From the NCBI GenBank assembly GCA_963855995.1, contig OY979724.1, positions 3,630,858 through 3,694,857 of the forward strand: a stretch of DNA of 64,000 nt, given 5' to 3'. The notes under the pieces are model-generated. The model was not told the origin of the DNA. It did no database searches and worked only from the letters and a program-made list of their open reading frames with translations. Shown here in pieces: positions 1-64,000 of this stretch. The DNA comes from Muricea muricata (lineage: Eukaryota > Cnidaria > Anthozoa > Malacalcyonacea > Plexauridae). Within the stretch, counting starts at the first letter, position 1. Each line of letters opens with the position of its first letter. Made by a program: the position numbers and the translations under genes.

Positions 1-795
1 CTGTTTAAAATGACCAAAACTGAGTCCGTTTCAAGTGTAACAAGTTTTATCGCTTTTGTATCACTTGAAATCCTAAACAAGCTTCTACGCCACGAAATTG
101 GTATGTTTCATAAAAGACGTACATCAAAACATGACATTTGAAGTTACAGAACCGTCGGGTTTTGCATCTAAATGGGTTCCGTTTCAAACGGCCAAACGTC
201 TCGTTACAAACGTAAAAAACTCGCGAAAATGTTTGCACTTTGTGCTTGAACGCAAATAGCTATAGGGGTTTTAGGCTGTAGGACGGCAACACGACGACGG
301 CTAGTTATACAAATTAATTTTAAAAATAGTTAAGAATAACTAAAAACAATCAAAGTCCAAGGAGAAATGAGCAACACCTGTAGGAAAAGCCATCAACAGC
401 ACACACCTGATTTTTGGTTGCCACAAAATTTTGTCATCAACAAGAGTTAGCGACAAGCTCTTTTGAAAATCATCGATTTAGCATACAAGTCATAAAGCAA
501 TCCAGTATAAATAAGGTTATTATAATGTTCAATTAATACTTGATTACATGCAGTGGATTAATAAGGGTACCTTAATAATGTACCTTAATCCCTAAATTAT
601 TCCCTAAATATATTGGTACCTAGTAGAAACAATATTCAGCTATATTGGTCATCTAATCTCAAAGTAATTACCCATGCAATGCCGACTTTGCTCATTAAAT
701 TAGTCCCAAACTGCCCACGTTTTTTGACTTTTTAAACACCTGGCACAAACAACAAACTGGACATCATATGACTGCACATTGATATAGATTAAACG
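1..795. other. 5' flank of first SLC22 gene; no gene recognised
   Basis: Low-GC sequence with no exon I can support. A 63-codon minus-strand ORF lies at 47-238 but has no recognisable domain and no splice partner. The stretch 540-640 is rich in short TTAAT and GGTACCT motifs. The start codon of the first transporter follows at 796. I see no convincing TATA box or initiator, so the promoter is presumed here only by position. Confidence 0.4.
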
Positions 796-3700
796 ATGAC
801 GACAGAAGAGCTAACGAAGGCGTTGGGTCAGTCCGGAAGATTTCAATTGCTCTTAACCGCTGTTCTGTGTTTAAGTAACACTATAGTAAGCTGGAATCAT
901 CTGGGGATGGCGTTCTTCGCCGCCAAAACCAAGCATCACTGCTCGGTGAAAAACTCATCCGATATCAACCATCTAGTACCGTTGGTGGTAAGGGATGGAA
1001 AACGACAGTGGGATAGCTGTAAGCTGTACTCCAGTTACAACAGGTCAGAAAAAGTTCCATGTTCAAGTGGATGGACTTATTATTTCGCTGATGGGGAAAG
1101 GACGATCATCTCAGAGGTGAAAGTTTATCTTAGGAGTTGAAATGTTGTGATTGTGTACAGAACATGATGTGTACATCTTGGTGGTTTAAACATGATGTGT
1201 ACAAAAAAAATTGAACATGATGTGTACAGAACATGATGTGTACAGAACATGATGTGTACAGAACATGATGTGTACAGAACATGATCTGTACATCTTAGTA
1301 GTTTAAACATGATGTGTACAGCAAAACTGAAACTTCTTCCGTATTCGCAGCAGAAAATGAAAAACCTGTTCAGAGTTGATGAAAACCGAGCATTGATCAA
1401 TGTTTTGCTGCCAATATTTTTCAATGACCAAAATCCATGGGCGGCAATTTAAGAAAGTAAAGTACTTTCCCTTCGACCATACGATGCTTTCTCTCGACGT
1501 TGTGTATAGTTATACGTTTGTTGCAAAGTGTTGCATTTCATTCTACCTGAAGATGCTTTTAAAATAAAGACGAAAATTTACAGTTTCAAGTTTATCACGT
1601 CCTAAATTGTTTGATTGATATATTGATTCTCAGCATGTCCTGTATATTCAGATTTTTTGAACTTTATTGCTCAATGTTGTCAACAGTATTGTTCCGCATT
1701 GTCCCTTCTGACTGCAGGCTGTTTCAGGCTCGACAATGTTGTTGGCAACATCAGAACGTTTGTGGGAAAACATTGGCCAATACTGACTGTTTTCATCAGC
1801 CCTGAACAGCTAGGTTGTTCCTTTCGGATAACAGAATTATCATGTAATCCAAGAATGCAGAGAAGGAATTGTACTCCATCCCATTCTTTGACTAGCTCAA
1901 ATAAATTGAAATTGACACGATAGGTGTCAAACATGAAGACATGCAGTCAATAGGGTTTTCCAATCACCCATACGCAAGCGCCATTTGTGTGGGGGCAAGG
2001 CAAATATTTTTCAAAATGCGCTGTATATATTACTCGAACTTCAGTTCTTCTTGGTTGTCGTGTCCACAGCAAGAAATGTGATCTAAGATTAAACTGAAGA
2101 ATTTTAACTTGCGCGGTAATAGCATAGTTTAGTAATATTCGCTTCTTGCTTCAAGTACGTCACTAGCCTGTTGTTCACCACGAGCACCATGCGAAAAACA
2201 CATTCCACAATCTTATCTGTAAGTGAAAAAGCTCATCGAAATTTGCTCCTCATGCGAATTTGAAAACAAAAAATATAGATCAAGGGTTCCCCGCCTATGG
2301 TGATTGTGGTGTCACTGTCGTACGATCTATATAACCACACTGCAGGACAAGGTGAAAAATATGCCAAGCCTCGGTAGGAACTAAACCTAAGACTTTTAGA
2401 ATACCGCCCCATTAATGCTCTTAAGGTGAATTTTGCTTGCTAGAAAGGCTCTCCGAGTGAGGAAAATAAAATCGTCTGGCTTTAGAAGAAATAACAACAA
2501 CAGAACAAAGCTTAGTCATACAATAGTTAACAAAAGCACATTTTCGTATAGAACTAACCCGCCATTTTCTCTTTATCGCGCCTCTTTCACGAATAACAAC
2601 CAGTTCGTGAAAGGCCAAACCGTCAACATTTTCATTTTCAGTGGGACCTTGTGTGTGATGAATCGTACAAAACGAGCCTTGCAACGACAATATATTTCGT
2701 TGGTGTAACACTAGGAGGAGCCATATTTGGAACACTCTCAGATAAATTTGGAAGAAGACCCATCTTCATCATTACGTTATGTTCGACCCCTGTGATTGGT
2801 GTTGCTCTGTTTTTTGTCAAGAATTACATCGCGTTCGTCATGTTACGTCTTGTTCTTGGTGCTTTCATTCAGGTCAGATTTTTGTTTACACTTTGTTATG
2901 ATTTGTACTGTGATTTTCTAATATTTCTCTTTGATGGATGCAAAGAAGCAAACGGGTTAAGTGGCAAAAACTGAAGACTAAGAAAGTCGAAAGGCCTTAC
3001 AAAATAAATCTTTACAGAAAGAGAAAGTCAACAAACGTATCACGGACAATCCTTATTTTCCTTCAAACATATTTAAATTTTTTTGTTACTTTCACCAAGT
3101 AAGATTATGAACAGTCACGTACAATTAACAATTCTTGTCTCATTTCTGATTTATCAGGGATTGCAGATGACCTCATTTCTAAGCTTCATGGAAATACTTG
3201 CGGTACAGTATCGTACTTTAATTGGCATAGCATGGAGCACATTTTGGCCCATTGGTGTCATGACACTGGCATTGATATCTTATCTTATTCAAGACTGGCG
3301 TTATATTCAACTGTTTACAACATTATGGCCTTTACTTCATCTTGGAATCATATTGTAAGTGTCTTGTGTCCAGCTAAAATATCGACTTCATGACGTCTTA
3401 ATTTCCTAAAACATCTAACTGCTTCAAAACTAGTCTAATAGCCTGTTTTTTAATTTTCCTATTTGGACGTTCTGCCTGGAAAACTAGCCTGTACAGACGT
3501 TGTTATCGAATTTACTAAATTTGTCTTTTATTAATTACCTGAAGATATCACATAATTGAATTGACCTGACCACGAAACTCAGTTGTCAGGGCATTAGGTT
3601 AGTACTCCAGTATTCGATTCAGTACCACGAACATTCCTTTCATGATCAAGAATTTTAATAAACCTAATGAATTTTAATCATTTACCTAATTTGATACGCT

Positions 3701-6700
3701 TCTTTTGCCCTGCTTTACCTTAAATTCATTCGCTTTTACAGTTTCTTGCCAGAGTCAATCCGATGGCTAGTGATCAAAGGCCGCAGAGAAGAAGCAAAGC
3801 AAGTGGTTCAGAGGATTGCGACATTTAATAAACGTCCAATGCCCGAAAAGGAGTTTAACAAGGCAGTCGAAAGTCGAGAAATATTGGAAACAAATAATAA
3901 GAAAAGCTACACAATTCTGGATTTGTTACGATATCCTGTTCTTAGAAAACGTTCACTCATTCTAGGACTAGCATGGTACGTTTATTTGTATAGCGTATGA
4001 CTTTTACAACTCTTAAAGCCTGAGTTTCATTCCCTGATTCCTATTTGGCAAGTGGTCAACGGGGATTGCAAACGAGCCATTTCTATATGGTAGTATATCA
4101 ACCTTGTGATCACACTTCTGCAGCAATTTTTAAATCCATCTGGACCGAGTTCTAATTCTGCAACTGCCGCCCGAACAGCGCTTTCACTCGTAGTCGAGTA
4201 TATGGCAGTGTCCGCAACTATCGCCGAGGGTCGGCGCGGATCGCAGATGAGCGATCTTGCTTGTGTTCATAATACACCTTTCCGCAAAGCATACGTCAAC
4301 AAACACGAAGACGAGGCTCTATAGCCAAAGTCCTAATTTATGCGAAATTACATGTAAAATTCAAAGATGATACTTTGAATTTTACATGTAATTTTGCATA
4401 AATTAGGGCTTTGGCTACAGAGCCTCGTCTTCGTGTTTGTTGACATGTGCTTTGCGGAAAGGTGTATTCTGCAGCTATCTAGCTGGACTGAGGTTGGGTT
4501 CTCCAGCAGTCGGCGACTATCGCCCAAATAGTGCCTTCATTGGTCCGAGTGTCTCAGAGTGTCTGCAACTGTCACCGAATGCCACAAGTGGTGCTGATAC
4601 GATTTCCTGTAAAAATCACCGATATAATTAGGATATTTGATTTTATATACCTGAAGTCGTCGATGATGCTTACAGATTGTTGCAGAATTGACGCTGCAAA
4701 CTAATGAGAACAAAGGCTAAAACAGCAATTTTGATTTTATGTTCATCCGAACATTCATAACTCGTCTAGTTGTTTACATTTGTCAAACGAAAAGCTGCAC
4801 CTGCCAAATCAGACTCATAATGAACGAATGTCTTTCCTCGTTAATTAACCTTCGCATTAGGCCTCGTTTGTCAGTGACGGAAACCAAACATGTCTGTCAT
4901 AATAACATTTTAAGCGATAAATTTCCACGATAACACATTAGAGAGCCAGGTTATTAATTTAGAAGATAATAGACAAAAACATATTTTATTTCGTTGATTT
5001 GATCCAATCTTAATTATTGATATAAATTGCCGACCTTCAGTTGGTCTGTTAGTAATGGGGGTAAATACCAACCTAGACTTTGTGATTGGACTTTTGAGAC
5101 AAAAGTCCTCATTGTTTGTGATTCGTTCTTTAGAAAACCAATTTCTATAGTTTATTGTTTTCCATTGTTATACCCAACCACTCACAAAGTATAGGTTGGT
5201 GGCGACCCAGTAATGGCTGAGATCTAGCATGATGTTTGACATAGTGCAAACTTGATCCACTTTAAATTCATGGGATATCTCCATGGATGATGACATAGTA
5301 TAGTAATTAAACAACCGCTTTGAAAACAAATCTTTGCGCTAAAACAGCGTTTATGTTCTTTCCAGGTTTTCCATATCCTTTGGATACTATGGTCTCGCAT
5401 TGAACGTGTCAAGTTTAGCAGGAAATAAATACCTGAATTTCTTCATAAGTGGAGTGTTGGAAATTGCAATGTTGTGGGTCATTACATTCTTTGTCATGGC
5501 GAAGTATGGTTCCCCGCAGTTTTTTATATTCATTGTAAAACTGAGAAAATAATGCCCCTCTATTGACATAATAGATTCGCATAACGCATCTCAAAGATCC
5601 ATACATCGATATAATAGTAAATATAATAGTACCATTTGTAACAGGGGTCTCATTTCTTTGCACATTCTTAACAGGCAGTAACAGAACGGTTCAGTTGACA
5701 CTAGGTCCGAGGTCGCCACCAGCGATACGATCCAGTGCTACACAGGATACTCCAATTACCTTTCAGACGAGGATTAAAAAACCCACTAACCCACATATCC
5801 ATTGAACATTAATGGAGCAGTTGTAGTACCACATTTTTTTATCTCTAGATTCGGACGCCGAAAGCCAATGAGTTTTTATGCTCTTTTTGGGGGAATAACC
5901 TGCATCCTGGCTGGGGTAATATCCAAAGACACAGGTAGTTATTGCACTTCACAACAGTGGCGTAGTCAGAGCAATTAGCGTCATCAATTTGGCTGCATAG
6001 AGGGACAGAGTTGTCGAGGCAGCCTGCCTGGTACGCTACTGCTCCACAATTACATTGTTATTGGAATAAAAATATTCAAATTATTAGCTACTGAAATCAA
6101 ACCCCTGTCGAGAAATTCAGACTTTTCGTTATGTTCTCAAACTCTAACTTAGCAAATGAATATTTTCAATGTTTCACAGATGAGTTGAGAAAATTAACAT
6201 CTGCATTCGCTCTGTGTGGCCGAGTTTGTATTGCTGGAATTTGGGCAATTATTTTTATTTACACGTCAGAGTTATATCCTACAGTAATAAGGTAATCCAT
6301 TAATTGTCATCAATACAGTAAATAAGCTGATCCCTTTATTGTAATCAATACAGTAATAAGGAGATCCATTAATTGTAATCAATACAGTAAACAAGGTATC
6401 CACTAATTGTAATCATAGACTCCACAACCTACCATAGTTAAGTTTCCTAATGATTAATTTAATGGTGTAATAGCTCGACAAGTGTTAAAAAGCATTTGAT
6501 TACTCTTAAATCATATTATTCACACAGAAATGTTGGCCTTGGCGCTGGCATATTTTTGGCAAGGGTTGGTGGTATTGTTGCACCACAGTTTTTGCTTTTG
6601 GTAAGTGTTGTAACGCTTTTATTTTTAAATTAGTGACATTTTTCAGGGCGCATATTTGATAACTTGGTCTTATGATCTTCGATTTTGTGGAAGCTCAAAC

Positions 6701-7598
6701 TCTGACTATTTTTATGGAGCATCAATGGCATTACAACAAGGCATTAACTCTCATGACTTCAATCGGACTTCCTAACATATTGATTCACCGGAGTTTCAAA
6801 ACTTGGAAAGAATAGATTCAATATATCATGGCTAATACAACAATGTGGTTTAGAAGGAGCTTGAAAATTTGTTAGGACTATTAGATACTTATTCAGAGTA
6901 GACAATGTGCACCAATGATCAAATTCACTGACTCAATACTGTTTTGGAGTGAACTTAATTTAAGTGATACCAGGGATAGGATTAAATCGACCATAGTGAA
7001 ACGATTGAGCTGACTCACTAAATCAGTCATGCTCGAGTTGATTTTATTTTGAAATGATTCAACTGAACTCCTAACTCAATCATGTAACAATCTTATTACT
7101 ATCAGCGACTATCTCTGACAATTTACGAGATCTTATCTATCAACATACTTCATCTAATTTAATTTGTTGGAGTTCAAAGAAAAAGAATATATAGTTGGCC
7201 ACTTATGGAGTCGCACGTGCGACAGCGGAAACCATGATTTAAAAAAACCTCGTTCTTAGCAAGACACTTTCGTTTGTATTCAAATTGTCCCACAAAAAGA
7301 ACATAAGAATGAATTACACTAATTTTGTATTTCGAATCTCTTTTAGGGTAAAAAGACGGAAGAATATGTTCCCTTCGTTATATTTGGATCGTTCGTGCTT
7401 TTAACAGGAATATTCTCGCTATTTTTGCCTGAAACATTAAACATGAGATTGGCGGAGACAATAGACGAAGCGGGTGTATTTGAAAAAGCCACTGGGGCCC
7501 CAAATGAATTACGTGACAATAAAAATGACAATCATTTAGCGAATATCAGAGCTGGTGCACATGAGAATGTTGTGAGTATCGGGGATGAAGGTGTATAA
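796..7598 (+). CDS. SLC22-type organic ion transporter (MFS), paralogue 1, nine exons
   Basis: Seen: nine exons joining in one frame, 796-1116, 2642-2872, 3158-3354, 3742-3975, 5366-5503, 5849-5934, 6180-6291, 6528-6600 and 7347-7598 (stop TAA), giving 547 codons; each intron is GT..AG. The N-terminus (MTTEELTKALG) leads into TM1, then a Cys-rich extracellular loop (about residues 39-105). The MFS loop motif GTLSDKFGRRP spans 137-147, PESIRW 253-258, FGRRK 375-379 and ELYPTVIRNVG from 433; a PETL motif lies in the last exon. Known: this order is diagnostic of SLC22 (organic cation, anion and carnitine transporters), 12-TM plasma-membrane carriers of about 550 residues. Inferred: the substrate cannot be told. 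Possible polyadenylation signals lie at 7774 and 7861. A near-identical gene structure follows at 13979. Confidence 0.92.
1155..1322. repeat. 16-bp tandem repeat in SLC22 intron 1
   Basis: About eight to nine copies of the core AACATGATGTGTACAG, some consecutive at 16-bp spacing (1214-1290) and others separated by a short spacer containing TTTAAACATGATGTGTAC. It starts about 40 bp after the exon 1 donor. It gives rise to a spurious minus-strand ORF. One unit has a C in place of G (GATCTGTAC). Confidence 0.85.
4271..4467. repeat. Foldback (inverted repeat) element in SLC22 intron 4
   Basis: Two arms of about 95 bp pair across a 6-base centre: the left arm runs from AATACACCTTTCCGCAAAGC through the repeated AATTTTACATGTAATTT core, and the right arm is its reverse complement with a few mismatches. 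The flanks at 4130-4270 and 4468-4610 share further weak similarity (GCAACTGCC-type words), so the element may be longer. It looks like a non-autonomous MITE. No target duplication was identified. Confidence 0.85.
6281..6417. repeat. 34-35 bp tandem repeat that includes the exon 7 donor of SLC22 paralogue 1
   Basis: Four units begin with ACAGTAA at 6281, 6315, 6350 and 6384 and each ends in an ATTGTAATCAAT-like tail. The first unit contains the last 11 coding bases of exon 7 and its GT donor, so the array arose by duplicating an exon-intron boundary into the intron. Unit 3 has lost the GT; unit 4 keeps an AAGGTATCC that could serve as a weak donor. Confidence 0.85.
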
Positions 7599-7773
7599 CC
7601 ACAGAACTAAATGAAAACTGGAACGCTATGCCCATGCAGGCGGATAATTTGCTCGGAAGTGAGGAGTTTGTCCGTGAATTTGGCAAACATCTAGTTTTAA
7701 ATTATGTAAAAAAAGTTCAACCAGAAAAGTTCTCTGCTGACGTATATTTATTTTATATTGCCAGTAACGAGAC

Positions 7774-7866
7774 AATAAAAATTGATCGTATTTGACAGGA
7801 ATTTAAAAATCATTTATTAACTTACTTTTTTCCAGATTATTTCGATAAGTATTCCAGTCCAATAAA
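7774..7866 (+). terminator. Candidate polyadenylation signals of SLC22 paralogue 1
   Basis: AATAAA occurs at 7774-7779 and again at 7861-7866, about 175 and 265 bases after the TAA stop at 7596-7598. Position and strand suit 3' end formation. No cDNA evidence is available and the hexamer is frequent by chance in such AT-rich DNA. Confidence 0.45.
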
Positions 7867-8107
7867 CTTAACTGTCTACAATCTTGGAATCATTTTTGAT
7901 GATATGCGAAACTAATCCCAATTGTTCAATCCCAATTATTACATGCGCGCACACCCTTCAGGAAATTAACATTATCCGCGCAACCGCAAATATTCAAAAC
8001 ACGCACGCCACAAATGCTCAATGCTTGCGCATTGCTTGCGCATAGAGCGACTTCACAACAATAATAATAATACAAAAGTTACTTCATGAAACTTTACGTC
8101 GAAGCAA

Positions 8108-8220
8108 GGTGGATCACTTCTTAACTTGGTGGATCACTTCCTATCTTTATCTTGGCAGGAAAGTTACCAAAGTCGAACAACGAAATGAATTTTTAACATA
8201 GTATGTAATATTAAATTCTT
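8108..8220 (+). pseudogene. SLC22 third copy: exon 6 remnant
   Basis: From about 8126 the DNA matches the end of exon 6 of the paralogue at 17042-17127 and the start of its intron: GGTGGATCACTTC, then TCTTGGCAGGAAAGTTACCAA against TCTTGGCCGGGACGCTGCCAA, then GTCGAACAACGAAATG against ATCGAACAGTGAGATA. The splice donor has been lost (AACAGTGAG to AACAACGAA). GGTGGATCACTTC is also duplicated 20 bp upstream. This is a decayed exon, not a coding one. Confidence 0.75.
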
Positions 8221-8504
8221 GTGCACCATTAATTTCAGTCAGTTGTTATTATCAATTCTACAAATAGCAATTACGTATCTACTGTAAAACCATGCCTCCT
8301 TCAACCTTCGTCTTTTGTCTACACTCCCCGAACCACTCTAAGTCTGATTTTTAAAACTTTCCTTACAACTTACTTTCCTCGTATTCCCTGTACAGGTCAT
8401 CCCCTATTTTCTTTCCATGTCTTCAAGTAACTACTCTTCATTGCTAATTGCTGATTTCTTAATATATATTGATCCTAAAATTTAGTTATGTATGAAATTG
8501 CTAC

Positions 8505-8553
8505 CAATTTTACATGTTTTGCACGAATCTTCCTGTAGAAATGTTGGTGTTAT
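8505..8553 (+). pseudogene. SLC22 third copy: exon 8 acceptor remnant
   Basis: ACATGTTTTGCACGAATCTT, CCTGTAG and AAATGTTGGTGTTA match the intron 7-exon 8 junction of the paralogue near 17596-17634 (ACATGTTTTATACGAATCTT, TTTGTAG, AAATGTTGGTCTTG). Similarity ends after about 14 exon bases, where the rest of the exon is gone. With the exon 6 and exon 9 remnants it shows a collinear third gene copy between the two intact ones. Confidence 0.7.
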
Positions 8554-8969
8554 GAGAGTTAATAAGAGTTAATGAAAGTTGGTAATGAAAGTAATGGAAG
8601 TTCCCCCGTGTAGTGAGGTGTACCTTGGTTTTGGTCGACTGCACGAACTCCATTTTGTTTTAGTCGACATAGCAAAGTCGATGTTTTAATGGTCTTCGTG
8701 AATGATTTTAGGTCATCTTAACTTTTATTAACTTTTCCTCTCAAGAATCTTTTTCTGGGGAAACTGCACCAACGAGATAAAAAACAACGGTAACTCCGAA
8801 AATAAACATTTTGAATTTAATCTAGCTTTCGACTATATTTTAGTCATCGTCAGGAATGACGCAAGTTACATAACAGTGATACTTATATAGTGACGAATAT
8901 AACGTAATTGGATACATAATTTAAAGTTACATATACTTATATTTAGGAGCAAGCGTAAGTGTGCATTAA

Positions 8970-9350
8970 CTAGTTAAATATTACAAGTTCTTTCGAAGCT
9001 TTAGTTCCATGATTCAGTTCAGGTTTAAACCGTCGTACGGCGAGCGATTCTTTAAAAAGCAGTAAAGACCAGTGGTCTGCAGATTTGTCGATAATCTTAG
9101 AGCTGTTTAGAATAAACTCCGGTTGTATGCAAGTAACAGTAGAATTATTTTCGTGGTAGGGATTAAGTTCCAACATAGATTTGATATGTTGAAAGTGTTC
9201 GCAGTTCATAATGTGATTGAAAATTTCCAATTTATTGTCCTGTGAATGTTCCTTTAATCTGGTGTACAGACATCGATCAGTTTTGCCAATATATCTACTG
9301 TTGCATCCAGGGCACGTAAACTCATATACAACTGAGCTTTGGTATTTCAT
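8970..9350 (-). pseudogene. GIY-YIG endonuclease region of the Penelope-like element
   Basis: A 126-codon open stretch. The nuclease motif appears as VYEFTCPGC, NSRYIGKTDRCLYTRLKEH and later PEFIL and FKPELNHGT. The Cys-rich CPGC before RYIGKT is typical of Penelope-type GIY-YIG domains, which nick target DNA during insertion. It is separated from the RT by at least one frame change, so the element cannot make an intact polyprotein. The stop is at 8970-8972, just before the terminal repeat. Confidence 0.88.
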
Positions 9351-9463
9351 TGGGGTTTTATCTTTGTTTGACAGGCATGAGTTGCTGCTTGTGGTTCTCC
9401 AGATAATAACGAACGTGCATTTTATCTTTAGTAAAGGGGTTACTGTATTTATAAACGAGTGGG

Positions 9464-10665
9464 TTAGTCTATTGCCATATTGTCCAAGTTAGGGCAAATG
9501 TATCCAAATTTTGGGAATATTATTGCTTGTTGAATTCTTATTAAGATTATCATGGTCAATTTCAATTTCGTAGTGGTCTGATCGTGGTTTGAATTCTTCC
9601 GATAGTTTCGCCGATAGTTTATAAGGAAAACCATTCCATGACATAAAGTCCAGAATACGCTTATAAGTTCATCTTTTAATAGGGTTTCGTTGCTGTAAAT
9701 CTTATATGCACGATTGACAAGAGATCGAATCCAGGCCACTTTTCTCGACCAAGGAGAGAAACTGGTTATTTGCTGATACGGACCAGAGTGAGTTGATTTT
9801 CGGTAAACAGTTGTATCACATGGATGAATTTGAATACCGAGAAAATGAATGTTACTGTCAGAGAACTGATCAATAGTGAATTGAATGTTAGGATGAAAAG
9901 AATTAAATGCAATCAGTACGTTTTTCATGTCTGCAGGTTTAGCTAAAATTAGTGTGTCGTCAACGCAACGTTTATAGAATCTAATGTGACCAGATGTTAT
10001 CATAGGTCGAATGACTAGGTTTTCAAATTCCGTCATGATAATATTAGCAAGAGTGTTGGACGTCAATTTGTTTGTAGAGTTGACCGTTTAATGAGAAAAT
10101 AACTAGTTTTAGTGCAGGAGTCAAGGATTAATTACTTCCGAGTTCGTTTCTGTGACGTTGTTGAGACAAGATTAGATTTATAATTAAGACAAATCTATAC
10201 CCTTCATCGAGTAAATTGCGAGGAATGTTGTTGATATGCGATACAGCGTCAAAACTATCTTTTACACTAAATTCATTTGTCGTTACAGGATTTAGTGGTT
10301 TAGTTAGGAATTTAGCAACTGGTTGGTAGGCCGTTCCTGTTGTGTTTATATTTGGTCTGAACGGTGGTAGATCATCAAATGTTTTGTGGATCTTAGGTAA
10401 GCCATGAGCTCGTGCTGGTTTAGTCGAGACAGGTCTCATGTTGTCGTAATCTGTTTTAGCTAGTTATTTCATTACGATTATAAATTGTGCGAAGATAGTT
10501 TTGTAGTGTTACCAATTGAGTTAGCTAGTGCTGTGTCTTTGCCGGTTAACCTTCTTGAATTTAGTAGGGTTAGAGAAAAGCTCATTCATGCAAATTTTGT
10601 AGTCTAGTTTCTTAATTAATACAACAACGTTCCCTTTGTCTGGTTTCAGTACTGCATATCTTTCA
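9464..10665 (-). pseudogene. Penelope-type reverse transcriptase, frameshifted
   Basis: Read on the minus strand in several frames. At about 10605-10665 lies a YAVLKPDKGNVVVLIKK peptide, the N-terminal RT block; at 10128-10439 ARAHGLPKIHKT with FRPNIN (fingers); at 9464-10066 the palm, with RFYKRCVDDTLILAKP. The catalytic box is CVDD where Penelope elements usually have YVDD. The pieces follow the family order, but frame breaks lie between 10.07 and 10.13 kb and between 10.44 and 10.6 kb, so this copy is defective. Confidence 0.87.
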
Positions 10666-10848
10666 TGTAAGTTCTTATGAATCTTGATACGTTTGTTGCC
10701 GATATTAAGTTGTCGGTCATCAAAGTTGAGGATGTTGCAAGCGAAAGCCTTAATTGAGTTCTTAACTTTCTGATGTTTGATAAAACCGTCAGGAAGTACA
10801 TTTTGATAACAAAGTTGGTCCCAAATTGATTCTGCAGTAGCAGAATCC

Positions 10849-11033
10849 CTACCACGAAAATAATTCTACTGTTACTTGCATACTACCGGAGTTTATTCTA
10901 AACAACTCTACGATTATCGACAAATCTGCAGACCACTGGTCTTTACTGCTTTTTAAAGAATCGCTCGCCATACGACGGTTTAAACCTGAACTAAATCATG
11001 GAACTAAAGCTTCGAAAGAACTTGTAATATTTA
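10849..11033 (+). repeat. Inverted copy of the GIY-YIG 3' coding end
   Basis: This stretch is the reverse complement of 8981-9168 with few differences (for example CGCTCGCCATACGACGG against the complement of CCGTCGTACGGCGAGCG). It encodes the tail of the GIY-YIG reading frame on the plus strand. It stops exactly where the foldback element begins at 11034, and the terminal repeat that should follow reappears at 12617. Confidence 0.9.
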
Positions 11034-11209
11034 CAGGGCCGTGGCTAGAGCGTTAATTGGGGGGGTGTATATTCATATATTCGTGTTATGACCAACTAAT
11101 TTCTTTTGAAATCAGTTGTCATTAGGGTTAATTTCAAAAGAAATTAGTCGGGCATAACATGAATATATGAATATACACCCCCCCAGTTAATGCTCTAGCC
11201 ACGGCCCTG
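11034..11209. mobile_element. 176-bp foldback element with CAGGGCCGTGGC ends
   Basis: Near-perfect palindrome: the left end CAGGGCCGTGGCTAGAGC is mirrored at the right end, and interior arms containing GTATATTCATATATTC and CTAATTTCTTTTGAAAT also pair. The CAG..CTG termini resemble those of some hAT-type non-autonomous elements, but I found no 8-bp target duplication. It forms one border of the segment inserted into the inverted Penelope copy and truncates the P2X7-like frame. Confidence 0.85.
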
Positions 11210-12316
11210 CTACCAGTCGATACAGTTTGTGTACCCGTTCCAGATCGTCGTCGTCAAATGGCCAGTTTTCTTCAAGATAGCGACATAGATTTAGGCCACT
11301 ATTTGTTGTATATTAGTTTCTCATCCGGGACTTCACCTAAAGTTGATGCGGGCGGGCGGCCATTACCATTATGCTATTATTGGCCGACTTTCCCCTTTCC
11401 ACAAAAACTATTTTGGTAAAGTGCGCATTATAGCATTTTATATAGTGCGTTTCGAAAAATACAGGAATCGTTGTGTTTGTTTTATAGAGCTGCAACTTTC
11501 TGAATGTTTCCACGCGATTTTGATGTGCCCCACGCCAACATAACAAAGTTCAAGGTGTATTGCGAGTTTTATAACACGTACCTCTTTATAAACACCACAG
11601 TACAGACAAATTTCACCTCCGTCACAAATTTCACATACGGCCCAAACAACGAAATTACATCTGTCACACGCATTCTCCCCAGGACTTCCGGTAGAACTTA
11701 GCTGGCTTTGGATGTTAAAGCGTACAACTGTAATGCGGGAAAACTGACATTTTTTTTAACGGTAGCAATTGGTTTGGGAACGTTTCTAATTGTCCTTCTT
11801 TCAATATTTCACTTTGAAGACATCCCAAAATTTAAAATAATGGTCAAAAATGGCAATAAGGGCAATAATGGTGAAAAAGCCCATTTTCTTAGAATACATG
11901 CGGGCGGGGATGAGAAACTAATATACAACAAATAGTGGCCTTATCTTTAAAACACTTTCTGACAGCATGTTGTCTTGAAAGTGTGGATGTAATGTCACGC
12001 ACTTTTGTCCCTGTGTTTCACAATGGTCAAGAAGATCATCATACTCGTCGTACTCTAACGCTTTCTCATGGCAACAAAAACATTCAATCAATTTTTTTGA
12101 TACAGTGCAAAGTCCACATTTACACCAGCTAAGAGTTTGAAGGCGCCATGCATTTGCTGTTTCAAACTCTTGATCGATTTCTTCGCTCGAGGACGACGAA
12201 TTGCTCTCTCAGTCCGAGTCGCTTTCATCGCTTATATTGGTGCCTTTTCCCCCTACTTCTGGCTCATATTGGTACGGTAACACTTCTCCTATTTGATTCT
12301 CGCGAATATTCTCCAT
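11210..12316 (-). pseudogene. P2X7 C-terminal (ballast) domain-like coding segment, broken
   Basis: From an ATG at 12314-12316 the minus strand reads MENIRENQIGEVLPYQYEPE, an acidic Ser-rich linker with one in-frame TGA (12209-12211), then a Cys/His-rich block: WCKCGLC, ECFCCHEKA, HCETQGQKCVTLHPHF. After a transposon at 11294-11940 the frame continues as LCRYLEENWPF and ERVHKLYRLV, ending at the foldback. Known: the Cys pattern matches the zinc-binding cytoplasmic tail of vertebrate P2X7 receptors, which also occurs as stand-alone proteins in invertebrates. Seen: no channel part is present. Inferred: a stand-alone family member or retrocopy, now inactive through the stop, the insertion and loss of the C-terminal Tyr/Trp-rich portion. 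Confidence 0.78.
11294..11940. mobile_element. 647-bp non-autonomous DNA transposon with TTA target duplication
   Basis: Perfect 33-bp terminal inverted repeats, beginning GGCCACTATTTG, are flanked by TTA at 11291-11293 and 11941-11943. Removing the element and one TTA restores the P2X7-like reading frame, which proves the boundaries. A 3-bp TTA duplication and GG-starting ends are typical of PIF/Harbinger elements. Two interior plus-strand ORFs (11504-11701 and 11708-11935, the second with one hydrophobic segment) have no recognisable transposase motif, so it was probably mobilised in trans. Confidence 0.85.
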
Positions 12317-12616
12317 AACAATGGTTTAAAAGCAATAATTTCTTTACAAAACGTTCGTAATCTCGACAGACACTGAATAAAATATATTGCGTGTTTTAAT
12401 TCTACCCAGCCATCTACGTCATTCTGGTCATGTGATGCAAAGATAATTTTTCGAAAATACGAGCCAAGATGGCCGCCAAGAAGTAAATTAGCAGTCAAAT
12501 AAAATGCAAATAACTCCGGAACGAAAACGATCGGTGAGGTTTTAATATTATATTCATTACCAGGAAAGGTAACACTTTCAATCTGGGCAATAAAAAATTT
12601 TAGTGCCATTGTCCTT

Positions 12617-12815
12617 TAATGTACACTTACGCATGCTCCTAAATATAAGTATATGTAACTTTAAATTATGTATCCAATTACGTTATATTCTTCACTATAT
12701 AAGTATCACTGTTATGTAACTTGCGTCATTCCTGACGATGGCTAAAATATAGTCGAAAGCTAGATTAAATTCAAAGTGTTTATTTTCGGAGTTACCGTTG
12801 TTTTGTATTTTGTAA
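12617..12815 (+). repeat. Inverted copy of the Penelope terminal region
   Basis: Reverse complement of 8778-8968: both contain CCTAAATATAAGTATATGTA, TTACGTTATATTC and the CTGACGA..GAAA motif when read from the element's sense strand. On the outer side it ends in sequence absent from the left end, then the CACCAACGAG target duplicate. The 5' part of this inverted copy is the piece at 10849-11033. Confidence 0.9.
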
Positions 12816-12999
12816 AAATACTCAGTGCCCAGTGGTTCCCGCAATACACCAACGAGGTTGTTTCCTATTTTTATGTTTGGTGCGCGCATTGCTACTGCTG
12901 CCAGGCTTGCTAGGTCTTTTTCTTCAAGAAACTTTAAACATAAAACTGCCTGAGACGCTTAAGGAGCAAGAACAATTGTCAGCGAGTAGCAGTTCATAG

Positions 13000-13978
13000 T
13001 TACTGTATTCCGGCCCATTTAACTTCAATGTAACCTGACACCCAGTTTTTCCGCTGAAAGATTAATAAAACTTCGTCTGATTGAGACCAGAGCAATCTGG
13101 GAACGAGATCAATGATGTTACCGACCATCTACGGCTTATAAACAAGCGTCGTCGATACAGCTAATTAAAAAAACGTTGTCCTAATTTGCAAATATTAAAC
13201 TGTAAACCTTAATCTCAAGCTTGGAAAGGATAATGGAGCACCATTTTTGAACTAACTGTATACAGAAATGTGGTTGCACTGACTAACTGCCTGATTACAT
13301 GTATCTCAGAAATCGTTGAAGGTGAAAATATTTTCAGATAGACAAAGGATTCCGCTTATTGGTCGGATAAACACTGACATTCTTTGATTGAATTGGCAAT
13401 ACGGATCACTGCATGCAAGCGCATATAGCAAAATAACTAATAACTTATTGACTAGACTATTCCACTCGACACTCGAAGCCAATATATAGCTATAACACAG
13501 TGCTCAAAAGGACAAAAATCTTAGTCGGAATTCGTTGTTATTACAAATTTCAGGTTCGTATGAAGTTTCTGTTTGTTTTTAATAGCACATTACATATGTC
13601 TGATGAGATCGTGTGGGTGATAACATGGTCAGCGCCGTAGTTTCATTCATTCTCGTAAATTTTGATACCGATCAATTCTTTCAAACCATGATCCTCAAGT
13701 ACATGGTACATGATTTCTCAACGCGTCCTTAAAGAATCTTACACTTCGTTTTGTTTACAACAGAAAATCATAAACATTTCATACATACGTTTCGTGCACA
13801 ACGTTTGTAAGATGAGATGCTTAGCAATTATATTTAGTAAACTCCATCGATCATGACATATATAATATAGTGTAACACAATTCTCATCATTGTTTAATGA
13901 TTTTTGCCATATCTCATTACCGGTATTGTTTACTGATAGGTGTGTATAAGCTAAATTAATTCAAGAAGTTGTCTAGAA
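13000..13978. other. Upstream flank of second SLC22 gene; no gene recognised
   Basis: AT-rich sequence without a supportable exon. It presumably contains the promoter of the transporter starting at 13979, but I can point to no definite TATA box, and the nearest AT-rich run (13855-13870, ATATATAATATAG) is too far upstream to decide. Confidence 0.35.
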
Positions 13979-16900
13979 ATGGCGACCGATGATCTGACAA
14001 ACTCTTTGGGCAAACCAGGCAAATTTCAAGTCCTGCTCTACATATATCTATCCGCAAACTGGATCCATATAAGTTGGAACCATCTTGGAATGACATTTAT
14101 AGGGGCAAAAACCAAACATCATTGTAAGGTAGAGAACAGCACAGACGTTAGCCGGCTTGTACCAAAGATAAGCAAGAATGGGAAGATAGAACCGGATGGA
14201 TGTCATGTGTTTGATGGTTACAACACTTCGAAAAAAATACCATGCCCAAATGGTTGGACTTATGATCTTCCTGAAGGAGAAGAGACCATAATATCTGAGG
14301 TGAGTTCTTCTCATACCATTGAAGTGTGTTGCAGAATACTGGGACACAAACCATGACAGCTTATTGTTGAATGCTACCTACACTGGACCACCACGTTGAA
14401 GAACTTCACCTGACCGTGTCTTTTTCCTTTCGTCTAGTGGAATCTTGTCTGTGATGATGCTTACAAAACCAGTTTTGCCACAACCATGTACTTCGTTGGT
14501 GTTACGTTAGGAAGTCTCGTATTTGGGACATTATCAGATAAATATGGCAGAAGACCAGTATTTTTGTTTACGATGTTTGCACCGTTTGTTATTGGTCTGC
14601 TGTTGTTCTTTGTAAACAACTATATCGCATTCGTCGTTCTTCGTTTTTTTCTCGGCTTTATCCTTCAGGTAAATTCTTTCTTGAAACTTTTGAAATTTTA
14701 ATTAACGCACTCTTCGACATCCGAATAGTCTTAAGTTAGTAAGAAGAGATGTGTAGGAAGCACGACAGTGAACGTTTTCAACCTATCGCAGTACTGAAAA
14801 GAAATGCAACGACTAAAGCTGTCCTTAACTGTTTACAACACCAAATCAAAGACTTTAACGTCAACGCCTGCGTTTGAAACCTTTAGATGAGGTGCTGAGG
14901 AACTTGGTTTGGTGCATGCGCTGTTAATACCGCATCATTGCTTTGCTTTTTAAAAGCTACATTGAATACATGTACTGGCTAAATTCATGACTATTATCGC
15001 GTTCCATCTTTTGCGTCTACTAAGCTCTCGAAGAACAAACTTGTTTCCTTCATCCGGTCAACCTGATCAAACTTCAACTTCAGTCTAGGACCCAGTAACT
15101 TTTAAAAACATTTTCTTTGAAAATCCTTGCTAGAACAGCGGCACTTGTTCCTCCGTGATGTTTCTGAATTGCTACATTTCCTGGTTGACTCCAGCCAGTC
15201 CTGGTAAATGAACAAAAATCCCAGGTTACTTTACCAGGATCTTTGATTAATAATCCACCAAACACAATCTGGTTAATTTGAAAAAACGACCTGCATCAAC
15301 TAAACAGTAATCCTGATTAACTAGCTTGGGGTCCTGACTAAATGAACAAGGAAATTTAACCAGGTTGGACGAACATTGTCGATTTTACATTAACCAGGCA
15401 ATTTTTAACCAAGGTGTTTTTGAAGAGTTTCAAATAGTTTTACAGCAGTTTTACGTCTTGTTACAGATCTTGTCCTTTTGAACTAGGATAATTTACATGA
15501 GAAAATGTTCTTTTTCAGGGTTTGCAAATGACAACTTTCACAAGTTTGGTGGAAATTTTTGCGACTCGGTACAGAGCATTCACCGGTCTGGGCGTGGGAA
15601 TTCCGTGGTCTACAGGAATCATGACACTTGCACTGCTCGCATATTTGATCAAGGATTGGCATTACATACAGTTGATGTCCACGACGGTTTGTCTCTTTCA
15701 AATTGGGCTTGTTTGGTAAGTAATTATGGTCTAGCAGGCTTTTCATATTAGCAAACTATTCATTGTTGTTGCGTCTTTAATGCGAGCTTTACAAGAATGG
15801 AAAAGTTAGTATAATGGAAATGTTCCATGGGTACCTCCAACTGCATTCTCGTTTTAAATTCTTTACTAAAGATTTCTATATAATTTTAAAGTTTTCTCAA
15901 ATGAGAAAAACTAACGTCGACACTTTTTATGTTCTGTAAGGTGTTTGCCCGAATCATTTCGATGGCTTTTAATGAACAACCGTTTTGACGACGCAAGGAA
16001 AGTTGTGACAACCATCAGTACTTTCAACAAGATTCCGTTTCCAGAAGAAACATTTAATAAGACGGTTACTGGGATTGAAAATTTTTCAAAAATTGAAAAA
16101 AATAATAGCAGAAGTTATACAATTGTGGACATTTTTAGATTAAGCGTCTTGAGGAAACGATCCTTGATAATGATGGTCGTGTGGTAAGTACTGTTTAGTA
16201 TTAGTAGTGGGATGTGCCAATGATCCTTACCGCGCGACAGAGTGACAGAAGTGGGTTAAGCTGAATTACAAAGGACTTGACAACTTATCTAGCTCCAGAC
16301 GTTTGGACTAAGGAGAGGGAGAGTGGCAACCCTCCAACAACCGCCCGCAGTGCCCCAATGAATTTGTTGTCAATGTGTCTGGGTCCAGTCAAAGGTTCAG
16401 TCGCAAGGGCGTCTCTTGCAGCTATCTTATGAGTATGATTATAATTAAAGACTTAATCTGAGGTGAATCTCTACCCAGTATGTGAATTGATTCACTGTGA
16501 ACAAAACACCTGTGAGCAAAAAAACCCTGAGAAACCACCATATCCGAATTAGATCCCCAGCAGCACAAACATTCCATTTTTCAGAAACAAGTGTTTGCAT
16601 ATCTTCTACTGCATTCGCAAGGAATATGCTTGTTTCTGTCAGAGAAAAGAGTTTGAAACCGATAAAGTTTTTTCCATTCATCATTCTTTCAGGTTCTCAA
16701 CATCTCTGGGCTACTATGGCCTGACATTGAATATTTCAAGTCTTGCTGGAAGTAAATATCTGAACTTCTTCATCAGTGGGGCATTAGAGCCAATCATTAT
16801 AACGGCAACTATGTTCATTTTAAACAGGTGTGTTGTGATACTGTCAATTAGGCCACTACGACAAACTTGCAAGACAACACAGATTCGCTGAAGCAGGTGT

Positions 16901-19183
16901 TCCCTTTTAATACACTGTGTGTCATTTGAATACACCAAAAAAGATTCCAGCTTTCATCTCGATCCGGCAAAGCGAGATCTTATTTGCATAGGATTAATTT
17001 TTAACAAGCCTGCAGTTAACATCTTGATATTGTTCTCCAAGGTTTGGACGGCACAGGCCATTGTGTTGCTATTTTCTCATTGGTGGATCACTTCTTGTCT
17101 TGGCCGGGACGCTGCCAAAATCGAACAGTGAGATAGATTTTTAATGTAATTTGTAATATGATTAGCTTCCTTGATATTTGCGTTCTATTCTTCATCACCA
17201 ATTCCACAATATGTCATTTCTATATTCATAACTATACACACCATCATAACATTTATGTATTAAATACTGCTTCAAATTGTTCTTTTTGCCAAGGCAAAAG
17301 CAAGACGAGTAGTAGCATAAAAACAAGAGGAATTCAGTTATTTTGTTAATTTATTATTTCTGGCAATCTTTTATATCATCACTGTTACATTACCCATCTT
17401 TTCCATTTGTATGTCTGTTTGTAGATAGTATCCAGATTCTTGCAGCGACTTTTGCGTTAGTGGGAAGGATGTTTGTGCTTGGAAACTTTGCAATTATTTT
17501 TGTCTATACTTCTGAACTTTATCCTACTTTGATACGGTATGAAATGAAAAAGAAACATCACTGACAGATTTCCAAGTAGTACCACCATTTGACACATGTT
17601 TTATACGAATCTTTTTGTAGAAATGTTGGTCTTGGAGCTGGAATATTCTGGGCAAGGATTGGCGGCATTGCCGCACCACAGATTTTGTTACTGGTATGCA
17701 ATTAATCCACAGATTTTGTTACTGATATGCAATTAATCTGTGTCAAAAGCTCGGGAGCGCCATGGAGGGTATTTTGGAATAATTCTTAGAATATCCAGTC
17801 TGTGGCAAATGTTTAATACACCCATTGTTCGTTTTGTACCTATTTTGTTCAACTCCAGCCACTGTAGTCCATATAGTTAACAGTCAATAGTCTTCAAAAA
17901 GGTATCCACCCAATAGGATAGAAATTCAGACATAAAAACGACGTCTAAGATGAAAAAAGTAGTGTAATACACAACTTCATGTTGCCAACTGATGTCAGTG
18001 GCGCCACGAAGAATTACAAATTGCTGCTTCAATATCGACATTTTATGCATTAAATAACGTACGCATTTCGCTTAAATCGATACGGGTGTAACTTTGGAGA
18101 TCTTTTCCCCCGATAAGCTTAATAAACCATGTATTAATTGTGGTAGAGTCGAAAAATATTGTTATAAATAGACACAAGTGTTACACGTTCACTTTGTCGA
18201 TTTCAGAATTCGTAAAATTGACCAATCACAGCGAAGCACAAAAGTTCTAAACATTTTTCAGAGACCAGGAATATCATAAAAAAGAGAATAACTTGGGACA
18301 AATCTATACAGAGGTTTTATCTTTAGTTTTATAGGCACTACAACTACAACATCTTTATCCGAGAAAATGCAAAATTGTTAGCATTTACCGATGTCAACAT
18401 CAACCCTTGTCCCGCAATTAGTATTAGACTTTGTGTCTGGCAAGGCTTAAGAGGCGACCACAACATCTGTTGGTTTTAAAATCTAACAATTCACACAATC
18501 AAACAGCAGAGGTTAAAAAGACCTCTCTTTCATTCCTTTCACGACAATGGACAATTTGCATGATAGACTAACTTTCAGTCTAGCAAAGACAAACAAAATC
18601 TTTTACCACAGTTAAAAAGAGCATCCTAAAATTAGTAGAATTGCCAAGTTTGGTGGCGATGTGTTGTAAAGCATGGAAAATATGGCCTCGCAAAGTTTGC
18701 AAATTTGTATACATTTGTATTACGCGAGGAAAAAGTTACCACTTTTCAGCTAAAATTGTATCAAAAGTGGTAACTTTTTCCTCGCGTAATACAAATGTAT
18801 ACAAATTTGCAAACTTTGCGAGGCCATATTTTCGTTTTACAACATTTCGCCACCAAACTTGGCAATTCTACTAATTTTAGGATGCTCTTTTCAACTATAG
18901 TAAAAGATTTTGTTCGTCTTGCCTAGATTGAAAGTTAGTCTAACATGCAAATCGTCTATTAATCTAACATTACTGTTTCCAGGGAAACTACACAGCCGAG
19001 GTGGTTCCTTTTATCATATTTGGTGCATTGCTACTGTTGTCAGGCTTGCTGGTTCTTTTACTTCCAGAAACTTTAAATGTGAAACTGCCTGAGACGCTTG
19101 AGGAAGCAAGAAGAATCGAAGTACCAAAAGAGCCGAAAAACACGAGCAGTGGAAATGAAAACATTGAACTAGTTCTTTCATAA
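13979..19183 (+). CDS. SLC22-type organic ion transporter (MFS), paralogue 2, nine exons
   Basis: Seen: exons 13979-14299, 14438-14668, 15519-15715, 15941-16183, 16693-16827, 17042-17127, 17425-17536, 17621-17693 and 18983-19183 (stop TAA), 532 codons in one frame. Exons 1, 2, 3, 6, 7 and 8 have the same lengths as in paralogue 1 (321, 231, 197, 86, 112 and 73 bases) and every phase agrees. Motifs: SWNHLGM in TM1, WNLVCDDAYKTSF, GTLSDKYGRRP, PESFRWL, ELYPTLIRNVGLGAG, PETLNVKLPETLEEAR. Known: SLC22 carriers move organic cations, anions or zwitterions across the plasma membrane. The tail is shorter than that of paralogue 1. Exon 6 reads FGRHRP where paralogue 1 has FGRRKP. A foldback element sits in intron 8. 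ATTAAA at 19268 may be the polyadenylation signal. Confidence 0.92.
17676..17737. repeat. 31-bp tandem duplication over the exon 8 donor of SLC22 paralogue 2
   Basis: CCACAGATTTTGTTACTG followed by GTATGCAATTAAT occurs twice in direct tandem (17676-17706 and 17707-17737). The first copy contains the true exon 8 end and its GTATGC donor; in the second the G of the donor is A (ATATGC), which silences it. The duplicate therefore places exon-like sequence in the intron without a usable donor. Confidence 0.92.
18550..18956. mobile_element. Family-A foldback element, copy 1 (SLC22 paralogue 2 intron 8)
   Basis: A 407-bp palindrome with arms of nearly 200 bp and a 16-base centre. Landmarks in the left arm are GACTAACTTTCAGTCTAG, AAGAGCATCCTAAAATTAG, GCCAAGTTTGGTGGCG, TTTGCAAATTTGTATACA and TTGTATTACGCGAGG; the right arm mirrors them. 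Related copies lie at 28149-29330 (interrupted), 43402-43749 and 61552-61981, and single-arm fragments at 19370-19450 and 37050-37140. No coding capacity; it looks like a MITE. Confidence 0.9.
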
Positions 19184-19753
19184 AAATGTTTACAGTAGTC
19201 ACTAGTAGTTACAAATAGAGCTTGATAAAGTTTTTACAATTTATATACTGTTTTAACGGCGCAAGTAATTAAACAACCATTCCCGTTTGAAATGGATATT
19301 GATTCGGCCAATTATATATAAAAATATATGAGATATATCGAAACGTCGCATGGCTATAATCTGTGGCGTCCTGATATTACAGTATAATTTCACCACGAAA
19401 CTTTGCAGTTATACTAATGAAGCGTTCTTTTCAACTGTACTCCTAGATTTTCGTTTCTTCGCTTATACTCAAATTTGAAACCTTTCGATTCATAAAGAAC
19501 AAGAGATAACATATAGTGTGTTCACAAGGAATTGAATAGGTTATGTCTCTTTCTTTATGAACACACACAAAATATTTGGTTAAATGCTTCCCCTTATATC
19601 TTATGTTTCGTGTTATGTCTTCTTCATGAATCTAAGGATTCAGGGCATACTTCGTGAAATTTCGGCATATTCCGCGACACCCCGTCGCACGACTTGAAAG
19701 CAGACATATTCTGGTGACACATTCATGTTACGTAATAAACAGTCACGAAAATG

Positions 19754-19832
19754 ATTGATTGGTCGTTCCTATAAGAACGACGAACTTGATTGGTCGTTCC
19801 TATAAGAACGAAGAACTTGATTGGTCGTTCTA
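19754..19832. repeat. 31-bp tandem repeat, three copies
   Basis: TTGATTGGTCGTTCCTATAA units recur with GGTCGTTC at 19761, 19792 and 19823, an exact 31-bp period; the third copy is cut short. The array is bracketed by CACGAAA on the left and TTTCGTG on the right, so the whole could fold. Confidence 0.88.
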
Positions 19833-21480
19833 ATTTCGTGACTTGAAAACTTGTATAACCCATATTCTAGAGCGAGCAAGTTTCAATAATAGGCTGACGT
19901 TTTCGAAACTACTTTTTATCCGCAATACGTACACGGAATACAATCAAACAGAATGACGTCAACGCGGAAAACCATGATGCGAAACGAACAGGCGTTTTGG
20001 CGAAAGTCGGCAACGAAATTCGATGCATGGTTCGCTAAATGTTTACATTCATTTCTCGCAAAATACGGTTGCCTTAGAAGACCGCGCAATTTTCCCCCGC
20101 GCCATTAACGTGTTATAAAGTAGAGTCAATTGCAAGTATATGATCATATATTCCGCCTCCGCCTCCCACTCACTCGTGGTATAAACACATGAACAGTGAA
20201 CTGATATCCCACGCAATTTAATACGATCAGGTAGAGCCAGTTTTGTTATTGTGTATGTGTCAAGCTCGCACGACGATACTGCAATAAATTTCGACAGGAA
20301 CTCTCGGCGTGACCTTGCGATTTCGACAAGCCTCAAGCAAGAAAGTACGGTAGGTTAAAATTGTGCATACTTCTTCATTGTACATTAAAATTGTGCACTT
20401 ATTATAAAATCAAACACGATATTACTGTACGGAATCGGTCAGGAAATGCGAGACAAAATGAACTGTATGCAATGAGCAAAATAGCACCTACCTACGCACG
20501 AAGAAAACAACAACACGTCTGTTAGCGTTTCGGTAACTAAAATTGAAAAAAATTACATGTAAATTTTGTATTTGGACAACGCTCTGCTTTTTTGCGAATA
20601 CTGATTAAGCTTTCGCTAGCCAACGCAAACACAGTCGTGTTTGCGTGTTTGCCCCCAACTTTAAAAGAAGGGCTCACGAGAAACGAGCGGCAAACGCGAA
20701 ATTTCACTGTTCAGAGCTGCCGTTGGCGAGTCAAAATCAAGCTACTTCATCACATGCATAATATCCCAGCTGCAACCTGTATAGGCTATGGTTTCCATAG
20801 GCATTTCAGAAAGACGTTTGCAACGATTTTAAGTTAGTTTAACTTTGAGCAATTGAGGTACATGCATATACGTCATGCAGCTAGGTATATTGCCAACGGT
20901 TTGCTTATAACATTCACAAAATCCGTTTTGACATTTTATGCCACATAAGCATGCATGTCCAAATAGTATACACAATATTGCAATGTGGCTACTACTCGTG
21001 CATAGCTACCGGAATTATTAATTAATTAGCAAAAGAAATTTCTAAATCGTTGTAACATGTCATGATACGCGAGCATGACCGAGCAATAATATGTATTGTA
21101 CGGTATCCATGCAACTCGTGGCTACCGGAATATTATTTTAAGACAATTGTCCAAAGAGTTTTCAACATGATCCGACATGGCGGGTTTCTCACGCCATCTG
21201 TTGTCTTATTGCATGTTCATTCATGACGTCATCTAATAAAGTTATTTCAGATGCGCAGGTCCACATCAGCTGACGCGCATGCAAACAAACGCAGTTTCAG
21301 TTGTTTTCTATTATAAATATGCTGCAAAATATGCAATCTCATTGACAGCATATATACAGTATGATACCACAAGTTGTGTCATTCGCATGCATATTAGGTA
21401 ATAAAGTTGAACATCTCGCAAAAATTCTACCAAATCAACAAAATAGACAGAATTTCAAGACAGTAAAACCTAAAACACAG

Positions 21481-22110
21481 GATCTTTATTAGACCTCTAG
21501 GAAAAACAGTTTACAACAGATTGAGACATCCAGTATAGTAATTAGTTTAGTTTAGGTTTCCTCATGTAGTATCACTGGATCAATAAAAGATGATCCTTAC
21601 CGGACCTCTAGGAAGAACAGTTTCGAACCGATAGAGCTATCCAGTATAAATAAAGTTAGTTTAGATTAGGTTTTCTATATATGATGCCTTTTGGACCTCT
21701 ATATACAAGGATCAAGAGTCTCAGCTTCCGGCTCTATGGGAAGACAAAAGCAAAGTCACATTAAATTCACATCATTGTTTTTGTTTTGGTAAAACAATAA
21801 CCTGACTTAACGAGTGCTCACTTCCTTTGATTTTGCCGCAAAATTTGGCCGCAAGCTGAAATTGTTGATTCTTGTATAGGAAAAACATTTTGAGATAGAT
21901 GGAGCCATCTATTACTTAGTCTGGATAGCAGAATGATCTCTGCTTCTCCTCTATCGATAATAAATAAAGTTTGTTTGGTGCAGGTTTCCTGTAATATCAA
22001 CACCGGATCAATGATCGAGTAATAATCCTTAGCCTTAGCGCCAGCGGTTGTCTAGGAAAAACAATGTAGAACACAGTTGAACGATCCAGCATAAACGTAT
22101 ATAGTTCAGA
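21481..22110. repeat. Degenerate repeat of about 111 bp, four to five copies
   Basis: The word GACCTCTAGGAAAAACAGT begins units at 21492 and 21603 (period 111). Each is followed by a segment like CCAGTATAAATAAAGTTAG and TTTAGGTTTTC. Weaker, partly deleted units start near 21692, 21870 and 22048. The decay gradient suggests an old tandem array. No ORF is maintained across units. Confidence 0.75.
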
Positions 22111-24956
22111 TAATAGCAGTTAAAACTTGGATGGACCAATAGGAAGATGTCGACAGGGCTATGTAGACAATTACGTCAAACGGGTGTTCTAAATCTTCAG
22201 ATCAATGGCATTATCCTGTCTACCAGCACAATGCAGTTCATTGAAGCTAATCCCACAAACTACTAAAAAACCCCCAAGACTAAATTTGGACAAAATTGTT
22301 GAGTACATGGTTTACAAGATCAGTCGTCCCCTACTGCGATAAGTGGTCGTTTTAAATTCAATGAGATCCACAGACATACAGTAGATTTTAATTAAATACA
22401 TAACAATATAAAGCAACTTCAAAAACACTGAACATCTTTTATTTCACATTCTAAGCATCATTTTATAATTTAGGATGTCAGCATTCACAATCATATGTTA
22501 CTTAATATAATGTATGACTAAGACAACAAAAGAAATCATGAGCGTGAAGGAGTCTGTGTATTTGATTGATGCACATTGATACATAAACTTTAATTTTGCT
22601 TTTTTCGTCTTATATAAGATGCATTATCAAAATTACCTCGCCTGCCAAATAGATCTATAAAAATGGAGTGTTACGTTTCACAGCTGGAGAGTTTTGCGTC
22701 CATGTTGTTATGGTGTTGTATCACTCATGTTTTGAATAGTACATACAATTGTAATTTTATCAGTTTATCTATTTTGGGCCAAAAAAGGCGTGTGTGGGAT
22801 ATCAATAATCTACTTTACAATTATCTTGTATAGCTGTGATAATTCTATTTAATTTTAAGATGTATTCAATTGTATACAGGAGCACAAAGAGCTTGCTCGT
22901 ATCTAAGATAAACTACAAAGCATTGTGATTGGATAAAATCACCCGCTACGAGCCAACGAGCTGATAACGGGCAGCCAAAAGCGAATAATCAATACAAAAT
23001 CTTATTTTCGCACTATTCACGGTCGTTCAAATAGTAATCACGGAAGTTGTGACACAATAGTTGGGTCAAACATTGATTTCCTTTTAATAAAAAATCTATT
23101 TTTATATGTCTTGAAACGAAAATAGCTCTCATCTAGGATATTTGCGTTTGCATAGTCTGGTAACTCCAATTTTGACTTCCGCTACTGCCTCCCACATTGT
23201 GTGCGGTTGTATTTTGTTGACAGAACGCTATGGTAACTTCACAGCATGCGTGAAATGGCTTAACATGCAAGAGTTTAAAACTGTTGACACAAAATATCAA
23301 TAAAAACCTTAGCCCCCGCGAAAGCAACAGTTTCCACGTTGTTATGAGGTTAAGCTGCGACCAAGGTAAAATATCTTAGGAAAGCAGCGCTCGATTTGGG
23401 TTTGTATATCCCCCCTGTTGCGCTGGATATATAAGAGTAACAATCGAACGCTAAGGGGGGGGGGGGAATTTGCCAACTCATAGCCAGCTGCTTAGCAATT
23501 TGCAGAAACTACAGTTGTAGAATTTTTTGTTTATTGAAATATAGCCTAACTTCGTGCGTCAACTTCCATCGAACACAGTTCGCGTTTCTCCGTCCATTCC
23601 TGTCCAAGCATTCATAAACTTATTAACTAGTAGGTTTCCTCATGTTTTAAATCGGAAAATAAACTATTCCCAACAAGGAAAATGGCTGGAAAATTTCATC
23701 TCAAATTCTCAACTGAGACACATGTATATCCTCTGCATGAGTTGGCGTGTTTTCCGTATATGAACACGTGCATCATAATTTTTATCAATCTAAGAAATTG
23801 AACAGAGGTGAACAGAGGGCGAGAGCTGATGATCATCATTATTAGGCAAAGTTGCAAGGTCAAAAACCCACACAGAGATATCTGGTACTAGGGATGTTTG
23901 TGATGAGACGCTACAAAGACATCATGCTGTGATACAATTGCGGAATGGAGGGTGAAATGAACATCCAGTTCTATAGCGATCATTTCTCAGGAAATTTACC
24001 AAAACTTAAAGATAGTGCAAGTCCGTTCTGCGCCGGCATAGGTTCTGCATAGCAAAGGGAGACCCGGATTTAAGGGTTTGAAGTCTATGTACAGATAGTA
24101 CACACTTATATACAAGGTACACACTATTTACTATTTTATCTACAACGGAAGACAAATTTTTACGTGAATCTTTCGCGAGGAAGCCAGACATGGTTCAGCA
24201 CGAAAATGTAACTGTTTAAATTTTATATCATAGTAACAACATGCAATATGGCCGCTAACTTCTTCAAATACCGACTTTTTTACCTGATAGTAATCTCAAG
24301 ACGGTTGTTTGTCGCAGAAAAACATTTACATAAAAGTCTTACTTTCAGTCGTTTATGTGCTCTCCTGCTTACCATTACACTGTTAAATGTACACCTGCTA
24401 GACCACAATGCATCACAATTCAATATGGCGGTGCTACTCATAAAAAAGGTAAATTACAAAGGTATATTCATTGTAACATATTGCCCCCTTGAACACACTG
24501 AATACTTATATAAATAAAACAAATATTACGACATCGAACTCAGAAAATACATAAAAATATATCAAAAAGAAAAAGACTATTTTATATGTTATTTGTTTAC
24601 ATTCTGGATCCTTTATTTTCGAAAGCTAAAAATAATATCAAAAATATCTTGTCTGCTTTAATACCAGTAAGAATCAGGTAAAATAATCAAGCACTCGTAA
24701 AGGATTGCTCTGCGACGGATTGTTAAAAAAGCATTTTATCGTGATGTGCCAAACAAAATGGCCGCCAGAAGCAAATTGAGCCAGCAGTACTATGGTAACA
24801 GTAATAGCATAACAGTAATCACTTAATAGTTTGCAATGAAGTGCTCATTCAGTTCTCTTTTAATTTTTAAAGTATACCTATGAATTATGAAACAAAAACT
24901 TTATTCAATAATATCTAAGAACTGTATTACAAGTTCTTTCATACTTTTATGTTACA

Positions 24957-25247
24957 GCGCTTCGTTGATGAGATATTTCAGTTTGATTTTTTGTTTTGTT
25001 CACTATATAGTGACGTCTTGCTTTGCATTCTGAGTTGTTGTTGATTACCAGTTATCCATGTCCTCGATGAACAAAGTTCTTGAGACATTGACTTGATGTA
25101 TTTAAGGACAAACATAATCAATACCATTTATTTTTCAAATCGTTTCTTTATGAGAAAACAACACATTTCACTTTCTGTTCATTCATAATGCAATAAACAA
25201 GTAGGCAAAACAAAAAATCAAACTGAGATATCTCGTTCACAAAGCGT
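24957..25247. mobile_element. MITE-like element of about 290 bp with 40-bp inverted ends
   Basis: The left end has CGCTTCGTTGATGAGATATT and CAGTTTGATTTTTTGTT; the right end is the reverse complement with a few mismatches (AACAAAAAATCAAACTG, AGATATCTCGTTCACAAAGCG). The interior has no ORF. Target duplication not resolved. Confidence 0.75.
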
Positions 25248-26642
25248 TGACGCACCACATTTCAAAAAAACATTTCAAAAAAGTTTTTCTACATAATCCA
25301 ATAAAAACGTTCGTTTCATAGGCTCTTTAAATAATGAGAATGACAGGAATTTACAGCCTTTTATCAACACAACAAGACTTTGGTGTCTGTAACTGGATTT
25401 TCGGTCAAATTCTAGTGCTAATAATTATATAAAGCCGTTTCACTATCAACTGATACACCGGATATGAAGGATTATTCGGGGATTTTTGACAGATAATTAT
25501 AACGAGAATGAAAGTTTAAGTGTTTCACTAAACAATAGCATAGAAATATGTAACAAATTCTCTGCGTGTTTGTTTGGGATTCTTTCGAAACTTAATCCTT
25601 CGTCTGTTCACACGCACTCATATTACCTATCGAACAGCCAAGACATGTTGAAAAACATGGACTAAACTGGACGTACAAAACGTGAGCTGGACTAGACTTT
25701 GTAAAACATAGGCTTGTTAAAATTAAACTAGTAAAACACGGAATTAACATGGACTTGTAAAAACTGCAATTTTTCGTACAAGTTCAGTCCAGTTCATGAT
25801 TTGCAACTTCTGTTCCGCCCATGTTCTACAACATGGCTATTAGGAGTTATACGTGATGTAAATGACACGGTGACCCAAATGGAAAGCGTGATATTTGACT
25901 TGGCAAAAATATGATATACCCACGCGTGGTCGATGACATAACAGAACTTCTCGTAAACGCTGACTAAACATAGATAATGAGTTTATCTTGACAGTAACCA
26001 AACCTTCGAAGTTCATTACATAATTGTGAGTGATAATCCAATTTCTACATTACGTGACATGCTCACGCGCAGGCCCTTTCGTTAAAGCTGTTCTCCAAAA
26101 GGTCATGCTCTCAATAAGCGCTGACACAAATTCTCCTCATCACATGTGGAATGACGAGGCAAAAACACAAGGTGTTTTACGACTCGCACTTGTTTGGTTG
26201 AATGCAAAGCCTCTTAAATTTATATAGTTGGATTCGTGCGTTATTGTCGTTATTGGAGTTAACTGACAACAATAGGCCAACAGGAGGTAATCAATTTTAT
26301 GTCTATGTATGAAGCATGGTCGAAGCTGATTTAAAATATCGCTATAATTTTGTGGAAACAATGCTCCATCATTATCGCAAAGCTCTCGATCCCTAAGTTC
26401 GGTCTTCACCAGTGCTAACAGTGTTAAATGGGTTATAATATATGTGTTTGTGTTTAATGCATTAATATAGTGGTATTGATATCCACCATGCAAACGTACA
26501 GGGAACGAAACTACTTTAGTTCGTGTATGTGAATTGATTCACTTTACGAGCCGCTAACAATGCTCTCGTTTGTGTTTGCAGGGTGTGTATTTGAAGTGGC
26601 CACACGTTCAAATTAGGTGCAGTCTGCTGTATTAATTTGACA

Positions 26643-26670
26643 GTTGGGAATGCTTCGAAGCATTCCCAAC
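26643..26670. repeat. Perfect 28-bp palindrome
   Basis: GTTGGGAATGCTTC is followed immediately by its reverse complement, with no loop. It is not part of a longer inverted repeat and I see no second copy in the window. It could be a dimeric protein-binding site or the scar of a foldback. Confidence 0.8.
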
Positions 26671-28186
26671 TTCGAGCTAATGTCTAATGATTTGAAAAGC
26701 AGCACAAGATCTTATACGCATGCACTTGAGAATTTTATGATGTTATTATTGATGTTCCTTGTGTGCAAAACCTTGTGTTTTTCGTTCGAAGCATTCAGAG
26801 CTGTTAAATCAACGTACAGATTGCAGCTAACTTGAACTGCGACTACCACAAAGAGTACACTTTTTATTGCTACACAATGTATAATAGTTAATTAAGATTT
26901 TTTAATCATTCACATTTCAGGTTTACGCAAAACGTTTGCGTTGATTTCTCGGCTTAAACAACATGTGTAATGAAAGTTTCGTGAATAAACTCACAAGATG
27001 TGTATAAATTTAAAGGGGTCGTTTTTGAAACCTTTATAATAATATACTTGCAGTTTGTGCTTCATATAAGATTTTTTATATTTTGCGTTTTATATCTGAT
27101 AAAGCACGCCTCTAAGTAGTAATTAAACAGTATTACATAAATAACTAATCGCATTACAGTATTTCGGCCACATGTATGCATTTGTAAACGCAAATAAAGT
27201 TCAGTAATATGACGTAAGACGACCTGTATCAACGTTAACTGGTGTCATAACTATGCTGTTTATTCATTCAGTTCACAATTATGTCATAGTAGTCGCGATA
27301 GATCGGTACCAACAACAGGTACCATTAACAATGGCTCGTGCCAGGCACTTGACACTATAAATACTCATACAGATCCGTCGCTCGTATTATAAGTTTTTAC
27401 ATAAAACGAGTTCGAGCAATTCCAGTTAGGATGCAACATTATATACATAGAGAATAATACGTCGGTGCGCGTAAATACCAGATTTATTTCGAGTGTTGAA
27501 CATGTTAAACTACCGTCTTTTCTAGCAATATAAAATATCCAGAAGCTATGACTGATGATTGTTTGAATAGTAATAAGTCAAATATTATCATAAATTATCT
27601 CACATGTGAGATTAATAGTTTTAACAGTGCCTGAAATCCCTATAAAGCACTGTACTTTATATAATGAAGAATACTCATGAACGTGACAGATGATATAAAG
27701 TGCAAGTTATCCTATTTAGCACTTTATCAGGTATGAAGCCACGTCGCATGACCTATTATGGTTGACATCATGACATGACTCGCTATCTGATCTTGTGAAT
27801 TATTAATATGCAATTTTTGTACGTAAATATATCGAAACGTCTAATTGTACTAGGTCATTTTTCCTTGAAATGATAAAAACCTTACCAAAAACACTAATTA
27901 AAGACATTTCAATTCTTTGAATTTGGAAGCAAATGCTTCCAAAGTGAAGCTTGTCAGACCGTATCACAGATGTCATTAACGCTTTATCTTGCGTTTTCCA
28001 TTATATTTCATTGATTGTTCATTGTCTCCTTGGACACGCAAAATATCTATATAATATTATAGAAATATAAATATTCTATGCAGAGCATGTTTGCACCGTT
28101 TCGAGGCAATATTGTGCAATGTACTTCTTTCGCCATAGAATCTCTTATAGTGACAAACTTTTAAATTCGAAAACAATTTTAGCACA

Positions 28187-28463
28187 ATATATAATATACT
28201 AACGGTGATGTTGTACTCGGGTAAATATGATATTATATTATCATATTTACCCGAGTACAACATCACCATTAGTATATTATTATATTATATAACTAGACTC
28301 TGTTCCGAAATATCACTTATCGAACCGTCCTGACCGTGTAGCTCAGTTGGTAGAGCGTTGGGGCTAGTATTCCAAAGGTCGGTGGTTCGAATCCCGCTGT
28401 GGCCAGGCAAATTTTTCAGCCTGCCCAGTGTGGTTTACACTCGGAGTAGCATCACAATATCAT
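28187..28463 (+). mobile_element. tRNA-derived SINE with a palindromic 5' extension
   Basis: A Pol III A box TAGCTCAGTTGG (28339-28350) and a B box GGTTCGAATCC (28384-28394) lie in a tRNA-like head starting about 28331, followed by a tail of about 60 bp with CAGCCTGCCCAGTGTGG. The anticodon loop has eight bases and the acceptor stem is imperfect, so this is not a functional tRNA gene. The unit is flanked by the 12-bp direct repeat AATTTTAGCACA (28175-28186 and 28464-28475), as expected for LINE-driven insertion. A related copy lies at 45790-45918. Confidence 0.85.
28192..28279. repeat. 88-bp near-perfect palindrome inside the SINE unit
   Basis: Arms of about 40 bp (TAATATACTAACGGTGATG, TTGTACTCGGGTAAATATGA) pair with a single mismatch around an AT-only centre. 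RNA from either strand would form a long, almost perfect hairpin. It lies between the left target duplicate and the tRNA-like head. Confidence 0.9.
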
Positions 28464-28790
28464 AATTTTAGCACAGTTGGAAAGTGCTTTCTAAATTTAG
28501 TGAAATTGTCAAGTTTGGTTGCAAAATATTGTAAAATGTGGAAAATATAGTCCTGTAAAGTTTGCAAATTTTGTATACTTTTGTATTACGAACGGAAAAG
28601 CGTTACAGCTATGTGGAAATGTGGTAACGCCTTTTCCCGCGTAATACAAAAGTATACAAAATTTGCAAACTTTACATTACTATATTTTCGACATTTTACA
28701 ATATTTTACAGCCAAATTTCACAATTTCACGAAATTTAGGAAGCGCTTTCCAACTGTGCTAAAACTGTTTTCAAATTTATAAGTTTGTGC

Positions 28791-29034
28791 AATAGACCAT
28801 ACCCATAATGACGTCATTTAGTAGTTAAGCATGTAAAACTATTTGAATATGCCAATATAATTGAATGGTTTAAGTAACAAAAAGATTATTTGTGAAATAA
28901 ATATGTTAAATTATTTGTTTCATTTTATGTCCTGGACAAATATATAAGGACCTAAAAAAATGTAACAATATTGCATATTTAACTAGTTTTACTCGCTTAA
29001 CTACTAAATGAAGTCATTATGGGTAAGGTCTATT
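28791..29034. mobile_element. Element B: 244-bp MITE with 39-bp inverted ends
   Basis: It begins AATAGACCATACCCATAATG and ends with the reverse complement; the left end includes a full TGACGTCA. It sits inside the right end of family-A copy 2, since family-A sequence (GTTTGTGC) precedes it and the expected GGGGAATGG follows. Boundaries are compatible with a TA target duplication. Confidence 0.82.
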
Positions 29035-29045
29035 GGGGAATGGCC

Positions 29046-29314
29046 ATTGATCTGGATAATACTGGATCGCGCATACATCATAAAATTTTGAAGCCATCGC
29101 CGCCATCTTGGTACTCCAGGTCCAGTGTTCTTTGCGGGTGTAAGAGTAAGCTTTTAAGCAGCGTTTTCAATTTCCGTAAATTTCCTTAAAATAAGGAAGT
29201 TTATTTATCTATTGAAAATGCTGATTGTCCGCCATCTTGGCACTCCAAATTAGTCATCTCTGCTGGCTTCACTTGATGCCACTCTATGCGCGATCCAGTA
29301 TTATCCAGATCAAT
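29046..29314. mobile_element. Element C: 269-bp MITE with 10-bp target duplication
   Basis: Terminal repeats ATTGATCTGGATAATACTGG and so on are mirrored exactly at the right end for about 30 bp. The 10 bases GGGAATGGCC occur directly on both sides (29036-29045 and 29315-29324). Both internal halves contain CCGCCATCTTGG. A 9-10 bp duplication would suit a Mutator-like element. Confidence 0.85.
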
Positions 29315-29611
29315 GGGAATGGCCCATTGTCTACATAATATTTTGTTGGTTCCCTCACTGTTAAGTGCAAGGAGTTACTTTAACATCATTAATAGGATTT
29401 ACTTTGAACATAATTTTGAGTGAATTTTTTAAGAGATTGGCTTGAAGTAGCCAACCACTCATTCCCACGATAAATAAACTCGCATGATTCATTCGTGTCC
29501 GTCCGTAGAAAGCAAAACAAGTCGCGTGGGAAAACCGCTGCACCCAGTTGAACTAGCTTCACGGGCGAGGCGGGGAATTCTGTTCCTATGTACATCAATC
29601 ATGGTTAGAAA

Positions 29612-29965
29612 GTGATTATCCGCGTCAAATGGCCACCTGCTTTCAAATATTTTCCAGGATATCACTGGTCACGCACAGTGTGCATACTTTATTGCGACAT
29701 GTTTTTCATATCTAAGCAGACTACCATAGACAATCAATGGAATGGAATAGATAAAGCGCTAATGACATCCGTGATCCGGCCTGATACGCTTTACTTTGGA
29801 ACACTGTAACTTCACTTTAAATATATTTAATAAAAAACAGGATTTCTATTTCGCTACATATAACAGATAATCACCGTCTAATGATAATCCGCGTGAAATG
29901 GTCACGTGTCTTCATGTCTTTTCCGGAACATCACTGAGTATTTGCTTCATTAAGACATGTTTTCA
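29612..29965. repeat. Direct repeat pair of about 90 bp
   Basis: TGATTATCCGCGTCAAATGGCCAC at 29612 and TGATAATCCGCGTGAAATGGTCAC at 29881 start two similar stretches of about 85-95 bp, both continuing through a TTTTCCRGRAYATCACTG-like block to CGACATGTTTT or AAGACATGTTTT. They are roughly 270 bp apart and clearly diverged. Confidence 0.7.
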
Positions 29966-30116
29966 TGTAAACTTGCATATCGATTGTAATTGTATGTGTT
30001 ATGTTTGTGATTGTTCTGTCGTCTTGAGGCGGACACGTAGCATGCAACTTGAGAGCACGCCCGATGAAGTCTTGAGTGTGGTAATCAGTTTGACCGTGAA
30101 ATAGAACTGCACTCAT
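29931..30116 (-). other. Unassigned coding-like fragment, minus-strand member of a pair
   Basis: The minus strand reads DYHTQDFIGRALKLHAT, then QDDRTITNITHTITIDMQVY. A plus-strand segment at 31095-31260 reads HYDTALFIRRAFVHVRC, then QDDKTITDITFTQEIQVS. Similarity at protein level despite DNA divergence suggests descent from a real protein-coding sequence. I do not recognise the family. No intact gene surrounds either piece. Confidence 0.45.
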
Positions 30117-31094
30117 TCATTTACGAGCCATGCAGTATATATGGTGTCCACTGCCATCCGTAAACGATAATACTTTCGCGTCTTCTCGGAAAAGGACGTT
30201 AAAATCGTGGGTACCTGGTATTATCATTCCCTGTACAGACAATAGCCTGGTCGGTACATCCGCTTGCGCGTGAGTGCGACACTCAATCACTTAATTGAAC
30301 CCAATAAACTTAAACTTAGAGTAACGTGCGAAACACGATAAAACAACTAATTAGCTGCATTTCTCTCAACTTACTAACGTGTATTCAGTTTTACTTATTG
30401 TACATTGTGTCACAACATCGTATCCCTAAACAAGCTTTTGTACTTTAATTTGTTATCTGATAACAATGTTATCAACAATGCTGTTTAGCATTGTCATACA
30501 GGAACAACGTGGGCTTAATGCCCACAAACATCGCAGTTTTCCCACATTCCAATTGGCTGTGCAAATTGTGCTGCGTGGATGATCAGACTTCCTAAACCAC
30601 AGACTAGACTACAACATCCAAATCGTCCTAAACAATTTAAATTTTGCTACCGACCTTTCCACAGCCAAAAAATTCAGACAGTACATTAACTATTATTCGT
30701 ATAACTCGTGCACTTTTTAAGTTCATAAAGGCTTTATTTACTAGTAGGAAGAAATTGAATTGTTTTTGGAATTATAACACACAAGTGAGTCGCCGCCGGA
30801 TAAATATCAGTATCAAGTGATGTAATACTACATATTTTTCTAAGTAGAGTCGCTGCATGGTCCTCTTTTGTTGTCGGAAATGTTTAGGGAAGACGATGCT
30901 ACGCCACATTAAAACGACATTGAAATGCCATGGACACCTCCACAGATGGATAGTGTCATAGTGAAGCCATTTTTCCTCGCGTCATTGACACCGATATGGC
31001 TATACAGCGATGCCAAATTCACGGACTCCCCGGGTATCATAATTATTGGTTTCCATATTCATTTGATCTATGTTATACTAACTCTTCCACCAAT

Positions 31095-31260
31095 CTCATA
31101 TTCACAGGCAAACATTACGACACTGCACTCTTCATCAGGCGTGCTTTCGTGCATGTAAGATGCATCCTACGTACGTGGCCACTCCGAATTTCTACTCAAG
31201 ATGACAAAACAATCACAGACATAACATTTACACAGGAGATACAAGTCTCATGCAAAATAC
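31095..31260 (+). other. Unassigned coding-like fragment, plus-strand member of a pair
   Basis: Part of a 94-codon open frame (30996-31280). The shared block with 29931-30116 begins near GGCAAACATTACGACACTGC and ends near ATACAAGTCTCATGC. The upstream part of the frame (MAIQRCQIHGLPGYH) is not matched in the partner. Probably a degenerate duplicated exon or captured gene fragment. Confidence 0.45.
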
Positions 31261-31272
31261 TATACTTAATTA

Positions 31273-31370
31273 ACAATTAGATTACGAGCTCGAGATTTCT
31301 ATGCGGTGATGGTTGAGGAGGTCGAAGCCCAAATCAACTATAGAAATTGAGAGCGAGTATTCTAATTGCT
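31273..31370. mobile_element. Family-E palindromic element, degenerate copy
   Basis: It starts AACAATTAGATTACGAGCTCG and ends GAGAGCGAGTATTCTAATTG, with a central ATGCGGTGATGGTTGA. It is a decayed relative of the perfect palindrome at 36389-36496; the arms now match imperfectly. Confidence 0.75.
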
Positions 31371-32589
31371 TGGGTAGAGTCTGTGCAAAATAATCGATTT
31401 TTAACTCGTTTTGCTGAAAAAAATTACAAATTGTGTTTGAATTGTTTTGCAACTTCATATCTATTGGGTAATACATGGCGAGTAGGGAGGCCAATCAAAT
31501 TACAGCGTCTGCTTTAGTAAAGTAGTATGATTCTGCTAATATGAATTAATTATTGGAACATACATGGCCAGAAGAATATAAACATTCTACACACATTCTC
31601 CCACACTGTTAATTTTAAAGAGTTACTTCATTAGAGTTATTTTGATCCCAATTTTCAGGGAATGTTTTAAGCGATTGCCTTCAGAGGCACATACGTGGAT
31701 TAAATCCCTTAAATTAACAGCGTAGTTGCCAAACAAGTTTGAGACAAATTGTGAATAACTCGTAACAACGTTTATAAAATTAATCCATTTGTTAAAAGGT
31801 TGTTCTGACCATGGATTGTTAAAGAAGTGGATAGGAAACTCGTCGTCGCGTGTGATGTTTTCAGTATGCTGATGGCGTTTGAACCTGGTTGCAAATTATG
31901 ACATCACTAAATTGTCAAATAACTGCACTTTTAGTAAAAAAATACAACTGAACATTTTGTATCAAATAAATTGACTACGCCATTCTTTTATGAAATATCT
32001 AAGTATTCCTGGTCAATTTTAGCAAATATTTCAAGAACTAAACAGTTGAAACTGCAAATTTCAGCTCAATTATCAACGGTAGTTTTTGGGAAGCAATTTT
32101 CGTAGCTTCAATGTATCACTGTTTAAAATCGGAAAATATAGCAAAATAAAAAAATGCCGAAAACCGTTACATTCGCAATCACTCGTGACATCACAAGTCA
32201 TAACTGGGTTTCTACACTGACGCCAGCTGGTGTCCTATCCATTTTTTCAACTATCCATGTTCTGGCATATAGTTTAATAGTCATGATGTGACAATATTGT
32301 GCACTGGAAAAATTCTTTTAAGTGTACAAGGCGTTGTCAAGAGGCGCGCGGGAGCCTTGATTTTTAAATGCCCTCATAAGGTAAAGCGAGTGTAGGCGAG
32401 ATCAGGAAAAAAATATATATAGCGTCACGATCCACATTGCCCACGAAATTTAAAGAATTAAGTCACGGATATTTTTAAATTACTCACAACGCACTTATTC
32501 GCAGTATAATCGTGACCACAATTAATGCGTCACCAGTCATAAAGATCATAGAATCATTGCTTTCTTCATTGGCGAATGAATATACAGAA

Positions 32590-32858
32590 AATTCAATTAA
32601 GGTTGTCTTTCCAAAAGCGTAAGCTGTAAACTATGAGCGCGCTATGGATGACGGGTTATTAATTGCCTATGTCACCGGTGAACAATTATTTCTTTGCAAC
32701 AGCATCAGTGGCACATAAGATACTAACGACGGCAAATTTACTCGTTACAAAGGGTAATATCCTGAGTATCCGGCCCTAAATAAACAATAATCCATCATGC
32801 ACTGTGGGCTCATAGTTCACAGTTTACGCTTTAATTTAGAAAGACAGCCTAACTGAAA
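32590..32858. mobile_element. Family-F foldback element, copy 1
   Basis: The left end TTCAATTAAGGTTGTCTTTC with CCAAAAGCGTAAGCTG is mirrored on the right by CAGTTTACGCTTTAATTTAG and AAAGACAGCCTAACTG. Inner arms carry GAGCGCGCTATGGATGACGG against CCATCATGCACTGTGGGCTC. Interior about 110 bp, no ORF. Relatives at 35379-35648 and 63706-63815. Confidence 0.78.
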
Positions 32859-33289
32859 CCGCTGCCACACAATACACGTCGACGGAGACGTTTTCCCATA
32901 TTTATGCAATGTTCATAATCCTTCCTGGCCAAAAACAAACGAAGGAAGTTGTTATGAGAAGATGTTATGAGTCGATTGTTCAAATTAGAGTAAAAATTCT
33001 TCGGAGGCCTTTCTGAGGTCGATGCATATTGAAGGATTATACATATTAAAGAAGTAAGATCTAGTTTATCAAAAGGGACGTGATATAGATCTGTATTGTA
33101 AACAAACTGTTATGTAGACGAGACGTGAATTACGCTGCTTTTTTAGACACCTGAATTGCGAAACTGCTTTTCCCGGCTGTGAAACGTGATCGACAACCCC
33201 ATGACATACTTAAAAGAGTGGAACGAAGCATGAGTATAGCAATTTTAAATATATTACTATTCAATCTGCACGTTATATTATTTGTATTA

Positions 33290-33425
33290 GATTATTGTAC
33301 CCAATAAATTATTGGAATTGTTAGGGTCAGGGTTGGGTTTTGGGTTATATGCATGAAATTCCAATTCCAATAAGTTATTAGGACTGTTAAACATTGTCCC
33401 CAATAATCTTATTGGATTACAACGT
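33290..33425. repeat. Inverted repeat with CCCAATAA ends
   Basis: Left GTACCCAATAAATTATTGGAATTG and right CCCCAATAATCTTATTGGATT border a centre with AGGGTCAGGGTTGGGTTTTG and TATATGCATGAAATTCC. A related stretch at 58640-58750 in the ETS gene has CCCAATAAAATTC, AATAATTATTGGGATTATTG and GGTTAGGGTTGGGGTTG. The GGTTAGGG words resemble telomere repeats but are not arrays. Confidence 0.6.
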
Positions 33426-34153
33426 GCGCTGACATTGCAGTGGATTTATTCACAGTTTACTGTAAAAAACACATACATTAATTCCGTTTTTTTTAAAAAA
33501 TCTAATGAATCCAAATTACGCAAGTCCACATGAAGGAAAAGAATTCCAAATTTTTGCCCCCAGTTTATTTCATCTTCGATTTTCCGCAATTTAAACATTT
33601 TTGACTTAATTAAGTTTTTTTACCTAAGAAGTGTAAACAAGCGCTATGGTCTTGACCTGCTTACATTAAATCGGCAGAACTAAACCTGATCCTCATCTTC
33701 GACTTGATCATATGCGATTGACTGTTTCGTGACCATTCAAGCGATTTCGAGAAAGCAAAATTAATTTGCATCATACGTCCATGTATGCTATATTTGAAAA
33801 TCCTATCTTAGACGTGGCAGTAGTATACGTATTAAATTTAATAAGATGTTGTAACATGCGACTAATTATGAAATCCAATGAGCTGCCAAAACAGGCATCT
33901 CGCGGCTGTGTGAAATTGTATTGCATGGTGCATTGGTAAAAACTTACGAAAATCATACGGCTTCCGCGTTGCTACGCGAATCTCTAAATGTCGGAAATAA
34001 TATTAGCTTCAGAAAGGCGCTTTGGACTCATTGTTAATAAACACTTATCACGTTTTACGCCATAGTGTAATTGGTACTCAACAGGGGTTCACGCACATCT
34101 CTACTTAAGACAGCACGCGCGCTAGAGAGGCCGACACAGAAGTCTGCGTGCCT

Positions 34154-34161
34154 TGACGTCA
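34154..34161 (+). promoter_or_regulatory. Consensus CRE site upstream of the ETS gene
   Basis: TGACGTCA lies 136-143 bases before the proposed ATG at 34297, in the right place for a promoter-proximal ATF/CREB site. The octamer also occurs elsewhere in the window (for example 28808 and 44424), so on its own it is weak evidence. No TATA box stands out. Confidence 0.4.
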
Positions 34162-34296
34162 CGTCAGTTTATCAACAGTGTTGTTACGCTGCTCATCCAG
34201 AGTACATTTGTTCTTCTGTATAGTGTGACACAAGGAGGAAATCATCATTTCTGGAAACCACCTGACATATATTTCTCGTATCGCTTGTACAGGAAA

Positions 34297-37200
34297 ATGG
34301 CAAATTTCGATGTAGACATGGCTTACCAGGATTTGTTGGAAGGTAGGATTATTTTAACGAACAACTTCATGTAGTTCTAACATCGTTGCTATTCAAAAGC
34401 CGATTAAACAATTAATTAACCACCCTGCAAGGGTCATGATCGTTTTGGTTGACATATTCGCAGCGACAAAATGTAATTCTACAACTCCAAATCCATATTT
34501 GACCCATAAAATTTGATACAAATACGGCGATCCAAGACTTGTATTTTTACAATCACGTTCTCTATTATGTTTGTATTTTTATTGCAAATTCAGTCAGGTA
34601 TTTTGGGTGTATTTTTATTAGAAGTATGTGTTGAGGGCATGCATGCTTCATAAATGTATGGATGTGGGTACAGCCCATGTAATTGAAATATTCCCCTCCC
34701 AACCCTTCATGTAATATTTAACATACGAGCACGAGTGCTTTATCAGAGCACGAATTGCGAGTATTTTAAAAAGCTTCAAAAACGTTCCATTTTATATCCA
34801 TCTTGTTAGTTTGTTTGCGAAAGAAATTTCAATATAGATGTGGTATAAGCCGAACTATACCGATAGTCCTTTACATGCTTCGCGCTCGGGGAAAAATAAT
34901 GGACATGCCCTAAAAACCCAGAACTGAAAAATGCAAACTGCATGTAGTTAGCATGCAAGCGATACCAGTTTTAGTGAATTTAACCTATAATTTTACCTTA
35001 GCTTAATTAAGAGCAAAACAAAGCCAAAAGAGGGACGTACAACTGCTCGAAACGTTTTTCAAACGATTTATACGTACATTCAATGTATATCTTGTTTGTT
35101 TAAAAGAAAAGATTCAAAACAAACATTTGAACGAAAGTTTTAGACGAGAAATTAATTTTATCCAATACAGACTTACTAATGAACCTCAACAAGCGGTAAA
35201 AAACAACAAAAACAATCAAATCAAAGAATTCTTCAATCTGGTAATCGTCCTTAATTACTATACATCATGCGTCGCATTTCCGCAATACTCATACTTGACC
35301 GTCACTGACCTAAGCTGTAAAAAATACCGCATATATCAAGTAATGAACAGATGAAAGGCTTTGATTTCAAGTCTACACAGCTATTTCAATTAAGGTTGCC
35401 TTTCCAAAAGCCAAACTGTAAACTACGAGCACGCAATGGGCGATGGCTTATCGTTTATTTAGGCCCTGGTGCTCAGCCAGGAATCGCCTTTGTAACAAGT
35501 AAATTTGCCGTCGCAGTTTTACCATGTGCTCGCGACTACTTTAATGAAATAATTCTGAGCTTAGCGGTGAAAATAAGCAATCACCCATCATCCTTTGCGC
35601 GCTCACAGTTTGCGCTTTTGGGAGGACAACCTTAATCGAATTAGCTATGCAAGTTTCGTTGAATATGCAAAGCATCTTAATGACGCGCCGGCTCGACGAC
35701 GCGCCTTCGAAACTGGAAGAGTTTTTTTCTAGAAGACAAAAACTATGAATGCGTTGACCCCGCAGTATTCTCATTTGCGTAGTACAACGACAATACAACG
35801 TCGAACTGAGCATGATTACGTCACTTGAGGAACGGAAAAGCATGCTATGACGCGGAGTGCAATTCAGATCTATCCAGTAACAGATACCACATCGTTGTGG
35901 CGAACAAACTGTTTGTCAGTTGCTAAAACAACCTTCAAACAATTACACTGAAGCAAATTCCAAAAAACCCTTTCCCATACATATATGGGCAACGCATTAG
36001 GACTAATAGAAAGATGACCGGCTGGCCAACTTCCTGAAAATTTACCTCTGATGGCATTTTTTTGTTACAAGTTGCAAACGGGCATTTTCTTCGGGAACTC
36101 TGATTTTATATGTTTCATAATCGGAAATTTAAGAATTTTAAAATGTTTTCTATTGAAAGCACTAAAACTTAATTTCTCCACAGAAATTAGCGATATAACA
36201 TTAGTAGAATCATACTAGTATTCTATTGCAAATGCTGTAATTTGATTGGTTACTCTACTCGCTATCTATTCCTCGATAGATAGTGAGTAGCGAAACAATC
36301 ATCTTCCTATAGAGATTTCTTTTGGGGAAATTGCTTAAAAATCAAATTTTTTGTTGAATATTCCATGTTTGACCTCTGATTCTACTAAAACAATTAGATT
36401 ACTCGCTCTCGATTTCTATGCGGTGATAGTTGATGAGGGCTTCGCCCTCATCAACTATCACCGCATAAGAAATCTCGAGCTCGTAATCTAATTGTTTTAA
36501 AATTAGAATGACTGCAAGAAAGTATATATAAGTTCAATGGGTGGTGCGAACTTTCCAGTCGGCCGTTTTGGAGTAAGGAGTTCAAAATTGGCAAATTCTC
36601 AAACCAGATGGTTCTCGAATTTTCGGTTATGAAACTAAAATTTGCGTTTCCAACATACCCACCTTCCTTATTAATGCATATTATACTCGTATAAAATGTC
36701 AGTTGGCAGCTCGTAACAGAAATGCCATCAAACAAATTTTGGTGTACATTTTCAGGTTTTGACCAACCGTCTATAACACTTAATTGTTGGTGTCTCCACG
36801 CTAAGAGAGAATAGAAGGGTTACTATGATAAAGTTTTCTAACTTATTAGCGTTATTTTGTGCCACATATTTTTTCGGCAAGAAATTTACAAAATAAAACT
36901 ACTGGCATGAAGCTAAAAAAAAATCATGAAAATATTTAACTGCTTTAAATGGCACTAATTGTTTATTAACAGGCCCCTTCTAGCAAGACAAGAGAGCCAA
37001 GTTATTTTTTTATTTGGGCGGAAGCGCATGTGGGAAGCAAATATACATGTACAAACTTCGCAAGACTATATTTTCCGCATTTTATAACATTTCGAAACAA
37101 AACTTTGCATATATTACTATAATTTAATATGCTCTTGATTTCTAGCTGTAAGAATGAATTTCGTTATACCTGCTAGATTTAGTCTGTAGCTATAGAATTA

Positions 37201-40200
37201 TTTATTAATTCGTACATGCAACATCTTGGCAGCGGCGAGAAGGGTCCACTTTTTTTATACACCCCGTATAATTTGCGCTCCTATACTCTATAGCTAATTA
37301 TATTTGCGATCACATAAATCTCGATTTGACGTCCTGAAATTTTAACATAACTACTTAATAAGTAGCGCTAGCTCACAGATTATAGATGACCTCGACGATT
37401 TCTAAGTATCAATGACAATGTAAGAATTAATAGACTGCATGTCATTCTTTTGAGTTCAATTAAAATTTATACGACAATATACGACTATATAAAGTATTCG
37501 ATTTGATCCAAGACCATACAAAATCATTTTCACTCAACTGTACTAGCTATACAACGTGAAATTTACTGAGACGCGTCAGAGATCGATTTAGACGATGCGG
37601 AAGATTTGAATGTTTTGCCGGATCAACAATTGAGGCATTATGTTGTGATTAGAAAATTGAACTTTACCAAAAAGTTCCGCAAGGGCATTTAAATGACTTT
37701 CAAAGTCATATATCAGGAAATTCAAAGACTAAAAAGAGTGGTTAAATCCGTCTCGCTTGGTTTCTGGGCATTTTTGGCGTTGAAAATTTGCATTTAGAGC
37801 ATTATTAAGGTGTTTTTGTTTTCAAATTTAACGACATTCAAGGATATCATTCATGTTTCGTGCGAACCCTGCTGTGCAAATGTACTAATAAACGCTAACA
37901 CGCCCTTCAAGCGCTATTTTTATAATATCGTAGGTACAAAATATGAGTGGTAGTATCAACATTTCATAATTATTGCACTAGTTTAATTTACTTTGGCTGT
38001 CTATTTACTACCTTTTTAGGCCGGGACCCAGTATGATAAAACATACAAAATTTTCCAAAAAAAGAACAACATTAAATCGTGCACTCATCCATGCCACTAT
38101 GAGTTGAGGTTGCGTCATAGATATCTCATATACACTAGATAGCGGATCTGTATATCAAAAAGTGAAACCAAAATTCTCAGCGGTATCCCCTCATAACAAC
38201 AGGCGGCAGCCATATTGATCGTTCCCACTCATCAAAAAAATGCTACAGAAAACACTATACTTTCGCCATTTGTGTATTAAATACTTTTTAGCTGCATAAA
38301 AGAGGACTTATTGTCAACTTTGTCCATCTCACAATTACGCATGTGCACAACCCACAGACACGCAATTTATTCAGACGCTTAAGGCCCCTTCTCCCCTTTT
38401 GCTCTCGTCTTTCGCAACGCGAGCACTGTGAGGAATTTTTGAGATTTTGAAAACCAGATTTGTCATGGCCCAACATATTGGCTTGTCGAAAATCAATAAC
38501 ACATTTGGTATGCTTTCTTCTTATTTGATGCATTACTGTTTATTATTTTTTGTCATTTATCTATCTTGTATTTCGTTCCTCTATCTTTCTAAACATGTGC
38601 CAGCCCCTATTCCTCGCTGACGAGTCGACGAAGGACGAAACGCCGCGTACGGGGATATCTGCTTTACACACATGAAAATTCCTTCTTTCATTCCTTCTAC
38701 TAACTTTTTACATTATCTCCTACAAGCTTTTTTGTATAACAGACCAGTATATGTCTTGTCCCGTCGCATTTCGTGTTTAATACACTACATGACGTCTAGC
38801 TATTTTTTACTCGTTACATACTCATTGTTACTGTTGTTACAAAATTTTGCCCATTTTACTTGATACTAATACAGTTTCTATTACCTATTTAATTATTCCC
38901 ATTTCTACATATTGTTTTTTACCCTCCCTGTCTCATATATTTACATTTAGTCACTCTGGCCTGACCTGCCCTCATGCTATATCATATTTCATATTACATG
39001 TAGACTACCCCTTTATGAACAAAGGGACTGTTGTCACAGAATATTATTTTATTTTGCTAGACACCAATATGGTTCATATTACCTAATACTTAATAAAAAA
39101 TAATGCAAACGATTTTGAAGCACTGCTTATGTGAATGAAAGCTAACCCGAAAAACCGAATACTAGCTACTATTATCATGTTACTGTGACGTCACCCGTGA
39201 CTTGGTATATGGCGCATTAACCCACGAAGGTCCGAAAGATAAACTGTCTTTGTGTCTGCAACTACCTGGGAAAATATCTCAAACGTGGTAGCTCGGACTG
39301 GCGAGTCTGGGTAGTAATTATACGATAATCTGTTGAAATTTGTACTAAAGATCACAAACCTGCTGGTCTAGTATACAATAAGCTGTTGTGGTTTGTGCCT
39401 GAACTACCTGAATAACGTATCTCAAACGTGGTGGTCCAGTGTAGGTAGTATTCTACAATAAGATCTCGTGGTTTGTCTCTGAACTACATAAAACTACTCT
39501 ATAGTGCAGATATAGTATTCTACAATAAACTGTATTGGTTGTCTCAAAAGTGGCGGTCAAGTGTAGGTAGTATTCTACAATAAGCTGTCGTGGTTTGTGT
39601 CTGAATTAAAAATATTAGCTTAACATTATTGACTTAGATATCTCAGACGTGGAGCCCAATGGCCATGCAGTGGGGAAAATTCTACAAACAGAACCAGAAT
39701 GTGTCTAGACTAAAAATCATCAGCCGTATACAATTAGGGATCTATTGTACTTCATGCATAGTAGTATGATATATTTAACGACAATGTTATGAAATAATAC
39801 TAAAATTTGTATATATGAAGGGCATGATAAAAGATAAACGTTGCTAAACCATGGCTGATGACAATAACATTAAAAAAACATGCGTATAAGCCAACAACCA
39901 AAGAATTTTTCAAACACAGAGTGTGTAAAACTATAGTTACTCAATATCATATAACAAGATGTTGAAATAATTCTTTCGTAGTCGAAAAGAATTGGGTTTT
40001 AACTCGGAATTTTACGATACCTTTGAATTATTGTGCAACACTAGTGCAATTTTCCATTTTTCGATCGTATTGTTGATTTTCCCTATAAACAAAAAATTGT
40101 CAAATTTAATTCACGAATGGAAGTAAATTTGAACAGACTTCGACCGATAGTTACCATTAGGTTCGACTACTGTTTCGGTATAGAGATATTCAAATATTGA

Positions 40201-43200
40201 GAACGCTAGAGCAGTCGAAAGTTCGATCAATTGTTACATATCCTGTATTTGAGAAATAGAATAGGACAGGCGGGCAGGGGGGGGGGGGTTGCATTGGTAT
40301 TTGATACTGTTATGCTTGATAATTGTTATATACGTAATACATTTGCATAAAGTATAAAATAATAAATAAAAACTAGAACCATCATGTAATGCATACCCGC
40401 CGAAAGTCTCAAGGCAGACTTGCGCGCAGGTAATTGCGTACTAAAACAAATCACAACAATAAGTCGTAACAAATAAGGCGCATTTTACACAACAATCACG
40501 CAAATCCATAACATATCACGCAAACAAGCCATTATACTAAAAACTGACGACTTCCTTATCGAGACCACAAAGCATGCTGGAACGAGCGTTGGAAAGCGCA
40601 CGACAGAGACTTGGAACGAACAGTGCAAACAACTTTTGGGGCTTTTCCTTAGAGATAACGAGACACCTTTTAATATCTATTTTCTTGACCCAATTTTTAC
40701 TTTTAAAGTTTCTCGCCACCTCCAATTAACAATCGATGGATGTTTTGCGGTGCCGAAAAAGAAAATGGCTAATTCATTAAGCTTTAAACACGTCAAAAGC
40801 GACGCGGCCATTCAACTACTCTTGCCCGTTCACCGTTTCTATAACAAGAAAAATCTATCCATTAAGTTTACAACAAAATACTTCGTCAGATGAAATATTA
40901 TACGCGCTCAAAATGGCGACATATCTTTAACGCAAAATCGCAGATTATTCATCTCTAATGACGCTGATGTTGACGTAGATTGATGTCAGTTCGCTGGCTT
41001 GCGCCCGTCAATCATGATAGGGGCCAATGCCATGAATTAATCTACCAGACTTGTAAAGTATTGATATGATAAGTCTAAACAACCACGGAAGGTAAAAACA
41101 ATGGAAACTTGACAACAGTTTTACGTCATTAACAGACGTACAACTTAAAAAAAAGCACGTAAGCGCTCGAAGCTGTGTTCTCGTGAGACGTGGACTCGAC
41201 CCTCGAAGCGACCTCGTTGATATTTTATGCGCGAAGCCGATTTTCCACCAGACACTAGCGAATATTTTTCGCACGAAGCAGAAGAATATTTTTGTGCCCA
41301 AACCAGTGAAATCTATAATACTGGAACGATAACCCTAGCTAAAAGCTGGCTGTTTGGAAATAGTTTTAGCACAATTTTCCCAAAAAGACTGGGTAGTGAT
41401 AAAGAATTAATATTTCATGAAAAATTGATAAATACATGTTTAATTAAGCACTGTCTGTATACACTGATACATAATGATCCATAATGATAGACAAAATCGG
41501 CTGACTTTTGTTTATCCACAATTCACCACAGGAGACTAGGATAAGCAAAACGCCCTTTGAAATCCGTTATTCTGTGCCTGTGGAGACAAAATTTTTATTG
41601 GGAAAAGATGGAAGTGCATATTCTAGGTCCAAATACGACCATGTTACACACAAGGCAATTTTTCCTGCAACTTGGCTTATGTAATGCGACACTTGCATGA
41701 ATTCGAAGAAACCACAAGTATTAACCTCTGCCAGCATAATTATTTCGCACATTACTTATCATACGTATCTCATGTTTCCAATATTATCTATAATTTTTAT
41801 GTAAATCGCGCATTTTTGTAAAAAAATGTTATACACTGCAATTAATTCGTTTCACATTCTTTTGCAATATAAGGACCACTGCATGCATTGGACGAACAAT
41901 CCAATATTTTTTACACAATATAATGACGTACTAGTTTCGATTGCAATCAAACCTACTTAGTAAAGATATAAAAAATAAGGCATGGATCACCACTTAAGGA
42001 AAATCTCTACATTTAAATATTAGTTAGAAATTCAACACGTGAAATGCAGCAGAGAGTCAATACAATAGAGACACGAAAGTGATACACACAGGACTTTCGA
42101 TTTCCGTTTTGTCCAGCGGGGGCGGCAGCCAGAAAACCAAGATTAATCCTGTTTTAGGCAAACTGGATATCTCTACATTTCAATGTTAGTTAGAAATTCA
42201 GCAGATGAAATGCAGCCGAGATTCAATACAATAGAGACACGAAAGCGGTGCATATAGGACTTTCGATTTCCGTCGTGCCCAGGGAGGGCGGCAGCCAGAA
42301 AACCAAGATTAATCCTGTTTTATGCAAATTGGATATCTCTACATTTCAATGTTAGTTAGAAATTCAGCAGATGAAATGCAGCCGAGATTCAATACAATAG
42401 AGACACGAAAGCGGTGCATATAGGACTTTCGATTTCCGTCGTGCCCAGGGAGGGCGGCAGCCAGAAAACCAAGATTAATCCTGTTTTAGGCAAACTGGAT
42501 ATCTCTACATTTCAATGTTAGTTAGAAATTCAGCAGATGAAATGCAGCCGAGATTCAATACAATAGAGACACGAAAGCGGTGCATATAGGACTTTCGATT
42601 TCCGTCGTGCCCAGGGAGGGCGGCAGCCAGAAAACCAAGATTAATCCTGTTTTAGGCAAACTGGATATCTCTACATTTCAATGTTAGTTAGAAATTCAGC
42701 AGATGAAATGCAGCCGAGATTCAATACAATAGAGACACGAAAGCGGTGCATATAGGACTTTCGATTTCCGTCGTGCCCAGGGAGGGCGGCAGCCAGAAAA
42801 CCAAGATTAATCCTGTTTTATGCAAACTGGATATCTCTACATTTCAATGTTAGTTAGAAATTCAGCAGATGAAATGCAGCCCAGATTCAATACAATAGAG
42901 ACACGAAAGCGGTGCATATAGGACTTTCGATTTCCGTCGTGCCCAGAGAGGGCGGCAGCCAGAAAACCAAAATTAATCCTGTTTTATGCAAACTGGATAT
43001 CTCTACATTTCAATGTTAGTTAGAAATTCAGGAGAAGAAATGCAGCCGAGATTCAATACAACAGAGACACGAAAGCGGTGCACATAGGACTTTCGATTTC
43101 CGTCGTGCCCAGGGAGGGGGGGGGGGCAGCCAGAAAACCAAAATTAATCCTGTTTTAGACAAACTTTGTCCTAAATTTGTGCAGAATAAAGTAATTAAAA

Positions 43201-46200
43201 ATGAACTGCATGTTGACCTGGTCAAACGGCAACAAAAGAAACAAGCATACACACATTCATCTGATAAAATAAAAACTTCCAACTCAGATCTGATTGGGAA
43301 AGTGCCACGGTGAACCAATAAGGAAGTACCTTTACTGCACCCGTGAAATTTTGAACTAAAATAGCTACTAACACGATCAGTTGAGTGCGCTTTCAAAGGA
43401 CCATTCCCCAATTAGACAAACTTTTAAATTCGAAAACAAACTTTAGCACAGTTAGAAAGAGCTGCCTAAATTTAGTGGAATTGTGAAGTTTGGTTGTAAA
43501 ATATTGTAAAATGTTGAAAATGCAGTAAATTAAGTAAAGTTGTCGAATTTTGTATACTTTTGCATTACGTGAGAAAAATTACGTGAGAAAAATTACAGTA
43601 ATACAAAAGTATACAAAATTCGCAAACTTTACAAGACTATCTTTTCCACATTTCATAATATTTTTCAACCAAACATGAAAATTAGTATGCTCTTACGGCT
43701 GTGCTAATTGATTTTCCGAACTCAAAAGTTTGTCTAATAGGGGAATTCTAAAACTGAATTTAAAGCTTGGTTCTCATATGTCACCGACGATCATTGCCTG
43801 TGATCACTCTTGAATAAAATCCTTTGTTGATTATCTCCTTGAATGATTACCGACGATGAATCACCGACATACGTAGACCAGGCTCAACAAAAAAGCCGTG
43901 ACGAAGATATATATAGACCTGCCAGGACCAAGCAAGTTCAAAACAATTTAGGACGGCGGTGGGTTTTTCACTTTTATTCCGTCTAACCGAAACAAATATT
44001 GCTAGGCGGTATATATGAATATAAAAACTCAAGAAAAGCTTAGCGATGGCATGTTCTGGAAACAAGTTAATAAATCCTGATGAAAGATGGTCACAAGCAT
44101 GACATCTGCTCGTCTCAGATATTTTTTGAGGCACGTTTCACTAAAACAATGATGTCATGATGCAGGCTATGCTATATAACCGGCACTTGTTTAAAAAGAA
44201 AGAATACTAGATTTCAGATAGTTTCATTTTGTCATCATTATATAGTAGCTACAAATTTTGCTCGGCTGCAAACTGGTCTTGGATCATGCAGACCTATATA
44301 CCGAGTTCTCAATAATTTAGAAACTGGTGTTTAAATGGACGAGTAGAAAATTGTAGACAAGGTATAATTATTTTATGCTTTTACATGCAAGACGCAAATT
44401 TTAATCAATGCCCGGGTTTCATGTGACGTCATAGATTTCAGTGGGGTTACTTTATGAAAGGGGACCGAGTCATCAAAGCGAATTCGATGTTCATGGTGGG
44501 TGCAATGTCACATCATTTGCTCACTTTAGTACAGCATAACCACCAGTACAGTTGAGGTTTGTCGCCATCCAGACTCACAGCATAATAGCGTAGCGAAACC
44601 CAAGATAAGGAAGCTGAAAAAATTTTGAATCTACTGAAAATTTCGTTGATAATTCTTGTATTAAGCACATTTTCACCGTTGCTTCCACGTTCCTAAGAAT
44701 TTGGTTAAAGGCCCTATACTATAGTAGGCCTGGCTTTACATTGATATAGCTACACTCCCTACAGTAATCGCCTATTATGCTTAGTAAAACAAAAGTCTAA
44801 ATTGAAAGCTATTGAAATGACGTTTGACCTGGTGTTTATTTGGTGTAAATAGCTTATACTGAACCCGAGATACGGTTTCGCAAAGTGATCCGTCACCGGT
44901 GACCGACTTTGGTAGGGCCCGGCGAGGTGTTAAAGCAACTTTTTAAGTTTTTTTTACACTGTATATAGTTACCAAGATAATTTTAAAACAGCTCTCCCGC
45001 GCCTCGGAAAGCTTATTTAAAAAAATGTCGCAGGATTTGCAATAATTTTTGACCGCTTGCTATTTCGTATGTCGCTTTGGCTCTGTATAGTGCAATTCGA
45101 TGAGCATCAGTTCGACCACAAATTTCTAACTAATCAAAATCGCGACGATTACATCCCGTCACAACATAGGATGGCACCATAATCGTGAAACGACATAAGA
45201 GTTAAGCATCTCAACGAGCAAATAAAGAACACTTTGCCAGCAAAATGCATAATATGTGTAATTGTCAGGAAGTCCAAGTGTTATTGGAAAGTCTAAAAAG
45301 TGAGTGGGCGAATATAGTTAGCGCAGCTGCAGGAATATGATGGCAGGCACTAGAAAGAAATAGAAAACCGACACGTAAGATCTAGACCATCATAATTTTC
45401 AAACCCCGAGACACATCTATATCGATAAAATTCACCATGAAGTAGTCACGCCTCTCTGAACACGAACACTTCTTTTTCATGCCAAGTATGGCACGGAAAG
45501 TGTGTAATATCAGTCTCGCCCACCACCACCAAGCGTCGCTTCCTCCAATTCCATATCAAATATTTAATCTTCGCGTTTACTATTTTTATTGTGCCTGTGT
45601 ACTCAGGTGGAAATTATATTTGTGATGTTACTTTTAGTGTAAATATTTTCCCAACACTCGTAGCAAAGCGCACGAAAAAAATTGAAATGTTTGCAAAACC
45701 AATTGGTACACGTATAAGACATGACGAGTTGTCTTCAAGTTTGCTAGCTTGGTCACGTTCCGACATTTCGAAACTTTACAGCAACACGTGACAGTTGTGG
45801 TGTTACACTGAATTGTCACTTGGGAAGCTGGAAAGTATGTTGGCCGCGGTGGGAATCGAACCAACGACCATTGGAATGCTACCCGAATATGCTCTACCAA
45901 CTGAGCTACGTGGTCAGGTACTGGCCCACGTGTCGGCATGACGATTTGGCAGCTATTGCCCGCCTATTGGGCAAGCTTTCCAAATCGTAGTCTCGATTCA
46001 AGTGTGGATTTAGAGTTATAAAACAAACGTTACTAAGTGTAGCTGAAAAGCTTCAGAACTTTGACACGTGATCAAGCAAGCACATTGAAAGACGTATGCA
46101 GTGCACCAATTGATTTCGTAAACATCTGAATTTTTTTTTTATTTGCTTTGCCAGGAGTCCTGGGAAAATATTTAAACTCGGCTCACGTGTATTCCAATCT

Positions 46201-49200
46201 CCTTTCAGTGGGTAAAATAAAAAAAAAACATATGGCTCACGTGGATATGGTTTCGAAAGCTGTTTTATCAACATTATTTGAATCAATCGAGCCCCGCATG
46301 CGTTAAAAACTGAAAACCTTATATTTATACTAAAGCAGATCCTAATCTCGCCAAGAAGTAACAATACTACCAGTTCACTTGCTAAATATATGTCTAAAAT
46401 ATTTCGTACATATTTCAAAAATCGACGCAATACACTATATAGTCATATATAATAACATAAGAATCGTGGTAGCTACAATCTGACGCCATAGCCCATAGGT
46501 TCAAGTAGTTAATGTAATATCTTGTATGGACGGTGAAAATAATATCCCATGTTAATGCAAGTGACGCGTGTAATTTGTTGTTGCCAGTCTGTTAGATGAT
46601 TTGGATGCATTTATATATGCCTATATTTATGTATTGTTATATATTTTAGCACCATGTTGAAATAAATGATTTTATTATCATTAATTCATGTTGCGATATG
46701 ATTAGCTAACATCTGCGTGCTGATCAAGAGAACGTCGGGATAAGTACTTTAGACGAAGCACGACGTGGCGAGCGAATGCCTTTTAACGGGATTAAACCTA
46801 CAAAGAATCCAGTGCAAAATGCTGACGTTTTTCTGCTATTCATGTCACTGGGTACCAGTGAATGACTCTCAACGCATCTGCTTTAGCTATATCTCCTTAC
46901 TACACATGCAGACAGTTGCACGTACAATTTAGTTCAAAATTATTTTTTTATCAAGAAGTGACTTTTCTACCTTCCAACTTTCACTATACTTCAAACCATA
47001 AACTAACAGAATTTGACGTTTTAAGCGAAGAAGCTCTCAGTTGCAGCAGGCAGCCCGGCAGCTGTTTCGAGAAAAGGCCCTGGGTCTGAGGTACTGAGAG
47101 AACCCATAGCTTTATCTCTTATGTGTGCTTTTAACTTCACTGCCTACACTGCCTAGTTCAATAATTTTTTACAATCATTGATAAGAAAATGCCTCAAGTC
47201 ATAGTGTCTCGAACTATGTGCAAGGTTGCCAGTGTCGGACGTTCAGTCAAAAGCACACGGAAACATCTTTCATTCACTACCTTTGAATTGCACGTCAGCC
47301 ATGCTGGAGGTGAAATGCACGAAATAATATTTTCATTGATGATTCTACTGTACCACCAGATAGTGCTGCTCGCCCACTCTGGCTGGTGGTACAAAAGAAC
47401 TGTCTCGGGATATTGGCAGTGACTTCCTTTCGAACGAACACCTCGAAACTTCGAACTCTGTTTGTATCGTTCCATTCGGGTAGTGAAAGATCTAGAACTT
47501 ATATTTTCGTGTGAAAACACCTGTTACGAGGCCTTCTGGGGATCAACTCAGCTTTTGCGCGAGGGCCTCGAAACCAAGCGAGATCTTCTAATCAGTGAAT
47601 GCTCAAATGAGTGAATACATTTTACTTTTAAGTCTTTATTTTAAATAATTAACAATACAATGAGTTGGTACGGGAAAGTAGGAGTTCCATTCAATCCCTA
47701 TCCAAGACTGATCACTCGGCACTAATACAGGTGGATATATTTAGGTTGAATGACGTAGGAGATTGTGAAATGTACATTAATTAATCTAACAATAAGACAT
47801 TTGGACGCCTGTTCCATTTGCTTTACAAACATATTTTAACATTCAAATGAATTTGAGGATTTGAGTGACGCAATGAATATTAAAACAGAAATAAATACAT
47901 GTTTCATAACACACCTTAAGATTTCATGACGGCCCGTTCTATGTTGAATGAAATTGGTAGCTAATCGCTATCGTAGCATTTTACAAAGCACGGTGATCTA
48001 GGCAAAGGTACCTGAATTATATGTCTCGCTGATAACTTACTGTCGGTTGATTACCAAATATATTCTCAATAAAGGTACTGTTGAACTGTATTCCCTATAT
48101 ACTGTGGCTGAACTATATAGAAACTTCTATGAGGAGGGAGGGACGGGCGAATCAATGTAATTGTTTTACTACAATAATGCACGAGAGCGAGTAATCTAAT
48201 TGTTATAGCAGAACCAAAGATGCGATGGTGAGTATATAAGATCTAATTGTTTTACCACGACCATGCAGGAATCAACCACAAAATATTCTGCAACATAGCT
48301 CATTAGTTGCCGAGATGAACGAGCTTTTTTTAAAAAAAGGGGTACGAAAATTATTCTTTTGCTACTTGCTATCTATCGAGGAGTAGACACAGAAAATAAT
48401 TAAATCATCCAAACATGAAAGTACAGCATTATTTGCAATATAGTATATACTTAGTGTAAATCTATATTAAAAATCCGGCAAAGCAAGTTGAAAGTGTTAC
48501 AGTCAACAGTTGCTATATAACCATGATACAGCTAGGCCTAGCTTTGACAATAAGAAAACAATGCTCCTACATTTTAAGGTATAACAGACAGAAGAACAAA
48601 AGAACGGTATGGCTAAAATATAAAACAATTCAGTTTATATATGTATATAAATTTTGAATAATGCAGTTGTTATGTAATCATTACATAACCACGAGCCGGA
48701 CAATTTGAGGAAAATAAAAAAGTAAATTTACACATGTTGAATGCACTGATTGTAACAAAAATTATATATTAAATTATATGATCATAAAAAGCTCAAAGCT
48801 GTTTGTTATACCTAAGAAACAAGGCTGCTTTGAAATCCTGTCTAAAAATAATATTCTGTAATTTTTTACAATACTTCTGGTGCTCAATAAGAAGCATTGA
48901 ACCATAGTATGTCATTATAAAGCACAATTTCAAGTCTTTTTTTCTGTAAAACCCCCATCCTGTTCAGCTGTTACAAGGTCAAATCCATATAACCTTGGTT
49001 CATGTCATTGTCAATCTTCGTCATTAAATCATTAAATCATTAAAAAAAAACAAGTTCTTTGTCATATAAATCCATTATTAGTTATATGTATTTGTAGACT
49101 TTATTAATATACATAATGTGTGGGAGTGGTGTTACACTATTGGTTAAACTATTCCGGCACCAGAATGGCGGTCAAAGCTTCCCTTCAAACACAATTATAT

Positions 49201-52200
49201 CCAACGATTAAGTCAAATTATGACTGTTAGAGAACACATCAAAGCTGCTCTTGTTTACATAATAGTCTTATAATATCAGCATATTTAGACAACGCCCCAA
49301 ATACGATTTGCGAACAAATTCGAAGAACTTTGCAAACGTTGATGGTCGCCAGTTCTCGACCAGAGTCGCACGGACTGAATCAACTTTATCTTTCTCGGGT
49401 AGTTGTCTCAATAACAATTATAGTTTATTGTAGTTTACTATCTACAATGAAGCAGCACGTTTGAGATATAGTTTTAGATAGTTTACTACTGTTTAACGTA
49501 GAATACTATCTACACGATAGAGTACAACGTTTGAAATAACTTTTTCAGGTGGTTCAGACATAAACCACGACAGCTTATTGTAGAATACTACCTACACTAC
49601 ATCTTTTTCAGGTAATTCACACACAAATGCACCACAGCAATGCACGATCTCTAGCAAGAGGGTAACAAATATTCAAATAATCTTTCCTTCTCGTGACTGG
49701 TTTTGCATGACAATGCACGACAGATAAACTTCTAGTTTTTCCAACAAGCGATATTCAATGACAACACGCATATAATATACGCGTGGGCTGAAATATGCAT
49801 GCCATATCACTTCTATAAGCATTGCATAACAGCCCTTAGCTCGTAGACAACGAACCATATATAAGTCATGCGAAAAATATTTCTTGGAGGGCTTATAGAT
49901 GAAAAGGCCATGTATGGATGATGTGGAAAACGTTGAAATTTTGTTACATTGCTCATAATTTGCCAATGATATATATATATATCATTGTGGCCTAACCTCT
50001 TAGGTTTGGTGTAATTAGGTAAATATTCCGCTATCGATACGCTTGACCTGACGATGCTAAAAGTGTGGGTGAAAAGCAACAAGATTATGGGATAATTTAC
50101 GACTTAAAAAATATACAAACAATGTTTTAAGGTTTTGAGCGAAGGCGAAGGCACTTCGCTAAGTAGGTATAACCCACCGAAGGGTCATGGGTTTTCCTTG
50201 AGATGAACGTCATGTGATACGAAAGTTCGTGCTTACTACTATTCGAATTTCCTCACAAATTGGACCTTCGATCGAAACGTTACATTATGCTTAGTTCGTC
50301 TCAAGAGTAAAGATCTTATGTTTTTCAATTTTGTGTATATACGTTAAATTTGTTTACGTTTCTTGCAGTCAATTCTGCACATCTCCTTTCCGTTTCGAGT
50401 TTTTTGACAAAAAAAATACAAAACAATAAGAGACACCAAAGTCACATTAAACACTTAAATAAGTACTCAACTAAGATGTTGAATGATGGACAGCTCAGTC
50501 GAGATTTCTATTCTATTCTACAAACACACAGTGCCTTTTAAAACATGTGTAAAATGATCACTGATTTTTACACAGCTAATATATTGGGCATTGCAATGAT
50601 ATATGAACCTACATCAAACATAAAATTTCGGTTTAAATTTGACACCTTTTTTAATTAAAACGATTTAAACGTTGTATATATAGCTAATCAAGTCTAGTTT
50701 ACCGAATTGACTACAGAAATCATAAAAAAAACATGGGATATTTCATTATCTGAAACAATATAAACACAGTTCAATAGTACGATACCATAATGTTCGTTCT
50801 AAATTGGACAAATTAGCGGCGGCATTTTTTTAGCCAATCCCACTATTGTAGTGCTAAATGTTTTGAGGATACAAACGAAGCGATTTTCCCAGTGTGTAAT
50901 GACTGACAATAATATTGACATAAAGAAATTTGTTTATGTGGAGTAATTTTGAAAATTAACATAACAAAAGTCAGGAAGACGATATAGCATTCCGTGAACT
51001 CGAGTTCTGAGTAAAAGCCACGGGTAAACAGTCGTGGGAAGTGTAAACTGTCGAGGCTCGAGTCATATTAAAACATGAATAGATTACATGCTGTCTACTA
51101 TGGCTAATACAAAAGTGCCACGTATAAAGCAAATTTGCATATTTTGCAGTATGTACTGTGTACACACAATTGAGTACATTTTTTATACATATTACACGAA
51201 AGACGATTAGTGGAATCCACTGGACAATGAGTTTTATAAACTTTCTAAACATGTTCAGTAACTGACAAAACCCATATTAGATTCATTAAGTTCAGCATTT
51301 TGGACTTGAAATCAGTTTTTATCGCTGGCGAGTTCAATATCCCTGGTGTCATTGCTTTTATGCCCTAGACTCTGTGGCAGTTGAAATATCACTATCCGGT
51401 TGATCCTGTTGATAGCAGATGATGATAAGACTATTCTGTTAAAATAAACTAAAGGTCTATACCTAGCATAGGGTAAAAAATCATAACAGTCACTGACAGA
51501 CAATCGAGTATAAGAACTGGGGGCTACAATTTAGCCAGTATTTTAGGGTGCATCCAGAATATATCTGTAAATCTATGATTGTTTATATACATTCCAAAGT
51601 ATATTCATATATTCAAATAGCACTTAGTCTTAGAGCTAGCTAATTTCAAGGCTAATTTAACGGCTATCTTGATTTAGACTAAAGAGGTTTTATGATTACA
51701 CTTATAGCAGATTATATCAGAATAAAAGTTTGCCACAGATTTGATTTGATGATTAATATTCACGAAGTGTCGCTCTCATGAAAAATCGTCTGTCTACTCT
51801 GTCGTCTGAATACGATTTGGAAATAAACCAAGACGTATTCAGTTTCGCAATACCCTGTCTTGTTCTCCAGATGTTTTAAAGCATGGAAATTAAAGCTCAT
51901 TTGTGATATCATCGTAACTATATTCTCGCATTAGCTATAAAAGAATAACAGAACTTAGTCAACCTTTGCACGATACTGTGAGGTAATTACAAGTGAAGCA
52001 GAGGGATATCGGGAGAACGAACAGGATACTGAAACTAAGAACACCCAAATAGTATCATATGCAATAATGCTCGATCGAGTTCAAGATTAGATGGACGATA
52101 TAGTTTGACGAGTTTTGTAATTTACCTAAGTAGCCGAGTAGCGTGGTTCATAAAACAATCAGTGGTACCTTGGGACAATCCACTGGAAATGCAAGTACAC

Positions 52201-55200
52201 CAACCAGGAAATCGAAATTAAGTTTTACCGCAAGCAAATATAACGCTAATTTTAGATGAACCAGGAACTTAATTACTCACAATGCATACAGGGTGTCGCT
52301 AATGTACATTTCGAAAGTAAGTTTGGGTGACAAGAATAACACCCGTATATATACACGCCGAACTAAACAATCAGCAGTTTACAACATGTGAGGTGATAAA
52401 CGAATGTCACATGATTTACCATTGAATGCGGAAGGCTGCAAATCTAGATTCTCACGTTACTTTGTTTGACTGGCAGTCAAAATTCAAAAGTACCGGCCGG
52501 CCAGCCGGCCATATTAGGGCTAGCTGGTGCTACTCTGATGAGAGATGACCAACTGGTTGGGTCGTGATCACTGGAAAACAAAATTTAATTAAGCTCCTAT
52601 AACAGGAGCGTTTATAGACAGGGGTGTGTCTGTGGATGGGATTGGATCACGCTGTTACACAAATTCCGTATGACATGTTCACATGTGATCACATGAATTC
52701 ATCACGTGATTACACGGATTACGAATTTCATAAGCGTGATCTTATTGATCATATGTGATTTTAGGACGTTATGAGGAATGTTTGTAAGGGCGTTTCTCGG
52801 AAAAAAATGGATAAGGAAAATATTACAGGAGCGCGCGGAAATACCAGATTGACTTCGAGTGTTTAACATGATATCACAGTTATAAATAATAAAATAAATT
52901 ACATGAAATTATCGCTAGCGCAGCCGGAGAGACAATAGATAGAAACACAATCTAAGCGAGACTACAAGTCAGAAACTTCAATTAAAAGGCAACCACAATG
53001 CAACGCGCGGCTGTAGTTGTTTTATGTTCGACAACACTGACGTTGCCTGTGCATTTTTCCCCCTCGATTGTCGAGCTAGATGTACTAAAAAGGCAACTGA
53101 TGAACACGCTTTAGGTAACGTAGTAACAGTCATTCTAATCAGTTTCCTTCCGTTAACTCTCATGAATCGTGCAAAACTTGTTTTCGCGAAACGTGACCCC
53201 GTATCCCACCCTGTTTACCAACTTTGCCATGTCTCACAAAACGCCTGTCGTCAGCGTTTCATCGACCCTCGTTCCTCGAAACTCGTTTCAATTCAAGCTT
53301 GCGACTTACAGGAAGTCGAAAAGACAAAGATTCATGACCCTGACGCCCACTCAAAGGTTATTAATGACGTACTCTGTCAAAACTTCCATAACTTGTTTTC
53401 GAGAGCAAGAATTATTCTGTAATCAACAACGAAACTATCGAGACGTGTCCTGCTAACGCTGTGCACGACAACGCGAAATTTGACGGAATTTTGAGCTAGT
53501 TCACTTTCTAACTTCTTCGAGGTTTGTATTTGATGTGGATTTTAAATTCGCGGTTAATACGAGTAGGCAATAAGGAAACCTTAATGTGATGGTTTGAGAC
53601 GGGAAGTCGCTGATGTGCGCTGCACTTGTTTAACACAAACGATGCGGTAATCGTTAAAACGCGGGTCGATTCCTGCAACAGATGCCAGCAAACCTGGACC
53701 TATTGTAGGCAGAAAATGCGCGATTTTGTTATATAAGCCTTGTATTTCGTGAATCTATCCAATTCGGTGATATAAATTCGACTACTCTTTTGTTGACTGT
53801 TATATCAAGCTGGTCATGTATCAAAAAATTTCGTTTAATCCAAATGTAAAACTAACCGTATAAATCCCTTATTTCTTTTGTAGTTATCCCAGAACTGAAA
53901 ATTTTCAACATGCATCGTACTTATGTTTCAAATATTGTAGGTAAGTCGACCGGCCGTAAGTTGTGGGTGTATTGTTTTATAGCACTGCTTGGCGCCGAAA
54001 GTTACGATAAACTTACAAAAATCACAAGAACTAGTTTTAAATTTCTTCCAGTGTGGTTGAACCGTATATGACCATATTCATTATTACAAGTACTGCACTA
54101 AACGGTGTACCCGCTAATATCACCAGTTTCGTATGGTATGGGAGATAGACTGAATTGTGCTCCTGATAGTTTACTAATATGAGATGGATATTGATATATT
54201 TAAATACTGTTATCTTGCTAATGCGGTGGCAAAAACTAAACTGCATAAATATATATATACTGGGTAACTTAATGGTATACATATTACTTAAGCAACATTC
54301 GTGTATTAATAAGTACTTTTCGCAGCATTTGGCATTAATTCAATAACGATATTAAGAAAACAAGCAGAGAAACTGAAAATAGATGTTCTTATTACACATA
54401 CTACCCGATTCTTTGATCTTGTACCGACTATGTTTGATCTGGTGCAAGGCATAAAAAATTTGTAAATATATTACTCGAAGTCGTACGCACGTACACTAAT
54501 GTAACTCCCACGGCAGAAGGGAACAACAACTTGAATCGTAAATCAACTTCCAATAGCTACAACACAGTGCCAAAATGAAGCAAAATTGCATCAGAATTTT
54601 ATACAGTACAATATTACGTACTTTACGTATACTGTATACATGAGAGGTTCGAGAAATCCTTACAGCAAATATATAATTTAAACAACTTACGAGAGATTTA
54701 AATAATATATCATGTTTACAGATCCTACTGCCAGGTTTTAATAATCTAGAGTCATCTAATGCTGGGTCACGAGCGCTTGTATATGCGGCGCATGCTTTGT
54801 AACACGAGACGTTGTTTTTGCCCTTTGCGATTCTGTCAACATAAAATTATCTCAAGTGGGCTATTGGGTTCATAACTTCACAGAGCGCCGACCTTGCCGA
54901 GGTTCCACGTAGCACAACAACAAAGGCGTTGGTCCTTCTTAAAAAAAACAAACCTCGGTCAATGTCCACCAGATTTTTGGTTTCGCCCACACCACATGCA
55001 AGGCCCATATTGGTCTTTAAAAATCAACCCAAGTACAGACAAAAACTTGAATGAGATAGTTTGTGATTGTGAAAACGTTGCAAACACTAAAAGGCTATTA
55101 TATTTCGGTGCAGTTGGGTATTTTTGACTACCTTCCGCACTAGAGCGGTGCAGCGTGCTCAATTTAAAACCACCCCTTGGTACAGTTTACATGTCCGACC

Positions 55201-58200
55201 ATACACACACAACTATGTGTGATGTGCAAGAATCGTTATATAAACCCTTAAGGGCAAAGAAGTTTGACGAATTTAAATTATATGATTTAAATATTTAATC
55301 GCATTTATTTTTTTATATATACTTTGATGACCGTTAGAGTACGAAACTATAAGAAGGGGATTGCATTAGTGACCTTTATCAGTTTAATCTTCTGGACTAT
55401 ACATGCACTATTCAACAGTAATTGTGGGCATTACAATACAAAAGCTTGAAAAGGTACATTTTACCTATTGATATCAAACATGTACAATATACGTTCACGG
55501 TATTTGGGTGTGAATTACAATGCAAAGCCACATGACAGGATGTTTTCTAAAATTAAATATGAGCTAATAGGAGCTATAGGGACTTTGCCATGCTCTGAAG
55601 CCCAACCCACGCTGCAAATCGATTGGTTGCCACTTAGGGAGGCAATGCCGGGCTATATATACAAGGATAAATTATGTATATAGAAATCTTACATCAAACA
55701 CTTTGACCAGTCTATGTCTTTCGACTTACCTATAGTGAGAGTGTATATATATGCGAGGCAATCGTAGAGTACTTTGACGATGTCCTTAGATTGTGGAAAT
55801 ATTTATATCAATCACATGGGTAGGTAAATATAATTGTAAAGATAAATACAATGTAATATACAACGCAAAATATATATAACGCAACTTTGTAAATATATGG
55901 AGTACCATTCACAATTTCTCTAAACAATGTTATAAAAATGATATGCTGTGGTTGCAGTTATCGAGAACAGGAAATTGCTTCGCTAATTTCATTTGATATT
56001 GCACTTCAACACAATATATAGCAATAAACAGACATATTATCTAAGTCTTTCGTCGCCTGTAAAGACATTCCGAGACCTTCCATCTAAAAATTCCCACCTT
56101 TTATTTGTATTTTTATGTATTTAAACATTATATAATATTTTGTCGCGGCATAGATTCATGAACTTTGTTCGAGACAGTTGCATTGGCCTCTATCGTACAA
56201 AAATAGTATTAGTTGCAGTTTCAAAAGGGAGAGAATAACATTTGTACAATAGATGTATTATACATGTCCTTTGTTCAGTCTGTATAGCTGTATATAATGT
56301 ATACTTGCAGTAATAAGTTTAATTTCTACCCTCATATACAAACATTAGATTCAACAGCTATGAAATCATACTAGCAACTTTCGAAGAGTTAAGCTTGTAC
56401 ATTGATAGCGAACTTCTACATTAGGATACGCCTAAGTTATACGAGTCTAAAACGACACGGTAGAAATGAACGTGCAGGAACACCTAACTTGTTTACAAGC
56501 GATGTTTGAACAACATTTGAATACAACTGATAATAATGTTTATCTTGTCAGCACGTTCTTTCATATCATGACGTCATACCGCTTATTGACACTAAGCACA
56601 AACAAGCGCGTGGTAACTGGCGCGTAAGTCACGCGCGACCTCCTGCATATCACGAGAAGGTGTAGAATTTCAATTTGGACAATAGTTAGCAATTTTGACA
56701 ATGATCTTGCAAAAGTTGGCACGAAAATCAAGTAAATTTCGCTTACGCAACAGTTTAAGTTCATGATTATAATATTTTTTGCATGGATAACAGCACTTTA
56801 AGATTTGAAAGTCATATTTTACAGCTTACTCAGAGTACAAATATATTATACAGCAGATATTGTTTTGCATTGTATTGTACATGGTATTTCCGCACATCAA
56901 CAAAACTCTTTAAAAAACTTTTGCCTGCCAAAAAGAAAACAACGGAAACAAGAAAAATGTACTAACGGACGACACACGTCATCTGTTTCAGAGCAAAGGC
57001 TAGATATACTAACGGGACTGAACAATGTTTTGCTGTCCATATTGTTCACAGTTTTCAACAATATTGAACAATATTGTTGAGCCTCAATCGTGTGTAACAA
57101 TGGATGAACAATATTGTTGACAACTGTGAACAATGTGGGCAGCAAAACATTGTTCAATCCTTTTTTCATCAACATAGCAACATGTTGTTCATTTTTTGCT
57201 GTTTGTTACATGCGAAAATAGATTCATAAGCATGTCATCTAGTAAGTAGCAGGGTAAAAATACGAAAAGTTGTGTTGGTAATGTAATATGGTAGATATAA
57301 TTGCAGTGTTTTGGTTATCGGGGGGGGGGAGCTGGAGCGGGGGGGGGGGGGGCTGGAGCGGGGGGGTCAAACAATGCCAAAATAGAAATTATTTAAAGAT
57401 GGCTGCTACGAGCTTAACATTATCAAGTGTTTGGAAAGTTCGAAACTCCCAGTTAAAAAAGACGTTGTAAGTTAATTGACATTTCACGTTAAGATGGAAA
57501 AAAGCATTTACATTTAATTTCAAAACCCACCTAGCACCAACCGTAGAGACATAAAAACCAATGTTGCTTGATATTAGAACTGATAATGAAATTCACCATG
57601 ATTAAAAACATAACGCATGTCGACTTTACCGTGAACCTTTGCGAACCTAACGCAGTTTTACTACAAGAAGTTTGAACTAATTTATTTTATTTGGACTTGT
57701 CAGGACTTGCATGATACTTTGATGCCCTAAAATATTAAACGTCCGATTGTTTTTGAACATATAAAGTCTAGTCTTCGCATAGCATTGGCAAGGAAGACAG
57801 TTACAAAAATTCTGTATACCAAAGAAGTTACACAGAAATTTTACTGACCTTTGCAATGCAATCAACAAAACGTTAGACGACATTTCTTTTAATAAACACT
57901 TTAACATGTGTTTCTTTTAACCTATAGATTGCTACGACCCAGACTTACTGCAACGTTATGACTCAATGGGGAGTTTGCGTTCTTCGCAGTACGATTCTCC
58001 CGTCCACAGTCAAAATCTTAGCGAGTGGGTAAAGACGAGCATCATGGGAGATTACAACCCAGCGAGTTTTGATTACGTGCCAGAGCACTCTAGTAGCTCA
58101 CGAGGTCAAACGGACCTATTAGTTTACAAAGCACAACAGCTGATCGCGCAGCCGCGCAGCTTTGATGACTGTACGTGTTCGTCTTATTCATCAGATGCAC

Positions 58201-59433
58201 CCAATTGTACCTGTGATGCCGTAAAAACAGAAAACTCAAAGCCAAGGTATTATTTTTTAACCATTAAGCCGGTTTTCCAATTTTTTCGCGCGAAGCGACT
58301 TTTCTCTTTTGTCTTAGCTCAATTAGTTCCGCATGGTTGCAGCTGAAAGCTCAAGAACAAAGGGAAAAAGTCGCCTCGCGCGGAAAAAGTCGCCTCGCGC
58401 GGAAAAAGTCGCTGATGGAAAACCGGCTTTACACGCTCAGGGGCGCGCAAAATTGAATGACTAGTTAATGTCCCGTCTGCGCATTGGTTCTACTTTATAA
58501 CAAACCCATGACCCACGAATGTAAACCTTGAATCAAAACCACAGTATAGTGAATAAACAGTAGTTTGAGCAAACAGTTGTTTTCATGCTCTTTAAATAAA
58601 ATTTTCAGCTATCATCTCACCCACTCAGCAGGTTTCTAACCCAATAAAATTCTTTGTGAGATTATTGTATCCAAATCCAATAATTATTGGGATTATTGCG
58701 GTTAGGGTTGGGGTTGAGGTTTGGATCAGGGTTCATTCTATATGCATGACATAACATAACCGCCCCTCCTCTCACGTTGCCCCCCTCCCCAACAATGCAG
58801 CATTTGCAGTCGTATTCTACTAGGTTTTCACTGACAAGAATGCATGATCTATATTTCAGTGTGGGACAAGACTTGGCGTCCGTGAAACAAAATTACCAAA
58901 GAACTCAAGACGGTTGGTTGAATAATGTAAACTTCAACCGAATGCAAAAAGAGAAGCAAACTCTCTTCCAATCTCTGGTTGTGCCCGACCCCTCGAACGA
59001 ATACCCGTTCTACATGAACTATGATGGTAGTATCTACGATCAGGAACTTAATCAATCTCTGCCATTGCCAAATCAGTCTACCCCTGAAATGCAGCGAGTA
59101 CCTGGCGAGGCTACGTACAACGTGCCAAGCCCCATCACCAGCCCCGGTCCTAATAAGCCTAAAACCTCACGGCCAAGGCTTTGTCATTTTCTGTTGGAGT
59201 TGCTTGCAAATCCGGCCCAGTACTCGGACATCATCGAGTGGGTGGATAAAGAAAAAGGAGTATTCAAGTTCCTTAACTCGGCCGAGGTTGCGTCCAATTG
59301 GGGACGAAGACGCAACAAGCCTCACATGAAATACGAGAATTTCGCGCGTTCGTTACGAACCTACATCGCGAAAGGTATCTTAACAAAACCACGAAGCAAG
59401 TTGGTGTATCGTTTTACGAACAAGTTTTACTAG
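34297..59433 (+). CDS. ETS-domain transcription factor, Spi/PDEF-like, four coding exons
   Basis: Seen: exons 34297-34342, 53884-53940, 57928-58246 and 58860-59433 (stop TAG), 331 codons; phases match at every junction and all introns are GT..AG. The ATG context is AAAATGG. Residues 1-245 are low-complexity, rich in Ser, Pro, Gln and Asp/Glu, with no Pointed domain visible. The ETS domain is residues 246-331, at the extreme C-terminus: RLCHFLLELL, EWVDKEKGVFKF, SAEVASNWG, then the recognition helix MKYENFARSLRTYIAKG, ending KLVYRF. Arg304 and Arg307, the pair that contacts GGA, are kept. Known: ETS factors bind GGAA/T sites in the nucleus. The usual YYY after the helix is T-Y-I here, closer to the N-Y-G of PU.1. 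The first short exon is the least certain; extra phase-1 exons could lie in its 19.5 kb intron. Confidence 0.86.
35379..35648. mobile_element. Family-F foldback element, copy 2
   Basis: AGCTATTTCAATTAAGGTTG at the left and CAACCTTAATCGAATTAGCT at the right, with inner arms CCTTTCCAAAAGCCAAACTG against CAGTTTGCGCTTTTGGGAGG and AATGGGCGATGG against CCATCATCCTTTG. TTAA occurs near both ends but lies inside the terminal repeat, so it should not be read as the target duplication. Confidence 0.8.
36255..36290. repeat. Short inverted repeat CTACTCGCTATCTAT
   Basis: Fifteen-base arms CTACTCGCTATCTAT and ATAGATAGTGAGTAG (one mismatch) flank TCCTCG. A relative (CTTGCTATCTATCGAGGAGTAG) occurs at 48364-48386. 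It lies 100 bp upstream of the family-E palindrome; both families recur together near 48.2-48.4 kb. Confidence 0.7.
36389..36496. mobile_element. Family-E palindromic element, intact copy
   Basis: Arms of about 52 bp beginning AACAATTAGATTACTCGC, through GATTTCTATGCGGTGATAG to TTGATGAGGGC, pair with the right side around a TTC centre with only a few differences. Other copies: 31273-31370 (decayed) and a half-element at 48159-48206. It has no coding capacity. Confidence 0.85.
37050..37140. mobile_element. Family-A foldback, single-arm fragment
   Basis: ACAAACTTCGCAAGACTATA, TTTTCCGCATTTTATAACAT, CAAAACTTTGCA and AATATGCTCTTGATTTC match the right arm of the family-A elements (compare 43620-43700). 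The left arm is missing, so it is a solo half. Confidence 0.65.
38601..38662 (+). ncRNA. Type I hammerhead ribozyme in ETS intron 1
   Basis: Seen: core CTGACGA (38617-38623) and GAAA (38637-38640). Stem II is GTC/GAC (38624-38626 with 38634-38636) around a 7-base loop. Stem III is ACG/CGT (38640-38642 with 38646-38648) around CCG, followed by the required H17 as A38649. Stem I pairs TCCTCG (38611-38616) with CGGGGA (38650-38655), one G-U, with a further CAG/CTG pairing beyond an internal loop. Known: these positions are the invariant hammerhead residues, and short-stem-III type I ribozymes occur in animal retrozymes and Penelope-like elements. Predicted cleavage follows A38649, on the same strand as the host gene. 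Inferred: active or recently active. No second ribozyme or RT lies nearby, so it may be a solitary insertion. Stem III is only three pairs. Confidence 0.85.
39255..39620. repeat. Irregular tandem repeat of about 80-90 bp, orientation 1
   Basis: Units carry ATCTCAAACGTGGTGG, CCAGTGTAGGTAGTATTCTA, CAATAAGCTGTCGTGGTTTG and TGTCTGAACTACCTG in order; about four to five diverged copies. A family member array in the opposite orientation lies at 49400-49640, 10 kb downstream in the same intron. Confidence 0.78.
42003..43164. repeat. Seven-copy tandem array of exactly 166 bp
   Basis: ATCTCTACATTT begins units at 42003, 42169, 42335, 42501, 42667, 42833 and 42999: every spacing is 166. Each unit contains GTTAGTTAGAAATTCAGCAG, GATTCAATACAATAGAGACA, CGAAAGCGGTGCATATAGGA, CTTTCGATTTCCGTCGTG and AACCAAGATTAATCCTGTTT. 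The first unit is the most diverged; the last has a G-run expansion (GGGAGGGGGGGGGGC) near 43110. Overlapping ORFs are artefacts of the repeat. It lies within ETS intron 1. Confidence 0.95.
43402..43749. mobile_element. Family-A foldback element, copy 3
   Basis: Ends CCATTCCCCAATTAGACAAA and TTTGTCTAATAGGGGAATTC are inverted. Arms contain TTTAGCACAGTTAGAAAGAG, TGAAGTTTGGTTGTAAAAT and TTTTGTATACTTTTGCATTA; the centre repeats GTGAGAAAAATTAC. This copy best defines the termini of the family. Confidence 0.85.
45790..45918 (-). mobile_element. tRNA-derived SINE, copy 2
   Basis: On the minus strand an A box TAGCTCAGTTGG (complement of 45897-45908) and a B box GGTTCGATTCC (complement of 45852-45862) lie in a tRNA-like head. 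A tail follows with TTTCCAGCTTCCCAAGTG and AGTGTAACACCACAA, which resembles the tail of the copy at 28.3 kb. The anticodon stem has a mismatch. The related tail is what separates these from true tRNA genes. It is antisense to the ETS gene. Confidence 0.78.
48159..48206. mobile_element. Family-E half element
   Basis: ATTGTTTTACTACAATAATG precedes ACGAGAGCGAGTAATCTAAT and TGTTATAG, the outer end of the family-E palindrome. The inner ATGCGGTGATAG core is absent. Further ATCTAATTGTTTTACCAC follows at about 48241. Confidence 0.6.
49400..49640. repeat. Irregular tandem repeat of about 80-90 bp, orientation 2
   Basis: Contains TAAACCACGACAGCTTATTG, TAGAATACTACCTACACTAC and CAACGTTTGAAATAAC, the reverse complement of the unit at 39255-39620. 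About three diverged copies. The two arrays could pair over 10 kb within the primary ETS transcript. Confidence 0.75.
57014..57160. repeat. Inverted repeat built of AACAATATTGTT words
   Basis: TGAACAATGTTTTGCTG at the left is mirrored by CAGCAAAACATTGTTCA at the right, with inner arms ATTGTTCACAGTTTTCAACA and TGTTGACAACTGTGAACAAT. Similar wording (CAATGTTGTCAACAGTATTG) occurs at 1672-1760 in SLC22 intron 1 and at 30460-30545, so it is a dispersed family. Confidence 0.75.
57319..57366 (+). repeat. G-run cluster, possible G-quadruplex
   Basis: Three runs of 7 to 13 consecutive G separated by AGCTGGAGC or CTGGAGC within 48 bases, on the sense strand of ETS intron 2 about 560 bp before exon 3. 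A G-quadruplex needs four G tracts, and the long runs can supply these. The region is also prone to length errors in assembly. Other poly-G runs lie at 23451, 40276 and 43115. Confidence 0.75.
58268..58435. repeat. Foldback element in ETS intron 3 with tandem repeat in one arm
   Basis: The left arm AAGCCGGTTTTCCAATTTTT with CGCGCGAAGCGACTTTT pairs with the right arm, where the segment GCCTCGCGCGGAAAAAGTC has been duplicated in tandem before GCTGATGGAAAACCGGCTTT. It begins about 20 bases after the exon 3 donor. The extra copies exist only in the right arm. Confidence 0.85.
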
Positions 59434-62400
59434 ACCTTGAAGGCGTGGTAAGATGCGGGTCATTTTTGCCTCCTTTTAAGGATGAAGTTGTTGCTTTGCT
59501 CACTTCGAACTTTGGCGCACATGCAACGTATTTATGATTTGTACTTGGCATTGCCAAATTCATCTTCTAAAGATGCTTAATATATAGTATTTAAGTATTT
59601 ACGCGTTCATTGCTTGATAAATGTTAAATGTTTACTTAGAATTTGAGTCTTATTCGTGTTGACTTGACTGAGCTGAGCACATGCATGCTTTTTGGATAAA
59701 TTAAAAAAATATTTCTTTGAAATAACAATTTTGGTGGAAAGTTTTAGTTTCGACATGTCTATTTCTTTGCTCAGAGTTGGGTTAGCCTTGGCCAACCCTG
59801 GCATAAAGATTAAACCAGTTTTAGTTTCGACATGCCTGTTTCTTTAAAAATTCACAAACCAAAACTACTGTTGATCCAGACAAGACTTCTGAAGAAACAT
59901 TTCAAAGCTTCAAAACAAGCTGTTGGAAAATTTGGGTAACCGACTTTCGAACAAGTAGACTCTATACACAAACCTTATATGTCTATTCCTTTTCTTGTAC
60001 TTAAAGTACAAAGCATGTTGCTCGGACAGTCTTCGAGGATTACTGAAGTCGATGACTCATGTTGCTTCACAACACTCATTTACATGAATAATCTCATTTC
60101 GGTAAACGATTTGAAAGGTTTGAAAACATCATCGGACGCCTTTCATTGTTGGACAATTGCCAAAGAGCACATCGATGGGTAATAAGTTTTGCAACATCAT
60201 GGAACATTTATCGTTTTCGGTGCAAACAATGTCACAGATGGCATTTCAATGAACTGTTCCGTCTGCTATAAGCAGACACCAAGCATGCATGCTTTTTCCA
60301 CCGCATTCATATTCTTGTTGTATAGATTAGTTTTGTATTAGTAAAAAAACGAAGCACCGTTGAACGGTGTAATACACGACGTGCAGAATTCAAATAGTGG
60401 ATTCCAGCAAGCACTACGAGACATCAGATCTTGGTCAACTTAGGAAATACAATTGAAAGTAGTATACGAGAATGAAATTTGATCGAAACACTCTGGAAGA
60501 TAACTTCCTGCAAGTTTAACCAAAAAATTGAGGAACAAGAAAAGAAACAAGTTTCTTGTCAATCATATCTTACTCATAAATTTTACTGGAAAATCAATAT
60601 ATCGTGTGTACTTTTATTTATAAATAGACTATAAATAAATTTACACACTAAATTTCCATTGACATAGTATGTGAATTCAAAGTAACTTGTAAATTATTTG
60701 TAACATATTGGCTATAATTCGTAAACCACAATTAACATAGTATGTAAAAATTTCAGAAAAATCAATTTTTAAAGTGAATTACATGCTCTGTACATTCTGG
60801 TTGGCAAATTATTGCTAATATTTTACTTTAAGTTATTTTGATTTTATATGTCAGTATCCATTTTGACTGCAAATGTGATTTATTTAAATTTAACGCGAGT
60901 CGATTTGAAGATAAAGTACACTCTATTTACATATCAAAAAAAAAATCATGTGCTTATTTGAAAAGTATTGGAAACTGGTGCATGTAAGTGATAATAAGTA
61001 ATTAACTAAGTTTGGAAATTATTACCAAGTTTGGTAAGGCAGTGCCTATTTTAGGTTAATCAAAAATTGTTGACCAACTAGCGTTTGGCCATTATCTGAC
61101 GAACGTTAGCGCTTAGCGATTAATTATATACGGCGTAGCTGTATAATTTAATCGCAATTGTCAGTAACTTAATTGTTTTAAGAGATCGTTTTCATAATTT
61201 TGTAGTAATTTATAACATTGTTATAAAGAACTCATAGTTCTGTTGAACAGTAACATATGAGCAGGATATTATAGTAAATCAGTTTGAATGAAAAATTTTT
61301 TCATAGAATTTGTGTGCTGCAGTGTATATGTTCTCCTTTTAATTATTTTCCCTGATGCGTCTCCAACACCAACCTATGTAAAGGTCCTTCGATAGGAAAA
61401 ACCAGAGCTTCCACAAAGAAATCTCATGTTTCCCTCATAGGGAGAAAGTTAAACATATAAGAAACACAATGAACTAAGAAAAGATGAGAGGAAATTGTCT
61501 ATTGACCCCCCGGCAATCATAGAGTAGACGTACATCAAGATCAAGGCAGGTAATGGACCATGCCCCTTTTAGGCAAATTTTTGAATTAGGAATTTTCATT
61601 AGCACAGCTGAAAAGAGCATCCTAAATTTAGAAAAACTGTGAAGCTTGGTTTCAATATAGTGTAAAATGTGGAATACAGCCCTGTGCAGTTTGCAAATTC
61701 TGTATACTTTTTATATAATATACTATGTATACTCTGTATACTATATATTATACGCGAGAAAGTGTAATCACATTTCGAATTCTGATTACACTTCTCGGCG
61801 CATAAAATACAAATGTCAAAAGCATACAAAATTCGCAAGCTTCACAAAAGTATATTTCCCATAGTTTACGATGTTTTGAAACCAAACTTTACAATTTTGC
61901 TAAATTAAGGATGCTCTTTCCAGCTGTGCTAATAAATATTTCCAGTTTCAAAGTTTCTCTAAAAGGGGAATCGTCCATTGACTTTTAACACTCGATACGT
62001 AATAAGATAAAAGCTTCGACAGCTTGAAGATAGCAGTAAAAAAACGACAGCGTTCTCACTTTAGCCATTTTGAAGTAATATTTAGAACACGAACAGGAGC
62101 GCTTTATCAGATCTAACACGCGAAGCGCAGTCGAGCTTTTTATATCGGATAAAGCATGAACTGGGTTATTTTAAGTGGCTTCTAACATGACCCATTTTCA
62201 TACCCATCTTGTCAGTTTGTCTACGAAAGAATGTTCAATATAAATGTTGAGGCAAAAGTTTTTTGAAAATCTACGTGTCTTTTATCTCATTCAAGGCTAC
62301 GATTTCCTTCGTGTTTCGCTCCCGAATTATTAACGAGTTTTTGAATTGTAATTCTTGGTAATGAATACTAGCTACATAAATTTATCACAATGGGCAGTCA

Positions 62401-62548
62401 TATTGATAGGTGTTTATTACGTGTTTATAGAAGAATATACATGCAACCCATATATGGGACATTTGGCTGGCGTGCCGTAGTTGAATGAACAATTAATGAA
62501 TGTTACATTTTATTTCATACAATTAAGCTCATAAAGTTTTCAGCATTT
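59434..62548. other. 3' flank of the ETS gene; no gene recognised
   Basis: Contains the ETS 3' UTR at its start; no canonical AATAAA lies close to the stop, and the first clusters (ATAAATAAATTT) are near 60625. A TTTTAGTTTCGACATGYC word occurs twice (59742 and 59819). AT content rises sharply after 60.5 kb. No domain-bearing ORF was seen. A family-A foldback is listed separately. Confidence 0.45.
61552..61981. mobile_element. Family-A foldback element, copy 4
   Basis: Ends AATGGACCATGCCCCTTTTA and AAAAGGGGAATCGTCCATT are inverted. Arms contain TTAGCACAGCTGAAAAGAGC, GAAGCTTGGTTTC and TTTGCAAATTCTGTATAC; the left arm has an expanded TATACT run (61717-61750). About 430 bp. Confidence 0.85.
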
Positions 62549-62791
62549 TCAGTTCTCAGTGAACAGGTCATTTGAAAAAGCTTTAAATTTTGGCCTAAAA
62601 AACCTTTTCCCGTTTGATGCGTTTTCCTGCTCTGACCACGGCCGGCGGTTTTCTGATTTGGTCGACTGAGCCCATAAATCTCGGCAGAAATAGCCGGGCA
62701 TGTTGCAACCCTGTGGCTTTGACATGGTGTAGGTTATCTCCATGGCAACCAGACAGCCAATCATGAGAATTTTGAGAAGCATTTTAACCAA
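62549..62791 (-). CDS. Small secreted peptide precursor, neuropeptide-like
   Basis: Seen: an 80-codon minus-strand ORF. Residues 1-23 form a signal-peptide-like start (Lys3, then LLKILMIGCLVAM). After it come two cysteines, Cys29 and Cys36, in QGCNMPGYFCRD, able to close an 8-residue ring. A dibasic RR (49-50), then PWSEQENASN, then GKR (61-63) resembles prohormone cleavage plus C-terminal amidation. The tail is basic and aromatic (FFRPKFKAF). Known: signal, dibasic sites and Gly-Lys-Arg are hallmarks of neuropeptide precursors. Inferred: a precursor giving a cyclic peptide and perhaps an amidated one. C-x6-C-R faintly recalls elevenin-type peptides, but I would not assign it. No intron is needed. 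A chance ORF is possible at this length. A second Met at residue 4 is an alternative start. Confidence 0.55.
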   Translation of the reverse strand: MVKMLLKILMIGCLVAMEITYTMSKPQGCNMPGYFCRDLWAQSTKSENRRPWSEQENASNGKRFFRPKFKAFSNDLFTEN

Positions 62792-63064
62792 TTAAAGTGA
62801 ACTATAAAATAGATTGCACATAAAGAATTTACACAATGCATGTTTTGCACAATGTTGTTTTGGAATATTTATGAAAACCATATATTATAATAACTTTAGC
62901 GAGCATTGTGACGTATTTTGCGAGTTAAAATAAACAAATCAGCGCGCTAAAATACATTTTAGCCCGCTGACGTGATAGCCAATGTATAAATAGTCGGAAG
63001 CCATTTAAGTGTAGTTGTTTTTTTGAAAAACATAGTTAAAATAAACGGTAAAAGACCTTTAAAG

Positions 63065-63216
63065 TAATAGTAACAGAGTTGATGTTCTTGGGCATAAATA
63101 TGTTTTTGGCCCTCCTCAGAGCTCATTTTAACCCCCCTCGCTACGCTCGGGCTAAAATGGTTCTGAGTCGGGCCAAAAACATATTTATGCCCGCGAACGT
63201 CAACTCTATTGTTATA
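63065..63216. repeat. Foldback element near the right end
   Basis: The left arm AGAGTTGATGTTCTTGGGCA with TAAATATGTTTTTGGCCC is mirrored by GGGCCAAAAACATATTTATG and CCCGCGAACGTCAACTCT. Inner arms CATTTTAACCCCCCTCGC and CGGGCTAAAATGG pair less well. Interior about 30 bp. No ORF. Confidence 0.85.
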
Positions 63217-63419
63217 TTAAGGTTAACTCTATTGTTTAATTAAAGTTAGTTGTTTTTAGATAATTTCTAGGGTAAACGTGTTTTAAAGTCGAGTAGGAAT
63301 CATACACATGTTGAATTCAAACCGGGAACAGTTTTGAAACGTTTATCATCCTCCGGCAGGAGTCGAACTTTTTTGGAAGTAATGTATCTATACAGCCAAA
63401 AACGCCTCAGGCTTAATGT

Positions 63420-63690
63420 TGCAAGTTCTCAACTTGTTAACAGTTAATGCAACAAACTTGTCAATTTCATCAAATTGTAACAATTAGTCGCATTTGATTA
63501 AAATTAAGCTTCTTGCAACTGGTCATTTGCAACCTCCAGTTGATACAACTTGTTGAAATAACTTGCAACATGCTTGTGGCTAATAAATTTTAACAATCAA
63601 CTTGCAACAAGTTTGTTGGCAACTTGCAACAGACTTGATGCTAACAGGTTACGCATCTTGATAACGGTTTCATTGATAACACGTCTGTTG
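63420..63690. repeat. CAACTTG/CAAGTTG low-complexity repeat
   Basis: Many overlapping copies of TTGCAACTTG, CAACAAGTTT and TTGCAACATGC-like words in both orientations, with no fixed period. This kind of word cluster could form local hairpins. No coding signal. Confidence 0.65.
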
Positions 63691-63705
63691 CAACTTGAGC
63701 ATATT

Positions 63706-63815
63706 ACAGCTATTTCAATTAAGATGGTCTTTTTATAAGCGTAAACTGTCAAATATGAGCGCGCATGGGATGATGGATTATTGTTTCTTTAGGCTCTGAT
63801 ACCAGTGAACTCTAA
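63706..63815. mobile_element. Family-F foldback element, left half
   Basis: AGCTATTTCAATTAAGATGG, TCTTTTTATAAGCGTAAACT and GAGCGCGCATGGGATGATGG match the left arms of copies at 32590 and 35379. The right arm is not found before similarity ends near 63815, so this copy is truncated. Confidence 0.7.
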
Positions 63816-64000
63816 ATTAGACTGGAACGATAACTTGGCCGCCATCTTTGAAGCCAAATTGGTTATCAATAGGTTATCAAGCTTAGTCCTTTTCTATTGT
63901 TTCTCTCGGCGCGGTTGACACCATTCTTCTGGGAATGTACCAATATTTGATGTTTCTATTTTGATTTAAGAGGTAATTTTATGGTTTATAAACTCATAAT

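Follow-up and report, generated by a model that had tools for sequence, protein, structure and literature searches.

Hammerhead ribozymes of Penelope-like elements (PLEs) and Terminons are reportedly the subject of papers by Cervera and de la Pena (2014), Arkhipova (2017) and Lunse (2017). In the available text of PMC7761336, the hammerheads of both are described as minimal forms without helix III or loop-loop tertiary contacts, their role as a mystery, and those of PLEs as lying in pseudo-LTRs, often in tandem. In an Anolis PLE, according to the accessible sections of PMC11167929, the motif overlaps the start of an open reading frame (ORF) with reverse transcriptase (RT) and GIY-YIG domains, and insertion in vitro did not need hammerhead cleavage. 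The endonuclease-deficient PLEs of bdelloid rotifers have two ORFs, with an RT frame lacking an endonuclease, and Terminons carry a hammerhead at the 3' end (PMC6431247, in the part available). Retrozymes of corals, in the portion of PMC7229834 that covers them, measure 220-240 bp, and Acropora is a cnidarian host.

The hammerhead described here is very probably the 3'-region ribozyme of a PLE that apparently lacks an endonuclease, present in the window (the whole stretch of 64,000 nucleotides of Muricea muricata DNA that was analysed) as an aged, 5'-truncated sense insertion upstream of the coding exons of an ETS gene. The motif is a type I hammerhead at 38611-38655 on the forward strand, in sense orientation, and reads CCUCG-CUGACGA-GUC...GAC-GAA-ACG...CGU-A-CGGGG; it aligns to the Rfam model Hammerhead_1 (RF00163) over model positions 1-45 of 45 with 32.3 bits, and to a family model, R1 (built from 15 sequences, the window copy among them), with 83.5 bits. 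The invariant core (CUGANGA / GAAA / UH) and three stems are present, stem I being open. The 5' strand of stem I (38611-38616) pairs with 38650-38655 and is followed by the core CUGACGA (38617-38623), by stem II and its loop (38624-38636), by the core GAA (38637-38639; both core segments were read in the sequence) and by stem III (38640-38648; A15.1-U16.1, C-G and G-C, with a 3-base loop). From its position within the core, cleavage is predicted between A38649 and C38650 (38649-38650), after H17 = A. The preliminary description had listed all invariant positions (CUGACGA, GAA, A15.1-U16.1, H17 = A) and three stems in type I order with a cut at A38649/C38650, and the sequence and the Rfam alignment confirm both; stem II has three pairs rather than four, 38627 being a G where the family has C. 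The hammerhead together with its flanks CCCCUAU and UAUCUG, which fall outside the Rfam model, forms a conserved ribozyme block (38604-38661, forward strand), in which 56 of 58 bases are the same as at L039, a dispersed locus with a Penelope-like RT upstream of a full 3' region.

The score of the window hammerhead is below the curated gathering score (32.3 versus 34 bits), with an E value of 1.6e-6 when 261 bases were searched with 4227 Rfam families and of 6.6e-4 when the 453-Mb genome was searched with this one family. A covariance score under the family threshold had been named in advance as speaking against a hammerhead, and for the window copy that is the outcome. The same scan found a hammerhead match in none of 14 control genomes.

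The motif had also been described as solitary, which the genome contradicts: the window hammerhead sits in a dispersed repeat family, and the scan with RF00163 (453 Mb, E<=1e-3) returned at least 55 hammerheads, a lower bound resting on 74 scored candidates from 54,994 first-look candidates. Fifty of them are above the gathering score, and the window's scores lowest. Fifty-one were read (30 loci, 20 loci and the window; the remaining four are further matches on contig C14) and sorted by eye into the window's family (36), a sister family with a CUGAUGA core and a shorter loop II (8), and a retrozyme-like group with a long stem I, some copies of which lie 240 bp apart (7). Two more copies of the window's family, L063 and L066, are located downstream of RT genes. 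All family copies were found through either the hammerhead or the RT, so that any copies starting 3' of the ribozyme would be missed. The homologous copies dispersed in the genome establish the window motif as a hammerhead by descent.

Within the retrozyme-like group, L009, L010 and L012 (G000:C1:118243855-118244485) are type I hammerheads whose stem I is long, two of which lie at a spacing of 240 bp and are accompanied by an inverted copy; they are likely an octocoral retrozyme, similar in size to those of Acropora as given in the available part of PMC7229834. Separately, L082 and L083 (G000:C14:6344273 and 6798331) and four more matches at 6.58-7.57 Mb place six hammerheads on one contig; L082 and L083 have a broken core (A9 to U) and share a foreign 3' side, as if amplified inside something else.

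The repeat that carries the window hammerhead is a 5'-truncated copy of a Penelope-like element, 774 bp long and comprising the 3' region only (38329-39102, forward strand; delimited by blastn to dispersed copies). It is mostly 86-94% identical to copies of its own family by blastn (82-84% in the main pieces for L035), and 73-82% identical to the sister family across short stretches. In 17 of 19 aligned copies the 3' end is common, CUAUUACCUAUUACUUAACAAAAAA or close to it and then A-rich or unique sequence; the other two, L031 and L035, break off before it. The 5' breakpoints vary among copies, that of the window copy being unique to it, and no target-site duplication is recognisable around the window copy. 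A conserved 3'-terminal block with the A-rich 3' end, delimited by the common 3' ends, occupies 39026-39102 (forward strand). The window copy is thus a 3' region of the element with the common 3' end. Compared with L039, it is 89% identical as a whole, 97% in the ribozyme block, 97% in the terminal block and 92% in the stretch between.

The ribozyme block is more conserved between the families than the sequence around it. Between L039 and six sister-family loci (a set that includes the outlier L017 and omits L020 and L085) it is 84-93% identical, compared with 39-50% for the 60 bases upstream, 44-49% from ribozyme to tail and 61-68% for the terminal block. This conservation is partly ascertained, in that the hammerhead itself served to find the copies; the effect does not extend to the CCCCUAU and UAUCUG flanks, whose conservation is suggestive of possible loop-loop contacts. 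The core is intact in 25 of the 29 distinct rows of the two related families, the broken ones being L017 (U at position 3), L066 and L090 (G at H17) and L082/L083 (U at position 9); position H17 itself is A in 20 rows, U in six, C in one and the non-permissive G in two. In alignment A2, which is fitted to the model and takes in four retrozyme-like rows (33 distinct rows in all), 97.4% of cells are paired and 29 cells carry double changes, where the shuffles average 90.6 and 7.0 respectively and not one of 500 attains either value. Six of 13 pairs are changed on both sides (11 of 500 shuffles reach this), and slid controls give at most five double-change cells. In the unfitted alignment A1 of the two related families only, five double changes among 11 distinct rows fall on one stem I pair (C-G to U-A). 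Paired cells and double-change cells exceed all 500 shuffles; counted by pairs with double changes, the alignment does not rise above the shuffles, 415 of 500 of which have as many.

Against this background the window copy appears weakened. At the stem II closing pair (38627-38633) it has a mismatched G-G, so that stem II is left with three pairs; all 32 other distinct rows have C-G there. It is also one of four among the 33 rows with a stem I wobble, a U-G pair formed by U at 38614, a position that is C in each of the remaining 28 distinct rows of the two related families. Together, the lost stem II pair and the wobble cost about 5.7 kcal/mol of predicted hammerhead fold (45-base core, -7.8 kcal/mol in the window against -13.5 kcal/mol for the family's commonest form). 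The minimum-energy fold of the window core (-10.4 kcal/mol) differs from the hammerhead fold, which lies 2.6 kcal/mol above it, compared with 0.5 kcal/mol for the commonest form; minimum-energy folds are not hammerheads even for that form and were hence unused as a test. Among the 46 R1 matches of the two related families, the window copy takes 37th place. From these models it is predicted to be a worse ribozyme than its relatives, though it may still cut in vitro.

The parent element was identified from the RT copies related to that of L039 (a genome search in which 104 matches were scored from 1,800 candidates). Nine of 12 close RT copies have the same ribozyme 1.5-2.7 kb downstream on the same strand. 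For seven the distance is 1.5-1.8 kb (RT-search coordinates compared with the hammerhead scan); among the five others (at least 85% identity, match to RT residue 399-400), two carry a hammerhead 2.6-2.7 kb downstream, and in the remaining three the element is interrupted short of the hammerhead position, so that none of the 12 continues past that position without a hammerhead. This count excludes C11:4809585+ (88% identity, match ending at residue 392), RT copies ending before that residue (for example C1:87588097+) and a minus-strand C68 copy near a contig end; on the contig carrying C11:4809585+ the hammerhead scan, itself a lower bound, lists none. Two of the nine RT-linked ribozymes carry defects: H17 is G in L066, and stem III of L063 contains a C-A mismatch.

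The RT frame is open over 662 codons in two copies, and a Thr/Pro/Asn-rich frame lies upstream of it. The RT matches RVT_1 and is related to the RT-GIY-YIG proteins P0192 (46% identity) and P0199 (42%), whose C-terminal GIY-YIG domain marks the group as Penelope-like; GIY-YIG is carried by these two among 120 listed RT relatives. No match to PF01541 at E<=0.1 was found in the RT frame of L047, in two frames of L060 or in the relatives P0089, P0091, P0094 and P0176, a result compatible with endonuclease-deficient PLEs. We take the parent to be an endonuclease-less Penelope-like element, about 5.5-6 kb long by estimate and pieced together from overlapping parts (none of the copies was read over its full length with the two frames intact), of which the most upstream part may be missing. 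In the stretches of the sister family that were read (about 5 kb upstream in four loci) there is no RT match, so that the link of that family to PLEs rests on the shared 3' block.

Several other constructions of the element were considered and set aside. L039, with an RT upstream and GIY-YIG downstream, could be read as a PLE interrupted by a hammerhead element, but P0089 and P0091 have an RT frame that stops at the same point, and the GIY-YIG piece lies beyond the A-rich end. At L060 a tail fragment lies about 220 bp upstream of the element start; a head-to-tail unit there is not supported, the start common to L061 coming after about 220 bp unlike the element, and no head-to-tail units of this family were found in the copies read. 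A weak R1 match in L056 upstream of the RT (15.7 bits) lacks a hammerhead core by eye. The head-to-head inverted pairs L024/L025 and L022/L043 prompted the idea of a DNA transposon or fold-back element, which is ruled out by the tail being in one orientation only in other copies, by the A-rich 3' ends and by the differing 5' ends. Inverted head-to-head PLE copies also occur at L050/L061/L063 and L052/L053 and as opposite-strand RT pairs on C7, C18 and C2, a recurrence that suggests a common insertion step such as template switching. Elsewhere in the genome, a PLE RT gene recurs in tandem about every 5.2 kb across G000:C2:40975972-41070665; its RT is 51-54% identical to that of the hammerhead element, and the one unit read (L058) has no Rfam match at E<=1.

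As set against the available descriptions, the family resembles PLE hammerheads in its type I motif, its PLE-type RT and its truncated and inverted copies. Unlike the hammerheads of PLEs as far as these are described in the texts at hand, its stem III has three pairs, no GIY-YIG was found in the scanned frames, the RT frame ends about 1.5 kb ahead of the motif and the 3' end follows about 450 nt beyond it, and the copies read show no head-to-tail tandem. With Terminons and endonuclease-deficient PLEs, in the accessible part of their description, it has in common the two ORFs, the lack of an endonuclease in the RT frame and a hammerhead toward the 3' end; its copies, however, are dispersed, have A-rich 3' ends and are not giant (an estimated 5.5-6 kb), and no telomere-like repeats are seen by eye at the 3' ends of the aligned copies. 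It shares the type I hammerhead with metazoan non-LTR retrozymes, for which cnidarian hosts are known (PMC7229834, relevant portion), but these consist of tandem units of 150-450 bp and bring no RT themselves, whereas here the hammerhead is in a region of a kilobase-scale, RT-bearing element. A literature search joining 'hammerhead ribozyme' and 'octocoral' gave a sole match, about fungi by its title. The family fits none of the descriptions available in PMC7761336, PMC6431247 and PMC7229834 exactly, and it may have been described earlier.

The hammerhead is on the strand of the ETS gene, as originally proposed: it is in sense orientation and upstream of the ETS coding exons. These lie at 57928-58246 (forward strand; tblastn with P0008 over 57936-58244, AG/GT bounds by eye) and at 58860-59433 (forward strand), the latter with the ETS domain and running to the stop codon (PF00178, E 1.4e-27; tblastn over 58858-59430; start placed by eye at TTTCAG). 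The best named relative of the ETS protein is from the octocoral Paramuricea clavata, at 65% identity. For the start of P0008, tblastn gives no match in the window. A candidate for an upstream exon is the open stretch at 34297-34342, which precedes GTAGG and is in phase with the exon at 57928; with it the intron would be about 23.6 kb, against the 19.5 kb of the preliminary description, in which the hammerhead lies about 4.3 kb after a putative exon 1. Also upstream of the coding exons is a tandem repeat at 42003-43165 (166 bp, seven copies, 96% matches), and there are tRNA matches at 28332-28405 (forward strand) and 45841-45915 (reverse strand), of 34.5 and 34 bits, possibly tRNA-derived repeats. 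The statement that there is no RT nearby holds for the element's own RT, for which the window has no tblastn match at E<=1, and fails for a relic of a different PLE at 8970-10865 (reverse strand), 28 kb from the hammerhead. In this relic RT-like frames are visible by eye, and a GIY-YIG match is just under the Pfam cut-off (21.1 versus 22.6 bits).

We weighed four other readings. In the least improbable of them, a PLE received a short hammerhead-bearing element in its 3' region by a single insertion and has copied it along as a passenger ever since. The hammerhead does lie outside the coding part, none of the four sister-family loci read has an RT match upstream, and single copies break beside the ribozyme (L020 directly 5' of it, L082/L083 directly 3'); against this, two diverged 3' regions agree both in having a hammerhead and a terminal block and in how these are ordered, and we judge such a single insertion unlikely. 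The relic of a retrozyme (a metazoan non-LTR repeat of 150-450 bp in tandem that makes circular RNA), one of two origins raised in the preliminary description, would account for a type I hammerhead with a closed stem III in a genome that has retrozyme-like 240-bp repeats, but the 774 bp in the window come from a kilobase-scale element with a linked PLE RT. The family copies read show head-to-head pairs and no head-to-tail hammerhead dimers, and 150-450-bp tandem units that each carry a hammerhead are not what the window's family consists of. The 240-bp repeats belong to a different sequence family, which scores 27.5-33.7 bits under R1 where it matches (L014 and L088 miss E 0.01), compared with 59.7-93.3 bits for the two related families. 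A retrozyme origin is therefore very improbable.

The other proposed origin, a host-co-opted intronic ribozyme that processes ETS pre-mRNA, draws on the sense orientation, on the invariant bases all being kept and on the position upstream of the ETS coding exons. The copy is, however, one of many that are dispersed, it is the sole row of 33 in which the stem II closing pair is lost and one of four with the stem I wobble, and its hammerhead fold lies further above the minimum than that of the commonest form (2.6 versus 0.5 kcal/mol); because the ribozyme and terminal blocks are both 97% identical to L039 and the stretch between is 92% identical, the ribozyme is not singled out in the window copy. 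Co-option finds no support here, and we hold it to be highly improbable. The score under the gathering threshold would suit a chance match, the probability of which we consider negligible in view of the genome-wide E value of 6.6e-4, the 35 further members of its family among the matches read and the covariation.

On the preferred reading, as the ribozyme of an endonuclease-less PLE, the hammerhead would fold in the RNA of an intact copy, about 1.5 kb past the RT frame, and would cut that RNA about 450 nt before its 3' end, leaving a 3' fragment with a 5'-OH. That fragment would hold the conserved terminal block, perhaps a recognition site for the RT, and the cut may free a primer-bearing 3' fragment, trim read-through transcripts or serve otherwise. 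The window copy itself is most likely carried as a passenger, with a weakened ribozyme; should an ETS pre-mRNA run across it, it may cut to some extent at 38649/38650, which would be a side effect. Its value is corrective, in that a sense-strand intronic hammerhead can be transposon debris, and the interesting part is the parent family rather than the window copy.

A bolder proposal, which we offer tentatively and consider rather doubtful, is that an octocoral lineage of endonuclease-less PLEs keeps a stem III hammerhead under selection in its 3' region, that the 5'-OH fragment with the terminal block serves as the substrate for priming, and that the lineage supplies RT to the 240-bp retrozyme-like repeats. 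If true, it would be a direct bridge between autonomous PLEs and retrozymes, a connection proposed but not shown in the available text of PMC7229834 and PMC7761336. For the family as a whole, a covarying ribozyme closed by stem III, bordered by conserved sequence and situated between the RT frame and the 3' end is a defined place in which to test the role of PLE hammerheads.
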